A stretch of 64,000 bases of DNA from contig JAHBZE010000001.1 in NCBI GenBank assembly GCA_019635585.1, positions 1,302,001-1,366,000 on the forward strand, in the 5' to 3' direction. A model generated the notes under the pieces. The model was not told the DNA's origin. It saw nothing but the letters and a program-made list of their open reading frames with translations, and searched no databases. Below are positions 1 to 64,000 of the stretch, in pieces. Each line of letters starts with the position of its first letter. Position 1 is the stretch's first letter. The translations under genes were made by a program, and so were the position numbers. This DNA is from Xanthobacteraceae bacterium. Lineage in GTDB: Bacteria; Pseudomonadota; Alphaproteobacteria; Rhizobiales; Xanthobacteraceae.

Positions 1-216
1 GACATTCTTCTTGTAGTCGACGGCCGGCAAGAACTAGTCGATGAAATACAAGAAGCAGACGAAGATATTCAAAGTTACGTTGCAGAACAATTTCGCGCAC
101 TGCTCAAACATAGGGATTTTGATCACTTTTTAGTTGGTAACATCCGAGGCTCTGAAGACCGCATCGCGGTTGTAAAAGAGCGCTTTGTCACCATAAGCAA
201 CAGCGACCAAAAATAG
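1..216 (+). CDS. C-terminal fragment of an unrecognised island gene (5' end outside window)
   Basis: Frame 1 is open from the first base to a TAG at 214-216 and gives 71 residues, acidic and mostly helical in character, ending in ERFVTISNSDQK. The start lies off the left edge. I do not recognise the family. It converges on the GIY-YIG gene, with 91 bp between the two stops and no clear terminator hairpin there. Base composition is more AT-rich than the chromosomal genes after 11.2 kb, which fits it being cargo of the same island. It may be a further defence or toxin gene, but nothing in the visible part shows that. Confidence 0.5.
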   Translation, partial: DILLVVDGRQELVDEIQEADEDIQSYVAEQFRALLKHRDFDHFLVGNIRGSEDRIAVVKERFVTISNSDQK

Positions 217-307
217 TTTACTGTACATAGAAAGCCTCTGCACATAACTGCGAAGTAGCTTTGATTATGTTGGTGGATCGCCCTTGCTCAAGAATAAGTC
301 GATGATC

Positions 308-1495
308 TTAGGACCTCGAGGATTCTATCAAAGCAGCCGACTTCGGATCGTATCTGAACCTAGTGATCGTCCCATCCTGGATTTTCTGCACTACATCATC
401 GATTACGAATAGAGGAACAAGAAACCATTCGCGCGGGACTACAGGATTTCCGAAACGGTCCTTGATCTCAATATCCAGCCGTGCCGGATCGAAGATACGA
501 TGGATGAGGTTTTCAAGCTTCGTTCGATTGATGTTGGCAAGCTTGTAGGTGGCGATTATTTCTACGTCGGCCAGCAGGAAGGTTGGATCGAGCTTCGCAT
601 TCGCGACTCGCGTTTTCACGTCGCCGCCCGTCACACCGATCTTGTGCAGCACGTCGCGATGCCGCGCGACAGCAGGATCGTCGGACTTGCTGCGCAGCAC
701 ATAGATCGTGCCGCTCGGCAGGTCATCGGGCTCCACTTCCCCAGCAAACAGAGGCCCAGCAACGGGATCGATAATGCGCCGGCCGGCGTCATCCTTTTGG
801 AGTGCACGCTCCACAGAACGCTTGAGCATGGTGCTCTCGGTGCCGTTGTCGAAAATGACGCGAAGGCGGCGGTCTTTTCGTCCATAATCGGCAACGAACT
901 CCTCACCTTCCTCAGCGATGTACGCTTTCTGCCCACCGAGAATGAACCAGTGGCCTTTCTCGATCGTTGCGTCGTCACGGAACGGACGAGTTTCGCGCAT
1001 GCCGTTCGCAAGTTCTCGCTGCACCTGCTCAAACAACGGTTTGAACCGATCGAAGTCCTCGCACTTCTCGCGGTTGGCGATTTCCTCGGCGGCGCGTTTG
1101 TCGGCAGCCGTGCGCACATGGCGTAATTCCGTGATATCAGTTGCGCCTTCTGCGCCCTCCAACTCGGCCAGCAATTCCTCGTCGTCCATTGTTTCGACCA
1201 CCGCGGCGGGAACCGTCGCCGCGCCGGCAAAGAGGCCTTGTTTGTCCAGCGGCGCGAGAAGCGAACGGCACTCCTCCAGTGCGCGCAGACGGTCGAGGCG
1301 CACCGCATAAAGCCGTTCAAATATTTCACGATCTTCCCCATGCTGAGGAGCGCGGCCGTGCTTCTCAACAAACCGCTGAATCTCCTCAAATCCCGCGATG
1401 ATGCGTTCCGCGCGCGCAGAGCGTCCGCCTTTTTTCTCTGGCGCGGCGAAGTCGGCGAGTTCCGTTGCGAGTTCGTCAAGATCGAGGTCAGTCAT
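308..1495 (-). CDS. GIY-YIG family nuclease of a restriction-like system
   Basis: 395 aa. The first 250 residues are charged and helical and match nothing I know. The C-terminal part carries a GIY-YIG domain of the T5orf172/MUG113 type: the GIY strand is TIY at 263-265, the YIG strand is KIG at 285-287, the likely catalytic Arg is R296 and the likely metal-binding Glu is E328. Known members of this fold cut one or both DNA strands using a metal ion. The ATG lies 8 bp inside the end of the helicase gene, so the two are almost certainly translationally coupled. I infer that it is the cleavage subunit, or one of two, of the system encoded upstream. Its substrate is unknown. Confidence 0.8.
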   Translation of the reverse strand: MTDLDLDELATELADFAAPEKKGGRSARAERIIAGFEEIQRFVEKHGRAPQHGEDREIFERLYAVRLDRLRALEECRSLLAPLDKQGLFAGAATVPAAVVETMDDEELLAELEGAEGATDITELRHVRTAADKRAAEEIANREKCEDFDRFKPLFEQVQRELANGMRETRPFRDDATIEKGHWFILGGQKAYIAEEGEEFVADYGRKDRRLRVIFDNGTESTMLKRSVERALQKDDAGRRIIDPVAGPLFAGEVEPDDLPSGTIYVLRSKSDDPAVARHRDVLHKIGVTGGDVKTRVANAKLDPTFLLADVEIIATYKLANINRTKLENLIHRIFDPARLDIEIKDRFGNPVVPREWFLVPLFVIDDVVQKIQDGTITRFRYDPKSAALIESSRS

Positions 1496-3566
1496 AGCGT
1501 CCCTCTTTCTTGTACCGCATAAAGGCGGTGGCGCCTTCAGCCATGCGCCGCTCCCATGCGTCCTGCGAGTCGATAGACGGAAGCCGGCCGCGCTCTTTCT
1601 TGAACCTCGCCGCCCGAACGGCCAGTTCTCGCGCCTCCTCGGGCGACAGGCTGGTGCGTTTAGCGGAAATCGCCGCAGCGACCTGTTTAAGGCTGTCCTC
1701 GCTCATGGTCTTCGCAAGGATGGCGTAAGCCTCGCCGAACGGATTGATCCGGTCGATCAGATCGATGTCGAGTTCGCGCACGTCCATCGCGAATCTGCGC
1801 ACGCCGTCAATAAGAGCGGTGTTGGCGCTCGGTGCATTGTCGTCATCGGCTCCACCGCCCGTCCCGTGTCCACCGAGTGCGATCTGCTTGGCCTGCTGCG
1901 TTATGGTAAGTGCAGCGATTGCGTGTTGGCGCACGGCCTCCTGATCTTCCTCGCCGAGTTCGGGATACTTGTCCTTGATGATTTTCCCCATCCGCACTTG
2001 GGTCAGCTCTTCGGGGATCAGTTCCTCGTCAAAAAGCCCGCGCTCAATGGTTGTCTTGTCCTGCACGAAGGCCGCAATGACTTCATTCAGATCCTCGGTG
2101 CAGATGCGCGCGGCTTCCTTGCTCTTCGGCTCGGCGAGGCCCTTGATCTCGATGTGAAATTGGCCTGTTGCTGCATTGAAGCCGACATTGCCCTTGCTAA
2201 GATCGTAGCCGCCTTCGCCGTAGTCGAAACCTTCGACTGGCCCGCTTTGCGGATTCTTCGGCGTGAAGTTGAAGCGCGGCGCAAGCACCTGTTCCATCAA
2301 CAGGCTAGCAGCAATGGCTTTCAGGGTATCGTTGACGGCCTCAGTGACGGCCTCGGCCGACGCATCCGGCTCGGCGATCAAATTGGTGAAACGCGCGCGG
2401 GTCTTGCCCGGAGCATCGCGGGTCGCACGGCCGATGATTTGCACGATCTCGGTCAGGCTCGACCGATAGCCGACCGTTAACGCGTGTTCGCACCAAATCC
2501 AGTCGAAGCCCTCCTTGGCCATGCCCAGCGCGATGATGATGTCTACATGGTCGCGATTGTTCTTCTGCGCAGGGTCTTTTAGCGCGGCAGAAACCTTGTC
2601 CCGCTTGGCAGGATCGTCATCGACAAGATCGGCGATGCGCAACACCCGGCCGTCAGACCGCTTGACCAGCTGGAAACCGGTGGCGGGGTCGGCTCCCTGC
2701 CAGTCGCCCAAGGCCTCGATGATGTGCTCGACTTCCCTGATCTTGTCCTTCGTGCTTTCACGCGAATTGACGCTCGGGATGTGAATAATTGTCTTCTCTG
2801 CCGGGCCCAGGACGGCGAGGATGTCATCGGCGTAGGAGCCGGAATAGAAGAAGTAGCCGATGTCCAGCCGCTTCAGATAATCGTATCCATTCAGCTGCTC
2901 ATAGTACGTGTAGGTGACGGTATCGAACTTGGCCTCGTCCTGTGGAGCCAGCACGGGCATTGCGTCACCACGGAAATAGGAGCCGGTCATAGCGACGATG
3001 TGCACCTTGTCGCGGGCAATGAACGCACCGAGATGCTGACCAAGCTTATTGTCAGGATCGGCGGAAACGTGGTGGAACTCATCAACCGCGATCAGCCGGT
3101 TGTCGAATTTTTCGACGCCAAACCTCTCCACTGCGAAACGGAAGGTTGCGTGGGTGCAGACCAGCACCTTCTCGTCGCTGTTTAAGAAGGCACCGACCGA
3201 ATTGACCTTGCCGCCGTTGTCCGCGCCGGGCGCGTCGCAAAGATTCCACTTCGGCTCGACTTTCCAGTCTGCCCAAAAGCCATACTTGGTGAGCGGCTCA
3301 TCATGAAAACTCGCCCCGATCGCCTTCTCCGGAACAACGATGATCGCCTGCTTGAGTCCCTGATTGGTAAGTTTGTCGAGAGCGATGAACGCCAGCGCCC
3401 GGCTTTTGCCGGATGCCGGTGGCGACTTAATAAGAAGGTATTGCTCGCCGCGCCGTTCATAAGCACGTTCCTGCATCGGCCGCATGCCGAGCGCATTGGA
3501 CTTGGTCGAGGAGCCGTTGCGGGCATACGAAACTGAAACGGAAGGAACACGGGGCCTTTCAATCAT
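1488..3566 (-). CDS. SF2 DEAD/DEAH-type helicase of a restriction-like system
   Basis: 692 aa from the ATG at 3566, which overlaps the stop of the DUF262 gene as ATGA; the frame stays open 8 codons further upstream. Superfamily 2 motifs in order are Walker A with ASGKS at 51-55, a DEFH box at 162-165, TGSYF at 194-198 (motif III), MAKEGFDW at 349-356 (motif V) and QIIGRATR at 376-383 (motif VI). The 300-residue C-terminal part is not recognised and may bind partner subunits. Such ATPases in restriction systems translocate along or remodel DNA to license cleavage. The gene sits between a DUF262/HNH gene and a GIY-YIG nuclease gene and overlaps both, so it is a core subunit of this cassette. 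Confidence 0.85.
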   Translation of the reverse strand: MIERPRVPSVSVSYARNGSSTKSNALGMRPMQERAYERRGEQYLLIKSPPASGKSRALAFIALDKLTNQGLKQAIIVVPEKAIGASFHDEPLTKYGFWADWKVEPKWNLCDAPGADNGGKVNSVGAFLNSDEKVLVCTHATFRFAVERFGVEKFDNRLIAVDEFHHVSADPDNKLGQHLGAFIARDKVHIVAMTGSYFRGDAMPVLAPQDEAKFDTVTYTYYEQLNGYDYLKRLDIGYFFYSGSYADDILAVLGPAEKTIIHIPSVNSRESTKDKIREVEHIIEALGDWQGADPATGFQLVKRSDGRVLRIADLVDDDPAKRDKVSAALKDPAQKNNRDHVDIIIALGMAKEGFDWIWCEHALTVGYRSSLTEIVQIIGRATRDAPGKTRARFTNLIAEPDASAEAVTEAVNDTLKAIAASLLMEQVLAPRFNFTPKNPQSGPVEGFDYGEGGYDLSKGNVGFNAATGQFHIEIKGLAEPKSKEAARICTEDLNEVIAAFVQDKTTIERGLFDEELIPEELTQVRMGKIIKDKYPELGEEDQEAVRQHAIAALTITQQAKQIALGGHGTGGGADDDNAPSANTALIDGVRRFAMDVRELDIDLIDRINPFGEAYAILAKTMSEDSLKQVAAAISAKRTSLSPEEARELAVRAARFKKERGRLPSIDSQDAWERRMAEGATAFMRYKKEGRYD

Positions 3567-5275
3567 GTAGTGGGCTCCGTGCCCTCGCAAAGCGCCTTCA
3601 TATCGCGCTCAACAAGTCTTGCTCGCGCATCTAAGAAGGCTTGATAGTTGTCTCCGACCAGCTCCGCGTATGGGATAAGATGGGTTGCCAACCGCCAGCG
3701 TACGGTGTCCTCACCTAGATTCGCCGCCCTAGCTCTATCGGATACGTAACTGCTAGGGGGAGCGGCGCTTTTGTTTCTATTTGTCAACGACGTGATGAGG
3801 GCGCAGTTTATGGCGCGATTAGCTAGCGGGTCGTCGCGATCGACATTCAGAAAGCCGCACGAATACAGATGATCAAGTTCACGGGCAGACACGTTACTTC
3901 GGCTAATTGGCGACCCATCAGCAAAGTCTTGAGCCTTCCGTCTAAGTGATGTCGCGAGAATTGCCCGTGGCAGGCGGTCCTTTCTACCCGGCCACCCGGC
4001 AATTTTCATTTCGTCGATATTTGGGAGAGGAAAAAGCGCCTCATTGAATAATTCACAGGGGGAGCCGTCACCAGCACCTTCGATCGTCGCCCGTAACAAA
4101 CGGAAGTCGGCATACGCCCGCGTTGCAGACGTCTTGCCATACCGATCCGTAAAACATGCGCGCCAAAGCACCTTGCGAATCAAGCTGCGAGCGTTGCCTT
4201 CTTGATCTAGCGTAAGATCGGCAGCGATCGCCCACAGCGCGCAAGTAAGGTACACTGCGACGTCGCTAGGAAGCGTTTTCTCGTTAAAGAGCGCCTCGTC
4301 ACTCAAAAACTGTATACCACGCTCCATTCCAGCGACGACTTTGGACCAGACACTCGCGAGCCCTGCGCCGAAATCGTCCTCCAGATATGTCTTTTTAAGC
4401 GGAGCCTTGTCCAGGAGTAGTGCTCCGACAGAGAGAATAATGTCCTCGATACGCCCGTAGTCTTTTGCCGCCGGCGCGGATTGAAGAAGATTCTGGACCA
4501 TATCATGAAGGGATTCTCCTACTCCCTCTTCTACTTGTGCTACGACGATGTCGTAGTCCTTAAGCGGGGACGCAGAAGTGTTCATATTGATGAACACGTC
4601 CAAAGCCGTTTCCCGCGTTGTGCCAACCGGTAGGGATAAGAATGGAAGCGTGTAGGTAAGGACCCGCTTCCGCAATTCACCAGCAAGATCGCCTATGTCG
4701 TCGCTATATGCTCCACCTGCCCGCAATTCATCGCGCCAACTCTTAAAAGAAATTTCCCCCGCACTACCCGGGCGAAAAATAGATATGGGAGCTAGTCCGC
4801 GCTCGATACACGCCACGTAGTCATCGGCCCAAATTGGTTGGCGGATACCTTTCCGCTCCCAACGCTTCTCTATCTCGATCATAGATTGCGGTTCGTTGTC
4901 GTCCCGTTCATCGTCTGTGACTGTATCGGCGATTGGCATGCGCAGTCGTACAAAGACCTTTAGGTCTTCGTAGTTGTCAGTCAGAGAGCGCCATAGGGCT
5001 GTCATTCGCTGCTGACCATCAAGGAGCTGCATGCTTGGCTTTACATTCAGTTGCGGCGCTCCCACTATTGATCGCGAAAGAAAAATCTCCCTATCGCCGA
5101 CTTCCAGAACAAGCAGAACCCCTAACGGAAGTGATGGGACTTGCAAGATGTTCTCAAATAGGCCGGCGATCTGAGCAGGGCGCCAAGCTTCGTGACGCTG
5201 AAACCTCGGCAGCTTAATTTGTCCCTCTTCGATCATGGAGAACCACACCTCAATCGGCTTACTTCGAGCCTCCAT
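3563..5275 (-). CDS. DUF262 protein with HNH-like C-terminal domain (GmrSD/DUF1524-like)
   Basis: 570 aa. The N-terminal DUF262 signature is clear: KLPRFQR near 21-27, W31, and the LDGQQRMTAL block at 85-94. Near the C-terminus, DH at 468-469 followed by Asn-rich segments (N490 and TNRNKS around 499-503, then PSSY) resembles the HNH arrangement of DUF1524 in GmrSD-type enzymes. In that family DUF262 hydrolyses nucleotide and the HNH domain cuts modified DNA. The start at 5275 is preceded by GAGGG about 6 bp upstream. A 65-bp gap separates it from the methyltransferase, and it overlaps the helicase by 4 bp. Base composition looks lower in GC than its neighbours, hinting that it joined the cassette separately. 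The HNH assignment is less certain than DUF262. Confidence 0.75.
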   Translation of the reverse strand: MEARSKPIEVWFSMIEEGQIKLPRFQRHEAWRPAQIAGLFENILQVPSLPLGVLLVLEVGDREIFLSRSIVGAPQLNVKPSMQLLDGQQRMTALWRSLTDNYEDLKVFVRLRMPIADTVTDDERDDNEPQSMIEIEKRWERKGIRQPIWADDYVACIERGLAPISIFRPGSAGEISFKSWRDELRAGGAYSDDIGDLAGELRKRVLTYTLPFLSLPVGTTRETALDVFINMNTSASPLKDYDIVVAQVEEGVGESLHDMVQNLLQSAPAAKDYGRIEDIILSVGALLLDKAPLKKTYLEDDFGAGLASVWSKVVAGMERGIQFLSDEALFNEKTLPSDVAVYLTCALWAIAADLTLDQEGNARSLIRKVLWRACFTDRYGKTSATRAYADFRLLRATIEGAGDGSPCELFNEALFPLPNIDEMKIAGWPGRKDRLPRAILATSLRRKAQDFADGSPISRSNVSARELDHLYSCGFLNVDRDDPLANRAINCALITSLTNRNKSAAPPSSYVSDRARAANLGEDTVRWRLATHLIPYAELVGDNYQAFLDARARLVERDMKALCEGTEPTT

Positions 5276-5340
5276 AATTACCCTCGTTCCTCAATACCGC
5301 GCGATCTAATTTCTCGTCTTCGATTTGCTCTTCGTACTGA

Positions 5341-8079
5341 CTACGTTGCTGTCATCTTAGTATAAAATTCGAAGAGCTTCTCCAGCCGCTCAGTATCATT
5401 GCGGAACCGTCGGCCAATGTAGATACGTTCCAGCACCTCATCATTGCGCTCGTGCGCTTCGCGCAGATCGCCCGGCATATTCTTCGGATCGTAAAGTTCG
5501 GCGATGGTCGCCGGAAAATGCGCCTCGCGCGCCAGTACAATGTCTTCGGCGCAGCGGGTAAGATCGGCTTTCATTTTCTCAGTAAGCGGTGGAACTGGGA
5601 AGGTGTTCCAGCCCAGGGTATTGGAATAGCGATAGCGGGTTTCCAGCTTGCCGCAAACTGTGCCGATCCACACCAGATGCAGGCGCGATGCGATCAGCGC
5701 CATGTTCCAGAGAGGAGCATCGTAGAGGCCAAATGCGAGGTTAGTCAGTGCAGTACGGCCGTCGACTAGCCCGACTGGCAAGTAGTTACGCCTTTCAGAA
5801 GAAACCGCCGGGACAACTATGGTGTGGCGCTTCCCGATCATCATTGTCTTCAGCTGATGCGCACGTCTGGCGAGGGCATTCGCTCCCTTGTCTGTGCTGG
5901 CGAGCCTAAATTGTTTCGTTTTTTCGATGAGACGATCGAAGAGCGGAACCTTGCGGGCGTCCGCAAGATCACTATTCTCGATCCACAGACACAAACGGTG
6001 TTGTCCATTGATGAAGTCAGCCGAGCCGACGATCTTTCGAAAGAAACGCGACTTGACGTCTTCAGCAAGTTCGAGCGCGGCGAAATCGGAGTAATCAAAA
6101 AGATAGTTGCCGTTTTCGTACGGCATATTTCCACGCGTCATTTCCGATAACGACGAAATCGGCTTTCGGTGCTTTTCAATAACGCTCGACGGAGAAAGAA
6201 CCAAGTAAGGCGAAATCTCAGTTCCTACCCGAACAGACGACTTTCCCGCCGCATCTTCTTCGAAAAGCAACTTGGCTTCATTGTCCACGAGTCCGATTGA
6301 AACGATTACTACAGTTACACCAGCGTTGTAACTCGCTAAGTTCGACCATTTGAATGAAGTATGAGCGAACTTCAATTCGCATCCGGCGTTAAATATCAAA
6401 GGCCACAAATAGGAAACCATTTGGCCTTGACAGATTGAGTTGGTGGCGACGAAAGCGGCCTCCCCGGTATTTGTTTGAAGCCAATCGGCCGCTTTCAAAA
6501 GCCACCCAGACACGTAGTCGAGAAAACCCGGCGAGTTCATCCTTCCACGAACGAGATCTTTGATCTCAGCTTTCTGGGCTTTTGATTGGTAAGTCGTGCC
6601 CAAGTACGGTGGGTTTCCGCAGATATAAGTCTCCCCGCCCTCGTTATCGAAGTCGATCTGAGGCTGATTTAATGGCGTGTTGAACAAATCGTCGCCGTGC
6701 AGCTTCACGCCCGTTCCCGTCGGCGGACAAATGCTCAGCCAGTCAAGTCGCAGGGCGTTACCGCAGGTAATCCAGTTCCGCGCATCGAGCGGCAAAAAAT
6801 CCTGCAACGCTTCTTTCTGGCCACGATAGAGAACATTGCATTGATATTCCGCGATGATGAGCGCGAGTCGTGCGATCTCGGCTGGAAAGTCGCGGATTTC
6901 AATACCGCGAAAATTGGTCAGTGTGAGTTCTGTTTTTCGTCCGTCTTCCTTGCGCCGTTTGTTGATCTCGGCCTCAATCGCTCGCATTTCCTTGTACGCG
7001 ATGACAAGAAAGTTACCGGAGCCGCAGGCCGGATCGAAAATCCTAATCTTGGCCATGCGGTTGCGCAGATTGAAAAGCTTACGGGAATTGTCACCGGCTT
7101 CCTCAAGCCGAACGCGCAAGTCCTCAAGAAACAGCGGATTGAGGACCCTCAGTATGTTCGGCACCGACGTGTAGTGCATGCCGAGCGCGTCGCGTTCGTC
7201 CTCGTCGGCGACGGCCTGAATCATCGACCCGAAGATATCGGGGTTGATCTTGGTCCAGTCGAGACCGCCGATGTGTAGGAGATAGGACCGGGCGATCTTA
7301 CTGAAACGCGGCGTATCCACGCTTCCGGAGAACAGTTCGCCGTTCACATATGGAAAAGCGTCAGCCCATCGGGAAATGCTGGCGTTCGCTCGGTCCTCGC
7401 GCTTGGTGTTCATGGCGCGGAATAATTCGCCAATCACCTCATGCGTGTTGGACGAATCCTTCGCACTCATCTTCTCGACAGTATCGGTGAACAGATTTTT
7501 GCCGCTGAAGATGTCCGTATCCTCGGCAAAAAAGCAGAAAATTAACCGTGCTATGAAGTGGTTCATTTCGTGCCGTCGCGCGGCGACGTCCCAATCGGGA
7601 TTGTCTTTCAGAAGTTCGATATAGAGCCGGTTCATCCGGCTTGTGGCGCGGATGTCGAACGAGCTTTCTCGAATTTGCTTGACGGTAGTAATGCCGGCCA
7701 GCGGCAGGAAGAAGCCGAAATGGTCGGGGAAGTCGGCAAAAGCACAGGCGACTGTTTCGCCGGTATCGAAATCCTCAGCCTCGAAGTCCGCGCCGTCGGT
7801 CGCGAGAATGAAGCGCGCCTTGGCCTTAGCTGTGGCCGGACTAGCTTTCAGTGCGGCTAGGGTCTTCGTGACCTCCCCCGGCGAGCAAACGGCGATATGA
7901 ATATTGTTGGTTTGCAGAACGCCGCCCAAATCCGACTTGTTCGATGCGCCCGCGCGCAGCCGCTTGATCGTCGTTTCCTTGTTGCCGAACGCTTGCAGGA
8001 ACGCAAAGGGGAACTCGCCGCCGTCCAACGGCTGTTTCGCGAGTGCCGATATGGCTTCTTCGATTTCTACAGCGTTCAT
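5341..8079 (-). CDS. MmeI-like class I SAM-dependent DNA adenine methyltransferase, nuclease-less
   Basis: 912 aa from the ATG at 8079; an in-frame TTG at 8136 would add 19 residues, but the protein family usually begins at MNAVEIEEAI. The layout follows MmeI-type IIG enzymes: N-terminal domain 1-150, helical spacer about 160-300, methyltransferase core from 300, then target recognition and C-terminal regions. The SAM motif DPACGSGNF is at 349-357 and NPPY at 489-492, which indicates N6-adenine methylation. In MmeI the N-terminal domain carries a PD-(D/E)xK nuclease; here the corresponding stretch (about 50-110) has no visible E-x-K pair. It therefore probably only modifies DNA and supplies sequence specificity. 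It lies 65 bp after the integrase stop and heads the four defence genes. Confidence 0.85.
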   Translation of the reverse strand: MNAVEIEEAISALAKQPLDGGEFPFAFLQAFGNKETTIKRLRAGASNKSDLGGVLQTNNIHIAVCSPGEVTKTLAALKASPATAKAKARFILATDGADFEAEDFDTGETVACAFADFPDHFGFFLPLAGITTVKQIRESSFDIRATSRMNRLYIELLKDNPDWDVAARRHEMNHFIARLIFCFFAEDTDIFSGKNLFTDTVEKMSAKDSSNTHEVIGELFRAMNTKREDRANASISRWADAFPYVNGELFSGSVDTPRFSKIARSYLLHIGGLDWTKINPDIFGSMIQAVADEDERDALGMHYTSVPNILRVLNPLFLEDLRVRLEEAGDNSRKLFNLRNRMAKIRIFDPACGSGNFLVIAYKEMRAIEAEINKRRKEDGRKTELTLTNFRGIEIRDFPAEIARLALIIAEYQCNVLYRGQKEALQDFLPLDARNWITCGNALRLDWLSICPPTGTGVKLHGDDLFNTPLNQPQIDFDNEGGETYICGNPPYLGTTYQSKAQKAEIKDLVRGRMNSPGFLDYVSGWLLKAADWLQTNTGEAAFVATNSICQGQMVSYLWPLIFNAGCELKFAHTSFKWSNLASYNAGVTVVIVSIGLVDNEAKLLFEEDAAGKSSVRVGTEISPYLVLSPSSVIEKHRKPISSLSEMTRGNMPYENGNYLFDYSDFAALELAEDVKSRFFRKIVGSADFINGQHRLCLWIENSDLADARKVPLFDRLIEKTKQFRLASTDKGANALARRAHQLKTMMIGKRHTIVVPAVSSERRNYLPVGLVDGRTALTNLAFGLYDAPLWNMALIASRLHLVWIGTVCGKLETRYRYSNTLGWNTFPVPPLTEKMKADLTRCAEDIVLAREAHFPATIAELYDPKNMPGDLREAHERNDEVLERIYIGRRFRNDTERLEKLFEFYTKMTAT

Positions 8080-8143
8080 TCGCGCCCGCCCGCGTGCGAT
8101 TCGGACGATTACACCCAGTTCAGCCTCGCGGCTCAACGAAAAT

Positions 8144-9163
8144 TCAGGCCATCGAGCGGATGATGTCAGCTTGGCGGCGGCTGTCGAGATTACCGTAGCT
8201 GGTAAATGTCGTCAGCACATGCTCGTGGCCCAAGTTCTGGGACCAGGCCTTGTACTGCTCGGGGTTCTGGCAAAGCTCGCCACCGAGAAGGGCTAAAGTC
8301 TTCCGGAAGCTGTGAGGGTTGAAATAGGGCAAGCCCACCAGCGCGAACCCCTCCTTGAATACCTTCCGGATCGGCCCCGCATTGCTCCAATGTTCGCGGT
8401 CCAGGCCAACTACCTCAAATCGAAATCCACTTCCCACCGCGATTTTGGTAGCTGGGAACAGCGGATCATCGAGTCCCCAGAGCTTGTCGCGTCGCAAATA
8501 TTCGACCCAATCCTCCACGACTCTACGAATGTCGTCGCCTACAGGAAAGAATGTGGTCACGAACGACTTGGAGAACTTAGTCCGCACGTCGCGCGCGTCC
8601 TGGTCGACACAACCTTGCGCAATATCAATATGCCGGAGCTTGAATGAGGCGATCGCGCCGTCCCGCGCTCCAGTCAGGATAGTGAATGCGATCAGGGCCC
8701 GATTGCGATGCTCAATCTCGGTGGTCGCTGGCATGGTGTGGATGACGTGGCGAATTTGTTCTAGCGTCGGAACGCGCGCCGGACGGCTCGCTTTGGCAAC
8801 GCGCGTGTCCTTGACGGAAAGATTGAAATACTCGGCGTCGGCATAGCTGATGCGAGATTTGAAACCGGGCTGTCCAGCAAGCCACCAAAAAAAGCGCTTG
8901 AGGGCGGTTAGGGTGGCGTAAAGAGTGGCCTTGCTCAGTGGCGCACCACTCCGACGGCCGTTCTGTTCGGCAAGTTCACGCTTAAATGCCTTGGCCTGCT
9001 CGACGTGGAACGCCTTGAAGTCTTTGTATCGGGTGTAAGCCTCAAACCGGGCGATTGCCTTCGCAACTGCATCGATCGATTGCTCGCTGTGACCTAATGC
9101 GTCCGTAAGATAGGCGAAGTACTGACGCTTCATCCGCTCGTTTGCGGGGTTGTAACTCATCAT
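8144..9163 (-). CDS. Tyrosine-type site-specific integrase of the island
   Basis: 339 aa. The N-terminal 100 residues form a SAM-like core-binding domain. Catalytic residues of the tyrosine recombinase family can be read: R167 in TGARDG, H284 and R287 in HSFRKT, H313 in LGHEHV, and the nucleophile Y323 in TSYG. It presumably recombines the element into the tRNA-Arg gene at 11100-11176. Its ATG overlaps the stop of the upstream HTH gene by 4 bp, and the methyltransferase follows closely. The integrase therefore sits inside an apparent operon rather than at the island edge, with an unrelated gene between this operon and the tRNA. Confidence 0.9.
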   Translation of the reverse strand: MMSYNPANERMKRQYFAYLTDALGHSEQSIDAVAKAIARFEAYTRYKDFKAFHVEQAKAFKRELAEQNGRRSGAPLSKATLYATLTALKRFFWWLAGQPGFKSRISYADAEYFNLSVKDTRVAKASRPARVPTLEQIRHVIHTMPATTEIEHRNRALIAFTILTGARDGAIASFKLRHIDIAQGCVDQDARDVRTKFSKSFVTTFFPVGDDIRRVVEDWVEYLRRDKLWGLDDPLFPATKIAVGSGFRFEVVGLDREHWSNAGPIRKVFKEGFALVGLPYFNPHSFRKTLALLGGELCQNPEQYKAWSQNLGHEHVLTTFTSYGNLDSRRQADIIRSMA

Positions 9164-9645
9164 CGGTGAGCGCCGTCGGTTAAGTTACAATTCACGTAGA
9201 GCCTCTCAGTCTCCTTTATGCGTGGTCGTGGCCGCGTAAGCGTGACGTCCAGGTCGTCCCGAATTTCTTCAATCCTCAGCGGATTTACCTTTCGGTAGAT
9301 CATACGATCGCAATCGGGGCAGATACCTTGAAGGGTGCCGGTGGTGTCGCCCGTTACGATGCACTCGGCCATCCTTCCGGCTGGCACCTTTGGCGCCCGG
9401 CATGGGAGGCAATAAATCCGGCCTGGCCCGCATGCTTGCTTGGCGCCAAGCCGGCGTTCCGTCAGAAAGCGGCGCAACTCGCCGCCCAACACCAAAGTCG
9501 GCCGCTGATCGTCAATCGGGTTTAGCCCTTGCCGCAGCCAAATGCGTACCGTGTTTTTATGAATCCGGAATAGCCGCGATACGTCTTCCACCGAATAGGT
9601 CCGATGGATTTTAGCGAGGCGGTGGTTCGGATGCCGGCGCCCCAT
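9160..9645 (-). CDS. Helix-turn-helix protein with zinc-ribbon-like cysteines
   Basis: 161 aa. Residues 15-45 (YSVEDVSRLFRIHKNTVRIW) form a clear helix-turn-helix resembling the MerR/HTH_17 type. Two CxxC pairs follow, YCLPC near 79 and ICPDC near 108, and look like one zinc-binding site. The ATG comes directly after the TAA of the AlpA-like gene, and the stop overlaps the integrase start by 4 bp. Small proteins like this are common just upstream of integrases in rhizobial islands. I infer a DNA-binding accessory or regulator of integration, or of the whole operon; there is no direct evidence for either. Confidence 0.7.
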   Translation of the reverse strand: MGRRHPNHRLAKIHRTYSVEDVSRLFRIHKNTVRIWLRQGLNPIDDQRPTLVLGGELRRFLTERRLGAKQACGPGRIYCLPCRAPKVPAGRMAECIVTGDTTGTLQGICPDCDRMIYRKVNPLRIEEIRDDLDVTLTRPRPRIKETERLYVNCNLTDGAHR

Positions 9646-9885
9646 TTATCGGGCATGCGCGGCGGTTAAGGCCTTCAGGAAGCGTTCGTTCGCATCCAAG
9701 GTGTTCGTTACGGCCCTGGATTGCAACCATTGCTCAAGATCGGCCGCCCTATAAACAACGCGGCGACCCAGCTTGCAGTAAACTGGGCCGTTCCCGTTCA
9801 GCCGCATCTTTGCGAGTGTACTTTCCGAAAGCCCGACTATTCGTGCGGCATCCCGGCACATCAAAACTTTACTGGTCTCGGCCAT
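9646..9885 (-). CDS. AlpA/excisionase-like helix-turn-helix protein
   Basis: 79 aa. An AlpA/HTH_17 fold is evident: CRDAARIVGLSESTLAKMR forms the HTH, followed by KLGRRVVYRAADLEQWL, the wing and helix typical of AlpA and Xis-like proteins. Such proteins either activate integrase expression or direct excision. The ATG is preceded by a GGAAAG Shine-Dalgarno. It is the first gene of the minus-strand run, with a 121-bp leader that contains a dyad at 9909-9923, so it is a plausible controller of the whole run including the defence genes. Confidence 0.8.
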   Translation of the reverse strand: MAETSKVLMCRDAARIVGLSESTLAKMRLNGNGPVYCKLGRRVVYRAADLEQWLQSRAVTNTLDANERFLKALTAAHAR

Positions 9886-9908
9886 TTCTTTCCTTTCCCG
9901 GAATTGCT

Positions 9909-9923
9909 GTCACCACCGGTGAC
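9909..9923. promoter_or_regulatory. Small inverted repeat, possible operator of the island operon
   Basis: A perfect 6-bp inverted repeat with a 3-bp centre (GTCACC ACC GGTGAC) lies 24 bp upstream of the AlpA-like start. It is the only dyad I noticed in the 9886-10006 leader. It could bind the AlpA-like or the HTH protein. It is short enough to arise by chance. Confidence 0.3.
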
Positions 9924-10006
9924 CGACGCTCGTATCTGAGCGGTCTAGATCCAAGAGGAAAGGAAATGCTGGTCAGGAAATAAGGGAAGAAAGACAGAAA
10001 TTCAGA

Positions 10007-10972
10007 TTAGATTTTCTGTCCGTCGCTGCGCACGAACTTGTCGTAGTAGGGAGTGAGCTTCTCACCTATCGCCGCTCTACTAGGGCGGATAGCGAAGTTC
10101 TTAGCGAACCATTCTTTAAAATATTCAATGGCTGCTTCCTTCTTTTTTGGGAGTTCCCCTCGCCTGATTAAATCAGCGACTTCGATGTAAAAAGGTTCCC
10201 AAGGGTATGAAGGTCTCCCGCGTTTCGTCCTTAACTGGGCAGTTTTTGCATTCCCACTGAGCACAAAAGAAACCCCTACTTGTTCGACGGTACCGGCTAG
10301 CCTTCGCTCGCCAGGAAAAACTGCAAGAACCTCCTCCGTATCAAAATTGATATGGCAGTAGTGATCGGTCTCACTCTTTGCAGTGCTTGCATCGAAGTTG
10401 ATGCCCTGCAGAGTCCAAAATGATGAAGGAATATCCGAAAAAGCGAGGTCGAAAGTACTGTACCCGTTTTCCGCAAGTCCACTAAGAGCCTCGTCTACAT
10501 CTTTCGATGGTAATTTTCGACCTCGGGCCCTTAAACGACCTTCCTTTAGAGCTACGAAAATCCTCGAAGAAGGATATTCCAACACTCCTTGATAGAGGGG
10601 TGTCCATGCGTCGAGCTCTCTTTCAAATTCTAATGCCTTTTCTCGTTCTTGCTCTAACCAAGCTCTGAAGTCGGGAGCTAGATTGCTCTCTCTGAGCTGT
10701 TCTTCATATTTCACCGAAGGGAGTGTTGATCTCTCTTCAAGGGAAGCAAGCCATGATGGGTCTGGCGGAATTTTAGCGGCCTGTGTTTCCTCGTCATCGA
10801 CGGATCCATCGAGAAAACTGGTAGCGTAGTCGCCTATTTCTTCTGTCTCTCGGATTTCTTTACCGTCGAGAGTAAATTGCGCTACCGGCAGTCGTTTAAA
10901 TGCGACCCAATAGAGTACCTCTTGGAGAAAGCATCTCTTCGGGAGACTTACGGGCTGAAGGAAAATCGGCAT
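10007..10972 (-). CDS. Unrecognised island protein next to the tRNA-Arg attachment site
   Basis: 321 aa from the ATG at 10972; a TTG at 11050 would extend it by 26 residues. The function is unknown. The protein is acidic, with a helical, charged centre (about 95-135, rich in Glu and Lys). Its last 65 residues begin with RGRPSYPWEPFYIEVADLI, which resembles a C-terminal module I associate with many uncharacterised alphaproteobacterial proteins that lie near integrases. There is no signal peptide or membrane segment. It is separated from the AlpA-like gene by 121 bp and from the tRNA by 127 bp. Composition is visibly AT-richer than the core genome. Confidence 0.6.
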   Translation of the reverse strand: MPIFLQPVSLPKRCFLQEVLYWVAFKRLPVAQFTLDGKEIRETEEIGDYATSFLDGSVDDEETQAAKIPPDPSWLASLEERSTLPSVKYEEQLRESNLAPDFRAWLEQEREKALEFERELDAWTPLYQGVLEYPSSRIFVALKEGRLRARGRKLPSKDVDEALSGLAENGYSTFDLAFSDIPSSFWTLQGINFDASTAKSETDHYCHINFDTEEVLAVFPGERRLAGTVEQVGVSFVLSGNAKTAQLRTKRGRPSYPWEPFYIEVADLIRRGELPKKKEAAIEYFKEWFAKNFAIRPSRAAIGEKLTPYYDKFVRSDGQKI

Positions 10973-11099
10973 TCGCCTATTGTGTGCGAAAGCCAGCCCG
11001 ATTCCTACGCGGTGTTTCCCTGGTGCTGCCCGATTTGCCCAATGCGTCAATAGGACAAAAAATCGAGCAGAAAAGCTTTATTGAAATCAAATAGATAAA

Positions 11100-11176
11100 T
11101 GGCGCGCTCGGAGAGATTCGAACTCCCGACCCCCAGATTCGTAGTCTGGTGCTCTATCCAGCTGAGCTACGAGCGC
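11100..11176 (-). tRNA. tRNA-Arg (anticodon ACG)
   Basis: Read on the minus strand, the cloverleaf is complete. The acceptor stem GCGCTCG pairs with CGAGCGC, the D arm is AGCTC/GAGC, the anticodon stem CCAGA/TCTGG encloses CTACGAA with anticodon ACG, the T arm contains GTTCGAATC, and discriminator G is followed by an encoded CCA. Wobble A34 would be deaminated to inosine by TadA to read CGN codons. The 3' end faces the island, so this gene is the probable integration site, with its 3' part serving as the attachment core. Confidence 0.97.
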
Positions 11177-11193
11177 TAATCGAGGCCAGCGAA

Positions 11194-11727
11194 CTACCCG
11201 CCCTGCCCGCCATTTGCAAGCGCCGGAGCCGCCGCGGCTGAGGCTTCCACCAGCGCCCGCTGCTCGATGCGGATCCGCCACGCCAGAAGCCCCGCGTTCA
11301 GCACGGAAAACAGGACCGCAATCCAGATCAGACCGAAGGCGAGCGGCAGGAGCGCGATTTCCAGCACCACGATCAGATAGTTCGGATGGCTGAAAAAGCG
11401 GTACGGGCCGTGGCGGACCATCGAGGCACCCGGAATCACGAAGACCCGCGTGGTCCAGCGATTGCCCAAGGTCGCCATCACCCAATAGCGCAACGGCTGG
11501 AGCGCGAGGAAGGCCGCGACCAGCAGGATGTTTGGCTCGAGATTCCACGCAAGCAGCCAGAGCACGCCGAGCCAGGCGACGTGCAACGCCACCATCAGCG
11601 GATAGTGGTTGGCGCCGGCTTCGACCGCGCCGCGCAGCTTCAGCCGCGCTTCGTTCCGGCGCGAGAGCAAAAGCTCAAACAGACGCTGCAGCGTTACAAA
11701 GGCAAGGAGCAGGATCGCGTCACGCAT
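11194..11727 (-). CDS. ICMT-family membrane methyltransferase paired with type III PKS
   Basis: 177 aa with about five hydrophobic segments. The isoprenylcysteine carboxyl methyltransferase-like C-terminal signature is present: HGPYRFFSHPNY at 106-117, then the RIRIEQRALVE helix near 151-161 with the conserved Glu. The start lies 8 bp inside the end of the type III PKS gene. In Bacillus subtilis the comparable BpsA-BpsB pair makes alkylpyrones that the ICMT-like partner O-methylates, so methylation of a polyketide pyrone or phenol is the likely role here rather than protein prenylcysteine methylation. This is an inference from family and pairing. Confidence 0.75.
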   Translation of the reverse strand: MRDAILLLAFVTLQRLFELLLSRRNEARLKLRGAVEAGANHYPLMVALHVAWLGVLWLLAWNLEPNILLVAAFLALQPLRYWVMATLGNRWTTRVFVIPGASMVRHGPYRFFSHPNYLIVVLEIALLPLAFGLIWIAVLFSVLNAGLLAWRIRIEQRALVEASAAAAPALANGGQGG

Positions 11728-12775
11728 ATCTCGTATCGACCGTTACCATCGTCGCAGTGAAGCCGGGGCCGAGCGCGCTCAAGGCGAGTACACCGCGCGG
11801 ATTTTCGGCAAGAACGCGCTCGAGCGCAAACAAAACCGTCGGCGCGGACATATTTCCGTATTCGCGCAACACGGCGCGCTCGTGATTGAGCGAGCCGCGC
11901 TGCAACTTGAGCGCGTTCTCGAGCGCATCGACCACCTTGCCGCCGCCGGGATGACAAACATAGCGCGCGACTTCGCGTTCATCGACGTTGCAGCGGGCGA
12001 GCAGCGCCTTCGTCATCTCCGGCATGCGCCGCTCAACGAAAGAAGGCACGGAGCGGGCGAGCACCACACCGAAGCCGACTGGATCGAAGGTCCAGCCCAT
12101 AACGTCGAGCGTCTTCGGCCAAGTATATTCGGCGGAGCCGTTCACGCGCGCAAGACCTTGCTCCTCGCTCGCGCGCAACACGATTGCCGCCGCGCCATCC
12201 GCGAAGAGAGCCGCTGATACGACATCTTCCTTGATATCCCGGTCGGTACGCAGCGCGAGCGTGCAAAGCTCGATCACTACGATAAGCGCCGTGGTTCCCG
12301 GCATCGCGGAAGCGAGTTTCGACGCAATCGAAAGTCCGGTGACGCCGCCCGCGCAACCCAAGCCGAACACCGGCACGCGCCGCGTCTCGGGGCGCATGCC
12401 GAGCTTCTCGAGCATATGCGCTTCTAAACTCGGCGTTGCGACACCGCTGGTCGAGATTGTAACGACGAGATCGATTTCTTCCGGCCGAATGCCGGCGCGG
12501 TCCATCGCTTCACGTGCGGCCTGCTCGTAAAGTTTCAATGCCTCTTCGAGATAAACTTCCGAGCGCTCGCGCCAGTCGTGCGGTTGCAGATACCATTCGA
12601 GCGGGCGCACTGCACGGCGGCGTTCGATGCCCGCGTTATTGAAGACTTCGATCATGCCGGGAAAACGCTCGAAGAATCCCGGCAGCACCCTTGGTGCGAC
12701 AGCGGCAACGTCGCGCTGCTCGATCACATGAGACGGCGCCACGGTCGCAAGCGAGAGAATTGAAACGGCAGCCAT
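11720..12775 (-). CDS. Type III polyketide synthase (chalcone synthase-like)
   Basis: 351 aa, the usual length. The catalytic triad of the family is readable: C141 in GLGCAGG, H275 in CHPGGGK and N308 in GNMSAP. Enzymes of this class condense a fatty acyl-CoA or other starter with malonyl-CoA and cyclise it to pyrones or resorcinols without acyl carrier protein. Starter and product cannot be read from sequence. It is translationally coupled to the ICMT-like methyltransferase downstream, and the histidine kinase gene starts a new unit 36 bp upstream. Confidence 0.9.
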   Translation of the reverse strand: MAAVSILSLATVAPSHVIEQRDVAAVAPRVLPGFFERFPGMIEVFNNAGIERRRAVRPLEWYLQPHDWRERSEVYLEEALKLYEQAAREAMDRAGIRPEEIDLVVTISTSGVATPSLEAHMLEKLGMRPETRRVPVFGLGCAGGVTGLSIASKLASAMPGTTALIVVIELCTLALRTDRDIKEDVVSAALFADGAAAIVLRASEEQGLARVNGSAEYTWPKTLDVMGWTFDPVGFGVVLARSVPSFVERRMPEMTKALLARCNVDEREVARYVCHPGGGKVVDALENALKLQRGSLNHERAVLREYGNMSAPTVLFALERVLAENPRGVLALSALGPGFTATMVTVDTRYA

Positions 12776-12811
12776 TCCGCTATTCCCCTTCGCGCAATCT
12801 CCGGGAGCCGT

Positions 12812-14287
12812 TTATGCGCGCAATCTGCTTTCGCGATAGGTGTCGAGTTGCGCGGGCCGGTCCGGAATCGAAATGCGGAACGCCGCGCCGATAGTGCCAT
12901 CAAGCAAACCGATCTCGCCGCCATGCAGCCGCACGATCTCGGCAGCGATCGCGAGCCCAAGCCCTGTCCCGCCGGAGCGCATGGAGCCGTGGAATGGCTC
13001 GAACAAATGCTCGCGCGAGCGCGGCGGCAGGCCGGGACCGGTATCGGCGACTTCGAGCACGACGACCGCGCCCTCGCGGCGGCCGACCACGCGGACCTGA
13101 TCGCGCGCGGGCTCGTTCGGCACGCGCGTCTGCAATGCTTCGATGCTGTTGCGGCAGAGATTGAGGAGCACGCGGAACATCTGCTCCGGATCGGCGTCGA
13201 TCATCAGCCCGCGCTCGATCGAAGGCACCCAGCCGATCCGGCTCGCCTCGTTCAGGTTCAGCGTATCACGCACTTCTTCCACTAGATGTTCGACACTGAC
13301 GGTCTTGCGTTCGGGGAGCGGCTCCTGCGCGCGGCCGTAAGCGAGCGTCTGTTGGCAATAGGAAATCGCACGGTCGAGCGCGCGCATCAGCTTTGGCGCA
13401 AGCTGGCGCACCAGCGGCTCATGCAGATTGGCGATGCGGTCCGACATCAACTGCGCGGAAGAAAGCAGGTTGCGCAGATCGTGATTGATTTTGGAGACGG
13501 CAAGCCCGAGCGAAGCGAGACGGCTTTTCTGGTAGAGCGTCTGCGAGAGCTCATATTGCATGCGCGCGAGTTCCCGTTCGGCAAGGCCAATCTCATCCGC
13601 GCGGCGCGACGGTGAGAGAATGCGGCTCGCGTCCTCAGGGTTCTGCGCGAAGCGCATCATCTGCACGGTCATGTGCCGCAAGGGCCGCACGAACAGCCAC
13701 ACCAGCGTCGCATAGACCAGCATCGCGGTGATGATCGAGATGATGAGCGAAACCCAGAGAATGTTCTGCGAGGCCGAGAGCATCGCGCGGTAAAGTGGGC
13801 TCTCGGAAAGAATAATCTCGATGAACTCGCCGCCCATCGGCGCATTGTCGAGCACGCGGATCGTGCGGTTGCCGCCGGTGGCAAGCGTCACGAAGGCGTC
13901 CATGATCGAGGCCACGTAAGAATAAGTGCGAAGATCGATGCTGTCCTGCACCGCGGGCGGCATGTCGGAGACCGAAAGCAGCCGGCGTGTATTGCCGAAT
14001 TTCACGGCGACGGCGGTCGCACCCGCGCCGTCGAGCAGGCGCTTGGCGAGTTCCTGCGGCACCATGTTGTCGGGGGTGGCATCGAGCGCGAGCACGGCGA
14101 GCCGCGCAGTCGCGGCGCGGTCTTTCAGCCACATGGTGCGGACGTTCGCGATTGAGGGGACGTAGATAAGCACTTCCGCGAGCATCACGAACAGGATCGT
14201 GAGCAAGAGGAGCTTGCCCGACAGCCCGACCTGGAACGGCGGACTCGCCTGCTCGCTTGCGCGCGTCTCCGGCTGATTTTCGCTCAT
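12812..14287 (-). CDS. Membrane sensor histidine kinase (orphan)
   Basis: 491 aa from the ATG at 14287; the upstream 31 codons of open frame are not needed. Two membrane segments (about 25-45 and 175-200) flank a periplasmic sensor domain. A HAMP-like segment follows, then a HisKA dimerisation helix with H269 in KINHDLRNLL, and an HATPase_c domain with N box NLCRNSIEAL, G1 box DTGPGL and GGTGLGLAI. It should autophosphorylate and pass phosphate to a response regulator, but no regulator gene is adjacent. The stimulus is unknown. Confidence 0.85.
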   Translation of the reverse strand: MSENQPETRASEQASPPFQVGLSGKLLLLTILFVMLAEVLIYVPSIANVRTMWLKDRAATARLAVLALDATPDNMVPQELAKRLLDGAGATAVAVKFGNTRRLLSVSDMPPAVQDSIDLRTYSYVASIMDAFVTLATGGNRTIRVLDNAPMGGEFIEIILSESPLYRAMLSASQNILWVSLIISIITAMLVYATLVWLFVRPLRHMTVQMMRFAQNPEDASRILSPSRRADEIGLAERELARMQYELSQTLYQKSRLASLGLAVSKINHDLRNLLSSAQLMSDRIANLHEPLVRQLAPKLMRALDRAISYCQQTLAYGRAQEPLPERKTVSVEHLVEEVRDTLNLNEASRIGWVPSIERGLMIDADPEQMFRVLLNLCRNSIEALQTRVPNEPARDQVRVVGRREGAVVVLEVADTGPGLPPRSREHLFEPFHGSMRSGGTGLGLAIAAEIVRLHGGEIGLLDGTIGAAFRISIPDRPAQLDTYRESRLRA

Positions 14288-14318
14288 TGAGAAAGCATGC
14301 TCCCCGGTCGGAAAAGCG

Positions 14319-15146
14319 TCAATTCGCCGAGGATCGCGGTTTCGCCTGCGCGGCGCGCGCAGAACGCCGGAATTTTGCAATCCGTTTACGAAAAACGATC
14401 GGCAGCGCCACGAGCACGGCGAATAGCAAGAGCCCGACGATCAATTCGCGCGAAAGGAAATGCGTAAAATCAAACTCGATCTTGCATTCGGAAAGGTTCG
14501 CGGCTTCGCAGGCGCGGAATGCCTGCAACTGTTTTTCCAGGCCCTGGTCGAGCCCGCTGCCGATGAAACCGAAGCAGAATGCGATCGGCGCGATCCCGAT
14601 CATGGTTGCGGCAATGAACGTTTTCAGCGGCACGCGAAACAGGCCCGACGCGACATTGATCACGATATAGGGCACTGCCGGGATCAGACGAAGCAGCGCG
14701 ATGTAACCGAAAGCGCCGTTCCGGAATCCCTCGGCGAGCCGCCGGAACCGCGGTAGCTCCGCGCGGCGCAGACTTTCGCCAAGCGACGCGCTGCCGATCA
14801 GCACGGTGATGACGCCGCCGATGGTCGAGCCAAGAATTCCTCCGAGCGCGCCGAAGAACCATCCGAACAGAAGGCCGCCGAACATCGTAAAGACGACCGC
14901 GCCCGGCGTCGCGCAGGCAATCGCCGCGCTATAGACCGCGACGTAAATCGCAAAAGCCTTGAGCGGATTTTCGTCGACAATCCGGTCGAGGAATTCGCTA
15001 TTCCGGACGGCGGCCTCCAGCGAGATATGGCGGTGCAGGCCGAGGCTGAAGACGACAGTCGCCGCTGCGAGGAGCGCCACGAGCGGCAGGTAGCGCAGCG
15101 CGAGCACGAGGCGGCGCGGCCGGATCGCTTCGTCGGAATTCTGCAT
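14319..15146 (-). CDS. TVP38/TMEM64 (VTT domain) membrane protein
   Basis: 275 aa from the ATG at 15146. Several hydrophobic segments surround the VTT/SNARE-associated region: ATPGAVVFTMFGGLLFGW about 100-117, then the FRNGAFGYIALLRLIPAVPY reentrant motif about 165-184. Known relatives (DedA superfamily) are linked to membrane homeostasis and lipid movement, though the substrate is usually undefined. It ends 32 bp before the histidine kinase start, so it may share a transcript with it. Confidence 0.8.
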   Translation of the reverse strand: MQNSDEAIRPRRLVLALRYLPLVALLAAATVVFSLGLHRHISLEAAVRNSEFLDRIVDENPLKAFAIYVAVYSAAIACATPGAVVFTMFGGLLFGWFFGALGGILGSTIGGVITVLIGSASLGESLRRAELPRFRRLAEGFRNGAFGYIALLRLIPAVPYIVINVASGLFRVPLKTFIAATMIGIAPIAFCFGFIGSGLDQGLEKQLQAFRACEAANLSECKIEFDFTHFLSRELIVGLLLFAVLVALPIVFRKRIAKFRRSARAAQAKPRSSAN

Positions 15147-15299
15147 CACTCGGCTCGCCGGTTCCCTCGCGAGCGGCCTCGCGCGCGCTTTGCGCTTATA
15201 CAATGTGCGGCGGGTGCCATGACCGGGGAATGACCCCAAAAATGCGCCATTCACGCCAAAAATCAAAGGTCCCGGCAGCCGTCCACCGCCCCGTTTCCA

Positions 15300-15329
15300 T
15301 TGACTTTAACGGCTCCAGCCCCCTATAAG
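15300..15329 (+). promoter_or_regulatory. Sigma-70-like promoter for rpmH-rnpA-yidC
   Basis: TTGACT at 15300-15305 and TATAAG at 15324-15329, with an 18-bp spacer, lie upstream of rpmH. It is the best promoter match in the 320-bp gap 15147-15466 between the divergent TVP38 and rpmH genes. I see nothing else in that gap. Confidence 0.6.
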
Positions 15330-15466
15330 CCCCGCGCGCAAGCTTGGGCCGATCTGAGCCCGTGGATCTTCCAAAATCCCGGTATATGCGGGTTTCCCGC
15401 GCTCTCCCCGAGCCCCGCGCAAATTCAGGTAGCCCTTCGGCTGCGATTTCTAGCGGAGTAACGACC

Positions 15467-15601
15467 GTGAAACGGACGTATCAACCGAGCAAAATTGTCC
15501 GCAAGCGGCGGCATGGTTTCCGCGCGCGCAAGGCGACCCTGGGCGGCGCCAAAGTTCTCGCTGCCCGCCGCCGGCGTGGACGCAAGCGTCTTTCGGCCTG
15601 A
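15467..15601 (+). CDS. rpmH: 50S ribosomal protein L34
   Basis: 44 aa starting at GTG 15467, with GGAG 9 bp upstream. The sequence is the typical basic L34 ([20 protein letters not shown] onward, ending [11 protein letters not shown]), which binds 23S rRNA in the large subunit. A longer in-frame extension is open upstream, but the conserved protein begins here. It is followed directly by rnpA and yidC, the standard bacterial order. Confidence 0.97.
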
Positions 15602-15629
15602 TCCGGCGCGCCGGTTCGGGCTTGTCCTC

Positions 15630-15962
15630 ATGAACCGGATTTTGAAACGCGCGGATTTTCTCGCGGCGGCCAAGGCCGCTCGGGCTTCCGCTGCGCCTTT
15701 CTCTTTACAGGCGCGCGATCGCGAGGATGACGCCGGGCTGCGGCTCGGCCTTACCGTGACAAAAAAAGTCGGCAACGCGGTGGAACGGAACCGTATCCGC
15801 CGCCGCTTGCGGGCCGCCGCGCGCGCCGTTCTGCCGCAAGCGGGCAAGGACGGCTTTGACTATGTAGTCGTGGCGCGCAGGGCCGCGTTAACCGCCGATT
15901 TCACCGAACTGACCGGCGGCCTCGAAAATACGCTCAAACAAGTCCATAAGACCCGGCGCTGA
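15630..15962 (+). CDS. rnpA: Ribonuclease P protein component
   Basis: 110 aa from the ATG at 15630. The RNA-binding signature KKVGNAVERNRIRRRLR is intact. The protein binds the catalytic RnpB RNA and helps process the 5' leaders of tRNA precursors. It sits 28 bp after rpmH and 22 bp before yidC, as part of the same operon. The frame is open further upstream across rpmH, but those codons are a shadow of rpmH. Confidence 0.95.
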   Translation: MNRILKRADFLAAAKAARASAAPFSLQARDREDDAGLRLGLTVTKKVGNAVERNRIRRRLRAAARAVLPQAGKDGFDYVVVARRAALTADFTELTGGLENTLKQVHKTRR

Positions 15963-15984
15963 AGAAGCTCCGACGGAGAACAGA

Positions 15985-17838
15985 ATGCCCGACCAAAAAA
16001 ATACGATTCTCGCGATCGTCCTTTCGGTGATCGTGCTTATCGGCTGGCAGTACTTCGTCGCGAGCCCGCAGATCGAAAAGCAGAAGCAGATTCAGAAGCA
16101 GCAGGAAGCGCTGACCAAGGCGCCGCAGCCGCAGGGTCCGCAGACGCCTTCCACCAATCCGCAGTCGCCGTCGGCGCCGCAAACGCCGAACGCGTCGCAG
16201 CCGCAGACGCCCACCGCCACGCAGCAGCCGGCTTCGCTCACACGCGATCAGGTACTCGCCGCTTCCGGCCCGCGCATCCAGATCGAAACGCCGCGTATCC
16301 GCGGCTCGATCGCGCTCAAAGGCGCGCGCATCGACGACGTTTCGCTAAGCGACTATCACGAGACAGTCGACCCGAAGAGCCCGAACATCATCCTGCTTGC
16401 ACCTTCCGGCAGCCCGCTGCCGTTCTATGCCGAGTTTGGCTGGGTCGCGGCCGATCAGAAGATCAAAGTGCCGGATGCGGAAACCGTTTGGACGCGCGAC
16501 GGCGGCAGCGGCGCGCTGACGCCGGATAGTCCGGTCAAGCTCGTTTGGAACAACGGCGCGGGCGTCACCTTCCGCCGCACGATCTCGATCGACAGGAACT
16601 ACATGTTCAAGGTCGTCGATGAGGTCGAGAACGGCACGCAGGAAACGCTGCAGCTCTTTCCTTATGCGCTGGTTTCGCGCCACGGCACCCCGAAAGTGCT
16701 CGGCTATTACATCCTGCATGAAGGCCTCGTCGGCGTGACCGGCGACAGCAAGCTGCATGAACTCCAGTATTCGAAAATCGTCGACAAGCCGGCGGAAATC
16801 TTCAAGACCACCGGCGGTTGGTTCGGCATCACCGATAAATATTGGGCAGCCGCGCTCGTGCCGCCGCAGGATGCGACTCTCACCGCGCGCTTCTCCTCCG
16901 GCAATCTTGGCGCGGCCAAGACATACCAGTCCGACTATCTGCTCGACGCCGTTTCGGTAACGCCGGGCAACAAGGCACAGACGCAATCGCGGCTGTTCGC
17001 CGGCGCGAAGGAAGTCGCGGTGGTGGATGCCTACGAGAAGAACGAGAACATCAAGAGCTTCGAACTTCTGATCGACTGGGGCTGGTTTTACTTCATCACC
17101 AAACCACTCTTTAAGCTAATCGACTACTTCTACAAGCTGTTCGGCAACTTCGGTTATTCGATCCTGATCGTGACCGTGCTGATCAAGCTCGCCTTCTTCT
17201 GGTTCGCCAACAAGTCTTACGCCTCTATGGCGAAGATGAAGAAGGTGCAGCCGATGATGGAGGAAATTCGCAAGCGCTACGCCGACGACAAGGTTGCGCA
17301 GCAGCAGGCACTGATGGAGCTCTACAAGAAGGAGAAGATCAATCCGCTCGCGGGCTGCTGGCCGATCCTGATTCAGATTCCGGTGTTCTTCGCTCTCTAC
17401 AAGGTGCTGTTCATCACGATCGAAATGCGCCACGCGCCGTTCGTCGGCTGGATCCGCGATCTTTCGGCGCCGGACCCGACCAATCTGTTCAACCTGTTCG
17501 GGCTCCTGCCATTCGATCCAACGATGATCCCGGTATTCGGCCAGTTCCTGCATCTCGGTGTGTGGCCGATCCTCATGGGCTTCACCATGTGGGCGCAGAT
17601 GAAGATGAACCCCTCGCCGCCGGATCCGACGCAGAAGATGATCTTCGACTGGATGCCGCTGATCTTCACCTTCCTGCTCGCCTCGTTTCCGGCCGGTCTG
17701 GTGATCTACTGGACCTGGAACAACTTCCTCTCGGTGGTGCAGCAGGGCGTGATCATGAAGCGCAATGGCGCGAAGATCGAACTTTGGGACAACCTCCGGG
17801 CACTCGTACCCAAGAAAAAAGCCGCGAACGACAACTAG
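15985..17838 (+). CDS. yidC: Membrane protein insertase YidC
   Basis: 617 aa, the usual size for Gram-negative YidC. It has an N-terminal membrane anchor (about 8-24), then a Gln/Pro-rich linker (about 30-85, with repeated PQTP-like units). A periplasmic beta-sandwich domain runs to about 350, followed by the conserved five-helix insertase core ending with a basic tail. It inserts inner-membrane proteins alone or with SecYEG. The start has GGAG 7 bp upstream. The proline/glutamine-rich linker is longer and more repetitive than the E. coli one. Confidence 0.96.
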   Translation: MPDQKNTILAIVLSVIVLIGWQYFVASPQIEKQKQIQKQQEALTKAPQPQGPQTPSTNPQSPSAPQTPNASQPQTPTATQQPASLTRDQVLAASGPRIQIETPRIRGSIALKGARIDDVSLSDYHETVDPKSPNIILLAPSGSPLPFYAEFGWVAADQKIKVPDAETVWTRDGGSGALTPDSPVKLVWNNGAGVTFRRTISIDRNYMFKVVDEVENGTQETLQLFPYALVSRHGTPKVLGYYILHEGLVGVTGDSKLHELQYSKIVDKPAEIFKTTGGWFGITDKYWAAALVPPQDATLTARFSSGNLGAAKTYQSDYLLDAVSVTPGNKAQTQSRLFAGAKEVAVVDAYEKNENIKSFELLIDWGWFYFITKPLFKLIDYFYKLFGNFGYSILIVTVLIKLAFFWFANKSYASMAKMKKVQPMMEEIRKRYADDKVAQQQALMELYKKEKINPLAGCWPILIQIPVFFALYKVLFITIEMRHAPFVGWIRDLSAPDPTNLFNLFGLLPFDPTMIPVFGQFLHLGVWPILMGFTMWAQMKMNPSPPDPTQKMIFDWMPLIFTFLLASFPAGLVIYWTWNNFLSVVQQGVIMKRNGAKIELWDNLRALVPKKKAANDN

Positions 17839-17864
17839 CGGCGGCAAAAATCCAGACGAAATTG

Positions 17865-17894
17865 CATGACCCGTTTCCCTTGAAACGGGTCATG
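17865..17894. terminator. 13-bp perfect hairpin after yidC
   Basis: CATGACCCGTTTC and GAAACGGGTCATG form a perfect 13-bp stem around a CCTT loop, 26 bp after the yidC stop and 19 bp before the ABC-F start. A weak run (TGCTTT) follows. It is most simply an intrinsic terminator or attenuator separating yidC from the ABC-F gene. Confidence 0.65.
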
Positions 17895-17913
17895 TGCTTT
17901 AGAGGCGCCCATC

Positions 17914-19773
17914 ATGATCGTTCTCGACGACATATCGCTCCGCGTCGCGGGGCGCCTGCTGATCGACCACGCCTCCGTGTCGATTCCGGAAGGCGCGCAT
18001 GTCGGCGTGGTCGGCCGCAACGGCTGCGGCAAGACCACGCTATTTCGCGCGATCGAGAACGAAATCGACATCGAGACCGGGTCGATCCACAAGCCCGCGC
18101 GGGCGCGTATCGGGCGCGTCGCGCAGGAAGCGCCGTCGGGACCGGACAGTTTGCTGGAGCGCGTGCTCGCGGCGGATGTCGAGCGTGCTTCGTTGCTCGC
18201 CGAGCGCGAAACCGCAACCGACCCGATGCGGATCGCGGAAATCGAAGTGCGGCTTGTCGACATCGACGCCTATTCCGCGCCGTCGAAGGCGGCGAAGATT
18301 CTCGCGGGGTTAGGCTTCAACGAGGAAGCGCAAGCGCGGCCTTGCTCTTCGTTCTCGGGCGGCTGGCGGATGCGGGTCGCGCTCGCGGCACTCCTGTTCG
18401 TCGAACCTGATTTGTTGCTGCTCGACGAGCCTACCAACTATCTCGACCTCGAAGGCACGTTGTGGCTGCAGGATTATCTCGCGAAATATCCGCACACGAT
18501 CATTCTGATTTCGCATGATCGCGATTTACTCGACACTTCCGTCACGCACATCCTTCACTTCGATCAGAAGAAGCTGAAGCTTTACCGCGGCGGGTTCTCT
18601 TCGTTCGACCGCCAGCGGCGCGAAAAGCTCGTGCTCGACGAAAAGGCGCGGAAGAAGCAGGAAGCCGCTCGCGCGCACATGCAGGCCTTCGTCGACCGCT
18701 TCAAGGCGAAAGCCTCGAAGGCGCGCCAGGCGCAGTCGCGCGTGAAGGCGCTTGCGAAGATGGAGCCGTTGGCTGCCCACATCGAGGACGCGCCGGCGGC
18801 AATTTCCATTCGCCATCCGGAGAAGACGTTGTCGCCGCCGATCATCGTCTATGACGGCGTCAATGTAGGCTACGAGCCGGGCAAGCCGATCCTGAAAAAT
18901 CTCGAACTGCGGATCGACGAAGACGACCGCATCGCGCTCTTGGGTCCAAACGGCAACGGCAAATCGACGTTCGCAAAATTGCTGGCGCAACGTCTCGAGC
19001 CCGAAGGCGGCAAGGTGGTACGCGCCTCGAAAATGGAGGTCGCCTATCTCGCGCAGCACCAGCTCGACGAGTTGAACCCCGAACATTCGCCCGCCGAGCA
19101 TGTGCGCGAACTGATGCCGGGCGCGCATGAATCGAAAATCCGCGCGCGCGCGGCGGAAATGGGGTTTTCCGCTGCTGCCGCTGACACGAAAGTCTCGCAG
19201 CTATCGGGCGGCGAGAAGGCGCGGCTGTTGCTCGGGCTTGCCGCGTTTCACGGGCCGCACTTGCTCATTCTCGACGAGCCGACCAACCACCTCGACATTG
19301 AGGCGCGTGCGGCGCTGATCGAGGCGGTGAACGACTATCCCGGCGCGGTCATCCTCGTTTCACACGACCGGCATCTGCTCGAAGCCTGCGCCGACCGGCT
19401 GTGGCTGGTCGCGAACGGCACCGTGAAACCTTACGAAGGCGACCTCGACCAGTACCGCCGCGACGTGCTTGGCGGCGCGGGTGCGGACCGCATGAGCGGC
19501 AAGGAGCGGCGCGCGGCGAACAACAACGGCGCGAAAAAGCCTTCGCTCGGCAGTATCAACAAGAAGATCACGGCGCTCGAAGCGCAGGTGCAGAGGCTGG
19601 AAGAAGAAATCGCGAAGATCGACGCACAACTCGCCGACGTTTCGCTGCACCAGCGCGACCCGAAGAGAGCAAGCACGCTCGGCGAGCAGCGCGCCAAAGC
19701 GTCGGATGCCCTCGCGAAAGCCGAAGCGGAATGGCTTGAGCTTTCCTCCGAACGCGAGGCGATGGGAGCGTGA
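17914..19773 (+). CDS. ABC-F family ATPase (Uup/EttA-like)
   Basis: 619 aa, two ABC domains in one chain and no membrane segment. Domain 1 has GRNGCGKTT, SGGWRMR and LLLDEPTNYLD. Domain 2 has GPNGNGKST, LSGGEKARLLL and LILDEPTNHLD. The basic linker (about 235-300) fits the ABC-F P-site tRNA interaction motif. A C-terminal coiled coil (about 545-610) resembles Uup. ABC-F proteins act on ribosomes, affecting translation or antibiotic sensitivity. It lies between yidC and engB, which are usually neighbours in this group, and overlaps engB by 4 bp. No clue points to a specific antibiotic. Confidence 0.9.
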   Translation: MIVLDDISLRVAGRLLIDHASVSIPEGAHVGVVGRNGCGKTTLFRAIENEIDIETGSIHKPARARIGRVAQEAPSGPDSLLERVLAADVERASLLAERETATDPMRIAEIEVRLVDIDAYSAPSKAAKILAGLGFNEEAQARPCSSFSGGWRMRVALAALLFVEPDLLLLDEPTNYLDLEGTLWLQDYLAKYPHTIILISHDRDLLDTSVTHILHFDQKKLKLYRGGFSSFDRQRREKLVLDEKARKKQEAARAHMQAFVDRFKAKASKARQAQSRVKALAKMEPLAAHIEDAPAAISIRHPEKTLSPPIIVYDGVNVGYEPGKPILKNLELRIDEDDRIALLGPNGNGKSTFAKLLAQRLEPEGGKVVRASKMEVAYLAQHQLDELNPEHSPAEHVRELMPGAHESKIRARAAEMGFSAAAADTKVSQLSGGEKARLLLGLAAFHGPHLLILDEPTNHLDIEARAALIEAVNDYPGAVILVSHDRHLLEACADRLWLVANGTVKPYEGDLDQYRRDVLGGAGADRMSGKERRAANNNGAKKPSLGSINKKITALEAQVQRLEEEIAKIDAQLADVSLHQRDPKRASTLGEQRAKASDALAKAEAEWLELSSEREAMGA

Positions 19774-20435
19774 GCATGGATTTCACCTCACGCGAGATCG
19801 AAGCAGGCCGGAAACTATTCGCAGGCGAGTTCGAATTTTTCGCAGGCGCCGACAAACCCGATGCCTTGCCGAAGCCCAAAGGCATCGAGGTCGCCTTCGC
19901 CGGGCGCTCGAATGTCGGCAAATCGAGCCTGATCAACGCGCTCACGAACCGCAAGGCGCTGGCGCGGGTTTCGATCACGCCAGGCCGCACACAACAGATC
20001 AACTTCTTCAAGTCGCAGAGCGACCTAGTGCTCGTGGATTTGCCCGGCTACGGCTATGCGAAAGCGGCAAAAGAAAAAGTGAAAGCCTGGAGCGGCTTCG
20101 TGCGCGTCTATCTGCAGAAGCGCGCAAATCTCGGCCGCGTGATCGTCCTGATAGATGCGCGTCATGGCGTGAAGGCAAACGACGCCGAGATGTTAGATGA
20201 ATTCGACAAGACTGCCGTGAGCTACATGGTCGTGCTGACGAAGTGCGACGAAGTGAAAGCCGCCGATCTGCCGAAGCGTATCGAGGAAACAAAAGCCGCG
20301 ATCGCCAAACGCCCCGCGGCGTTCCCGGAAGTGTTCGCAACCTCCTCGCACAAAGGCAAAGGCATCGCCGAAGTGCGCGCCGCGATCATCCGGCTGATGA
20401 ACGAGCGCGGCTATTCCTCGTCGTTTTCTTCCTGA
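19770..20435 (+). CDS. engB: Ribosome biogenesis GTPase EngB/YsxC
   Basis: 221 aa. The GTPase motifs are G1 GRSNVGKSS, G2 TPGRTQ, G3 DLPGYGYA and G4 TKCDE. EngB assists late assembly of the large ribosomal subunit. The GTG at 19770 overlaps the ABC-F stop as GTGA; an ATG two codons on (19776) is an equally good start. Its 3' end overlaps the oppositely oriented membrane-protein gene by 25 bp. Confidence 0.94.
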   Translation: MSMDFTSREIEAGRKLFAGEFEFFAGADKPDALPKPKGIEVAFAGRSNVGKSSLINALTNRKALARVSITPGRTQQINFFKSQSDLVLVDLPGYGYAKAAKEKVKAWSGFVRVYLQKRANLGRVIVLIDARHGVKANDAEMLDEFDKTAVSYMVVLTKCDEVKAADLPKRIEETKAAIAKRPAAFPEVFATSSHKGKGIAEVRAAIIRLMNERGYSSSFSS

Positions 20436-22072
20436 TCTTTCTTCGGCTGATCCGTTTTCTGCTTGTCGGCATCCGGCTTTGCTTCCGGTGTCTTGTCAGG
20501 CGCGGGACGGATTACCTTGTAGAGCTGGAAGCGCGGCCCTTCCTTCACGAGTTCGAGATGTTCGGTGTCAGGGTTCACCGCACCGGGCTCGGTAAAGAGC
20601 AGATAGACGTAATCGAAATTCGTCGGCCAGTTGTCCCAGTAATTGTCGGCCTCGTCGGCCTCGACCTCGGTGGCGAGAATGAACTGCCCGAGACTCGGCG
20701 GCGTACCGTCGTCAGTGTCGACGATCCTGGAATATTTATTGCGGGTCTGGAGAATTTGCTTGCCCTCCACCGTGAAGGCGGTGGTGACGAGCGAGGATTT
20801 TTCGATCATCGCGAGGCAAGCGGCGTGAATATAAGGAAGGTCGCGGCCTGCCTCGCCCGCGCTCGCATCAGCATAGACCACGAGCACGCGCGAGCCGCGC
20901 GTGATTTCGTTGACGGAGTTCCGGAATTCGAGCGTGCCGCCGGAAAGCTGCCGCCAAACGATTTCCACTTCCGCGACACGGATCGCAAGCAGCACGAAAA
21001 GCACGGCGGCGAAAGCCTGCCGCACGGTCTTGCGCTTGAGTTCGAGATGCAGACAGGCCACGATCATAAACGCGAGCCCGATCGGCAGCCGCTGGTCGGC
21101 AAGATAGGTCGCAAAAATTACACGGGGCATCGCGAGATAGACCACGCCGCCGACCGCAAGCAGAAACCAGCCGAAGCGGTGGAAATGCAGCACGCGATAG
21201 CGCATCGCCCATAGCCCAGCCGCGACCACGATCGCGGCAAGGATGATCGCGATCAGATCGTAATAGGTTTCAAAGACGAACTTGATACCGTCGATCTTGC
21301 CGTCGGCCTCCCACGAAAACGTGCTCGCAAGTTGCAGCGTCGGGCTGAGATAGAGCAGCGGCAGGACGATCAAGAACGGCAGGCCCGCCGACATGAATTC
21401 GAGATAGTCGCGAGACGTGAGCTTTCCGGGGTTCCGCCACAAACGATAAAGCTCGAACGCGAGCAGGCCGACGCCGTAAACGCCGACCGCGAAGAGGTGG
21501 CAGAAGAATAGCAAAAGCACGAACAGGAGCGATATAAAGTAGCGCAGCCGCCAGGCGCGCTCGCGCAGGCCAATCCAGCTCGCCAGCGCCCACAGCGCGA
21601 CGCCAACACCAAACAGATAGTTCATGACGCCGACCAAGAGCACGCCGTTATAAAGTAGCGGAAACGAGATCAGCGGCATCGCCGACCAGTAGCCGTAGAG
21701 CGCGCGGTTCAGCGCAAGCGTGCCGGAGAGTGTCAGCACGAAGATCGAGATCACGAAAATCTGCCCGGCGGCATAGATGTTCATGAAGCGGTCGAGGAAG
21801 GGCACCACCAGATCCATGATCAGGTTCGGGATCACAGCCCATTGGATCTCGTAGAACTTGGCGAGCAGCGGATCGGAGCCGATGGTCGCGATCACGTGCA
21901 TGCGCGCCAGATGGTTCGCATAGTCGCCGAGCGGCACCAGCGGATGGGTCAGGACCGGCACCGCGGCGACGATGCTGAGCAGAACGAAGAGCGCCGCGAT
22001 CGCGCGCGGTGAAAAGTCGCCGGGGCGCAATGCACCCCGTTTCCGTCTCGGTATTCCCATGGCCGGCCGCAT
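20411..22072 (-). CDS. Large polytopic membrane protein of unknown function
   Basis: 553 aa from the ATG at 22072 (another ATG at 22060; open frame to 22165). About ten hydrophobic segments span residues 20-380, followed by a soluble domain and a charged tail ending in Lys/Asp/Glu repeats. The layout resembles GT-C type glycosyltransferases (loop with DYANHLARM after the first helix), but I do not see a motif that proves it. The gene stands alone on this strand, overlaps the end of engB by 25 bp and is divergent from argB. Confidence 0.65.
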   Translation of the reverse strand: MRPAMGIPRRKRGALRPGDFSPRAIAALFVLLSIVAAVPVLTHPLVPLGDYANHLARMHVIATIGSDPLLAKFYEIQWAVIPNLIMDLVVPFLDRFMNIYAAGQIFVISIFVLTLSGTLALNRALYGYWSAMPLISFPLLYNGVLLVGVMNYLFGVGVALWALASWIGLRERAWRLRYFISLLFVLLLFFCHLFAVGVYGVGLLAFELYRLWRNPGKLTSRDYLEFMSAGLPFLIVLPLLYLSPTLQLASTFSWEADGKIDGIKFVFETYYDLIAIILAAIVVAAGLWAMRYRVLHFHRFGWFLLAVGGVVYLAMPRVIFATYLADQRLPIGLAFMIVACLHLELKRKTVRQAFAAVLFVLLAIRVAEVEIVWRQLSGGTLEFRNSVNEITRGSRVLVVYADASAGEAGRDLPYIHAACLAMIEKSSLVTTAFTVEGKQILQTRNKYSRIVDTDDGTPPSLGQFILATEVEADEADNYWDNWPTNFDYVYLLFTEPGAVNPDTEHLELVKEGPRFQLYKVIRPAPDKTPEAKPDADKQKTDQPKKDQEENDEE

Positions 22073-22203
22073 CTTGAAGTTGATCGATTCTCCGATTCGC
22101 GAATAATCCCGGCGCGATGAAGGCGGCATGAACGGGGGCGGCCGCCCTTTGGTTCCCGCCACCAAATCGGCTAGAAAGTTCCGCCAATCCGGAAACGAGT
22201 TTC

Positions 22204-23103
22204 ATGAGCAAAGACGCCATTCCCGCCGACGCCCACGAACAGGCGCGCATCCTCGCGCAGGCGCTGCCGCACATGCAGCGCTATGACGACGAGATCGTCG
22301 TGGTGAAATACGGTGGCCATGCCATGGGCGACGAGCATCTGGCGCGGGAGTTCGCCCGCGACATCGTGCTGCTCGAACAGACCGCGATCAATCCGGTCGT
22401 GGTCCATGGCGGGGGGCCGCAGATTGGCCAGATGCTGGACAAGCTCGGCATCAAATCCGAGTTCAAGGACGGCTTGCGCGTCACCGACCAGAAGACGGTC
22501 GAAGTGGTCGAGATGGTGCTCGCGGGTTCGATCAACAAGCAGATCGTCGGCTTCATCAACGAAGCTGGCGGCCGCGCCGTCGGCCTTTGCGGCAAAGACG
22601 GCAACATGGTCAAGGCGAAGAAGGTCACGCGCACCACACGCGACAAGGATTCCAACATCGAGAAGGCGATCGACCTCGGCTTCGTCGGCGAACCGGCCGA
22701 TGTCGACACCACCGTGCTCGAACAAATCTTGGGGCGCGAACTGATCCCGGTGCTCGCGCCGGTCGCAGCCGGCGTCAATGGCGGCACCTTCAACGTAAAC
22801 GCCGACACCTTCGCGGGCGCGATCGCTGGTGCGCTGAATGCCAAGCGGCTTTTGCTTCTCACCGATGTTCCCGGCGTGCTCGACAAATCGAAAAAGCTCA
22901 TTCCGGAACTGTCGCTCAAAGACGCGCGCAAGCTGATCGCGGACGGTACGATCTCGGGCGGCATGATCCCGAAAGTCGAGACCTGCATCGACGCGCTCGA
23001 GCGCGGCGTCGAAGGCGTCGTCATTCTCGACGGCAAGGTGCAGCACGCGGTTCTGCTCGAACTCTTGACCGATCACGGCGCAGGAACGCTGATCAAACGC
23101 TGA
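22204..23103 (+). CDS. argB: Acetylglutamate kinase
   Basis: 299 aa. Amino-acid kinase fold with [11 protein letters not shown] near the N-terminus and [10 protein letters not shown], the glycine-rich loops for ATP and N-acetylglutamate. It phosphorylates N-acetyl-L-glutamate, the second and usually Arg-regulated step of arginine synthesis. It shares one base with the next gene (TGATG), so the two are co-translated. Confidence 0.96.
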
Positions 23104-24095
23104 TGCGTTTTCTTCTCGCAGCGGTCTTCCTGCTCGCTGCGATGCAGCCCGCGCGCGCCGATCTAGAGATCTGCAATCGCACGAGTTTCGTGATTGAGGC
23201 GGCGATCGGCATCGAAAGTAAGGGGGCCGCCGCGACGCGCGGCTGGTTTCGCGTCGATCCGGGCGCTTGCCGCGTCGTGTTGCGCGGGGAGCCGATCGCC
23301 GACCATCTCTATCTTCATGCCCGTGCGCTTGCGCTTTACGGTGCGCTGCGGCCCCTGAGCGCCGCGCATATCGATCTCTGCACCGGCAGCGGCGACTTCT
23401 TGCTGGCGGGCGCGAAACAATGCGCGAAAGCCGAAGACCGTCTGTTGCCGTTTGCGGAAGTGAGACCGAGCAAGTCGGGCGACAACTCCGCGCTCTTCGT
23501 CGCGGAGAGTGCGGGCTATGACGCCGAGCAGGCGCGCTTCGCCGCGATCCAGCGATTGTTGACGCTCGCCGGGTTCGACGCCGAGCCGGTCGACGGGATG
23601 CCCGGCGCGAAGAGCGAGCTTGCGCTCGCCGCATTCCTGAAAAGCAGAAATATCACCGCGGAAGCAGCGCTGCGCGCAGATTTCATTGACCTGCTGCTCG
23701 CTGCAGCACGCGACGGACAGGCGCCCGGACTTCTTTGGTGCAACGATACCAAGCACGCGGTGATGGCTGCACTCGGCAGCGAAGAAGACGGCGCGGTGGT
23801 CACGCGCGGCTGGTGGCGGATCGAACCGGGCGCCTGCATACGTCCAGAAGTGCCGCGCCGCGCATCGGCCCGCCTCTACAGCTTCGCCGAAGCGGTCGAT
23901 GTGTCAGGTGCGGTCGTCGAGCAAAAAGGTCGTCCGCTATTCTGGGGTGGAAACAACAGATTCTGCGTGAAAAGCATCCGCTTTGAAATCCGCGATCACG
24001 TGAATTGCGAGGCGCGCGGGCTGGACACCAAAGCCTTTGTACCGGTCGAGCTTTCGCGGCAAAGCGGCGCGATGCTGCGCTTTCGCGAGCCGTGA
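23103..24095 (+). CDS. Exported protein with two DUF1036 domains
   Basis: 330 aa with a signal peptide ([19 protein letters not shown], cleavage near 19). Two DUF1036 units are readable: CNRTSFVIEAAIG with TRGWFRVDPGAC, and CNDTKHAVMAALG with TRGWWRIEPGAC. Between them, about 140-195, RLLTLAGFDAEPVDGMPG resembles a peptidoglycan-binding (PGBD) fold. DUF1036 has no assigned function; the signal peptide places the protein in the periplasm. The start codon overlaps the argB stop. Confidence 0.75.
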   Translation: MRFLLAAVFLLAAMQPARADLEICNRTSFVIEAAIGIESKGAAATRGWFRVDPGACRVVLRGEPIADHLYLHARALALYGALRPLSAAHIDLCTGSGDFLLAGAKQCAKAEDRLLPFAEVRPSKSGDNSALFVAESAGYDAEQARFAAIQRLLTLAGFDAEPVDGMPGAKSELALAAFLKSRNITAEAALRADFIDLLLAAARDGQAPGLLWCNDTKHAVMAALGSEEDGAVVTRGWWRIEPGACIRPEVPRRASARLYSFAEAVDVSGAVVEQKGRPLFWGGNNRFCVKSIRFEIRDHVNCEARGLDTKAFVPVELSRQSGAMLRFREP

Positions 24096-24168
24096 GCATC
24101 TGCGGTTGACAACGCTATGTCCCGCACGGGAAAACCGCGCGCGATTTTCATGAACCGGAGCCAAGCCC

Positions 24169-25017
24169 GTGAAGCCCGCCGAACTCGAAAAGACAATCGA
24201 CGAAGCCTTTGCCGATGCCGGAAAGATCGGCCCGAAGACCAAGGGCAAGGTCCGCAAGGCGGTCGATGAAGCGCTCGATTTGCTTGACGCAGGCAAGGCG
24301 CGCGTCGCGGAGAAACAGGCAAACGGTGATTGGCGCGTCAATCAATGGCTCAAGAAAGCGGTGCTCTTGTCCTTCCGCCTAAACGACATGGCGACGATCA
24401 AGGGCGGGCCCGGCCGCGCCGTATGGTGGGACAAGGTGCCGTCGAAGTTCGACGGCTGGAAACCGGCGCAATTTAAAAAAGCGGGCTTCCGGGCGGTACC
24501 GGGCGCGATCGTGCGCCGCTCGGCCTTCATCGCCCCGGGCGCGGTCTTGATGCCGAGCTTCGTCAATCTCGGCGCACATGTCGGCGAGAACACCATGATC
24601 GACACCTGGGCAACGGTCGGCTCCTGCGCGCAGATCGGCAGGAAGGTGCACATCTCCGGCGGTGCGGGTATCGGCGGTGTGCTCGAGCCGTTGCAGGCCG
24701 GGCCGGTCGTGATCGAAGACAACTGTTTTGTCGGCGCGCGCGCGGAAGTCGCCGAGGGCGTGATCGTGCGCGAAGGCTCGGTGCTTTCGATGGGCGTGTT
24801 TCTGGGCGCATCGACCAAGATCGTCGATCGCGAGACCGGGAAGATCTACATGGGCGAGGTGCCGCCCTACTCGGTCGTCGTGCCGGGCACGCTGCCGGGG
24901 AAGAGCGTATCGGGAAGTAATGAGCCGGGACCGGGTCTCTATTGCGCGGTGATCGTGAAGCGGGTCGACGAGAAAACCCGCTCCAAGACCTCGATCAACG
25001 AGTTGTTACGGGATTGA
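24169..25017 (+). CDS. dapD: Tetrahydrodipicolinate N-succinyltransferase
   Basis: 282 aa, the full family length. It starts at GTG 24169, with GGAG 9 bp upstream. The N-terminal helical part (to about 100) is followed by a left-handed beta-helix of hexapeptide repeats ([20 protein letters not shown] and onward). DapD transfers succinyl from succinyl-CoA in the lysine/diaminopimelate pathway. The pathway partner dapE lies 1.7 kb downstream on the same strand. Confidence 0.96.
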
Positions 25018-25124
25018 GCGAACCGCAGGCGCTATCGTTTTAAGGTTCAGACCCGTTCCAAATGCAGGCTTCCGAAGGGCCGCAATCCTGATAGCCTAGC
25101 GCCGGTTTTTCCGGGGCGTCGCAC

Positions 25125-25580
25125 ATGAATCCGCTTTATCTGTTTACGAGCGTCGAAGGCCGTATTTCGCGCCAGACCTACTGGCTCGGCATTATCATCA
25201 TCACCGTGGTCGGCCTGCCGGTGATCGCAGCTGCGACCTATCTCGGCGGCGGAACGGCGGGCGCAATCGCGAACTTGTTTTTCCTGTGGTGCGGCTTCGC
25301 GCTTTCGGTGAAGCGCGCGCAGGACCGCAACCGGCATTATCTTTTCGTCGCCGCCTACTTCGCGCTGGTCGCGATCGTGACGAACCTCACGGCGAGCCAA
25401 TCCAAAATGATGGGAACGATGGCGACCGAACAACGGCCGCTCGCAATCATCGTATCGCTTATTTTCCTCGCCTACGTGATTTTTCTCTTTATCGACCTCG
25501 GCCTGCGCCGCGGCACCATCGGGCCGAACAAATACGGCCCCGATCCGCTGCAGATGCCGGCGCAACCCTCGAACGCCTGA
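25125..25580 (+). CDS. DUF805 inner-membrane protein, first of a tandem pair
   Basis: 151 aa with four hydrophobic segments. DUF805 hallmarks are EGRISRQTYWLG near the N-terminus, KRAQDRN after the second segment, and RGTIGPNKYGPDPL at the C-terminus. Its function is not established. It is clearly paralogous to the next gene, from which it is separated by 13 bp. Confidence 0.85.
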   Translation: MNPLYLFTSVEGRISRQTYWLGIIIITVVGLPVIAAATYLGGGTAGAIANLFFLWCGFALSVKRAQDRNRHYLFVAAYFALVAIVTNLTASQSKMMGTMATEQRPLAIIVSLIFLAYVIFLFIDLGLRRGTIGPNKYGPDPLQMPAQPSNA

Positions 25581-25593
25581 AGTGGAATAAGAA

Positions 25594-26028
25594 ATGAATT
25601 TCGGCGACCTCTTTACGAGCCTCGACGGACGCATCAACCGCAAGCGCTACTGGATCGGGATCGTAATCCTGCTTGTCGTATCGCTTGGCGTGCAGGTGAT
25701 CGGCTATCTGGCGGCGGGAATGAACGGAGCTATGATCGCCGGCCTGATCTTCATATGGCCCAGCTTCGCCCTCGCCGCGAAACGCGCGCACGACCGGAAC
25801 CGTACCACGTGGATGCCGGCGATTTTTTTCGCGCTCGTAGTGGCGGTTAATTACATGCAGCTCGCCGGCCTTCACGAAGACGCCTACGGCAAACCCTCTC
25901 TCGTATTCGGAACGGTGTCGGTGGCCTTTCTCGCTTTTGCGATCTACGGCTTCGTGGTCTGGGGCTGCCTGCGTGGCACCACGGGGCCGAACCGCTACGG
26001 TCCCGATCCGCTCCAGCCTTCGAGCTGA
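25594..26028 (+). CDS. DUF805 inner-membrane protein, second of a tandem pair
   Basis: 144 aa with four hydrophobic segments. It shares DGRINRKRYWIG, KRAHDRN and RGTTGPNRYGPDPL with the upstream paralogue, so the pair arose by tandem duplication. The function of DUF805 is unknown. It follows the first copy by 13 bp and precedes a two-helix membrane protein by 16 bp, so these are probably one operon with dapE. Confidence 0.85.
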   Translation: MNFGDLFTSLDGRINRKRYWIGIVILLVVSLGVQVIGYLAAGMNGAMIAGLIFIWPSFALAAKRAHDRNRTTWMPAIFFALVVAVNYMQLAGLHEDAYGKPSLVFGTVSVAFLAFAIYGFVVWGCLRGTTGPNRYGPDPLQPSS

Positions 26029-26044
26029 ATAGCCGGGTGCAGTC

Positions 26045-26761
26045 ATGAAGTATCGCTCGCTCGAATCGAACGAAATTATCCGCACGATCGACGAACTTTA
26101 TATGCGGATCTCTAGCCGCTTTCCGCGCTCCGATCTCGCCGCGGTCTGCGAAGAACTGCTGGTCGTGGCGAAGGAAACCGAAGCGAAATCCCAGGCCGTC
26201 AATGCGCCGAACTTTCCGCTGCGGGCGATCATCGTTCTGCTGATCGCAGCCGCCGGCGGCGTGATCTTGTTCCTGATCCATGCAATTCAGGTAAAAACCG
26301 GTGAAGTCGAACTGGTCAACCTTCTGCAGGGGTTGGAAGCCGGGACCAACCTCGTCATCTTCCTCAGCGTCGCGGTCTATTTCCTGTTCTCCCTGGAATC
26401 GCGTATCTCCCGCACGCGCGCGCTGAACGACCTGAACGAGTTGCGCTCGATCGTACATGTGATCGACATGCATCAGTTCAGCAAGGATCCGAGCGAACTC
26501 CTGAGCTCCGACAGCACCGAAGGCATGACGCGCACCGATCTTACGCGCTATCTCGGCTATTGCAGCATCATGCTCTCGCTTGGCGCGAAGCTTGCCGCGC
26601 TTTACGCGCAGAAACTGCCCGACGAAATCGTGATCGATGCCGCAAGCGACCTGCAAAACGTGGCGGGCGGGCTGAGCCTGAAAATCTGGCAGAAGATCGC
26701 GATTCTCGAATCCTACGAAGACTACCGCGAGAAGCAGAAGTTCAATTATGCCTCGATCTGA
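26045..26761 (+). CDS. Two-helix membrane protein of unknown function
   Basis: 238 aa. A soluble N-terminal helical part (1-60), two membrane helices (about 62-82 and 97-117), then a cytoplasmic helical domain of about 120 residues. I do not recognise the family. The gene ends 14 bp inside dapE in another frame, so translation is likely coupled, and it follows the DUF805 pair closely. Nothing in the sequence indicates a biochemical activity. Confidence 0.65.
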
Positions 26762-27893
26762 CGCGGTCGAAATCGCACAGGCGCTGATCCGCTGCCCTTC
26801 GGTGACGCCCGCCGAAGGCGGTGCGCTGGAAACGCTCGGCAGGATTCTTCGCAACGCCGGCTACGACGTGCATCGCGTGCCGTTCACCGACGCGAACACG
26901 CCGGACATCGACAACCTGTTTGCGAAGCTAGGCGGCGGTGCACCACATTTCGTGTTCGCGGGCCATACCGACGTGGTGCCGCCCGGAGATGCGGCAAGCT
27001 GGAGCCATTCGCCCTTCTCCGGCGATATCGCAAACGGCGAACTGTTCGGGCGCGGGGCCTGCGACATGAAAGGTGCGATCGCGGCTTTCGCTTCCGCCGC
27101 CATCCAGTTCGGCAAGCCTAAACGCGGCACGATCTCTTTTCTCATCACCGGCGACGAGGAAGGCCCCGCCGTCAATGGCACGCGCAAGCTCTTGCGCTGG
27201 GCGCGCGAGCGTGGCGAGAAGTTCGACCACTGCATCGTCGGCGAACCGACGAACGTGAATGCGCTCGGCGACATGGCGAAGATCGGCCGCCGCGGCTCGC
27301 TCTCCGGCACATTAATTTTTCGCGGCCTTCAGGGGCATGTCGCCTATCCGCATCTCTCCGACAATCCGGTGCCGAAGCTGTTACGCGCACTCTCGGCACT
27401 CATCGCGGAGCCCTTGGACAAAGGCACGGAGAATTTCGACCCGTCGAACCTCGAAATCACTGCGCTCGAAACGGGCAATCGCGCCTTTAATGTCATCCCG
27501 GCCGAAGCGCGCGCGCAGTTCAACATCCGCTTCAATGACCTGCACACCGCCGATTCGTTGCGCGAACTCGTCTTAGGACGCGTGATCGCGGCGGCCGGTG
27601 ACGACGCACACTTCCAGATCGACTGGGAACCCTCGAGCGACTGTTTCCTCACGCGGCGCGGCGCTTTCACCGACCTTGTCGCGGGCGCGATCGAGGAAAC
27701 GACCGGCGTTGCGCCGAAGCTCTCGACTTCCGGCGGCACCTCGGACGCGCGCTTCATCAAGGATTATTGCCCGGTGGTGGAGTTCGGCCTTGTCGGCCAG
27801 ACCATGCACAAGATCGACGAGCGCGTGCCGGTGTCTGACGTCGAGAAGCTGACGCAAGTTTATCTGCGCGTGCTCGAGCGCTACTTCGCGTAA
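26748..27893 (+). CDS. dapE: Succinyl-diaminopimelate desuccinylase
   Basis: 381 aa, M20 metallopeptidase fold. Zinc-site motifs are [12 protein letters not shown] (His and Asp ligands) and [10 protein letters not shown], with the catalytic Glu pair in TGDEEGPA. It hydrolyses N-succinyl-LL-diaminopimelate, two steps after DapD. The 3' end overlaps truA on the other strand by 13 bp. Confidence 0.95.
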
Positions 27894-28624
27894 TCCACCT
27901 GCAGCAGATAAAGCCCGTCGGGCGGCGCGACCGGACCGCAGGCCGCGCGGTCGCGCGCCTTTAACGCGCGCTTCATATCGGCGGGTGTCCACTTGCCCTC
28001 GCCGACTTGCGCGAGCGAACCAACAATGGAGCGTACCTGATGATGCAGGAAGGAGCGCGCGCTCGCCTCGACCCTGATTTCCTGCCCTTCGCGTGCGACC
28101 TTCAGTACATCGAGCGTCTTTACCGGTGACTTCGCCTGACATTCGGCGGCGCGAAAGGTCGTGAAGTCGTGATTACCGATGAGATGCTGTGCGGCCTCGT
28201 GCATCCTGTTCTCATCGAGCGGACGCACAACGCGCCAGACGCGATTTTTCTCAAGCGCGAGATCGGCGCGGCGATTGAGAATGCGATAGAGATAGTGCCG
28301 CTTGATCGCCGAAAAACGCGCGTCGAAATCGTCCGCTACTTTCTCTGCCGAAAGAATCGCCACCGGATGCGGACGCAGATGCGCGTTCAGCCCATCGCGG
28401 ACCGTGTCGGTTTCCCAATCCTTCGAGAGATCGATATGGGCGACCTGCCCAAGCGCGTGCACGCCCGTATCGGTGCGACCCGCGCCGGAAACCCTGGCGC
28501 GTGTACCGGACAATTTTTCCACCGCGTCTTCCAGCACGCATGCGACGGTCAGGCCGCTTTCCTGCACCTGCCAGCCGAGAAACGGCGAGCCGTCATATTC
28601 GATGGTGAGCTTGTAGCGTGGCAT
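27881..28624 (-). CDS. truA: tRNA pseudouridine(38-40) synthase
   Basis: 247 aa. The catalytic motif [15 protein letters not shown] is present, with the nucleophilic Asp. TruA converts uridines 38-40 of the tRNA anticodon arm to pseudouridine. Its start overlaps the stop of the GNAT gene (ATGA-like junction), continuing the minus-strand run def, fmt, GNAT, truA. Confidence 0.95.
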
Positions 28625-29130
28625 CAGCCGAGATCCGCGAAGGCTTTGGCGTAAGTAATAGCGCCGCGCTCCGGAGCATTTCCACCGAGCTTGAGCGCCA
28701 TCATGTGCGGGCCGTCATAAGGCGTATGATACGCCTTCGCAGCGTCCTGCGAAAAACCGAAGCGGCCATAGTAGGCCGGATCGCCAAGAACGAAGACCAT
28801 GCTTTCTCCCGCTGCCGCGAGAACGCGGTGCGACTCCCGGATGAGCGCGCCGCCGATGCCCTGCCGCTGCCGCTCTGGCAAAACACCAACCGGCGCAAGC
28901 GCGGTCGCGCCCTTATTCGCACCATCAATCAGAAGCCGCGAATAGACCGCGCTGCCGACGATCGTGTCTCCGCTTGCCGCGACTAGGGAAAGCACGATGT
29001 CGCCGTCACGCGCGAGCGCCGCGACGAGATCCGCTTCGCCGGATGCGCCGAACGCAGCCCGGTGCACGGCAGCAATCGCATCGGCGTCCCCGTTTCGCGC
29101 CGGACGCAGGACGATCTCGTCCGCGTTCAT
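28624..29130 (-). CDS. GNAT N-acetyltransferase
   Basis: 168 aa from the ATG at 29130, which overlaps the fmt stop as ATGA; the frame is open much further upstream, but that part is a shadow of fmt. GNAT fold: the acetyl-CoA loop is [17 protein letters not shown], followed by [14 protein letters not shown], a motif typical of the YhbS-like branch. The substrate is unknown. It lies inside the fmt-truA operon. Confidence 0.85.
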
Positions 29131-30053
29131 GCGAATCGCGCACCTTTCGCGAGCTTCGCGCCGCGCAGGAATTCTTCCGCGCCCATGGCTTTCGCGCCGG
29201 CGCGCTGGACCTCGATCAGCCTCACCGCGCCATTTCCAGTTGTGATCGTGAAATGATCGTCTAGCAATGTGCCCGCCGCGCCGCTGCCGCTCGCAAGCTC
29301 GGAACGGAGCGCTTTCACCCGCACAGGTTTGCCTTCGATCTGGGCTTTGAACCACGCACCCGGAAACGGCGAGAGCCCGCGAATGTGGTTATGCACATCG
29401 CGCGCGGGCTTCGACCATTCGATCTTCGATTCCGACTTGTCGATCTTATTCGCGTAGGTGACGCCTTCCGCCACTTGCGGCGTGAACGACAGCGAACCGC
29501 GCTCAAGTGCTGCCAGCGCGCGCACCATCAGGTCGCCACCGAGCAGCATCAACCGGTCGTGCAACTCGCCGGTCGTGACGTCATCTGAAATCGCAACGCG
29601 TTCGGCGAGACCGACGGGGCCGGTATCAAGCCCCTCCTCCATCTTCATCACCATCACGCCGGTTTCCTTGTCGCCCGCCATGATTGCACGATGGATCGGC
29701 GCGGCCCCCCGCCAGCGCGGCAGGAGCGACGCGTGCAGGTTGAGGCAACCATAAGCGGGCGCGTCGAGAATCGCTTTCGGCAAAATCAACCCGTAAGCCA
29801 CCACCACCGCGACATCGGCAGCGTGCGAGCGGAACAACTCCGCCGCTTCGTCGCCGCGCAACGATTTCGGATGATGCACGGCGATGCCGAATTTGTCCGC
29901 GGTCTCGTGCACCGGCGACTTGCGCTCGGCCATGCCGCGGCCTGCCGCCGCCGGCGCGCGGGTATAGACCGCGACGACTTCGTGCCCGCGCGCAACCAGT
30001 TCGGAAAGCGTCGGCACCGCGAATTCGGGCGTGCCCAGAAAAACGACGCGCAA
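29127..30053 (-). CDS. fmt: Methionyl-tRNA formyltransferase
   Basis: 308 aa. The formyltransferase signature [20 protein letters not shown], with the catalytic Asn-His region, is present, followed by the C-terminal tRNA-binding domain. It formylates initiator Met-tRNA using 10-formyl-tetrahydrofolate. It follows def by 18 bp; pairing the formylation and deformylation genes is the usual bacterial arrangement. Confidence 0.96.
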
Positions 30054-30071
30054 GGGCTTTCCTTTCGCGCG

Positions 30072-30599
30072 TCAGCCCACGATGGCGGCGCGCTTGTTGG
30101 CTTTCGCCACTTTCGTGAATTTCTTGGTGACGCGGTCGCGCTTCAGCTTGGAAATATGATCGATGAACAAGACGCCGTTCAGGTGATCGATCTCATGCTG
30201 GAGCGCACGCGCAAGCAGGCCGTCGGCCTCGATCTCGTGCGTCTTGCCCTTCTCGTCCATGTAGCGGACTTTCACTTCCGAAGGCCGCTCCACTTCCTCA
30301 TAGAACTCCGCGATGGAAAGACAGCCTTCTTCCTTCGAGTCCTTTTCATCGGAGGCAGAAATGATCTCCGGGTTGATGAATACCATCGGCTTCTTTTCGT
30401 CGTCGCCGCGGGTCGCGTCGATCGTGACGACGCGCTTGGTCACACCGATCTGCACCGCGGCCAGGCCCACACCCGGCGCATCGTACATGGTCTCGAACAT
30501 GTCCTCGATCAGCTTCTTAATTTCGGCGTCGATCTTCTGGACCGGGGTCGAGACCTTGCGCAGAACGGGGTCGGGCAACTGCAAAATCGGACGGATCAT
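30072..30599 (-). CDS. def: Peptide deformylase
   Basis: 175 aa from the ATG at 30599. Three family motifs are readable: GVGLAAVQIG, EEGCLSI (metal-ligand Cys) and QHEIDHLNGVLF (HExxH with the catalytic Glu). It removes formyl from nascent N-terminal methionine. The frame is open 600 bp upstream through rmuC, but that part is spurious. It is divergent from rmuC across a 111-bp gap and begins the def-fmt-GNAT-truA operon. Confidence 0.95.
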   Translation of the reverse strand: MIRPILQLPDPVLRKVSTPVQKIDAEIKKLIEDMFETMYDAPGVGLAAVQIGVTKRVVTIDATRGDDEKKPMVFINPEIISASDEKDSKEEGCLSIAEFYEEVERPSEVKVRYMDEKGKTHEIEADGLLARALQHEIDHLNGVLFIDHISKLKRDRVTKKFTKVAKANKRAAIVG

Positions 30600-30710
30600 G
30601 CGCGCGAAATAAGTGATCGCCCGCACCGGGTCAACGCGTCCGCCCGCACTTGCCGCGGCGGGTAACAGGTGACATGTTCCCTCTTCGTTCTGAAAGGAAT
30701 CGGCGGCGGT

Positions 30711-31904
30711 ATGAGCGAAATTATCTTTTCCATCAATGGATTGGCGGTGACTTTGGGGACGCTCGTCGCGCTTCTTAGCGGCCTTGCGGTGCTGCTTCTG
30801 GTCGGTCTGCTTGTGGCGCAAGGCCGTCATAGCCGCACGCGCACGCTCGAAGCGCAGGAGCAATCGCTCCGCGTCGAGGAATTGCAGCAGCAGATTTTCG
30901 AGTTGCTCAAGGCGCAGTCGGCCACTACCGGCCAGGTGCAATTTCTGGCGCAGGGCTTCGGCACCAAGCAGGAAGAGCTTTCGCGGACCGTGAACGAGCG
31001 GCTCGATGCCGTTACGCACCGGCTCGGCGAGAACATGACCAAGGCCGCGCAGGCCACGTCGGAGGGCCTTTCCAAACTGCACGAACGGCTCGCCGTGGTC
31101 GATGCCGCGCAAAGCCGTATGACGGAGCTCACCAGTCACATGGTGACGCTGAAAGACGTGCTCGCGAACAAGCAGGCGCGCGGCGCCTTCGGTCAGGGCC
31201 GGATGGAAGCGATCGTCGCCGACGGGCTGCACAAGAAGGCCTACGAATTTCAGTACACGCTCTCGAACGGCAAACGCCCGGACTGCGCGATCTTTTTGCC
31301 CGGCGACGAACGGCCGCTCGCGGTCGACGCCAAGTTTCCGCTGGAAGCGATCACCGCTTACCGCGAGGCGCAGACAGACGAAGCGCGTCGACCGGCGCTC
31401 GCGCGGCTCAAGCTAGACATCAACAAACACGTCAACGATATTTCCGAGCGCTACCTCGTGCCGGGCGAGACGCAGGACATCGCGCTGATGTTCGTACCGT
31501 CGGAATCCGTTTACGCCGACCTGCACGAAGTCTGCGACGACGTGCTGCAAAAGGCGTTTCGCGAGCGCGTGATTCTGGTTTCGCCGTCGCTTTTGATGCT
31601 CGCGATTCAGGTGGTGCAGGCGATCGTGCGCGACGCGCAGATGCGCGACGCCGCGGAAAAGATTCAGGTCGAAGTCGGCAAGCTTGTCGAGGATGTCGGG
31701 CGGCTGCGCGACCGCGCAGTGAAGCTGCAGACGCATTTCGCGCAGGCCTCGGAGGACGTAGGCCAGGTGCTGATTTCCGCCGAGAAGGTTTCCAAACGCG
31801 GCGGACGAATCCAGTCGCTCGAGCTCGAAGAGGACGCACCCTCGGTGAAGGACGCCGGCAAAGGCGCGCCCGCGCTGCAACTGAAACTCGGCGGCCGCGA
31901 CTAG
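30711..31904 (+). CDS. rmuC: RmuC family DNA recombination protein
   Basis: 397 aa from the ATG at 30711. One N-terminal membrane helix (about 8-32), a long coiled coil (about 35-140), then the RmuC domain with a nuclease-like fold: GAFGQGRMEAIVADGL and PLAVDAKFPLEA. E. coli RmuC limits inversions at short repeats. It is divergent from def. Confidence 0.88.
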   Translation: MSEIIFSINGLAVTLGTLVALLSGLAVLLLVGLLVAQGRHSRTRTLEAQEQSLRVEELQQQIFELLKAQSATTGQVQFLAQGFGTKQEELSRTVNERLDAVTHRLGENMTKAAQATSEGLSKLHERLAVVDAAQSRMTELTSHMVTLKDVLANKQARGAFGQGRMEAIVADGLHKKAYEFQYTLSNGKRPDCAIFLPGDERPLAVDAKFPLEAITAYREAQTDEARRPALARLKLDINKHVNDISERYLVPGETQDIALMFVPSESVYADLHEVCDDVLQKAFRERVILVSPSLLMLAIQVVQAIVRDAQMRDAAEKIQVEVGKLVEDVGRLRDRAVKLQTHFAQASEDVGQVLISAEKVSKRGGRIQSLELEEDAPSVKDAGKGAPALQLKLGGRD

Positions 31905-31946
31905 CACGATTCACAAAGTGCGGACCTTGTGCGACAAGCGAAGCGC

Positions 31947-33290
31947 ATGAGCGAATCCGCGCGAGCGACCTCCACTAGCGGAAAATGGCTGAAAGCGATT
32001 TCGGTCTATACGCGCCCGCGCGTGCTGGTCGTGATGCTGCTCGGCTTTTCCGCCGGGCTGCCGCTTGCGCTGACGACGAGCACGCTGCAAGCGTGGCTCA
32101 CGCAAAGCGGTATCGACATCAAGACCATCGGGCTCCTGTCGCTCGTGGGCCTGCCCTACACCTTCAAGTTTTTCTGGGCGCCGCTTGTCGATGCGCTGCA
32201 TGTGCCATTTCTCACAGGCTGGCTCGGGCGCAGGCGCGGATGGCTCGTGCTGACGCAGCTTCTCCTGATCGCGGCGATTGCGCTACTCGGCTTTGCCGAC
32301 CCGAAAACTTCGATCTATTTCGTTTCGGTTGCGGCTCTGTTAGTCGCGGCGGCGTCCGCGACGCAGGACATTGTGATCGATGCCTTTCGGGTAGAGAGCC
32401 TCAAGCAAGAAGAACAGGCGGCGGGAATTGCAAGCTATATCCTCGCCTATCGCGTGGCGCTGCTTTTATCCGGCGCGGGTGCGCTCCTGCTCGTCTCTTA
32501 TCTAGAAGCGAATGGGACGGCGCAGCTCACCGCATGGAAGATTTCCTATATCGCGGCGGCCGTTTGCATCGTGGTCGGATTGATCGCCGCTTTTCTGGCG
32601 AAAGAGCCGGAGAGCGACACGAAAAATGCGAGCGCGGAAGAATCGCCGATCGCGCGGGTCTATGCGACGGCCTATAGCGCGTTCAGCGAATTTCTGTCGC
32701 GCAAATATGCGATCATCATTCTCGTCTTCGTGCTGTTGTTCAAATTCTGCGATGCCTTCGCGGGCGTCTTGACCGTATCCTTCGTGCTGAAGATCGGCTT
32801 CAGCCTCGCGACTTATGCCGCGATCGTCAAAGGCGTCGGTTTCGCGGCGGCCGTGATCGGCGGGCTTGCGGGCGGAGCGCTGGCGCGGAGCTATTCGCTC
32901 ACCACCTGTCTCTGGATCGCGGCCGTCGTGCAGATGCTCTCGAACCTGATGTTCTCGTGGCTTGCCTGGACCGGGCCCGATCTTTCGGTGCTGACGGCAA
33001 CGATCATCGTCGAGAACTTCACCTCGAACGCCGCGAACGTGATCTTTGTCGCTTATCTTTCGGCGCTGTGCGGCGTGCGGGCGCATACTGCGACGCAGTT
33101 CGCGCTACTCTCCGCAATCGCAGCGGTCGGCCGCACCGTGCTCGCGGCAGGCGGCGGCTATGTCGCGGATGCGACCGGCTGGTTCTGGTTCTTCATCGTG
33201 ACCGCGCTCTCGGCGATCCCGAGCATCCTGCTCCTGCTTTGGCTGCAACGGCGCGGGCATTTCGCGGCGCTGGACGCGGAAAAGAAGTAG
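31947..33290 (+). CDS. ampG: AmpG-like major facilitator permease
   Basis: 447 aa from the ATG at 31947 (a GTG six codons upstream is possible). About twelve hydrophobic segments. N-terminal GFSAGLPLALTTSTLQAWL and LVGLPYTFKFFWAPLVD are typical of AmpG, which imports anhydromuropeptides for peptidoglycan recycling. The assignment to AmpG rather than another MFS branch rests on these motifs. The gene ends close to the convergent recR gene. Confidence 0.8.
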   Translation: MSESARATSTSGKWLKAISVYTRPRVLVVMLLGFSAGLPLALTTSTLQAWLTQSGIDIKTIGLLSLVGLPYTFKFFWAPLVDALHVPFLTGWLGRRRGWLVLTQLLLIAAIALLGFADPKTSIYFVSVAALLVAAASATQDIVIDAFRVESLKQEEQAAGIASYILAYRVALLLSGAGALLLVSYLEANGTAQLTAWKISYIAAAVCIVVGLIAAFLAKEPESDTKNASAEESPIARVYATAYSAFSEFLSRKYAIIILVFVLLFKFCDAFAGVLTVSFVLKIGFSLATYAAIVKGVGFAAAVIGGLAGGALARSYSLTTCLWIAAVVQMLSNLMFSWLAWTGPDLSVLTATIIVENFTSNAANVIFVAYLSALCGVRAHTATQFALLSAIAAVGRTVLAAGGGYVADATGWFWFFIVTALSAIPSILLLLWLQRRGHFAALDAEKK

Positions 33291-33300
33291 CAGCGAAACG

Positions 33301-33906
33301 CTAAAACAGCGTGCGCTGCCGGATCGCCGCCGAAAGCGTGCCCTCGTCAAGATAGTCGAGTTCGCCGCCGACCGGCACGCCGTGCGCGAGCCGCGTGATC
33401 TTCACGTCCGCATCACGCAAGAGATCGGTGATGTAGTGCGCCGTGGTCTGGCCGTCGACGGTCGCACTCAACGCGAGCACCACTTCCTTCACTTCCGGCT
33501 CGTGCGCGCGCGAAATGAGCGAAGCGATATTGAGATCATCCGGCCCTATACCGTCGAGCGCAGACAACGTACCGCCGAGCACGTGATAGCGCCCGTTGAC
33601 TGCGCCCGCACGCTCCAGCGCCCAGAGGTCGGCGACGTTTTCGACTGCGACCAGCAATGAATGGTCGCGGGTCTCGTCGGCGCAGACCATGCAGGGATTT
33701 CGTGTATCGATGTTGCCGCAGGTATCGCAGACCACGATTTTCTCGAGCGCGTCGCCGAGTGCTGCGGTCAGCGGCTGCATCAGTTCCTCGCGCTTCTTCA
33801 CGAGATGAAGTGCTGCGCGGCGCGCAGAGCGCGGGCCGAGGCCGGGAAGTTTTGACAGGAGTTGAATGAGCCGTTCGATTTCCGGCCCGGCAACGACGCG
33901 GCGCAT
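33301..33906 (-). CDS. recR: Recombination mediator RecR
   Basis: 201 aa. The helix-hairpin-helix [16 protein letters not shown] is at the N-terminus, then a four-cysteine zinc motif (CDTCGN and NPCMVC), a Toprim domain and a C-terminal ATP-binding-like segment. It acts with RecO and RecF to load RecA at gaps. It forms the conserved dnaX-ybaB-recR cluster, 11 bp after ybaB. Confidence 0.96.
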
Positions 33907-33917
33907 CTAGTGCACGC

Positions 33918-34238
33918 TCAAAAGAGTTTCATGCCCGGCGGCAGCGGCATCCCGCCGGTCAGCGCTTTCGCTTTTTCCTCGACCAGCTTTTCGGATTTCG
34001 CGCGCGCATCGGCGGCAGCGGCGACGATCAGATCTTCGACGATTTCCTTTTCGTCGCCCTTCATCAGGCTTGGATCGATGGAAACTTTCTTCAGCGCGCC
34101 CTTGCCATTCACGGTGACGGAGACGAGCCCACCGCCGGCGGCACCGGTCACTTCAAGCGTTTCGAGTTCGGCCTGCATGCGCTCCATGTTCGCCTGCAGT
34201 TCCTTGATCTTGCCCATCATGCCGAGCATGTCGCGCAT
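33918..34238 (-). CDS. ybaB: YbaB/EbfC nucleoid-associated protein
   Basis: 106 aa. Family hallmarks are the N-terminal MGKIKELQANMERMQAEL helix, VTVNGKGALKKVSIDPSL and the Gly/Pro-rich end GGMPLPPGMKLF. It is a small dimeric DNA-binding protein. It lies 12 bp after dnaX and 11 bp before recR in the conserved cluster. Confidence 0.94.
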   Translation of the reverse strand: MRDMLGMMGKIKELQANMERMQAELETLEVTGAAGGGLVSVTVNGKGALKKVSIDPSLMKGDEKEIVEDLIVAAAADARAKSEKLVEEKAKALTGGMPLPPGMKLF

Positions 34239-34250
34239 CTCGTTCGCTCC

Positions 34251-36023
34251 TTATTCTTCGTCGTTCTCGATCGGCGCATCGAGACCTTCGGCGGGATTTT
34301 CTGATTCTTGCGAAGCGGCCTTGCGGCGCACCGCGGTGATCTCCGCGCCCGGGAAAGCATTCAACACCGCCTGCACTGCCGGATGCTGTCGCACGTCGGC
34401 CTTGAGTTGCGCCTGTGATTTTTCTTCCTTTTCCGCCAAGGTTTCGGCGCCGCGCTCGCGCGAGACGATCACGACCCAGCGGCGGCCGGCCCATTGCGAA
34501 AGTTTCGCGCCGAGCGTGCCCGCGAAATTCAGCGGCGCGCCGGTATCGAGCGAAATCTCAAGCCTGCCTTCCTCGATCTTCACGAGGCGCGCGAAATTTT
34601 TCAGTGCAAGTTTGATCTGCAGGTCGCGGTTCTTTTCCGCGAGCGCATAGACATCTTCGAGCGATTGCAGTTGCGGCGCGTTGTCGGGTGCCGCAGCGGG
34701 GCGCGAAGCAGGACGCCCGATCGCGTTGCCAGCGCCTTGCGCCATCTGCATGCGCGGTGCACTGGAAGGTACGTTCGCCGCGCTGCCGGAAGAAGTGCCC
34801 GCACCGTTGCCGCCGCCATCGCCGAGCATCTTCAGCGCCTCATCAGGCGTCGGCAGGTCGGCGGCATAAGCGAGCCGCACCAACACCATTTCGGCCGCCT
34901 GCACGGGCTTGCCGGACGTAGCGGATTCCGAAATTCCTTTCGAGAGCATCTGCCACGCCCGCGAGAGCACGCGAATCGAAAGCCGCTCCGACAATTCCTT
35001 GCCGCGCTTGCGCTCGGCCTCAACCAGACTCGTGTCGTCGAGCGAGGACGGCACCACCTTGAAGCGTGTCAGCAGATGGCTGAATTCGGCAAGATCGGTC
35101 AGCACCGAAACCGGATCGGCGCCGAGATCGTATTGCTCGCGGAACAGCTTCAGCGCTTCCTGAATGTTGCCGCTCATCAACGATTCAAAGAGGTCGATTA
35201 TGCGGGTGCGGTCGGCAAGCCCCAGCATCTCGCGCACTTCAGCGGCCTTCACGCTTGCGCCGCCATGCGCGATCGCCTGGTCGAGCAGCGAGAGCGAATC
35301 GCGCACCGACCCTTCGGCGGCGCGCGCTATCAGCGCGAGCCCTTCCGGCTCGGCATCGATCTTTTCCGCTTCCGCGATGCGGCCCAGATGCTTGGTGAGT
35401 GTATCGGCATCGACACGGCGCAGGTCGAAGCGCTGGCAGCGCGAGAGGATCGTGACCGGGACTTTCCGCACTTCGGTCGTTGCGAAAATGAATTTCGCGT
35501 GCGCCGGTGGCTCCTCGAGCGTTTTCAAAAGCGCGTTGAAGGCCGCACCCGAAAGCATGTGGACTTCGTCGAGAATGTAAACCTTGTAGCGCGCGCTCAC
35601 CGGCGTGTAGCGCACGGCGTCATTGATCTGGCGGATGTCCTCAACGCTATTGTGCGAGGCTGCGTCCATCTCGATCACATCGACATGGCGGCTTTCCAGA
35701 ATTTCCTGACAGTGCTTGCCGAGTTCGGGCATGTCCAATGTCGGCCCGGTATCCTTACCCGCCTTCGGCTCGTAATTCAGCGCGCGTGCGAGAATGCGCG
35801 CGGTCGTGGTCTTGCCGACGCCGCGTACGCCGGTCAGGAGATAAGCCTGCGCGATGCGGCCGCTCGCGAACGCATTCGAGAGCGTGCGGACCATCGCTTC
35901 CTGGCCGATGAGATCGTCGAAACTGCGCGGGCGGTATTTGCGCGCAAGCACGCGGTAGGCGCCCGTCTCCTCGCCGAACAAGGAGGCGCCTTCTGCCGCG
36001 TTCTTGTGAGGCGTATCGTCCAT
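34251..36023 (-). CDS. dnaX: DNA polymerase III subunit gamma/tau
   Basis: 590 aa from the ATG at 36023. Clamp-loader AAA+ domain: Walker A GVRGVGKTTT, Walker B-type DEVHMLS, sensor region FATTEVRKVP. The C-terminal tau part is present to residue 590. The zinc-module cysteines of the enteric protein are missing: the stretch after LNYEPKAG carries only one Cys (KHCQEI). No A-rich slippery site was seen, so tau is probably the only product. It begins the dnaX-ybaB-recR operon, and ffs lies just upstream. Confidence 0.95.
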   Translation of the reverse strand: MDDTPHKNAAEGASLFGEETGAYRVLARKYRPRSFDDLIGQEAMVRTLSNAFASGRIAQAYLLTGVRGVGKTTTARILARALNYEPKAGKDTGPTLDMPELGKHCQEILESRHVDVIEMDAASHNSVEDIRQINDAVRYTPVSARYKVYILDEVHMLSGAAFNALLKTLEEPPAHAKFIFATTEVRKVPVTILSRCQRFDLRRVDADTLTKHLGRIAEAEKIDAEPEGLALIARAAEGSVRDSLSLLDQAIAHGGASVKAAEVREMLGLADRTRIIDLFESLMSGNIQEALKLFREQYDLGADPVSVLTDLAEFSHLLTRFKVVPSSLDDTSLVEAERKRGKELSERLSIRVLSRAWQMLSKGISESATSGKPVQAAEMVLVRLAYAADLPTPDEALKMLGDGGGNGAGTSSGSAANVPSSAPRMQMAQGAGNAIGRPASRPAAAPDNAPQLQSLEDVYALAEKNRDLQIKLALKNFARLVKIEEGRLEISLDTGAPLNFAGTLGAKLSQWAGRRWVVIVSRERGAETLAEKEEKSQAQLKADVRQHPAVQAVLNAFPGAEITAVRRKAASQESENPAEGLDAPIENDEE

Positions 36024-36047
36024 CCGGCCGCATTCCTTGGAATAAGG

Positions 36048-36144
36048 TGGGAGGCTGGAACGATGACCCAAACCGGTCTCGTTAGGGCTGCTTCCTTCCG
36101 GACCTGACCCGGTTGGCGAGTGGCTCGTCCACCGCCAACCTCCC
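36048..36144 (-). ncRNA. ffs: Small bacterial signal recognition particle RNA (4.5S)
   Basis: On the minus strand the universally conserved SRP hairpin GGTCAGGTCCGGAAGGAAGC occurs at about 36085-36110, with the GGAA tetraloop and asymmetric loop that bind Ffh. Flanking segments pair: the 5' GGGAGG at 36144-36139 with CCTCCC at 36054-36049, which sets the ends within a few bases. It lies 25 bp upstream of the dnaX start, a common location in this group. Confidence 0.93.
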
Positions 36145-36235
36145 GCTCTCTATATCGGGCGCTCTGCCACGGAAGGCAAGCGCGGGCCGGAAATTCGCAT
36201 TATTGTTCCCCGGCCACGGGGACAGATTCAGGCAA

Positions 36236-36655
36236 ATGACAAAGGAAATTTCGCTCGATCCGCGGCTTGCCGCCGATTCCATCGCGATCGGCAAGCTCAC
36301 GCTCTGCGAAGTGCGGTTACAGGACGATGCGCGTTTTCCGTGGCTCGTGCTGGTGCCGCAGCGGGAGAACGTCTCGGAGCTGTTCGAACTTACGGCTGCC
36401 GATCAGGGAGCCGCAATGGAAGAGATCGTACGCGTTTCGGCGGCGCTGCGCGCGATCACACAATGCCTCAAGATCAATGTAGCTGCGCTCGGCAATATCG
36501 TGCGCCAGCTTCATATCCATGTCGTCGCGCGAAACGAGGGTGATGCGGCCTGGCCGGGCCCAGTCTGGGGGGCGGGTGCGCGCGTACCGTATGGCGAAAC
36601 GGAGAAAACCGATCTGATCGAAAGGTTGCAAAGCGCGCTAGCCATGCGCGGGTGA
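36236..36655 (+). CDS. HIT-like family protein
   Basis: 139 aa from the ATG at 36236. The HIT motif reads QLHIHVVAR, so the first His of the usual H-x-H-x-H triad is Gln while the other two remain. It is followed by AAWPGPVWG, typical of a bacterial subgroup. HIT enzymes are nucleotide hydrolases or transferases; the substrate of this branch is not known. nudC follows 54 bp downstream, so both may handle nucleotides. Confidence 0.85.
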   Translation: MTKEISLDPRLAADSIAIGKLTLCEVRLQDDARFPWLVLVPQRENVSELFELTAADQGAAMEEIVRVSAALRAITQCLKINVAALGNIVRQLHIHVVARNEGDAAWPGPVWGAGARVPYGETEKTDLIERLQSALAMRG

Positions 36656-36709
36656 CGGATTGCGGCCGCTATAGCGGCGTGTCAGCGTTCCACGGAAAGA
36701 AAACCACGC

Positions 36710-37654
36710 ATGTCCCCTCTTCCCGAAATCAGCCTGACCTATGCGGGCTCCACGCTCGACCGCCTGAGCGAGCAGCGCGGCGACGCAGCGCTCATTCAAT
36801 TACTGCGAACGAACGCGCGCAATTTCGTCATCGCAGGCGAATCCTTCGTGCTCGTAAAACGCGGGGACAGCTTCGATGCGGGTCTCAGCGACGAGGAAGC
36901 CGCGCGCACCGGCGAGCCGCTGGAAGCCGCGCTGATCGGAAAAGACACCAGCGGCCGCGGGCATTTTGCGCGCGCGATTTCTCCCGCGCGGATCGACGCG
37001 ATCAAGGCGCAGGGCGATTTCATCGTGGTCGATCTGCGCTCGATTGCCTTGCAGGGACTCGTGCCGCATGCGGACCTGTCGTCACTTGCAACCGCCAAGG
37101 CGCTCCTGTTCTGGCACGAGCGCCACCGCTTCTGCTCGAATTGCGGGAAGCCGACCGAGCCCGCGCAGGCCGGCTGGCGGCGCGATTGCGCGGCCTGTTC
37201 CGCGCAGCATTTTCCACGCACCGATCCTTGCGTGATCATGCTCGCGATCCACGGCGAGCAATGCCTGCTCGCACGGCAAACGCGTTTTCCGCCCGGTATG
37301 TGGTCGGCGCTCGCGGGCTTCGTCGAACCGGGCGAAAGCATCGAGGAAGCGGTACGCCGCGAGACGCTCGAGGAAGCGGGCATCCCCGGCGGCCGCGTCA
37401 GCTATTTCGCGTCCCAACCCTGGCCGTTTCCGATGTCGATGATGATCGGCTGCTTCGTCGAAGCGACAACCGACAAACTCAAGATCGACGAAGTAGAGTT
37501 GGAGGCCGCGCGCTGGGTCTCGAAAGACGAATGCCGCCTGCTACTCACTGGCAAGCATCCGGCGCGCTTCTTCGCGCCGCCGCCGATCGCGATCGCGCAT
37601 CACCTGATCAAGACCTTTGTCGAGCGCGGCGAAGGCGTATTCGCGTCGCGTTAG
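36710..37654 (+). CDS. nudC: NADH pyrophosphatase / RNA decapping Nudix hydrolase
   Basis: 314 aa. The zinc ribbon has CSNCGKP and CAAC. The Nudix box is GFVEPGESIEEAVRRETLEE followed by AG. The NudC-specific SQPWPFPMS signature follows. It cleaves NAD(H) and removes NAD caps from RNA. The stop overlaps pheA on the other strand by 4 bp. Confidence 0.94.
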   Translation: MSPLPEISLTYAGSTLDRLSEQRGDAALIQLLRTNARNFVIAGESFVLVKRGDSFDAGLSDEEAARTGEPLEAALIGKDTSGRGHFARAISPARIDAIKAQGDFIVVDLRSIALQGLVPHADLSSLATAKALLFWHERHRFCSNCGKPTEPAQAGWRRDCAACSAQHFPRTDPCVIMLAIHGEQCLLARQTRFPPGMWSALAGFVEPGESIEEAVRRETLEEAGIPGGRVSYFASQPWPFPMSMMIGCFVEATTDKLKIDEVELEAARWVSKDECRLLLTGKHPARFFAPPPIAIAHHLIKTFVERGEGVFASR

Positions 37655-38511
37655 AGCGCGTCTTCGCGCGCCTTCATGCGGTAGGGGTGCGCCGGATAGA
37701 CGCCGAGAATCCGCAATTCCTCCGAAAAGAATTCCAGCTCCTCGAGTGCAAAACGCAAGCCGCGGTCGTCGGGATGACCTTCGACGTCGGCGTAAAACTG
37801 CGTCGCAACGAAATTGCCGCCGATCTGGTAGGATTCGAGCTTCGTCATGTTGACGCCGTTGGTCGCGAAACCGCCAAGCGCCTTGTAGAGCGCGGCCGGT
37901 ACGTTGCGGACCTTGAAGACGAAGGTCGTCACGACGAGACCGTCGCCCTGCTTCGCCCAGGCGGGCTCGTTCTGGAGGATGATGAAGCGCGTAGTGTTGT
38001 GGTCTTCGTCCTCGACGTTCTCGCGAAGAATATCGAGGCCGTAGATTTCAGCGGCAAGGCGCGAGGCGATCGCGGCCTGCGAGAAATCGTTCGCCTCGGC
38101 TATCTGCCGTGCGGAGCCCGCGGTGTCGGCGCCAATCACGGCGGTGAGGCCCAGTTCGCGGATCACATTGCGGCATTGGCCGAGCGCCATGACGTGGCTC
38201 TGCACCGTCTTCACGGTATCGAGCGTGGCGCCGCGCGGCGCCATCAACTGATGTGACAGCGGCAGGAAGAACTCGCCGACGATCTCGAGCCCGGAAGTCG
38301 GCATCAGATGATGAATGTCGGCCACACGTCCCGCGACCGAATTCTCGATCGGAATCATCGCCAGATCGGCCTCGCCGTTCGACACGGCGGCGAAGGCATC
38401 TTCGAAGGTCGGACACGGCACCGGCTCATAATCCGGAAAGCGCTCGCGGCAAGCGATATGAGAATTCGCGCCGGGCTCGCCCTGAAAGACGATGGTTCGT
38501 TTCGTTGCCAT
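37651..38511 (-). CDS. pheA: Prephenate dehydratase
   Basis: 286 aa from the ATG at 38511. Stand-alone dehydratase domain (FQGEPGANSH, IPIENSVAGRV, the conserved TRF in NTTRFIIL) plus a C-terminal ACT domain (LESYQIGGNFVATQFYAD) for phenylalanine feedback. There is no chorismate mutase domain. It converts prephenate to phenylpyruvate. It follows kdsB by 1 bp. Confidence 0.94.
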   Translation of the reverse strand: MATKRTIVFQGEPGANSHIACRERFPDYEPVPCPTFEDAFAAVSNGEADLAMIPIENSVAGRVADIHHLMPTSGLEIVGEFFLPLSHQLMAPRGATLDTVKTVQSHVMALGQCRNVIRELGLTAVIGADTAGSARQIAEANDFSQAAIASRLAAEIYGLDILRENVEDEDHNTTRFIILQNEPAWAKQGDGLVVTTFVFKVRNVPAALYKALGGFATNGVNMTKLESYQIGGNFVATQFYADVEGHPDDRGLRFALEELEFFSEELRILGVYPAHPYRMKAREDAL

Positions 38512-38512
38512 G

Positions 38513-39280
38513 TCAGGATATTCTCTGCTTCCCCGCAAGCAATGCGCGGGCCTTTTCGAGATCGGCGGGAGTATCGACACCGAGCGGGACCGCGTCAACG
38601 ATCGCGACATCGATGCGCATGCCGGCTTCGAGCGCGCGAAGCTGCTCGAGCTTCTCGCGTTTTTCGAGTGTCGCCTGCGGCAGCTTCACGAAACGCTCAA
38701 GTGCTGTGCGGCGATACGCGTAGATACCGATGTGATGATAGAGCGGGCCGTCGCCGAAAGGAGCCGTCGCCCGCGTGAAATAAAGCGCCCGTAACCGGCC
38801 CGGCCCTACGGGCGTGCCGACGACTTTCACGACATTCGGATTAGTCTTTTCTTCGGCTTCGGTGATTTGGACGCCGAGCGTCGCGATATCGACGGCGGGA
38901 TCTTCGAGCGGCGTCACCACGCGGCGGATCGATTCCGGTTCGATAGTCGGCAGATCCCCTTGCAGATTGACCACGATCGAGACCTCACCAGCGGCATCGG
39001 CTTTGCCGAGCGCCTCGAAGATGCGGTCGGAACCGGTCTGGTGATCGGCGCGGGTCATGATCGCGCGGCCGCCCGCGCGCTCAACCGTAGCGCGGATGCC
39101 GTCATCGTCGGTCGCGACCGCGGAAATCCCGATTCCTGCCTCCCGCGCGCGATCCAACACATGGAGAATCATCGGCTTGCCGTGAATGTCAGCGAGCGGC
39201 TTGCCCGGCAGGCGGGTCGCCTGCATCCGCGCCGGAATCAGCACGATCAGGTCGGTACGGAGCGCGCCTTGTGGAGCCAT
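38513..39280 (-). CDS. kdsB: 3-deoxy-manno-octulosonate cytidylyltransferase
   Basis: 255 aa from the ATG at 39280; the long open frame upstream is the shadow of the cytochrome gene. Motifs are [15 protein letters not shown] (nucleotide-binding loop), [11 protein letters not shown] and [10 protein letters not shown]. It activates KDO as CMP-KDO for lipopolysaccharide core synthesis, which confirms a Gram-negative envelope. It forms an operon with pheA and is divergent from the cytochrome c gene. Confidence 0.95.
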
Positions 39281-39451
39281 GAAACACCCGGAAAAGCTGC
39301 TGTTTTCTGCAGCTTTCACGGCGGCAGAAGGTAGCAGCGGCGGCCGGGTTATACGGGTTGCCTCTATTGAGGCAAAGCGATACGTCTGGCCCTGATTAAT
39401 GGGGCCTGGACGCCGGGACGCCGGCGGCAAAACATTCGGAATCGCTGGCCG

Positions 39452-40180
39452 ATGGACAGCTTTGAACTCAATAAAGTCATGGGTGCCATCCTCGGCACCC
39501 TTCTCTTCACCCTCGCACTGAACATTGTCTCCGGCGGGATCTTCGCATCCCATTCGCCGCACAAGGCGGGCTACGAGATCGAGGCTAAGGACGACAAGGG
39601 CGGCCAGAAGCAGGCCGCCGTCGAGCCGCAGATTCCGCTCGAGAACCTGCTCAACGAAGCGAACCCGGAAAAGGGCGCGTCGATCGCGCGCCAGTGCGTT
39701 GCCTGCCACGACTTCACCAAGGGCGGCCCAAACAAGGTCGGCCCGAATCTTTATGGCGTCGTGAACCGCGACTCCGCGAGCCACGAAGGCTTCAACTATT
39801 CCAACGCGATGAAGGCCAAGAAAGCCAAGTGGACCTTCGAAGCGATCGACAAATTCCTCGAAAACCCGGGCAAGGTCGTGCCGGGTACTTCGATGACCTT
39901 CCTCGGTCTGCGCAAGGCGACCGACCGCGCCGCCGTCATCGCCTATCTGAACAAGCAGGCCGATGCGCCGGCACCGCTGCCAAAACCCGTCGCCGTGAAC
40001 GCCACTCCCGACGCGCAGAAAAAGGACGGCGACAAGAAGGACGCGGAAAAGAAAGACGCGCCCAAGCAGAAGGACGCCGAGAAGAAGGACGCTCCCGCCG
40101 CCGAGAAAAAGGAAATGCCGGCGGAGAAAAAGGACGCGCCTGCTCCGGCTGAGAAGAAAGACGCGCCGGCCAAGCAATAA
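39452..40180 (+). CDS. cycM: Membrane-anchored cytochrome c (CycM-like) with charged C-terminal tail
   Basis: 242 aa. An uncleaved N-terminal anchor (about 8-32) is followed by a class I cytochrome c domain with CVACH at 82-86 and the axial Met in PGTSMTF (M148). In rhizobia CycM carries electrons from the bc1 complex to the aa3 oxidase. Residues 187-242 form a low-complexity tail of repeated EKKDAP-like units, unusual for the family. The orientation divergent from kdsB-pheA looks conserved in this group. Confidence 0.85.
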
Positions 40181-40299
40181 GGCCGGTTTTCCTCAAATCA
40201 TCGCGAGATTGCGTGGGCGCTTTGGCGCGCCCGCGCAAAACGGTCATAATCACCCCCGAAATTGACCCCGCATCGACGGGGGTTCGACGGAGGTAATTT

Positions 40300-42150
40300 G
40301 TGACGCCGAATCTTTTGCGAACGCTGTTTCTCGCGCTGCTGGTTTTTTCTTCCGCTTCGCCGGCCCCTGCCCAGCAAGAGCCCCAATGGCGCCACGCGCT
40401 GTCGCTGCTCGGCGACATCAAATATCCCGCGGACTTTAAGCGTTTCGATTACGCCAATCCGAATGCGCCGAAAGGCGGCCTGTTGCGGCTCGGCGAAAAC
40501 GGAACCTTCGATAGCTTCAATCACATCATTCCGCGCGGCAGCGCCGCGGCCGGAGTCGGCGGGCTCTACGACACACTAATGATCGGTTCGCTCGACGAGG
40601 TCGCGACCGAGTACGGCTTGATCGCGGAATCCGTCCGCTATCCGGCGGATTATTCTTCGGTGACTTATCGGCTGCGCGCGAACGCGCGCTGGCATGACGG
40701 CAAGCCGATCACGCCGGAGGATGTGATCTGGACGTTTCAGGTGCTGAAAGAGCACAGCCCCACGCAACGCTTCTATTACCGGCACGTCGTCAAGGCCGAG
40801 AAGACCGGCGATCGCGACGTGACGTTCACCTTCGACCAGCCGGGCAATCGCGAACTTCCGCAGATCGTCGGGCAGATCGCGCCGCTGCCGAAGCACTGGT
40901 GGACCGGCAAGGACGCGCAAGGCAACGAGCGCAACATCGCGAACGGCACGCTTGAGCCGCCGCTCGGCTCGGCCGCCTACAAGATCAAGAGTTTCATCCC
41001 GGGCCGGACCATCGTTTACGAGCGCGTGAAGGACTATTGGGCCGCATCGCTGCCCGTGAACGTCGGCAAGAACAACTTCGACGAAATTCGCTACGAATAT
41101 TACCGTGACGACAACGCCGAGTTGATCGGTTTCAAGGCAGACGAATTCGACTTCCATGTCGAGAACGTCGCGAAGAACTGGGCCACCGCCTACGACGTGC
41201 CGGCGGTTCAGGAAAAACGCCTGTTGCTCGAAACCTTTGCCGAGCGCGCGACAGGAGTGATGCAAGGCCTCATCCTCAACCTGCGCCGCGACAAGTTCAA
41301 AGACCCGAAAGTGCGGCAGGCGCTGAACTATGCGCTCAATTTCGAGGACATGAACAAGACGCTGTTTTTCGGACAGTATGTGCGGATCGCGTCTTATTTC
41401 AGCGGCACCGAGCTCGCCTTCAAAGGTCTGCCGCAGGGCAAGGAACTCGAGATTCTAGAAACCGTGCGGGACAAAGTCCCACCGGAAGTCTTTACGACCG
41501 AATACAAGAACCCGGTTTTCGACACCGTCGAATCGCGCCGCACGAACCTCTTGATGGCGGCGAAGCTGTTTCGCGAGGCGGGCTACGCGGTCAAGGAAGG
41601 CCGCTTGATCAACACCAAGACCGGCGAACCGCTTTCGATTGAATTTTTGATCGCGAATCCAACGTTCGAACGGGTAATTCTGTTTTATGTAGAGGACCTG
41701 AAGCGGCTCGGCGTGCAGTTCACAATCCGCCAGATCGACGCTTCGCAGTATCAGAACCGCGTCCGCACCCGGGACTTCGACGCGATTGTCGCGGGCTGGG
41801 GCCAGTCGCTTTCGCCTGGCAACGAGCAGCTCGACTATTTCGGTTCGGAAGCCGCCGACCGTCAGGGCTCGCGCAATTATGCCGGCATCAAGAACGAAGC
41901 GGTCGATGCGCTGATCAAGCGGATCATCTTCGCGAAGGACCGCGAGGAGCTGGTCGCGGCCACGCACGCGATGGATCGTGTGCTGATGTGGAACCACTAC
42001 GTCGTGCCGATGTGGACGATCAATGTGACGCGCGTTGCGCGCTGGGACCGTTTCGGCAAGCCGGACAAGCTGCCCGCCTATTCGATCGGATTCCCAGACA
42101 TCTGGTGGTTCGACAAGGATCGCGCGGCGAAAGCAGGACCGCAGAAGTGA
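40300..42150 (+). CDS. yejA: Peptide ABC transporter binding protein, Sec-type (YejA-like), copy 1
   Basis: 616 aa from GTG 40300, with GGAGG upstream. Sec signal peptide (about 1-25, ending near APAQ). Family 5 solute-binding protein; the YejA-like start HALSLLGDIKYPADFKRFDY and ANPNAPKGG are diagnostic. It would deliver oligopeptides (microcin C in enteric bacteria) to YejBE. Its stop overlaps the start of a second binding protein. Confidence 0.9.
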   Translation: MTPNLLRTLFLALLVFSSASPAPAQQEPQWRHALSLLGDIKYPADFKRFDYANPNAPKGGLLRLGENGTFDSFNHIIPRGSAAAGVGGLYDTLMIGSLDEVATEYGLIAESVRYPADYSSVTYRLRANARWHDGKPITPEDVIWTFQVLKEHSPTQRFYYRHVVKAEKTGDRDVTFTFDQPGNRELPQIVGQIAPLPKHWWTGKDAQGNERNIANGTLEPPLGSAAYKIKSFIPGRTIVYERVKDYWAASLPVNVGKNNFDEIRYEYYRDDNAELIGFKADEFDFHVENVAKNWATAYDVPAVQEKRLLLETFAERATGVMQGLILNLRRDKFKDPKVRQALNYALNFEDMNKTLFFGQYVRIASYFSGTELAFKGLPQGKELEILETVRDKVPPEVFTTEYKNPVFDTVESRRTNLLMAAKLFREAGYAVKEGRLINTKTGEPLSIEFLIANPTFERVILFYVEDLKRLGVQFTIRQIDASQYQNRVRTRDFDAIVAGWGQSLSPGNEQLDYFGSEAADRQGSRNYAGIKNEAVDALIKRIIFAKDREELVAATHAMDRVLMWNHYVVPMWTINVTRVARWDRFGKPDKLPAYSIGFPDIWWFDKDRAAKAGPQK

Positions 42151-43991
42151 CGTACGCGCCGCCGCTGTCGCGCCGCTCTGTCCTTGCGCTCGGCGCCGCG
42201 GCCAGCGTTTCCGCGGCGCTACCGCTGCGCGCGCAGAACGCCGCCACCGAGCGTCACGGCATGTCGTCGTTCAGCGACCTGAAGTATCCGGCAAATTTCC
42301 CGCACTTCGATTATGTCAATCCGAATGCGCCGAAGGGAGGCGCGTTCTCGCAACTCGGTTCTTCCGGACAGGTAAACCAGAACCTCGAGACCTTCAACAC
42401 GCTCAATATCTATTCGCAGAAAAACGACGGCGCGCTTGGCATGGAGCTGACGTTTGCCTCCCTGATGGTGCGCGCGCTGGACGAGCCCGATGCGATGTAT
42501 GGGCTTGCTGCAAGCGCGGTTTCGTTCTCCGACGATGGCTTCGTTTGCCGCTTCCGCATCCGGCCGGAAGCCCGCTTCCACGACGGCACGAAATTGACCG
42601 CGCATGACTCGGCCTGGACGATTACGACGCTGAAGACGATCGGACACAATATTCTTCGTCAATTGCTCGCCGATGTCGAAAGCGTGCAGGCGGAGAATGA
42701 CGACATTCTTGTCGTGCGCTTCGTGAAAGGCCGCGGCCGCGAAATTCCACTGATCGTCGCCGGGCTACCGGTGCTTTCGAAAAAATATTACGACGGCAGG
42801 AATTTCGAGGAAGCGACGTTGAATGCTCCGCTCGGCTCCGGCCCTTACCGTGTCGGCAAGCTCGAGCCGGGGCGCTTCATCGAGTACGAGCGGGTCGCGA
42901 ACTGGTGGGGCGAGAAACTCAACGTCAGCCGCGGGCAGAATAATTTCGACAACCTGCGTTACGAATTCTATCGCGACCGCGACGTCGGCTTTCAGGGCTT
43001 TACGGCACGCAACTACCTCTTCCGCGAGGAATTCACGTCCCGCATCTGGGCGACGAATTACGACTTCCCGGCCGTGCGCGACGGCCGCGTAAAGAAGGAA
43101 GTCCTGCCGGACCAGACGCCTTCCGGCGCGCAGGGCTGGTTCATCAATACGCGGCGCGAAAAATTTTCCGACAAGCGCGTGCGCGAGGCGCTCGGGCTCA
43201 CCATGGATTTTCCATGGATGAACAAGAACCTGATGTACGGTTCCTACGACCGCACCACGTCCTACTTCCAGAACTCGGACATGGCAGCGAACGGCAAGCC
43301 TTCGCCGGAGGAAGTGGCGCTCCTGGAGCCGTTTCGCGGCAAGGTCGACGACGCGGTCTTTGGCGATGCCTATGTGCCGCCGCAAGCCGACGGTTCGGGC
43401 CAAGACCGCACGCTCCTGCGCCGCGCGGCGGCGTTGCTTCGCGAGGCAGGCTGCGAGGTCAAGGACGGCAAGCGCGTGACGCCCAAGGGCGAGCCGATCT
43501 CGATCGAATTTCTGATCAACACGGTTACCTTCGAGCCGCATCACAGCGCGGTCATTTCCAACCTGCGCCGCCTTGGCATCGAAGCGAACATGCGCGTGGT
43601 CGATCCCGCGCAATTTCAGCTTAGGCTCCAGACCTTCGATTTCGACGTCACCGTGCAGCGCTTCTCGACCAGTTCGACGCCGGGCGAATCGCTTCGGACT
43701 TTTTTTTCCTCGGCTGCAGCGAAGCTCACCGGCTCGCGCAACCTTTCCGGAATCTCGGACCCGGTGGTGGATGCACTGATCGAAAAGATCGTGGGCGCGC
43801 AATCGCGTGCCGAACTCACTTTCGCCTGCCGCGCGCTCGACCGCGTGCTGCGCGCCGGGCATTACTGGATTCCGCAGTGGAATAAAGCCTCGCACTGGAT
43901 CGCCTATTGGGACGTGTTCGCGCATCCCAAGGAAAAGCCGCGTTACGGCCGTGCAATCCCCGAGACGTGGTGGCGCGCGCGGGCGGATTGA
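42147..43991 (+). CDS. yejA: Peptide ABC transporter binding protein, Tat-type (YejA-like), copy 2
   Basis: 614 aa from GTG 42147, which overlaps the first copy's stop as GTGA; the frame is open further upstream as a shadow. The N-terminus LSRRSVLALGAAASVSAALP is a twin-arginine signal. The mature part starts like copy 1 (SDLKYPANFPHFDYVNPNAP) and keeps the family 5 fold, so it is a diverged paralogue. Two binding proteins sharing one permease would broaden substrate range. Confidence 0.88.
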   Translation: MTYAPPLSRRSVLALGAAASVSAALPLRAQNAATERHGMSSFSDLKYPANFPHFDYVNPNAPKGGAFSQLGSSGQVNQNLETFNTLNIYSQKNDGALGMELTFASLMVRALDEPDAMYGLAASAVSFSDDGFVCRFRIRPEARFHDGTKLTAHDSAWTITTLKTIGHNILRQLLADVESVQAENDDILVVRFVKGRGREIPLIVAGLPVLSKKYYDGRNFEEATLNAPLGSGPYRVGKLEPGRFIEYERVANWWGEKLNVSRGQNNFDNLRYEFYRDRDVGFQGFTARNYLFREEFTSRIWATNYDFPAVRDGRVKKEVLPDQTPSGAQGWFINTRREKFSDKRVREALGLTMDFPWMNKNLMYGSYDRTTSYFQNSDMAANGKPSPEEVALLEPFRGKVDDAVFGDAYVPPQADGSGQDRTLLRRAAALLREAGCEVKDGKRVTPKGEPISIEFLINTVTFEPHHSAVISNLRRLGIEANMRVVDPAQFQLRLQTFDFDVTVQRFSTSSTPGESLRTFFSSAAAKLTGSRNLSGISDPVVDALIEKIVGAQSRAELTFACRALDRVLRAGHYWIPQWNKASHWIAYWDVFAHPKEKPRYGRAIPETWWRARAD

Positions 43992-44045
43992 CCAAGCGTA
44001 AGAAGCCGCGCAGTTTCACGGAAACCAATTGCCGCAGAGGCCTGA

Positions 44046-45173
44046 ATGCTCGCCTATATCGTTCGCCGGCTGCTTCTCATCATTCCCACCATTCTCGGGA
44101 TCATGCTGGTCTCATTCCTGGTGATCCAGTTCGCGCCGGGCGGGCCGGTCGAACAGGCGATCGCACAACTGACCGGCGCCGACGTTTCCACCTCCGACCG
44201 GCTCAACCGGGGCGGCAGCGAAATCTACCGGCAGAACAATCCGAGCAGCTCCGGCTTAGATGCCTCGACTTCGCGTTACCGCGGCGCGCAGGGCCTCGAC
44301 CCGCAGATCATCAAGGACCTGGAGAAGCAGTTCGGCTTCGACAAGCCCGCGCATGAGCGCTTTCTGCTCTTGATCTGGAATTACGCGCGCTTCGACTTCG
44401 GCAGGAGTTATTTCCACGACGCGCGCGTGCTCGACCTGATCATCCAGAAAATGCCGGTGTCGATCTCGCTCGGGCTATGGCTGACCTTGCTCACCTACCT
44501 GATTTCGATTCCGCTCGGCATCGCGAAAGCCGTGCGCGACGGCTCGCGCTTCGACGCATGGACATCAGCCATCGTAATTATCGGTTATGCGATTCCCGCT
44601 TTCATGTTCGCGATCTTCCTGATCATCGTGTTCGCGGGCGGCTCACTCAATTTGCCGTGGGGCTTGAGCTCCGCCTTCCCGTTACGCGGGCTGACCTCGC
44701 CGAACTGGAGCGAGCTATCTCTGTTCGGAAAGATCACCGACTACTTCTGGCATCTGACCTTGCCGATCCTGTCGATGCTGCTCGGCTCGTTCGCAACCAT
44801 GACGCTGCTGACGAAGAACTCGTTCCTCGACGAAATCCGCAAGCAATATGTAACCACGGCGCGCATGAAGGGGCTTTCGGAACGGCGCGTGCTCTACGGC
44901 CATGTGTTCCGCAACGCCATGCTCATCATCATCGCGGGTTTTCCCGGCGCGTTCATCAGCGCGTTCTTTTCCGGTTCGCTCCTGATCGAACAGATTTTCT
45001 CGCTCGACGGGCTCGGGCTGCTCGGCTTCGAGGCGGTGGAGAAACGCAATTATCCGGTCGTGTTCGCGACACTTTATATTTTCTCGCTGATGGGCCTGAT
45101 CGTGAATCTGATTTCCGATCTCACCTATACCTGGGTCGATCCGCGCATCGACTTCGAATCGCGCGAGGTCTGA
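44046..45173 (+). CDS. yejB: Peptide ABC transporter permease YejB
   Basis: 375 aa, BPD_transp_1 permease with six membrane segments. The N-terminal MLAYIVRRLLLIIPTILGIM and the inner-membrane loop with LLTKNSFLDEIRKQYVTTAR, then GLSERRVLYGHVFRNAM, are typical of DppB/YejB proteins. It forms the channel with YejE and lies 54 bp after the second yejA and 4 bp before yejE. Confidence 0.92.
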   Translation: MLAYIVRRLLLIIPTILGIMLVSFLVIQFAPGGPVEQAIAQLTGADVSTSDRLNRGGSEIYRQNNPSSSGLDASTSRYRGAQGLDPQIIKDLEKQFGFDKPAHERFLLLIWNYARFDFGRSYFHDARVLDLIIQKMPVSISLGLWLTLLTYLISIPLGIAKAVRDGSRFDAWTSAIVIIGYAIPAFMFAIFLIIVFAGGSLNLPWGLSSAFPLRGLTSPNWSELSLFGKITDYFWHLTLPILSMLLGSFATMTLLTKNSFLDEIRKQYVTTARMKGLSERRVLYGHVFRNAMLIIIAGFPGAFISAFFSGSLLIEQIFSLDGLGLLGFEAVEKRNYPVVFATLYIFSLMGLIVNLISDLTYTWVDPRIDFESREV

Positions 45174-45177
45174 GCGC

Positions 45178-46341
45178 ATGAACGAGATCACACAGACCCC
45201 GGTGCTCGAACAGCACAAGGAAAACGTAGAGACGAAGCGCGAACGGCTGTCGCCGATCAATCGCCGCCGCTGGGAGAATTTCAAGCGCCACCGGCGCGGA
45301 TACTGGTCGCTCTGGATCTTCGCGATCCTGTTCGCGATCTCGCTCTGCGCGGAACTGGTCGCGAACAACAAGCCGTTCCTCGTTTCCTACGAGGGCAAGT
45401 GGTATTATCCCATCGTCGAGTTCTATCCGGAAACGACGTTCGGCGGCGACTTCGAGACCGAAACCAATTACCGCGACCCGGAAGTGCAGCGGCTGATCAA
45501 GGAAAAAGGCGGCTACATGCTCTGGCCGCTGATCCGCTTCCATTATTCGACGATCAATTACGACGTGCCGACGCCCGCTCCCTCCAAACCGACCTGGATG
45601 TATTCGGAAGCCGAATGCAAGCCGGCGGTCGAGAAGAAAAGAGGCGCGACAAGCTGCGCCGATCTCGACCAGAACTGGCTCGGCACCGACACCGCGGCGC
45701 GCGACGTGACTGCGCGTATGATCTACGGCTTCCGTATCTCCGTGATCTTCGGCCTGACGCTCACGATTTTCTCCTCGATCATCGGCATCGCGGCCGGTGC
45801 AGTGCAGGGCTATTTCGGCGGCTGGGTCGATCTCGCCTTCCAGCGCTTCATCGAGATATGGACCTCGATCCCGACACTTTACGTGCTTCTGATTGTGGCG
45901 GCGGTGCTGCCGCAGGGATTCTTCGTGCTGCTTGGCATCTTGCTTTTATTCTCGTGGACGTCGCTGGTCGGCGTGGTGCGCGCGGAGTTTCTCCGCACAC
46001 GCAATTTCGAATATGTGCAGGCGGCGCGCGCACTCGGCGTTTCCAACACGGTCTTGATGTATCGCCACATCCTGCCGAACGCGATGGTCGCGACGCTGAC
46101 CTTCATGCCGTTCATTCTCTCCGGCTCGGTGATGACGCTGACCGCGCTCGATTATCTCGGCTATGGCCTGCCGCCCGGCTCCCCCTCGCTTGGCGAGTTA
46201 CTCAATCAGGGCCGCAATAACCTGCAGGCGCCGTGGCTCGGCATCACCGGCTTCTTCACGGTCGCGGTCCTGCTCACCCTCCTTATCTTCATCGGCGAAG
46301 CGATCCGCGACGCCTTCGATCCGCGAAAGACCTTCTCATGA
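45178..46341 (+). CDS. yejE: Peptide ABC transporter permease YejE
   Basis: 387 aa. The YejE-type N-terminus (SPINRRRWENFKRHRRGYWS) is followed by the first helix, a long periplasmic loop, and the permease domain. The EAA-type loop AARALGVSNTVLMYRHILPN couples to the ATPase. The last base pairs overlap the yejF start (ATGA). Confidence 0.92.
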   Translation: MNEITQTPVLEQHKENVETKRERLSPINRRRWENFKRHRRGYWSLWIFAILFAISLCAELVANNKPFLVSYEGKWYYPIVEFYPETTFGGDFETETNYRDPEVQRLIKEKGGYMLWPLIRFHYSTINYDVPTPAPSKPTWMYSEAECKPAVEKKRGATSCADLDQNWLGTDTAARDVTARMIYGFRISVIFGLTLTIFSSIIGIAAGAVQGYFGGWVDLAFQRFIEIWTSIPTLYVLLIVAAVLPQGFFVLLGILLLFSWTSLVGVVRAEFLRTRNFEYVQAARALGVSNTVLMYRHILPNAMVATLTFMPFILSGSVMTLTALDYLGYGLPPGSPSLGELLNQGRNNLQAPWLGITGFFTVAVLLTLLIFIGEAIRDAFDPRKTFS

Positions 46342-47960
46342 GCGGCGACGCGCTTCTCCAGATCAAGGACTTCTCGGTCGCCTTCCGGCAGAGCGAGCGC
46401 GAAACGCTCGCGGTCGACCGCATTTCGTTCGACGTAAAGAAAGGCGAGACGCTCGCCGTGGTCGGCGAATCCGGCTCCGGTAAATCCGTCACCGGGCTTT
46501 CGGTGTTGCGGCTCTTGCCCCCCTCCGCGCATCATCCGAGCGGCGAGATTCTGTTTCAGGGACGCGATCTACTGAAATTGACCGAGCGGGAAATGCGCGG
46601 CGTGCGCGGCAACGACATCACGATGGTTTTTCAGGAGCCGATGACTTCGCTGAACCCGCTGCACACCATCGGCCAGCAGATCGTCGAGGTGCTCGAGGTC
46701 CATCGCGGCATGAGCGGCAATGCGGCACGCGAACGCGTGATCGAATTGCTCACCGAAGTCGGTATCCCCGAGCCCGCCGAACGGCTTGGCTCCTACCCGC
46801 ATCAGCTTTCCGGGGGACAACGCCAGCGCGTGATGATAGCGCTCGCGCTTGCGAACGAACCGGATCTCTTCATAGCCGACGAGCCGACTACCGCGCTCGA
46901 CGTCACCGTGCAGGCGCAAATCCTGAAATTGCTGAAAGAGCTGCAAGGCCGCCTCGGCATGGCGATGCTGTTCATCACGCACGACCTGAACATCGTGCGC
47001 AAGATCGCGGACCGCGTCTGCGTGATGAAGCAGGGCAAGATCGTCGAGCAGGGTTCGGTCGAGGAAATCTTCAAGAACCCGCAGCACCCCTATACCAAGG
47101 CGCTGCTCGCAGCCGAGCCGCGGATGCAGCCCGCGCCCTCGCAGCCCGACGCGCCGACTATGATTTCGACCGAAGAACTGAAGGTCTGGTATCCGATCAA
47201 GCGCGGTCTTTTCAAACGCACGATCGGCCACATCAAGGCCGTCGACGGCATTACGTTGAAAATCCGCCGCGGCGAGACGCTCGGCGTGGTCGGCGAATCC
47301 GGCTCCGGCAAGACCACGCTGGGCCTCGCGCTACTCCGGCTCATTTCCAGCGAAGGACCGATCGTATTTCTCGGCAAGCCGCTGCAGGGCCTGAAATTTA
47401 AGGCAATGCGGCCGTTCCGCCGCGACATGCAGATCGTGTTTCAGGATCCTTACGGTTCGCTCTCGCCGCGCATGTCGATCACCGACATCGTTTCGGAGGG
47501 CCTGCGGGTCCACCAGCCGCAGCTTTCGGCGGAAGAACGCGACCGGCGTGCCGCCGAAGCGCTGAAAGATGTCGGCCTCGATCCGGCAACGCGGCACCGC
47601 TATCCGCACGAATTTTCAGGCGGGCAGCGCCAGCGCATCGCGGTCGCGCGCGCGATGGTGCTCGAGCCGTCGTTCGTGGTGCTGGACGAGCCCACCAGCG
47701 CGCTCGACATGCTGGTTCAGTCGCAGATCGTCGATCTATTGCGGGATCTGCAGAAGAAGCGCGAACTGACCTACCTCTTCATCAGCCACGACCTGCGCGT
47801 GGTCGCAGCACTCGCAAGCCACGTCATGGTGATGAAGGACGGCAAGATCGTCGAGCAGGGCCCGGCGGAAAAACTCTTCAAGAGTCCGGAGAGCGACTAT
47901 ACGCGCGCGCTGTTCGCCGCCGCCTTCTCGCTTGAGGCGGAGCACGCCGCCAAAGCATAA
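46338..47960 (+). CDS. yejF: Peptide ABC transporter ATP-binding protein YejF (two domains)
   Basis: 540 aa from the ATG at 46338. It carries two ATPase domains in one chain: Walker A GESGSGKS and GESGSGKTT, signature [10 protein letters not shown] and [10 protein letters not shown], Walker [13 protein letters not shown] and [11 protein letters not shown]. This fused form is typical of YejF and drives import through YejBE. The next gene is convergent, with only 2 bp between stops. Confidence 0.92.
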
Positions 47961-47962
47961 TT

Positions 47963-48538
47963 CTATTTCGCTTCGCGGCCGAGCCGGCGCATGGTTTCGA
48001 GCCCACGCGTACGGGATGCGGGATTCTCCACGGTACCTATCAGCGTTTCCCGGACCGGCTTGATACCGACGAAATGGAGAATATTTCGCCGGAGGCTGCT
48101 TACGCTGTGCGATAAGAAGAACAGGCGATAGAAGAATCCCGGCATTCCCATCGTGACAACCACGCGCGCGGATTTTCCGGTGAGGAGACCGGGCGAAAGC
48201 GTTCGCTTGCCCTTCCCGATCGCGAAGCCGGGACGAAATACCTGCTCGAAGAATCCTTTGAGCAGCCCGGGCATTGCACCGAGCCAGAGCGGAAACAGAA
48301 TGACCAAATGATCGGCCCAAGCAATCGTTGCCTGCGCATCCTTGACCGGCGCGGGCACTTCGCCGCTCTCCCAGTCCTTGCCCGAGCGCAGCACGTCGAT
48401 GCCCGCGTTCGCAACTTCGATCGTGCGGACTTCGTGGCCTTCATCTTTTGCGGCGGCAGCGTAGGCCGCGGCGAGCGCGTGCCCGAAGCGTGCCGGATCG
48501 GGATCGGGATGCCCGTCGATGACGACGATCTTTTTCAT
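47963..48538 (-). CDS. NAD(P)H quinone reductase-like flavoprotein
   Basis: 191 aa, flavodoxin-like fold of the NQO1/MdaB family: KIVVIDGHPDPDPARFGHAL at the N-terminus (FMN/FAD phosphate loop) and ILFPLWLGAMPGLLKGFF in the middle. The reaction is likely two-electron reduction of quinones, but the physiological substrate is unknown. It lies alone between yejF and an NlpC/P60 gene. Confidence 0.8.
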   Translation of the reverse strand: MKKIVVIDGHPDPDPARFGHALAAAYAAAAKDEGHEVRTIEVANAGIDVLRSGKDWESGEVPAPVKDAQATIAWADHLVILFPLWLGAMPGLLKGFFEQVFRPGFAIGKGKRTLSPGLLTGKSARVVVTMGMPGFFYRLFFLSHSVSSLRRNILHFVGIKPVRETLIGTVENPASRTRGLETMRRLGREAK

Positions 48539-48591
48539 GGTGATCGTCTAGGAGAGACGCGACGATTCGTAATTGATCTTCCGCAATTGCC

Positions 48592-49440
48592 TTATGGCCG
48601 CCGCACAGCGACGACTTCCGAGCCGCTTTCGCGAATCCGCGCGATCGCGCCCGACAGCTGCTCTATTGCAACCGCCATATGAAAGGCGTTGGCGTGCAGG
48701 AGTTTCCCCTCGCCGGCGAAGAAGCCCACGTGCCCCTTCCAGTAGATCAGATCGCCACGAACAAGCGCCTTCTCGTCTCCGGAGAACGAAACCGGCCTTC
48801 CGACCTTCTGCTGCATGTCGCTGTCGCGCGGGCATTCGCGGCCGGTGCTCTGGAGCGCGAGCTGCACGAGCCCCGAACAATCAAGGCCCGCGGAAGTCTT
48901 GCCGCCCCAGAGATAAGGCGTGCCGAGAAAGCGCATCGCCACTTCGACCGGATCCTTCTCGCGGAAATCCAGCGGCGCGACATGCCGTTTTGGAATAAAT
49001 CCACCGCTCGCCGCGGCCGCGAATGTGTCGTCTTCGCGAACGACCTCGATCTCGCTGCCGAAAGAGAGCGACGCCATCGGTGGCGACTTGATGTCGGGTT
49101 TCGGAAACACGAAGGTGCGCAGCGCGCGGATGCGATGCGTCGGCTTGCCGCTTTCTTTCGCAAGCGCATTCGACGGCAGCCAGCCGACATAGCCGTCACG
49201 CGCAAGCTGACCCCAAGACCAGCCTTCGTCGGTTTCCTCGTACACGACGACGCGCTCGCCATGCAGCGCTTCGGTATCCAACATGGCTTCGGAAGTCGGC
49301 GCGCTTCGGAGCGGTGCGGAAACGTCGATCACCTGCATCGTGACGCCGTCAACAAAGCGCGCCGCCTCCACCTTGCCGCGCAAATAAGACGCGGCGAGAT
49401 CGGGACGCGCGGGCGTGAGCCGCTTGTCGAACCCGCTCAT
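48592..49440 (-). CDS. NlpC/P60 (C40) peptidase
   Basis: 282 aa. Two bacterial SH3-like regions (about 30-95 and 105-160) precede a C40 domain with catalytic C in LDCSGLVQ and His in GHVGFF and LLHANAFHM. Such enzymes cut peptidoglycan stem peptides, often gamma-D-Glu-diaminopimelate bonds. No signal peptide is visible, suggesting action on cytoplasmic recycled peptides. The start overlaps the MarR stop by 4 bp. Confidence 0.87.
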   Translation of the reverse strand: MSGFDKRLTPARPDLAASYLRGKVEAARFVDGVTMQVIDVSAPLRSAPTSEAMLDTEALHGERVVVYEETDEGWSWGQLARDGYVGWLPSNALAKESGKPTHRIRALRTFVFPKPDIKSPPMASLSFGSEIEVVREDDTFAAAASGGFIPKRHVAPLDFREKDPVEVAMRFLGTPYLWGGKTSAGLDCSGLVQLALQSTGRECPRDSDMQQKVGRPVSFSGDEKALVRGDLIYWKGHVGFFAGEGKLLHANAFHMAVAIEQLSGAIARIRESGSEVVAVRRP

Positions 49441-49787
49441 AGCGGAAGTTCTTTCGCTTTTGCGACCATCAGATCGGCGAGCCGTTCGACATAGAGCGCG
49501 CCCTTCACCGTGCGCTGGACGAGCACGTTGCGGCGATCGGAAGGATCGCGGCGGCGCTGCAACAACTCCATGCGTCCCAGGGTGTCGAGCGCGCGGGTGA
49601 TCACGGGCTTGGTCACGCTCAGCTTGGCGGCGAGCCCGCGCACAGTGTGCGGCGGCGGCTCGAGATAGACCGTGAGCAGGATCGTGATCTGCCGCGCCGA
49701 GAGGTCGCGATCGTCGTCGCGCACCATCTCGTAATTCAGATCGTGCAGGAGTTTCAGCGCCTGCGACGGGCGGATTTCGACAGCCAC
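49437..49787 (-). CDS. MarR-family transcriptional regulator
   Basis: 116 aa from GTG 49787, with no strong Shine-Dalgarno. Winged helix: VRGLAAKLSVTKPVITRALD is the recognition region and RRRDPSDRRNVLVQRT is the wing, as in MarR proteins, although it is shorter than usual at the N-terminus. It overlaps the NlpC/P60 start by 4 bp and may control it; the ligand is unknown. Confidence 0.78.
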   Translation of the reverse strand: MAVEIRPSQALKLLHDLNYEMVRDDDRDLSARQITILLTVYLEPPPHTVRGLAAKLSVTKPVITRALDTLGRMELLQRRRDPSDRRNVLVQRTVKGALYVERLADLMVAKAKELPL

Positions 49788-49849
49788 GGCTTGCTCGATA
49801 AATCGTTTCGGAGCCGTATCATTTCAGGCGGCGCGCAGCCGCGCAAGCC

Positions 49850-51271
49850 TTAGCCGTAGCGTTCGGTTAACAACGCATAGAGTGCGCGCACCGAATGCGC
49901 TTCGCCGCCCTCGGGGCGGCCGGGCTTCTCTTTCGGATTCCACGCGAAGATGTCGAGATGCAGCCAGCTTTTGGCTCGCTCAACGAATTTAGAAAGAAAG
50001 AGTGCGGCGGTGATCGCGCCCGCGTGCCCGCCGCCGACGTTGTTCGTATCGGCGGTGCGCGAGTTCAACATCTCCATGTAAGGCTGCCACAAAGGAAGAC
50101 GCCACAGCGGGTCGGCTTCTTTCATGGAGTGTATCGCGAGCGCATTCCAGAGCGCGTCGTCATTCGTGAACGCGGGCGGAATTTCTGGCCCAAGCGCCAC
50201 ACGCGCGGCACCCGTGAGCGTCGCAAAGTCGATCACGAGTTCGGGCTTTTCTTCGTCCGCAAGCGTGAGCGCGTCTGCAAGCACGAGACGGCCTTCGGCG
50301 TCGGTGTTTCCGATCTCGACCGTGATGCCCTTGCGGCTCTTGAAGATGTCGCTGGGACGGAACGCGATTCCCGAAATCGAATTTTCGACGGCGGGAACGA
50401 TCACGCGCAGCCGCACTTTCAGCTTCGCGTCCATGATCATATGCGCGAGCGCGAGCGAAGCCGCGGCACCGCCCATGTCCTTCTTCATCAGAAGCATCGC
50501 CGAGCTTGGCTTGATGTCGAGGCCGCCGGTGTCAAAGCAAACGCCTTTACCGACCAGCGTCACTTTCGGGTGCGAAGGCTTGCCCCAGGTGAATTCGACG
50601 AGCCTGGGTTCGCGTTCGCTGCCCTGCCCGACCGCGTAGACCAGCGGAAAATTTTTCTTCAGCAAATCCTTGCCGATGACGCTTGAAACTTTCGCGCCAT
50701 GCTTCTTCGCAAGCTTACGGATCGCGGCTTCGAGTTCGGCGGGACCGAGATCGTTCGCGGGTGTGTTGACAAGATCGCGTGCGAGCGCGACGCCTTCGGC
50801 GATACGCAAAACTTCTCTCGCATCGACGCCGGCAGGCACCACGAGCCGCGGCGCCTTCTTCTTGTTCTCGCGATAACGCGTGAAGCGGTAGGAACCCAGC
50901 GCGAAGGCAAGCGACGCCATGCGCGCATCCTTCGGCGCCTCGGCAAATTTCCAGTCGCCCTCCGGCAACACGGTCGCGAGTTTCCCTGCGAGCAGCGGAT
51001 CGAAAAACTTCGCGTTGCGCTTGCCTAACCCAAAGAGGCAACCCGCGATGCCGCCTTTGCCGTCCGGCAGAACGAGATGCCGCCCCGCGTCGGGCGCGAA
51101 GCCGGACGCGTCGGCAAACGCGCGCGCGGCAGCGGCCAGGCCTTCGCGGACCGCTTTCCAGGTGGCGTCATCGACGCACCAGATCGGCTTTGCATTGGCG
51201 GCGGCGGTCACAAGAGCGGGATGATGAGCTTGGATCAAAGGGACTTTTCCGTGTTTTTTGCCGTCTAACAC
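49850..51271 (-). CDS. Leucyl aminopeptidase family protein (M17)
   Basis: 473 aa, beginning at GTG 51271 without a visible Shine-Dalgarno. An internal GTG about 20 codons in is an alternative. The M17 catalytic domain is intact: VGKGVCFDTGGLDIKPS (metal ligands), KKDMGGAA and NTDAEGRLVLADAL. It removes N-terminal residues from peptides using two metal ions. It stands on the minus strand, divergent from the tadD-like gene. Confidence 0.9.
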   Translation of the reverse strand: MLDGKKHGKVPLIQAHHPALVTAAANAKPIWCVDDATWKAVREGLAAAARAFADASGFAPDAGRHLVLPDGKGGIAGCLFGLGKRNAKFFDPLLAGKLATVLPEGDWKFAEAPKDARMASLAFALGSYRFTRYRENKKKAPRLVVPAGVDAREVLRIAEGVALARDLVNTPANDLGPAELEAAIRKLAKKHGAKVSSVIGKDLLKKNFPLVYAVGQGSEREPRLVEFTWGKPSHPKVTLVGKGVCFDTGGLDIKPSSAMLLMKKDMGGAAASLALAHMIMDAKLKVRLRVIVPAVENSISGIAFRPSDIFKSRKGITVEIGNTDAEGRLVLADALTLADEEKPELVIDFATLTGAARVALGPEIPPAFTNDDALWNALAIHSMKEADPLWRLPLWQPYMEMLNSRTADTNNVGGGHAGAITAALFLSKFVERAKSWLHLDIFAWNPKEKPGRPEGGEAHSVRALYALLTERYG

Positions 51272-51378
51272 GCCGGAATAGCCCGAGAAAGCGGGCTTAA
51301 CGCAGCGTTAGGGTTAACTCTCTATTGCTTTTCGGAGCCTTCCGGCGTCTCGCGCCGGCAGGCGCGCGGAGTAATTGT

Positions 51379-52182
51379 ATGCAGTGTAATCCCGCAATCC
51401 GGAAGCAGCGCTTCCACGGCAGCGTTTCCAAGCTCGCCATTCTTGCCGTGCTGGCCGCCTCCCTCGGCGCCTGCGCCACCAAGCCCAACAGCAACGACAT
51501 CACCGGGTCGATCCAGAACCCGTTCCGCGCTCCCGAAAGCGATCCGCGCGCGGAGACCGAACGGCTGGGACAGGCCTATCAGGCGCGGCCCGCCGATCCC
51601 GAAACCGCGATCGCCTATGCGCAGGCGCTGCGCCGCTCCGAACAGCAGGCGCAGGCCGTCGCCGTGCTGGAACAGGCCGCGCTGAAGAACCCGAAACACA
51701 AGGGCCTGCTCGGCGAGTATGGCCGCGCACTCGCCGAAGTCGGACGACTCCAGCAGGCGCTCGACGTGCTTTCGCGCGCGCATACGCCTGACCGGCCCGA
51801 CTGGCGTATCCTGAACGCGCAGGGCGCGATCCAGGACCAACTCGGCAACTACAAGGAAGCGCGCCGCTACTACCAGACCGCGCTCAAGATGGCGCCCGAA
51901 GAGCCTGCTATCCTCTCAAACCTCGGGCTTTCCTACATTCTCTCGAAAGATCTGAAGCAGGCCGAAACGACGCTGCGGCGGGCCGCCGCCAATCCACGCG
52001 CGGAGAAGCGCGTGCGCCAAAACCTTGCGCTCTCGCTCGCGCTGCAGGGCAAGTTCGACGAAGCGGAAAAGATCGCCGCCGGAGACCTGCCGCCGGAAGA
52101 AGCCAGCGCCAATATCGCGGCGCTGCGCGACATGATCCGCCAGCAACAGCAGCCGCGCAACATCCCGCGCACGCAGTCCTGA
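51379..52182 (+). CDS. tadD: TadD-like TPR lipoprotein of the Flp pilus system
   Basis: 267 aa from the ATG at 51379; an in-frame TTG 18 codons upstream is possible. The signal peptide ends in a lipobox LGAC, then TPR repeats follow (about 55-230), including NPKHKGLLGEYGRALAEVGR. TadD lipoproteins assist assembly of the Tad secretin. It converges on tadC with a shared terminator between them. Confidence 0.8.
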   Translation: MQCNPAIRKQRFHGSVSKLAILAVLAASLGACATKPNSNDITGSIQNPFRAPESDPRAETERLGQAYQARPADPETAIAYAQALRRSEQQAQAVAVLEQAALKNPKHKGLLGEYGRALAEVGRLQQALDVLSRAHTPDRPDWRILNAQGAIQDQLGNYKEARRYYQTALKMAPEEPAILSNLGLSYILSKDLKQAETTLRRAAANPRAEKRVRQNLALSLALQGKFDEAEKIAAGDLPPEEASANIAALRDMIRQQQQPRNIPRTQS

Positions 52183-52207
52183 AGTTCGAGGTTCGGATCA
52201 AAAAGAA

Positions 52208-52231
52208 ACGCCCGCTCTCGCGCGGGCGTTT
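52208..52231. terminator. Bidirectional terminator between tadD and tadC
   Basis: AACGCCCGC and GCGGGCGTT form a 9-bp GC-rich stem around TCTCGC, with A-rich flank on the left and T-rich flank on the right, so it can end transcripts from both convergent genes. Confidence 0.85.
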
Positions 52232-52234
52232 TCG

Positions 52235-53209
52235 TTACTTGATTTCCATGACCCGGATCGCGGCCGGCCCCATGATGACGATGAACAGCACCGGCAGGAA
52301 GAACAGGATCATCGGCACGGTGAGCTTCGGCGGCAGCGCTGCCGCCTTCTTCTCCGCTTCCGACATGCGCTGGTCGCGGATTTCCTGCGCCAGCACGCGC
52401 AGCGCCTGTGCGAGCGGCGTGCCATAGCGCTCGGCTTGAATGAGCGCGGTACAGACCGCTTTCACGCCGTCAATGCCAGTGCGGACGGCAAGATTTTCGA
52501 AAGCCTGCCGCCGGTCCTGCAGATAAGACAGCTCGGCTGTCGTCAGCGTCAGTTCTTCCGCGAGCGGCACCGACTGCGAGCCTACTTCCTGGCTGACGCG
52601 CTTGAAAGCCGCGTCGATCGACATGCCGGATTCCACGCAAATCAACAAAAGATCGAGCGCGTCGGGAAACGCGCGGCGGATGGACTGCTGGCGGCGCGTG
52701 ATCACGTTCTTCAGGAAAAGCTGCGGCGCCTTGATGCCGAGATAGGCCGCGCCGATACAGATGCCGAACTTGACCATCGGCGGCTGATCGATCGGGACCA
52801 GAAGGAAAAGATAGAATATCGCGAAGAAGAACATTCCGATCGGGGCGACCATGCGGAAGAACAGGAACGAGACCTGCGGCCCCTGCCCGCGATAACCGGC
52901 CCGCACCAGCATCAACTTTGCTTCTTCTTCGCCGAGCCACTTCTTCAGGTCGAGCTTCTCGACGATGTTCTGCATGAAGGCCTTCGGCGTCGGCCGCAGG
53001 TTGACCTTCTCGCCACGGGCGAGCTTCTCGCGCTCACGCGCTCGAATCTGGCCGCGCTCGATGGCGAGCGTCTTCATGCGGCGATCCAGACCGTCGCCGG
53101 AGATAAAAGGCATCGCGATCGTATAGATCGTCGCGATCACCGCGATCGCGGTGAACAGCGTCGTCATAAAGCGGGCGTCGCTCAGCCTGTCATAAATCAG
53201 ATCGACCAT
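52235..53209 (-). CDS. tadC: Tad pilus inner-membrane protein TadC
   Basis: 324 aa, T2SSF domain. Membrane segments lie near 15-35, 125-165 and the C-terminus. The GspF-like stretch FPDALDLLLICVESGMSIDA is characteristic. It forms the inner-membrane platform with TadB, which lies 10 bp upstream. It is the last gene of the minus-strand tad operon. Confidence 0.9.
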   Translation of the reverse strand: MVDLIYDRLSDARFMTTLFTAIAVIATIYTIAMPFISGDGLDRRMKTLAIERGQIRAREREKLARGEKVNLRPTPKAFMQNIVEKLDLKKWLGEEEAKLMLVRAGYRGQGPQVSFLFFRMVAPIGMFFFAIFYLFLLVPIDQPPMVKFGICIGAAYLGIKAPQLFLKNVITRRQQSIRRAFPDALDLLLICVESGMSIDAAFKRVSQEVGSQSVPLAEELTLTTAELSYLQDRRQAFENLAVRTGIDGVKAVCTALIQAERYGTPLAQALRVLAQEIRDQRMSEAEKKAAALPPKLTVPMILFFLPVLFIVIMGPAAIRVMEIK

Positions 53210-53219
53210 CGGTTCGCCC

Positions 53220-54200
53220 TTAGAAATCGAAATTGATCATACGCTTCATCACGAACACGCCGATCAACATCCAGACAACGGAACCCGCCATCAGTACGCG
53301 GCCCGTGGATGTCGTCCACAGAAGCTCGATGTAACCGGGGCTCGTGAGATAGACGAGCGTCATGACGGCGAATGGAAGCGAGGCGATGATGCTCGCGGAA
53401 GCCTTGGCTTCCATCGACATCGCCTTGATCTTTTCCGCCATTTTCTTGCGCTCGCGCAGTACGCGCGAAAGATTGCCGAGCGCCTCGGAAAGGTTTCCGC
53501 CGGCCTGCTGCTGAATCGCGAGCACGATGCCGAAGAAGTTTGCTTCCGGCAGCGGCACACGCTCGTACATTTTCGCGGCTGAATCCGAAAGTGACATACC
53601 GACTGCCTGACCTTCGGCAATCTGGCGGAATTCACCTTTTACCGGCTCGACGGTTTCGCTCGCGATAATGCGGATACAATCGCCGATCGGAAGACCTGCT
53701 TTGACGCCGCGCACGATGACGTCGATCGCGTTCGGCAATTCGAGAATAAATTTGTTTTCGCGCTTCTTTTTCAGGTAACCGATGAACCAGCGCGGGATGC
53801 CGAAGCCGCCGGCAAGAAACGCCGGTGCCGCCAGCAGAAGTCCCATGCCCGACAGATACATCAGCGCGAAACACACGAGCCCCGCGGCTATGCTGAACAT
53901 GTAGAACTGCCGCTTGGTAATCGAGAGACCCGCCTGTTGCAGGCGAATTTCGATCGGCGGATTTTTGACGTTCTTCCTGCGCGCTTCGAGTTGCTTGAGC
54001 GACTCTTCGACCTGCTGCCTGCGCGAGGTCGCCGCGTCCGCGCCTTTCGCTCGTCCGCGCTTGGCCTGGATTTCATCGACCGAGATTTCCTTGAGCCGCT
54101 GCTCGGCGCGTTTTTCTCCCGAGATCATCGGATAGATGAAAACGTAGAGCACGCCGCCAACGGCGACCGTGATCAGGAATGCGAAAGCCATTGAACTCAT
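53220..54200 (-). CDS. tadB: Tad pilus inner-membrane protein TadB
   Basis: 326 aa, T2SSF domain with membrane helices at the N-terminus, about 105-140 and the C-terminus. LPNAIDVIVRGVKAGLPIGD is the GspF-like motif. Its start overlaps the end of cpaF by 4 bp. It acts with TadC as the platform engaged by the CpaF ATPase. Confidence 0.9.
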   Translation of the reverse strand: MSSMAFAFLITVAVGGVLYVFIYPMISGEKRAEQRLKEISVDEIQAKRGRAKGADAATSRRQQVEESLKQLEARRKNVKNPPIEIRLQQAGLSITKRQFYMFSIAAGLVCFALMYLSGMGLLLAAPAFLAGGFGIPRWFIGYLKKKRENKFILELPNAIDVIVRGVKAGLPIGDCIRIIASETVEPVKGEFRQIAEGQAVGMSLSDSAAKMYERVPLPEANFFGIVLAIQQQAGGNLSEALGNLSRVLRERKKMAEKIKAMSMEAKASASIIASLPFAVMTLVYLTSPGYIELLWTTSTGRVLMAGSVVWMLIGVFVMKRMINFDF

Positions 54201-55708
54201 TTGCGGCCCAGCACGTCGTCGATCTCGGAGGCATCGAGCGCCGCGGCAAGCCGCGTCTGCTCGCCGTAATACTTGGCGCGATCCCAGAATCGCGGCTGGC
54301 CGATTCCGGTCGAGCGGTGGCGGCCGAGCAGATTTCCATTCTGGTCCTCGCCCAGATAGTCGAACACGAAGAGATCCTGCGTGGTGACGACCTCGCCTTC
54401 CATGCCGACCACTTCGGTGACATGCGTGATGCGGCGCGAGCCATCGCGCATACGCGACGCCTGAATGATGACGTCGATCGAGGACACGACCATTTCGCGA
54501 ATGGTGCGCGGCGGCAGCGAGAAGCCGCCCATGGTGATCATGGATTCGAGACGGGAAAGCGCTTCGCGAGGGCTATTCGCGTGCAGCGTGCCCATCGAGC
54601 CGTCGTGGCCGGTATTCATGGCCTGCAACAGGTCGAACGCCTCGGGGCCGCGGACTTCGCCGACGATGATGCGCTCGGGACGCATACGCAGGCAGTTGCG
54701 CACGAGATCGCGCATCGTCACCTGACCCTCGCCTTCGAGGTTCGGCGGGCGCGTTTCCAGGCGCACGACATGCGGCTGCTGGAGCTGCAATTCGGCGGCG
54801 TCTTCGCAGGTGATGATACGTTCGTCGTTGTCGATATAAGCGGTGAGGCAGTTCAAGAGCGTCGTCTTGCCCGAGCCGGTGCCGCCGGAGATCAGCGTGT
54901 TCACGCGGCAGCGGCCGATGATGCGAAGCAATTCCGCACCCTGATCCGACACCGAACCGAACTTGACCAGATCGGAAAGCTTGAGCTTGTCTTTCTTGAA
55001 CTTACGAATGGTGAGCGCGGGGCCGTCGATCGAAAGCGGCGGCACGATCACGTTGACGCGCGAGCCGTCCGGCAGGCGGGCATCGCAGATCGGCGAGGAT
55101 TCGTCGACGCGGCGGCCGATCTGGCTCACGATGCGCTGGCAGATGTTGTGAAGCTGCTGGTTGTCGCGGAAGCGGATTCCGGTCTGCTGAATCTTGCCTT
55201 TGACTTCGATGTAAACGGTGTTCGCACCGTTCACCATGATATCGGCGATGTCGTCGCGCGCGAGCAGCGGCTCCAGCGGCCCGTAGCCCAGCACGTCGTT
55301 GCAGATGTCGTCGAGCAGTTCCTCCTGCTCGGCAATCGACATCACCACGTTCTTGATCGTGATGATTTCGATCACGATGTCGCGGATTTCTTCGCGTGCG
55401 GCGATCGGCTCGAGCTTGGCGAGTTGCGTCAGGTCGATCGCCTCGATCAGTGCGCCGAAGATCTGGCCCTTGACCTCGTAGAAGCTCTCCGAGCGCTGAT
55501 TGCTCATGATCGGCGGCGCGGGTGCCGCGGGCGCGAGCGGCGGCGCGGATACGGACGGCGCCTTCGGCTGCTGCTGGGGCGCAAAATCGGAAACGGTCGC
55601 AGGCGGCAGCATCTGCGCCGGTGCCGGCGGCGGCGCGGATTGCGCAGGCGCGCGCGGCGTTTCCCGCAAACCGGTATCGCCGCCGCTATTGCCTCTTTTC
55701 CCGAACAT
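54197..55708 (-). CDS. cpaF: Tad pilus assembly ATPase TadA/CpaF
   Basis: 503 aa. An N-terminal Pro/Ala-rich disordered part (1-75) precedes the secretion ATPase. Walker A is [11 protein letters not shown], the Asp box region follows, and Walker B lies in [20 protein letters not shown]. It powers Flp pilus assembly and, in related bacteria, also retraction. It overlaps tadB and follows cpaE by 21 bp. Confidence 0.94.
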
Positions 55709-55729
55709 TCCGGACCCCGAACCTGCGAA

Positions 55730-56995
55730 TTACTTCTTCAGACCTCTGAGCTTCGAAAGCAGCGGCGAGAGCGCGCTGGCCTTTTCTTTCTTCGCTTCCG
55801 AACGGCCCGTGATGGTCTTGGCGATCTGAAGGAAGGTATCGGCGGTCTTATGCTTGGCCGACACCTCGGCGATCATCTGCCCGTTGTTCGATGCCGTGCC
55901 GAAAATCTGCGGCTCGAACGGGATCGCCGCGACCGGCTCGGCGCCCAAGGCCTTTGCGAAATCCGCGGTCTTCACCTCGGGGCGCTTCGGCATGCCGACC
56001 TGATTCAAGAGGTACATCGGCGCGCGGTCGTTCGGACGCGCGGCCTTGGCGAGATCGAACATATTCTTGGCGTTACGCAGATTCGCAAGATCGGGAGCCG
56101 CGACGACCAGAATGTCATCCGCGCCGAGCAATGCGCGCTTGGCCCAGCCGCTCCACGTATGCGGCAGATCGAGCACGATCACCGGGACGGAAGCGCGCAG
56201 CGTGTCAAAAATCGGCTCGAAGCCCTCCGGCGAAATGTCGTATTCGCGGTCCAGCGTTGCGGGAGCCGCGAGCAGGCTCAGATGATCGGTGCATTTCGAA
56301 AGCAGGCGATCGATGAAGGCGTTATCGACGCGATCCGGCGAGAATACCGCGTCGGCGATACCTTGCGGCGGATCCTGATTGAAATCGAGCCCGGCGGTGC
56401 CGAAAGCGAGATCGAGATCTGCGACGACGGTGTCGATCGCGAGATCGCGCGAAATGGCAAAGCCGATGTTATGCGCCGCGGTCGAAGCGCCGACGCCGCC
56501 TTTGGCGCCCATCACACCGATGATCCGGCCGACCGGCTTCGCATCGGCCGCGCCGTAAAGACCGGAAATCGAGGCGACGATGTCGAGCGGTGCGAGCGGC
56601 GCGACCAGATAATCGCTGACGCCGCGGCGGACGAGCTCGCGATAGAGAATGATATCGTTGACACGGCCGACGATGACGACACGCGTACCGGCGTCGCAGC
56701 TTTCGGCGAGCCGGTCGAGCCCTTCGAGCAGCGCGTTGCCGTGCCCGTTGTATTCGACCAGAATCACGTTCGGTGTCGCGGCACCGCGATAGGCTTCTTC
56801 CGCGGCGGGCAGCCCGCCCATCGAAACCTTCACATGCGCACGCGCCATGCGCCGGTCGGCGCCAGCCGCCTGCACCGAATGCGCAAGCTCCGGCGTTTCG
56901 CAGAAGGCCTGGATCGTAATGCGCGGCACCGGAGCAATGTGATGCTCCGGTTCGGCGGCAACCTGACTATGATCGAGTACGGGTGCGGCTCTCAT
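55730..56995 (-). CDS. cpaE: Tad pilus assembly protein CpaE/TadZ
   Basis: 421 aa from the ATG at 56995. A receiver-like N-terminal domain (about 25-145) precedes a MinD-like ATPase with a deviant Walker A, GAKGGVGAST, in which the second Lys is missing. TadZ/CpaE positions the pilus machine at the cell pole. Its start shares one base with the cpaD stop. Confidence 0.92.
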   Translation of the reverse strand: MRAAPVLDHSQVAAEPEHHIAPVPRITIQAFCETPELAHSVQAAGADRRMARAHVKVSMGGLPAAEEAYRGAATPNVILVEYNGHGNALLEGLDRLAESCDAGTRVVIVGRVNDIILYRELVRRGVSDYLVAPLAPLDIVASISGLYGAADAKPVGRIIGVMGAKGGVGASTAAHNIGFAISRDLAIDTVVADLDLAFGTAGLDFNQDPPQGIADAVFSPDRVDNAFIDRLLSKCTDHLSLLAAPATLDREYDISPEGFEPIFDTLRASVPVIVLDLPHTWSGWAKRALLGADDILVVAAPDLANLRNAKNMFDLAKAARPNDRAPMYLLNQVGMPKRPEVKTADFAKALGAEPVAAIPFEPQIFGTASNNGQMIAEVSAKHKTADTFLQIAKTITGRSEAKKEKASALSPLLSKLRGLKK

Positions 56996-57714
56996 CACTG
57001 TCCCACAGAGCTTGCTTTGGTGGCGGTCGGATAGGTCGTCGAAGGATCCTGCCCGGCGCGGTATTTCTCCATGACCGTGCGGCGGCGCGCGGCATAAGAC
57101 GGCTGCTCGGCGCGCGGCTGGACGAGATCTTCCGGATTGGCGACGGAGGCGGCGAGATTGTGCTGAGTCGCGCAGCCGAAGTTGCGCATCGGATAATTCT
57201 GCCAGCCTTCGAAACTCGGCGTCACGCCGAGGTCTTCCTGACCGGCGTGGCAGCGGTTCGCCACCTGCGCGCTGATCGCGGGAAATGCAAGGCGGATGGG
57301 GGCGACGTTCGAAGGCGATTCCATCTGATAGGCGACGATCCGGATCGCACGCGGCGGTACGCCGGAGGCCGTGAGCAGGCTCCGCAATTCGCGCAGCGTG
57401 CGGCTCGACGAAACTTCGTTCGCGACATGCGACGGCAATTCGATCGTCATCGCGCCGGAAGCGTAGCGGCGCCACTGCGAAGCGAAGCCGCCGGCGAGCG
57501 CACGCTGTTCGGGCGTCAGCCCGGTGCGGCCGGAGCCGATGAACATCTGTACCGTGCGCGTACCTTCGTTGATCTGGATCGGATGCCGGTCGCGGTAATC
57601 GAGCGGCACCGTTCCGGTCACGATGCGGTCGGTCTGGCACCCGGCGACGGCGAGCGAAACGATTCCGAGCAGGAGCGCTGCGCGAAGGCGGCGGGAATTA
57701 CTGGTTACTGACAT
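56995..57714 (-). CDS. cpaD: Tad pilus lipoprotein CpaD
   Basis: 239 aa from the ATG at 57714, chosen because GGAG lies 6 bp upstream; an adjacent ATG at 57717 and a TTG at 57729 are alternatives. The signal peptide ends in the lipobox AVAGC. The remainder matches the CpaD family (DYRDRHPIQINEGTRTVQ). It supports the secretin in the outer membrane. Confidence 0.88.
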   Translation of the reverse strand: MSVTSNSRRLRAALLLGIVSLAVAGCQTDRIVTGTVPLDYRDRHPIQINEGTRTVQMFIGSGRTGLTPEQRALAGGFASQWRRYASGAMTIELPSHVANEVSSSRTLRELRSLLTASGVPPRAIRIVAYQMESPSNVAPIRLAFPAISAQVANRCHAGQEDLGVTPSFEGWQNYPMRNFGCATQHNLAASVANPEDLVQPRAEQPSYAARRRTVMEKYRAGQDPSTTYPTATKASSVGQ

Positions 57715-57730
57715 CATACGCTCCAACAAC

Positions 57731-59197
57731 TCAATCCAGGATGAAGCCGTAGTCGCCTTTGAGGCGTTTCGGCTCGTTCGTACCAGGCACGCCGTAGATG
57801 CGGTTCAAGCGGCCGAGCAGCACGGTCGACTGATCGGACGGATTGGCGAAGCCGTCGTCGGGCCGGACCAGCGCCTGCGGCGCGTTCGGCTTCACGACAT
57901 AAGGGGTCACCATGATCATCAATTCGGTCTGGCCGGTGAGATAGTCGCGGCTCTTGAAGAGCGCGCCGAGTACCGGAAGGTTCATCAGCCCCGGCAGACC
58001 GTTGATGTTCTGCTTGGTCTGTTCCTGCAGAAGACCGGCCATCACCAGCGAGCCGCCCGAAGGAAGCTCGACGGTCGAATTCGCGCGGCGCACGCGCAGT
58101 GCCGGAATGGTCACGGTCGAAAGGCGGATCGCGCCTTCGGAGGAAAGTTCGCTGACTTCGGTCGCAATGCGGAGACTGATCTTGCCTTCCGAGAGCACGA
58201 CCGGCGTGAACTCTAGCGCGACACCGAATTGCTTGAACTGAATCTGAATCTGACAGCCCGTGGTGGGATCGCAGCTCTGTCCAGACGGGATCGGGAATTC
58301 GCCGCCGGCCAGGAACTTCGCGGACTCGCCGCTGATCGCGGTCAGGTTAGGCTCGGCGAGCGTGCGCATGATGCCCGCCTGCTCCATCGCGCGAAGCGTC
58401 GCGCTGACCGTGCCGCCGTTCGGCAGGTTCAGGGTCGGCGTAATCACGCTGTTCGAAAGCGTCTGGTTCTGCGCGGAAAACGGGTTGTTGTTGGTGAAGT
58501 TGACGACAGCGCTGCCGATATTGACGTTCGCACCGTTCAGATCGACACCGAGTTGCTTCAGGATGTTCCGCTGCACTTCGGCGACCGTGACTTTCAGAAG
58601 AATCTGCTCTCGGTCGCGGATCGTGAGGCCATTCACGACTTTGTTCGGATCGCCGACGAGACGCGCGGCGGTATCGAAAATATGCTGCGCTTCCGCCGCG
58701 GATGCGACCGAGCCCGAAAGCACGATGCTGTCGCCGATCGCATCGACCTTGATCTGGGCACTCGGCGCAAGCCGCTGCACGGCCGCGCGCACGCCGGTCG
58801 CGTCGAGCGCGACCTCGATGTCGTAGGCCGCGATCTGCTGGCCTTCGCCATCGAAGAAAACGATATTCGTCTGGCCTGCCTTGACGCCAATGAGATAGGC
58901 GCGGCGCGCGGAGCGGATCACCGCGTTCGCGATGCCTGGATTGGCGATCAATACGTCCTTCGCGTCGCGCGGCAGATCGATGACGATCGACTTGCCGACG
59001 CCAAGCGGAAGAAATCCGGCGCGCGTATGCACGACCGGCGTGTTCGGTTGCGGGCGCTGCTGCGTTGCCGCGGGCGGAGGCGCCACCAGCTGCGGCTCGG
59101 CTGCGCGAAGGCCGGCGGGCATCATCAGGGTGACCGCGGCGAGCGACGCCAGGAAAGCAATTGTTAACCCTGCTTTTGCGGCTAGCGGCTTTTGCAT
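57731..59197 (-). CDS. cpaC: Tad pilus secretin CpaC/RcpA
   Basis: 488 aa. The signal peptide is followed by the pilus-assembly N-terminal domain (LPLGVGKSIVIDLPRDAKDV), a BON/N1-like repeat and the secretin core, which ends with the VPVLGALFKSRDYL-like block. It forms the outer-membrane channel for the Flp pilus. It sits between cpaB and cpaD. Confidence 0.93.
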   Translation of the reverse strand: MQKPLAAKAGLTIAFLASLAAVTLMMPAGLRAAEPQLVAPPPAATQQRPQPNTPVVHTRAGFLPLGVGKSIVIDLPRDAKDVLIANPGIANAVIRSARRAYLIGVKAGQTNIVFFDGEGQQIAAYDIEVALDATGVRAAVQRLAPSAQIKVDAIGDSIVLSGSVASAAEAQHIFDTAARLVGDPNKVVNGLTIRDREQILLKVTVAEVQRNILKQLGVDLNGANVNIGSAVVNFTNNNPFSAQNQTLSNSVITPTLNLPNGGTVSATLRAMEQAGIMRTLAEPNLTAISGESAKFLAGGEFPIPSGQSCDPTTGCQIQIQFKQFGVALEFTPVVLSEGKISLRIATEVSELSSEGAIRLSTVTIPALRVRRANSTVELPSGGSLVMAGLLQEQTKQNINGLPGLMNLPVLGALFKSRDYLTGQTELMIMVTPYVVKPNAPQALVRPDDGFANPSDQSTVLLGRLNRIYGVPGTNEPKRLKGDYGFILD

Positions 59198-59217
59198 CGT
59201 CAGCCTCGATCCTTCGC

Positions 59218-60006
59218 TTACTTCGCGGTCTGCGTTGAATTGACGCCGAAACGGACGAAGTTCACGCGGCTCGACGTCTGCTGCGGCTCTTCGGTTTCGG
59301 TGACGAGATTGGGTTTGGCATCCGCGAGCGAGCGGAGCGCCAGCGAAATCGTGCCGCGCTGGCGCGACATCGCGAGCGTCTCGGTCTGTTGCGGGCCGAG
59401 CTCTAGCGTCGCGGTCTTGCCGACGACAACCTTCTGGCCGTTCTTCTCTTCGACGGTCTGGTCAATCGCGAGCACGCGCACATTGCGCAGAATGGTATCG
59501 GTCGTGACCGACTCGCCGCTGTTCGGGCCCTGCTCGCGCCGAGTCAAAAGAACGTCGACACGATCATTCGGGAGAATAAACCCGCCAGCCCCGGTTTCGG
59601 CGGAGATCTCAACCGAGATCGCGCGCATGCCGGCCGGCAAGATTGCGGAAAGGAAACCCGCGCCATCGGCGCGAACGAGCTTCTGCTCGCGGATCGGTTC
59701 ACCCGCAACGAACGGTGCGCGGGCAACCGCGCCTTTAAATTCTTCGAGCGCTTTCGGGCGATCCGTTCTGCGAATGAAAAGCGGGCCGGCTGCGGAAACC
59801 GGCCAGGGCTGCCAGGTCAGGTCTTCGGGTGAAACCGCGCGGCCGACAGCGATGTCGGTTTTCGCGACGAGAATTTCGACCGTGTCGTTCGCAGGTCTTA
59901 CGATCTGCTGCACGGGCGCAGGTGCGCGTTCGCCTCCCGACAACATGAAGGCGGCGGCGCCAGCCAATACGGCGATGCCGAGAACGATTAGACGCGCGGG
60001 TTTCAT
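59218..60006 (-). CDS. cpaB: Tad pilus assembly protein CpaB/RcpC
   Basis: 262 aa. One N-terminal membrane helix (about 5-23) is followed by SAF domain strands (VEILVAKTDIAVGRAVSPED) and the RcpC/CpaB C-terminal domain, in which GGFILPNDRVDVLLTRREQ is diagnostic. It stabilises the secretin. It is separated from cpaA by a 150-bp gap in which I see no gene. Confidence 0.9.
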   Translation of the reverse strand: MKPARLIVLGIAVLAGAAAFMLSGGERAPAPVQQIVRPANDTVEILVAKTDIAVGRAVSPEDLTWQPWPVSAAGPLFIRRTDRPKALEEFKGAVARAPFVAGEPIREQKLVRADGAGFLSAILPAGMRAISVEISAETGAGGFILPNDRVDVLLTRREQGPNSGESVTTDTILRNVRVLAIDQTVEEKNGQKVVVGKTATLELGPQQTETLAMSRQRGTISLALRSLADAKPNLVTETEEPQQTSSRVNFVRFGVNSTQTAK

Positions 60007-60156
60007 ACGCTCACTCTTCCACTCGAAAGCCGGGACCCGGATATGGGTCGCGGAACTGCCACTCGCCGGATTTCACCAGCTAAGGGTCAACTTATGGTTA
60101 ATGAGCAGTAGAGGATTTTAATTAACAGAGACTTGCACTTAGCCTTGTCGCTAGTG

Positions 60157-60663
60157 TCAGAGCGCAAGTGCCTTCATGAAGGACGTTTCCGGATAGACGA
60201 GCAGACCCGCAAGCGCGAGCGCGATGCCGTAGGGAATTCCGGTCTCGAAGTTATGCAGCCGCGCGATCCATTTTTGACGCGCAAGCATCGCGGGCATTGG
60301 CAGCGTGCGAAGCTGCAAGAGGCCAAGCGTAAGAATGCCGCCGGCAACAGACGCGATCAGTAGATATTCCATCAGATGCGAAAAGCCGAGCCAAAGCGCG
60401 GTCGCAGCTGCGAGTTTGGCGTCGCCGCCGCCGATCCAGCCCCGCGAAAAGAAACCGAACGCGACAACCAGTACGACGGCTCCGGCAAGAAGATGCCGGC
60501 CGAGGTCGGCCCAGCCCATACCGGTGAGCCAGGCGACAAAAAAGAAACCGATTATTAACGCAAGCGACACGCGATTCGAGATCGTCATGCTCACAAGATC
60601 GCTCGCCGCGGCGAAGGCCATGGCGGCGGGAAAAAGACCAAGCACGAACAATTCGAGGACCAT
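60157..60663 (-). CDS. cpaA: Prepilin peptidase CpaA/TadV
   Basis: 168 aa, an aspartic membrane peptidase of the short Tad type with about five helices. The catalytic Asp residues are in AASDLVSMTISNR and the GGGDAKL (GxGD) motif. It cleaves Flp pilins and the TadE/TadG pseudopilins after glycine. It lies 131 bp after the first pilin. Confidence 0.92.
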   Translation of the reverse strand: MVLELFVLGLFPAAMAFAAASDLVSMTISNRVSLALIIGFFFVAWLTGMGWADLGRHLLAGAVVLVVAFGFFSRGWIGGGDAKLAAATALWLGFSHLMEYLLIASVAGGILTLGLLQLRTLPMPAMLARQKWIARLHNFETGIPYGIALALAGLLVYPETSFMKALAL

Positions 60664-60744
60664 GATGGCTCTTCTGCTCTCGCGGAACGAGCCTGGAACT
60701 TAGCGGGGAAGCCTAAGCGAACCGTGAATCCGTTCGCATAAACA

Positions 60745-60775
60745 AAGGGGTCCCGGCGAATCGCCGGAACCCCTT
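60745..60775 (-). terminator. Hairpin after the first Flp pilin
   Basis: AAGGGGT and ACCCCTT, then CCGGCGA and TCGCCGG after one mismatch, give a long stem with a 1-nt centre, 19 bp after the pilin stop and followed by TTTGTTT on the minus strand. It may partly terminate transcription so that pilin mRNA exceeds that of cpaA and downstream genes. Confidence 0.7.
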
Positions 60776-60794
60776 CAAGACGAATGACGATTCT

Positions 60795-60956
60795 TTAGCC
60801 GCCGAGGCCGGTCTTCACCGACGTAAAAGTATTCGTCAGCTTGGTACCGATGCCCTGCACGATGGCGATGATCGCGACCGAAATGCACGCGGCAATCAGT
60901 CCGTATTCGATTGCGGTTGCACCCGACTCGTCTTTCAGAAAGCGAACAAAATTCAT
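60795..60956 (-). CDS. flp: Flp family pilin, copy 1
   Basis: 53 aa, too short for most gene callers. N-terminal MNFVRFLKDESG then ATAIEYGLIAAC: the Tad cleavage site is G12/A13, with E17-Y18 in the required place. One hydrophobic helix follows, ending in TSVKTGLGG. It is the structural subunit of Flp pili, processed by CpaA. It is very close to the second copy. Confidence 0.93.
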   Translation of the reverse strand: MNFVRFLKDESGATAIEYGLIAACISVAIIAIVQGIGTKLTNTFTSVKTGLGG

Positions 60957-61111
60957 GACGGCTCCTCAGAGAGATGATTCAACCGGATCTTCTGTCCGGA
61001 TGAATGCGTTCTAGGGAATAAGTTCCTTCGCCCGCGTGAAGCTCGTCCGCTAAAGTTGAATATAAAATCCCCGTATTTCCGCCAAAGCAATTCAGGTTTC
61101 CTAAACGCGAA

Positions 61112-61134
61112 AGGCCCCGGACGAACCGGGGCCT
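61112..61134 (-). terminator. Hairpin after the second Flp pilin
   Basis: AGGCCCCGG and CCGGGGCCT form a perfect 9-bp stem around 5 nt, 25 bp after the pilin stop. The following tract is only weakly T-rich (TTCGCGTTT), so it may stabilise the mRNA 3' end or attenuate rather than stop all transcripts. Confidence 0.65.
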
Positions 61135-61159
61135 CGCGATTACCTTGGTAGTTCGGCGA

Positions 61160-61324
61160 TTAGCCGCCGAGGCCGGTCTTCACCGACGTGAAGGTGTCTT
61201 TCAGCTTGGTGCCGACACCCTGCACGACCGCGATGATCGCGACCGAGATACAGGCAGCGATCAGGCCGTATTCGATGGCCGTCGCGCCCGACTCGTCCTT
61301 CAGAAAACGAGCGATATTCGTCAT
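61160..61324 (-). CDS. flp: Flp family pilin, copy 2
   Basis: 54 aa. MTNIARFLKDESG then ATAIEYGLIAAC has the same cleavage site as copy 1, and most other residues match. Differences lie mainly in the N-terminus and in the turn VGTKLKDTF. A strong AGGAG lies 10 bp upstream of the ATG. It is the first gene of the minus-strand tad run. Confidence 0.93.
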   Translation of the reverse strand: MTNIARFLKDESGATAIEYGLIAACISVAIIAVVQGVGTKLKDTFTSVKTGLGG

Positions 61325-61634
61325 GTTTCAAGGCTCCTTGAACCTAGTTGGCTCTCTGCTTGTCCGCCGAACTTTTTTGTCCGATCGAACTGACGCAAAA
61401 ATAGCGCGGACGAATTTCGCCACGGTTAATTCGACCGCAGAAAGCCCGCAGTATCAGGGGGAAATAGAACAGAGTTAATACTCCGCTGCCGCCCTCGGAG
61501 AATCCTTTCGGCTAAAGGATTCGCTTCCGGATCGCGCGTCGTGTCGCCGACTCAAGCGCGGGAATCGTTGGTATTTCATTCACCAATTTCGACGACATTG
61601 GCCGGGTAGTTTCGCGTTTTTCTGGAGGCGTCCC
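61325..61634. other. Divergent intergenic region of the tad locus
   Basis: 310 bp between the second pilin and the divergent secretin-N-like gene. It must hold the promoters for both directions, but I could not place -35/-10 boxes with confidence. It contains an AT-rich patch at about 61370-61400 and a 9-bp inverted repeat at about 61500-61522 (AATCCTTT / AAAGGATT around CGGCT). No open frame here looks real. Confidence 0.5.
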
Positions 61635-62102
61635 TTGTCGCGTCTGTCGTTCAGGACCCTGCTCGTGCTGGCCGGTCTCGTTATCGCGCCGAACCTCGCT
61701 TTGGCGGATTCGGTCGCTGTCATTCTCGATCAAGCCAAGTTGCTGCGCCTTCCGGACCGCGTATCGACCATCATCATCGGCAATCCGTCTATCGCCGACG
61801 GCACGCTGCAGGCCGGCGGCTTCCTGGTCGTGACCGGCAAGGGTTACGGCACAACCAACCTCATGGCGCTGGATTCCAAGGGCAACGTGCTCGCCGAGCA
61901 TACCATTACCGTTTCGGCGCCGACCACGGCGCTCACGGTGTACCGCGGCGCGGACCGCGAAACCTTAAGCTGCGCGCCGAATTGCCAGCGCACGCTGGTG
62001 CCGGGCGATGCTTCCGCGGTCTTCGACGCGGTCGTCGCGCAAAACGGTACCCGGAACGGACTATCGACCGGTACTCCCGCGGCGGCCCCGCCTGCGCGCT
62101 GA
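61635..62102 (+). CDS. Stand-alone secretin N-terminal-like protein (CpaC N-domain)
   Basis: 155 aa starting at TTG 61635, with GGAGG 7 bp upstream, which decides the start. A signal peptide (to about 24) is followed by a domain like the pilus-assembly N-terminal region of CpaC (ILDQAKLLRLPDRVSTIIIG, then VVTGKGYGTTNLMALDSKG). A Pro/Ala tail ends the protein. It probably acts in the periplasm with the Tad secretin; its exact role is unknown. Confidence 0.75.
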   Translation: MSRLSFRTLLVLAGLVIAPNLALADSVAVILDQAKLLRLPDRVSTIIIGNPSIADGTLQAGGFLVVTGKGYGTTNLMALDSKGNVLAEHTITVSAPTTALTVYRGADRETLSCAPNCQRTLVPGDASAVFDAVVAQNGTRNGLSTGTPAAAPPAR

Positions 62103-62224
62103 AGCACCCGGCCTGATCGTTAACGACTGGTGAATTCTCCCCTCCGTCTTGGCAAAGGGGTGTTCAACCAATTTTCAAGCCATGACCGCTAGTAATACGG
62201 AACGTTTTCCGCGCGAGCGCACTC

Positions 62225-62797
62225 ATGTTCGGCATCGCATTTCATAGAGAGAAAGCCAGCGGCGTGAGCCGGGGTTTGCGCAAACTCGTCGTCCGGTTCG
62301 GCCGGAAGAACGACGGTGCCGCGGCGGTCGAGTTCGCGATCGTAGTGGTGCCGTTCTTCGCACTCCTGTTTGCGATCATCGAACTCGCGTTGGTGTTCTG
62401 GGCGGGCCAGGTGCTCGAGACCGCGGCGCACGATACCAGCCGTCTCATCATGACCGGCCAGGCGCAGACCCAGAGCTTCGATCAGACGCGCTTCAAACAG
62501 GAACTCTGCGCGCGCGTGCTCGGGTTGTTCAGTTGCAACTCGTTCAAGATCGACGTGCGAACCTATGGCGCATTCGCCAGCGCCAACCTCGGTAAGCCCA
62601 CCTACAAGCCGAACGGCCAGATCGACGACAGCGGCTTCACCTATCAAACCGGCGGTCCGGGCGACATCGTGGTGGTACGCGTGATGTACGAATGGCCGCT
62701 GATCCTGCGCACCTTCGGCCTCGACCTCGCCGATACGCCAGCCGGCAAGCGGTTGCTGATGTCGGCGGTCGCCTTCCGCAACGAGCCCTACCAATGA
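62225..62797 (+). CDS. tadE: TadE-family pseudopilin, first
   Basis: 190 aa. DGAAAVEFAIVVVPFFALLF holds a prepilin-type cleavage site after Gly with the Glu-Phe two residues on, followed by a hydrophobic helix and a periplasmic domain. TadE proteins are minor pseudopilins cleaved by CpaA. The stop overlaps the next gene by 4 bp (ATGA). Confidence 0.88.
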   Translation: MFGIAFHREKASGVSRGLRKLVVRFGRKNDGAAAVEFAIVVVPFFALLFAIIELALVFWAGQVLETAAHDTSRLIMTGQAQTQSFDQTRFKQELCARVLGLFSCNSFKIDVRTYGAFASANLGKPTYKPNGQIDDSGFTYQTGGPGDIVVVRVMYEWPLILRTFGLDLADTPAGKRLLMSAVAFRNEPYQ

Positions 62798-63372
62798 GCA
62801 TGCTCGCGATTTCAGAAATAGCCGGCGCCCTGCGCGCCAGGATCGCGCGCTTCTCGCGCGACAAGCGCGGCGTCTCGGCGGTCGAGTTCGCGATCATCCT
62901 CCCTTTCATGGCGATGCTCTATCTCGGTGGCACCGCGCTCACGCAAGGAATCATCGTCAAGCGCAAGGTCGTGCTGGTCGCGCATACCGTGGGCGATCTC
63001 GTCGCGCGCGACAACAACATCACTAACGCCGAAATCACATCGATCTTCGACGCGGCGAAGGCGGTGTTCGCACCTTATGCCTGGAACAGCAACCTTCTGA
63101 AGATCAAGGTATCGAGCATCAACATCGATGCTGCCGGCAACGCCAAGGTCGGCTGGAGCGATGCCTTTCAGGATACCGCGCGCCCGGTGAATTCCACGAT
63201 CACGCTTCCGGCCGGGCTCAATACCGCGAATACGTCGATCATCTGGGCGGAAGTCAGCTACAACTTCACGCCGCCGATCGGCACTGCCTTCACCGGCGGC
63301 ACGCTGACCTTGACGGACCAGCTCTACATCCGGCCGCGTCTGGTCACAACTGTTACGCGCTCGGCGAACTGA
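62794..63372 (+). CDS. TadE/TadG-family pseudopilin, second
   Basis: 192 aa from the ATG at 62794, overlapping the previous stop. RGVSAVEFAIILPFMAMLYL carries the same pseudopilin cleavage site and helix. The periplasmic part lacks the von Willebrand domain of long TadG proteins. It is likely a second minor subunit, coupled with the first. Confidence 0.82.
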   Translation: MSMLAISEIAGALRARIARFSRDKRGVSAVEFAIILPFMAMLYLGGTALTQGIIVKRKVVLVAHTVGDLVARDNNITNAEITSIFDAAKAVFAPYAWNSNLLKIKVSSINIDAAGNAKVGWSDAFQDTARPVNSTITLPAGLNTANTSIIWAEVSYNFTPPIGTAFTGGTLTLTDQLYIRPRLVTTVTRSAN

Positions 63373-63378
63373 CGCTTC

Positions 63379-64000
63379 TCAAATCTTCTGATTGTATTCG
63401 CCGACTTCCGGGTGTGCGCGGATCGCCGCGTCCACGGCTGCGAACATTTCCTTCATCCGCACTTCCGAGACCGGACTTTCGACCACGACCACCAGCTCGG
63501 GCTTATTCGAGGACGCCCGCACCAGACCCCAGGTGCCGTCTTCGACGGTGACGCGAACGCCGTTCACGGTCACGAGATCGCGGATCGGCTGCCCGGCGAC
63601 TTTCTCGCCCTTCGCCTTTGCCGCCTCAAAATGCTTCACGATCTGGTCGACGATGCCGTACTTCTTTTCGTCGTCGCAATGCGGCGACATGGTCGGCGAC
63701 TGCCAGGTGCGTGGCAGCGCGAGCCGCAGATCCGACATCTTCTTCCCCGGATTGCGGTCGAGCATTTCGCAAACCGCAATCGCCGACAGGAGGCCGTCGT
63801 CATAGCCGCGGCCGAACGGAGGCCCGAAGAAGAAGTGGCCCGACTTCTCGAAGCCTGCGACCGCTTTCAGTTCCGCCGAGCGGCGCTTGATATAGGAGTG
63901 GCCGGTCTTCCAGAAATCGACCTTCACGCCGTTTTGCTTCAGCACCGGATCGGTGAGCCAGAGGCCGGTCGATTTCACATCGACGATGAACTGGCCGCCC
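63379..64000 (-). CDS. Phosphomannomutase/phosphoglucomutase, C-terminal part (5' end outside window)
   Basis: The visible 206 residues run to the right edge of the window without a start. The metabolic-enzyme signature of the C-terminal alpha-D-phosphohexomutase domains is present: EKSGHFFFG, GYDDGLLSAI and, near the end, VRASSNKPELVVVVES. The family interconverts hexose 1- and 6-phosphates for polysaccharide and LPS synthesis. It converges on the pseudopilin gene with 6 bp between stops. Confidence 0.87.
   Translation of the reverse strand, partial: GGQFIVDVKSTGLWLTDPVLKQNGVKVDFWKTGHSYIKRRSAELKAVAGFEKSGHFFFGPPFGRGYDDGLLSAIAVCEMLDRNPGKKMSDLRLALPRTWQSPTMSPHCDDEKKYGIVDQIVKHFEAAKAKGEKVAGQPIRDLVTVNGVRVTVEDGTWGLVRASSNKPELVVVVESPVSEVRMKEMFAAVDAAIRAHPEVGEYNQKI

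Follow-up and report, generated by a model that had tools for sequence, protein, structure and literature searches.

The cassette at positions 308–8079 of the window, the 64,000-nucleotide stretch of the Xanthobacteraceae bacterium genome that was analysed, is best explained as a restriction-modification operon of the DnmA-YeeB-YeeC type that lies on a tRNA-Arg genomic island and has a DUF262 gene, acquired independently, embedded in it as cargo. We give this reading a probability of roughly 0.78. All four reading frames are open and lie on the same strand (Table 1). A gap of 65 bp (5276–5340) separates the methyltransferase from the DUF262 gene, the latter shares its last 4 bp (ATGA) with the start of the helicase gene, and the helicase and nuclease frames overlap by 8 bp, a layout on which the preliminary description and the ORF coordinates agree. 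Its four domain calls also hold by Pfam (MmeI domains, GmrSD_N, DEAD/ResIII and T5orf172/MUG113). A scan for promoters and terminators gave no more sites than were found in shuffled sequences.

Table 1. Features of the cassette and its surroundings, in window coordinates
Feature	Position	Strand	Basis or remark
yeeC-like T5orf172 GIY-YIG nuclease (P0004)	308..1495	-	Pfam, invariant residues
yeeB-like SF2 helicase (P0003)	1488..3566	-	Pfam, invariant motifs, conserved order
Cargo gene, GmrSD_N/DUF262 protein (P0002)	3563..5275	-	570 aa; DGQQR; divergent HNH-like C-terminus
Cargo slot, methyltransferase stop to helicase start, second variable module	3567..5340	-	108-locus survey
dnmA-like MmeI-family N6-adenine methyltransferase and specificity protein (P0001)	5341..8079	-	912 aa; Pfam, PADLOC, PDB 5hr4 match
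Target-recognition domain (TRD) of the methyltransferase, residues 630–832, first variable module	5584..6192	-	Pfam MmeI_TRD, pair identities
Tyrosine recombinase beside the cassette	8144..9163	-	Pfam Phage_integrase 2.5e-7
Small helix-turn-helix protein	9160..9645	-	HTH_17 3e-5, below Pfam cut-off
49-bp direct repeat, right copy	11098..11146	.	Nearly all inside tRNA-Arg gene (11100–11176, -)

The methyltransferase, P0001, carries all five MmeI domains in Pfam (MmeI_N, MmeI_hel, MmeI_Mtase with E value 3e-111, MmeI_TRD and MmeI_C) and scores 934 bits against the PADLOC type IIG model PDLC03598. The motifs DPACGSGNF and NPPY are invariant in 20 of 20 methyltransferases. In domain content it matches the type IIL enzyme MmeI (PDB: 5hr4; PMC4833311), with which residues 82–911 align in two stretches. 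MmeI, however, cuts by itself with D70, E80 and K82, whereas the window protein lacks the Glu and the Lys and is followed by a helicase and a nuclease. The alignment with 5hr4 starts at residue 82 and the D-ExK places come from its ungapped upstream extension; read in this way, D50, aligned with D70, is kept in all 80 methyltransferases, while the E80 place holds Ile or Leu and the K82 place Ile, Leu, Val, Met or Tyr, and both the Glu and the Lys are gone in 80/80. Identity as a type IIL enzyme able to cut unaided was rejected because the N-terminal D-ExK is not intact. With these residues lost from the MmeI nuclease domain, cutting would pass to the helicase and nuclease partners.

The helicase, P0003, matches the Pfam families DEAD (E value 7e-7) and ResIII (E value 1e-5), and the motifs ASGKS, DEFHH and QIIGR.TR are invariant in the 106 sequences scored. 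The nuclease, P0004, matches T5orf172 (E value 1e-12) and MUG113 (E value 1e-13); residues Y265, K285, G287, R296 and E328 are invariant in 103/103. Searches of the PDB with both proteins and their alignments returned no match worth keeping. In the proposed mechanism the methyltransferase would be the only specificity subunit, its TRD reading an asymmetric site and m6A being put on host DNA. Where DNA carries unmethylated sites, the SF2 helicase would translocate on it or unwind it, and the GIY-YIG nuclease would do the cutting.

These three genes occur in the same order and on the same strand in 7/7 other helicase-positive relatives and in 102 of 108 loci, the window included. The six exceptions are L062, which ends inside the helicase, and five loci without a methyltransferase match upstream; the contig is short in three of these five, and L028 and L108 show no methyltransferase in the roughly 6–7 kb upstream of the helicase. 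The helicase-nuclease junction measures 16–144 bp in all 107 evaluable loci and is filled in none. The methyltransferase, helicase and nuclease thus form a conserved operon of the DnmA-YeeB-YeeC type, which is known, according to the available portions of PMC9973331, from B. subtilis (yeeABC) and from V. crassostreae homologues. Common to both are an MmeI-like methyltransferase without the nuclease motif, an SF2 helicase and a T5orf172 GIY-YIG protein in the same order; the window differs by the extra DUF262 gene at the methyltransferase-helicase junction. By sequence it belongs to that operon on both counts considered, the comparison being with four Bacilli loci that hold the same three core genes. 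The core therefore has a name, contrary to the earlier statement that the cassette could not be matched to any named system (PMC9973331).

The earlier view that this is a cassette for modification and cleavage, lacking the partners typical of BREX, DISARM or type I systems, was borne out by Pfam and PADLOC searches with the seven proteins of 308–11050. PglZ, BrxC, DrmA, DrmB, HsdS and HsdR are absent from this set, in which only the methyltransferase matches the PglX, DrmMI and type I models of PADLOC. BREX, DISARM and type I identities were rejected because their partner proteins are absent from these seven, and a MADS identity because the mad1 and mad2 matches are only weak.

The junction between methyltransferase and helicase behaves differently from that between helicase and nuclease. 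In the 108 loci it is filled in 58 (at least 150 bp; three viral slots of 114 bp were scored as empty), empty in 45, and without a methyltransferase in reach in five, which leaves 103 evaluable loci; the contrast in filling between the two junctions has a Fisher p of 8e-23, calculated on related loci that are not independent. An even draw across the phylum, for which 20 of 24 other helicase-positive genomes were fetched (G172, G180, G263 and G290 being left out), gave seven filled slots, 12 empty ones and one locus without methyltransferase. Of 27 loci on viral contigs, 9 are filled, 14 empty and 4 without methyltransferase; five slot families recur. At least 20 slot families are unjoined by BLAST, and they include RhuM, YhcG, PLD-like, AlbA_2, PDDEXK, BrnT, PIN, RelB/YafQ, zeta toxin and unnamed ones, the ORFs being mechanical calls and each family taking its name from one or two of its members. 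Some slot groups match PADLOC PDC-S02, S05, S26 and S67, and the five recurrent families (277, 139, 260, 286 and 317 aa), searched with one member each, went unmatched in PADLOC at 0.001. No clear gene is present in the L075 slot or in that of the viral L136. In the 58 filled slots, the main cargo ORF is on the operon strand in 57 and overlaps the methyltransferase by 4 bp in 42.

On the helicase tree (FastTree only; 101 loci) slot content requires 50 changes. In the clustering comparison 40 changes were counted against a shuffled mean of 46.9, a value as low being reached in 0/200 shuffles, and the RhuM family needs two changes for seven rows. Slot content is slightly clustered, so exchange is fast without being free. 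The distance in GC3 from the helicase is 0.130 for the slot versus 0.083 and 0.077 for the other core genes (45 loci; p 5e-4 and 2e-3). The slot gene would thus be exchangeable cargo, read from the operon, and not a subunit. The TRD is likewise a place of rapid change. In 27 of 28 locus pairs with helicase identity of at least 92% its identity is below 60%, with flank medians of 92 and 88%; the pairs, which come from the 80 loci whose methyltransferase is complete, have loci in common and so lack independence, and each locus was given a single main slot label (L038 has two slot genes). The TRD turns over quickly while the flanks stay conserved.

The DUF262 gene of the window is an embedded gene inside a defence locus and is absent from the close relatives of that locus. 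P0002 matches Pfam GmrSD_N (PF03235, which we take to be the DUF262 family; E value 3e-18). The HNH-like end that had been claimed for it is plausible and unproven: alignment with three relatives shows a DHLYS motif and later conserved Asn residues, and no Pfam DUF1524 match was obtained. Its AlphaFold model, made without homologues, has a mean pLDDT of 36. The match to PDB 7p9k, a 'DUF262 domain-containing protein' and presumably BrxU, is weak (E value 0.003). P0002 shares the GmrSD_N domain and the DGQQR motif with the GmrSD type IV enzymes, from which it differs in having no Pfam match to their C-terminal nuclease half and a divergent HNH motif, quoted for GmrSD proteins as DHIYP in the accessible part of PMC8565348. 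According to the same source, the type IV enzyme BrxU, also a DUF262 protein, is encoded between brxC and pglX in the pEFER BREX locus, where again a DUF262 gene splits the core genes of a defence locus based on m6A; there, however, the core is BREX and BrxU has a DUF1524 domain, and P0002 is far from 7p9k. The cargo in the window may be a type IV enzyme of the BrxU/GmrSD kind, dependent on nucleotides and directed against phages that evade the m6A system through modified DNA.

Relatives of P0002 were found in 3/397 other genomes, in none of 25 helicase-positive genomes, in 3 of 72,556 plasmids, and in 0/7 candidates on viral contigs. The closest of them (41%) has BREX genes nearby and no core gene. 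Among the 108 loci the window alone has DUF262 in the slot, and the 87 other loci of one survey have none. For these counts the best 80 of at least 553 relatives were kept, a set that favours loci closely related to the window. The nearest relatives found, L021 and L154 (helicase identity 89.5 and 90.5%), have a slot without a gene; L154 is a plasmid locus outside the 103-locus slot count. The window methyltransferase ends 18 and 14 codons, respectively, before theirs, exactly at the start of the insert. The DUF262 gene starts 65 bp past the methyltransferase stop with no 4-bp overlap, which suggests weaker coupling to the operon here.

The preliminary description had proposed one four-part modification and cleavage system. 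Taken as an obligate complex, it would have the DUF262 protein as the nucleotide-driven cutting subunit of this version. The common strand and the 4-bp overlap with the helicase speak for it, but the slot is empty in 45/103 loci and in the two nearest relatives, DUF262 is in 0/87 others and the slot families are unjoined; we rejected the obligate system on this survey and hold such a complex to be very improbable. Rare co-occurrence, which that description had named as counting against it, is found for the DUF262 gene and not for the other three. It is also unlikely that the slot genes, instead of being independent cargo, encode exchangeable effector subunits of the operon that depend on the core for activation. 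Nucleases and toxins are frequent among them, nearly all main cargo ORFs lie on the operon strand, both junctions are 4-bp overlaps in 21/58, and among five plasmid records matching the 139-aa family two (H84, H85) are also helicase records and a third is in a decayed operon. Empty slots are nonetheless common, type II toxin-antitoxin pairs work without a partner, and only 1 of 48 plasmid records of the 277-aa family covers 80% of the query. Moreover, of eight plasmid stretches with relatives of the 277-, 139-, 260- and 286-aa families, chosen for having no annotated dnmA or yeeB under the match, seven have no core gene (tblastn 1e-3), the other being L159 in its decayed operon.

Slightly less improbable, though still doubtful, is a fail-safe role for the cargo, triggered once a phage has inactivated or degraded the core. 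A precedent for such guard logic is PrrC, which sits within a type I locus, and toxin-antitoxin genes and the 277-aa family occur among the cargo. The AlphaFold model of that family (five sequences) has a pLDDT of 75, its best Foldseek match is Csm6 (E value 0.43; none at E ≤0.001), and this match and an RNYIH motif hint at HEPN and no more. The DUF262, PLD-like, PDDEXK and YhcG cargo, however, look like direct nucleases. There is little likelihood, too, that the cassette as a whole is degenerating and only its methyltransferase is being maintained. Such a relic was proposed for B. subtilis, where deletions in dnmA-yeeB-yeeC left sensitivity to three phages unchanged; deletion of dnmA or yeeB in V. 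crassostreae raised sensitivity to some phages, which speaks for the operon with embedded cargo (both as given in the accessible text of PMC9973331). Decay is indeed visible in some copies. An insertion or gap of about 1 kb or more breaks up the methyltransferase of L015 and L079, and L159, a Thioclava plasmid copy, retains only parts of the methyltransferase and helicase. Against decay stand the invariant helicase motifs (106/106) and GIY-YIG Tyr, Arg and Glu (103/103), the four open frames of the window, and the fast TRD turnover with flanks kept. Counted against the operon with embedded cargo were the B. subtilis phage results, the decaying copies, the divergent HNH motif and lack of a reliable fold for P0002, its weak relation to BrxU, the 65-bp offset, the slight slot clustering, and the derivation of the D-ExK places from an upstream extension.

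A broader possibility, which we put forward tentatively, is that the family serves widely as a functioning restriction platform in which two modules can be exchanged separately. One would be the TRD, the other the slot, often flanked by ATGA start/stop overlaps, whose unrelated defence or toxin cargo is swapped with the operon left intact and perhaps armed when the core is blocked. The slot would then be a natural trap for new defence families, such as those of 277, 139, 260, 286 and 317 aa, and position in it singles out a few unstudied proteins as candidates for a role in defence. A core termed a relic in B. subtilis shows invariant active-site residues with fast TRD and slot turnover across the family, the pattern expected of an arms race with phages. 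The three-gene core and embedding elsewhere are already known. Genetically embedded defences, or guilt by embedding (Payne et al. 2024, as described in the accessible part of PMC12988326), likewise place defence genes inside another defence locus, as with the PDC groups in the slot; here the host operon is DnmA-YeeBC, and the five recurrent families have no PADLOC match. The available text of PMC9973331 mentions an 'Uncharacterized protein family' around the locus, possibly another member in some bacteria. The literature searched, with preprints and subscription journals thinly covered, gave no description of a variable slot in this operon.

The surroundings agree with a genomic island. The tyrosine recombinase beside the cassette is absent from the 87 other loci surveyed. 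The left copy of the 49-bp repeat is at G000:C1:1299351, and the two copies are 13,747 bp apart.

The four-gene locus of the window is a new case of embedded cargo within a known, little studied restriction operon; what is new is the slot in this operon, i.e., the junction between methyltransferase and helicase, and neither the operon itself nor embedding as such. Four minus-strand genes had been described here, and their positions, gap and overlaps were all confirmed, as were the four names, each of which is backed by Pfam: five MmeI domains in the methyltransferase (P0001), GmrSD_N in the DUF262 protein (P0002), DEAD/ResIII in the SF2 helicase (P0003), and T5orf172/MUG113 in the GIY-YIG nuclease (P0004). 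In PADLOC, P0001 matches the type IIG model over its full length (934 bits), P0003 and P0004 have weak, partial matches only (PbeA, PDC-S57), and the top matches of P0002 are weak (HEC-05, 56 bits; PDC-M55C, 53 bits). The HEC names denote Hma-embedded candidates, and guilt by embedding is the origin of the PDC families (PMC12988326).

The preliminary description could match the locus to no named system, which does not hold for three of the genes. The B. subtilis set is made up of DnmA (YeeA), homologous to MmeI but lacking the REase motif, YeeB (SF2 helicase) and YeeC (T5orf172), and is conserved across species (PMC9973331). The methyltransferase, helicase and nuclease match DnmA-YeeB-YeeC; the locus thus consists of a set that already has a name plus the DUF262 gene, which lies outside it. 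According to the same source, the B. subtilis deletions had no effect for three phages, and the sensitivity of V. crassostreae to some phages increased after dnmA and yeeB deletions. The order and strand of the three core genes are kept in seven other helicase-positive relatives, in one of which (L015) the methyltransferase is interrupted. Of 398 genomes sampled across the phylum, 25 were positive with the helicase profile, the source genome counted; one of these is doubtful (G180; E value 8.5e-4) and two are fragments (G263, G290). Among 72,556 plasmid records, 260 match the helicase at E 1e-30, of which 148 cover at least 80% of its length and 116 were typed as conjugative.

A genomic island carries the cassette. 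A 49-bp exact repeat of the 3' half of a tRNA-Arg gene occurs here, with copies 13,747 bp apart. As a DNA query, the whole cassette is single copy in the source genome; a P0003 search was positive in 8 of 101 genomes, the source genome counted, and in none of seven same-genus genomes (G001-G007).

Features of the island and cassette (L002, fetched stretch; G000, source genome)
Feature	Position	Remark
Repeat, left copy	G000:C1:1299351	
Tyrosine integrase	L002:17525-18835	adjoins left repeat copy; Pfam 1e-16
Two island genes left of cassette	L002:18958-20000 and window 1-216	second gene with nucleotidyltransferase-like pattern, AbiE-like by eye; Pfam match at 0.01 absent	
Conserved block, former nuclease domain of P0001	window 7894-7941	residues 47-62
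Second recombinase and HTH protein	window 8144-9645	
Region upstream of HTH gene	window 9650-9900	by eye resembles short AlpA-type excisionase gene; trial coordinates contained stops
347-aa protein next to tRNA	window 10007-11050	Pfam, NCBIfam and PADLOC gave no useful match
Repeat, right copy	window 11098	

The nearest relatives found, L021 from Bradyrhizobium pachyrhizi (helicase 89.5%) and L154 from a Nitrobacter plasmid (90.5%), both lack the slot gene. The window methyltransferase ends 18 and 14 codons earlier than theirs, respectively, and its stop is followed by a 65-bp spacer and then the DUF262 gene. Relatives of P0002 are rare (3 other genomes among 398 searched; 3 of 72,556 plasmids), and none occurred among the genomes of the phylum draw positive by helicase profile. 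The closest of them, at 41%, has defence-like genes around it and BREX nearby; no core gene was found near it or near the Persicobacter relative. P0002 keeps DGQQR, its HNH motif is divergent, and by family it fits a GmrSD/BrxU-like enzyme. BrxU, a DUF262 type IV enzyme, is inserted between brxC and pglX (PMC8565348), a precedent for the embedding of P0002.

The slot region varies among most of the seven relatives, two of which (L014 and L018) have one gene in common. Over 108 loci, the slot was filled (at least 150 bp) in 58, empty in 45, and without a methyltransferase in reach in 5. These comprise the window, the relatives (7/7 filled), the best 80 of at least 553 loci from a contig search (43 filled, 33 empty, 4 without methyltransferase), and 20 from the phylum draw (7, 12 and 1, respectively). 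The helicase-nuclease junction measures 16-144 bp in 107/107 evaluable loci. In 27 viral contigs the slot is filled in 9, empty in 14, and the methyltransferase is absent in 4. All four Bacilli loci have an empty slot, as do L113-L120, the eight that score lowest among the loci fetched in the phylum draw; cargo may therefore be limited to a portion of the operon family.

BLAST clustering yielded 13 recurrent cargo groups. Names were assigned by Pfam and PADLOC from one or two representatives per group: RhuM/PDC-S05 (7 loci), YhcG-DUF1016/PDC-S02 (5), PLD-like (4; weak), AlbA_2 with HATPase, BrnT and PDC-S67 (3 each), and PDDEXK_4/PDC-S26 (2). Those without a strong name are of 277 aa (7), 139 aa (7), 260 aa (5), 286 aa (4), 317-392 aa (3; weak T5orf172 match in one), and 82 aa (2; repetitive). 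The D...QLK pattern of the 139-aa family looks like that of a PD-(D/E)xK nuclease. Single-occurrence cargo includes DUF262 (window), CcdA, PIN genes, DUF559, zeta toxin, DUF4258, RelB/YafQ, and an HTH-peptidase resembling PD-Lambda-2_B. Five slot families were found again in viral contigs; a 277-aa slot protein on one of these (L133) is CoiA-like by eye, and BLAST does not join it to the common 277-aa family.

Slot turnover behaves like exchange. On a FastTree phylogeny of 101 helicases the slot label requires 50 changes and the filled/empty state 26, and in seven of eight cargo families with 3 to 5 rows the changes equal the number of rows. Some clustering is present: all groups require 40 changes versus a shuffled mean of 46.9 (as low in 0/200), and RhuM 2 changes for 7 rows. 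Different slot contents occur despite 92-96% identical helicase genes (e.g., L046/L079, L088/L093, L095/L096, L016/L049), and cargo GC3 is further from helicase GC3 than that of the core genes. The cargo start overlaps the methyltransferase stop by 4 bp in 42/58 loci, its end overlaps the helicase start by 4 bp in 27/58, and both occur in 21/58; in empty loci, methyltransferase and helicase overlap in like manner in 32/45. Operons commonly contain short start/stop overlaps, so those at the slot show coupling and not a special recombination site.

For four cargo families without a name, eight plasmid stretches containing a relative were chosen for having no dnmA/yeeB annotated under the match, and core genes were absent by tblastn from seven (L155-L158, L161-L163). 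In the eighth (L159) a 139-aa relative lies between remnants of dnmA and helicase. Other plasmid matches of the 139-, 260- and 286-aa families are beside the core by annotation, or on the same record (H84, H85, H89, H135-H139); thus, these cargo families occur both in and out of the slot. L159 is Thioclava plasmid p6, whose decayed DnmA-YeeB operon retains methyltransferase residues 1-303 and 875-910 only, helicase residues 15-432, and three small genes between them.

The variable part of the methyltransferase is the target-recognition domain (TRD): mean pairwise identity is 0.30-0.40 at residues 601-780, 0.38-0.59 at 511-600, and about 0.6-0.9 elsewhere. Among 28 pairs with helicases at least 92% identical, the TRD falls below 60% in 27 and slot content is unlike in 16. 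In 11 of the 28 the TRD differs under the same slot label, and L077/L100 have a common TRD (88%) and unlike slots; TRD and slot are thus two modules changing separately.

The MmeI nuclease requires D70, E80 and K82 (PMC4833311). The alignment of 80 methyltransferases with MmeI (PDB: 5hr4) starts at position 82 (MmeI 102), and the places of the D-ExK motif come from its upstream extension, in which D70 corresponds to D50 (kept in 80/80), E80 to position 60 (I in 79, L in 1) and K82 to position 62 (I in 67, L in 10, V, M and Y in one each). With E and K gone, and with Y, R and E of the GIY-YIG nuclease invariant along with the helicase motifs, cutting would most likely have passed from the methyltransferase to its helicase and GIY-YIG partners. 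Within the former nuclease domain, the block N.SD..GG.LQ..NIHI is nearly invariant, with H61, like D50, in 80/80, which suggests a new conserved role.
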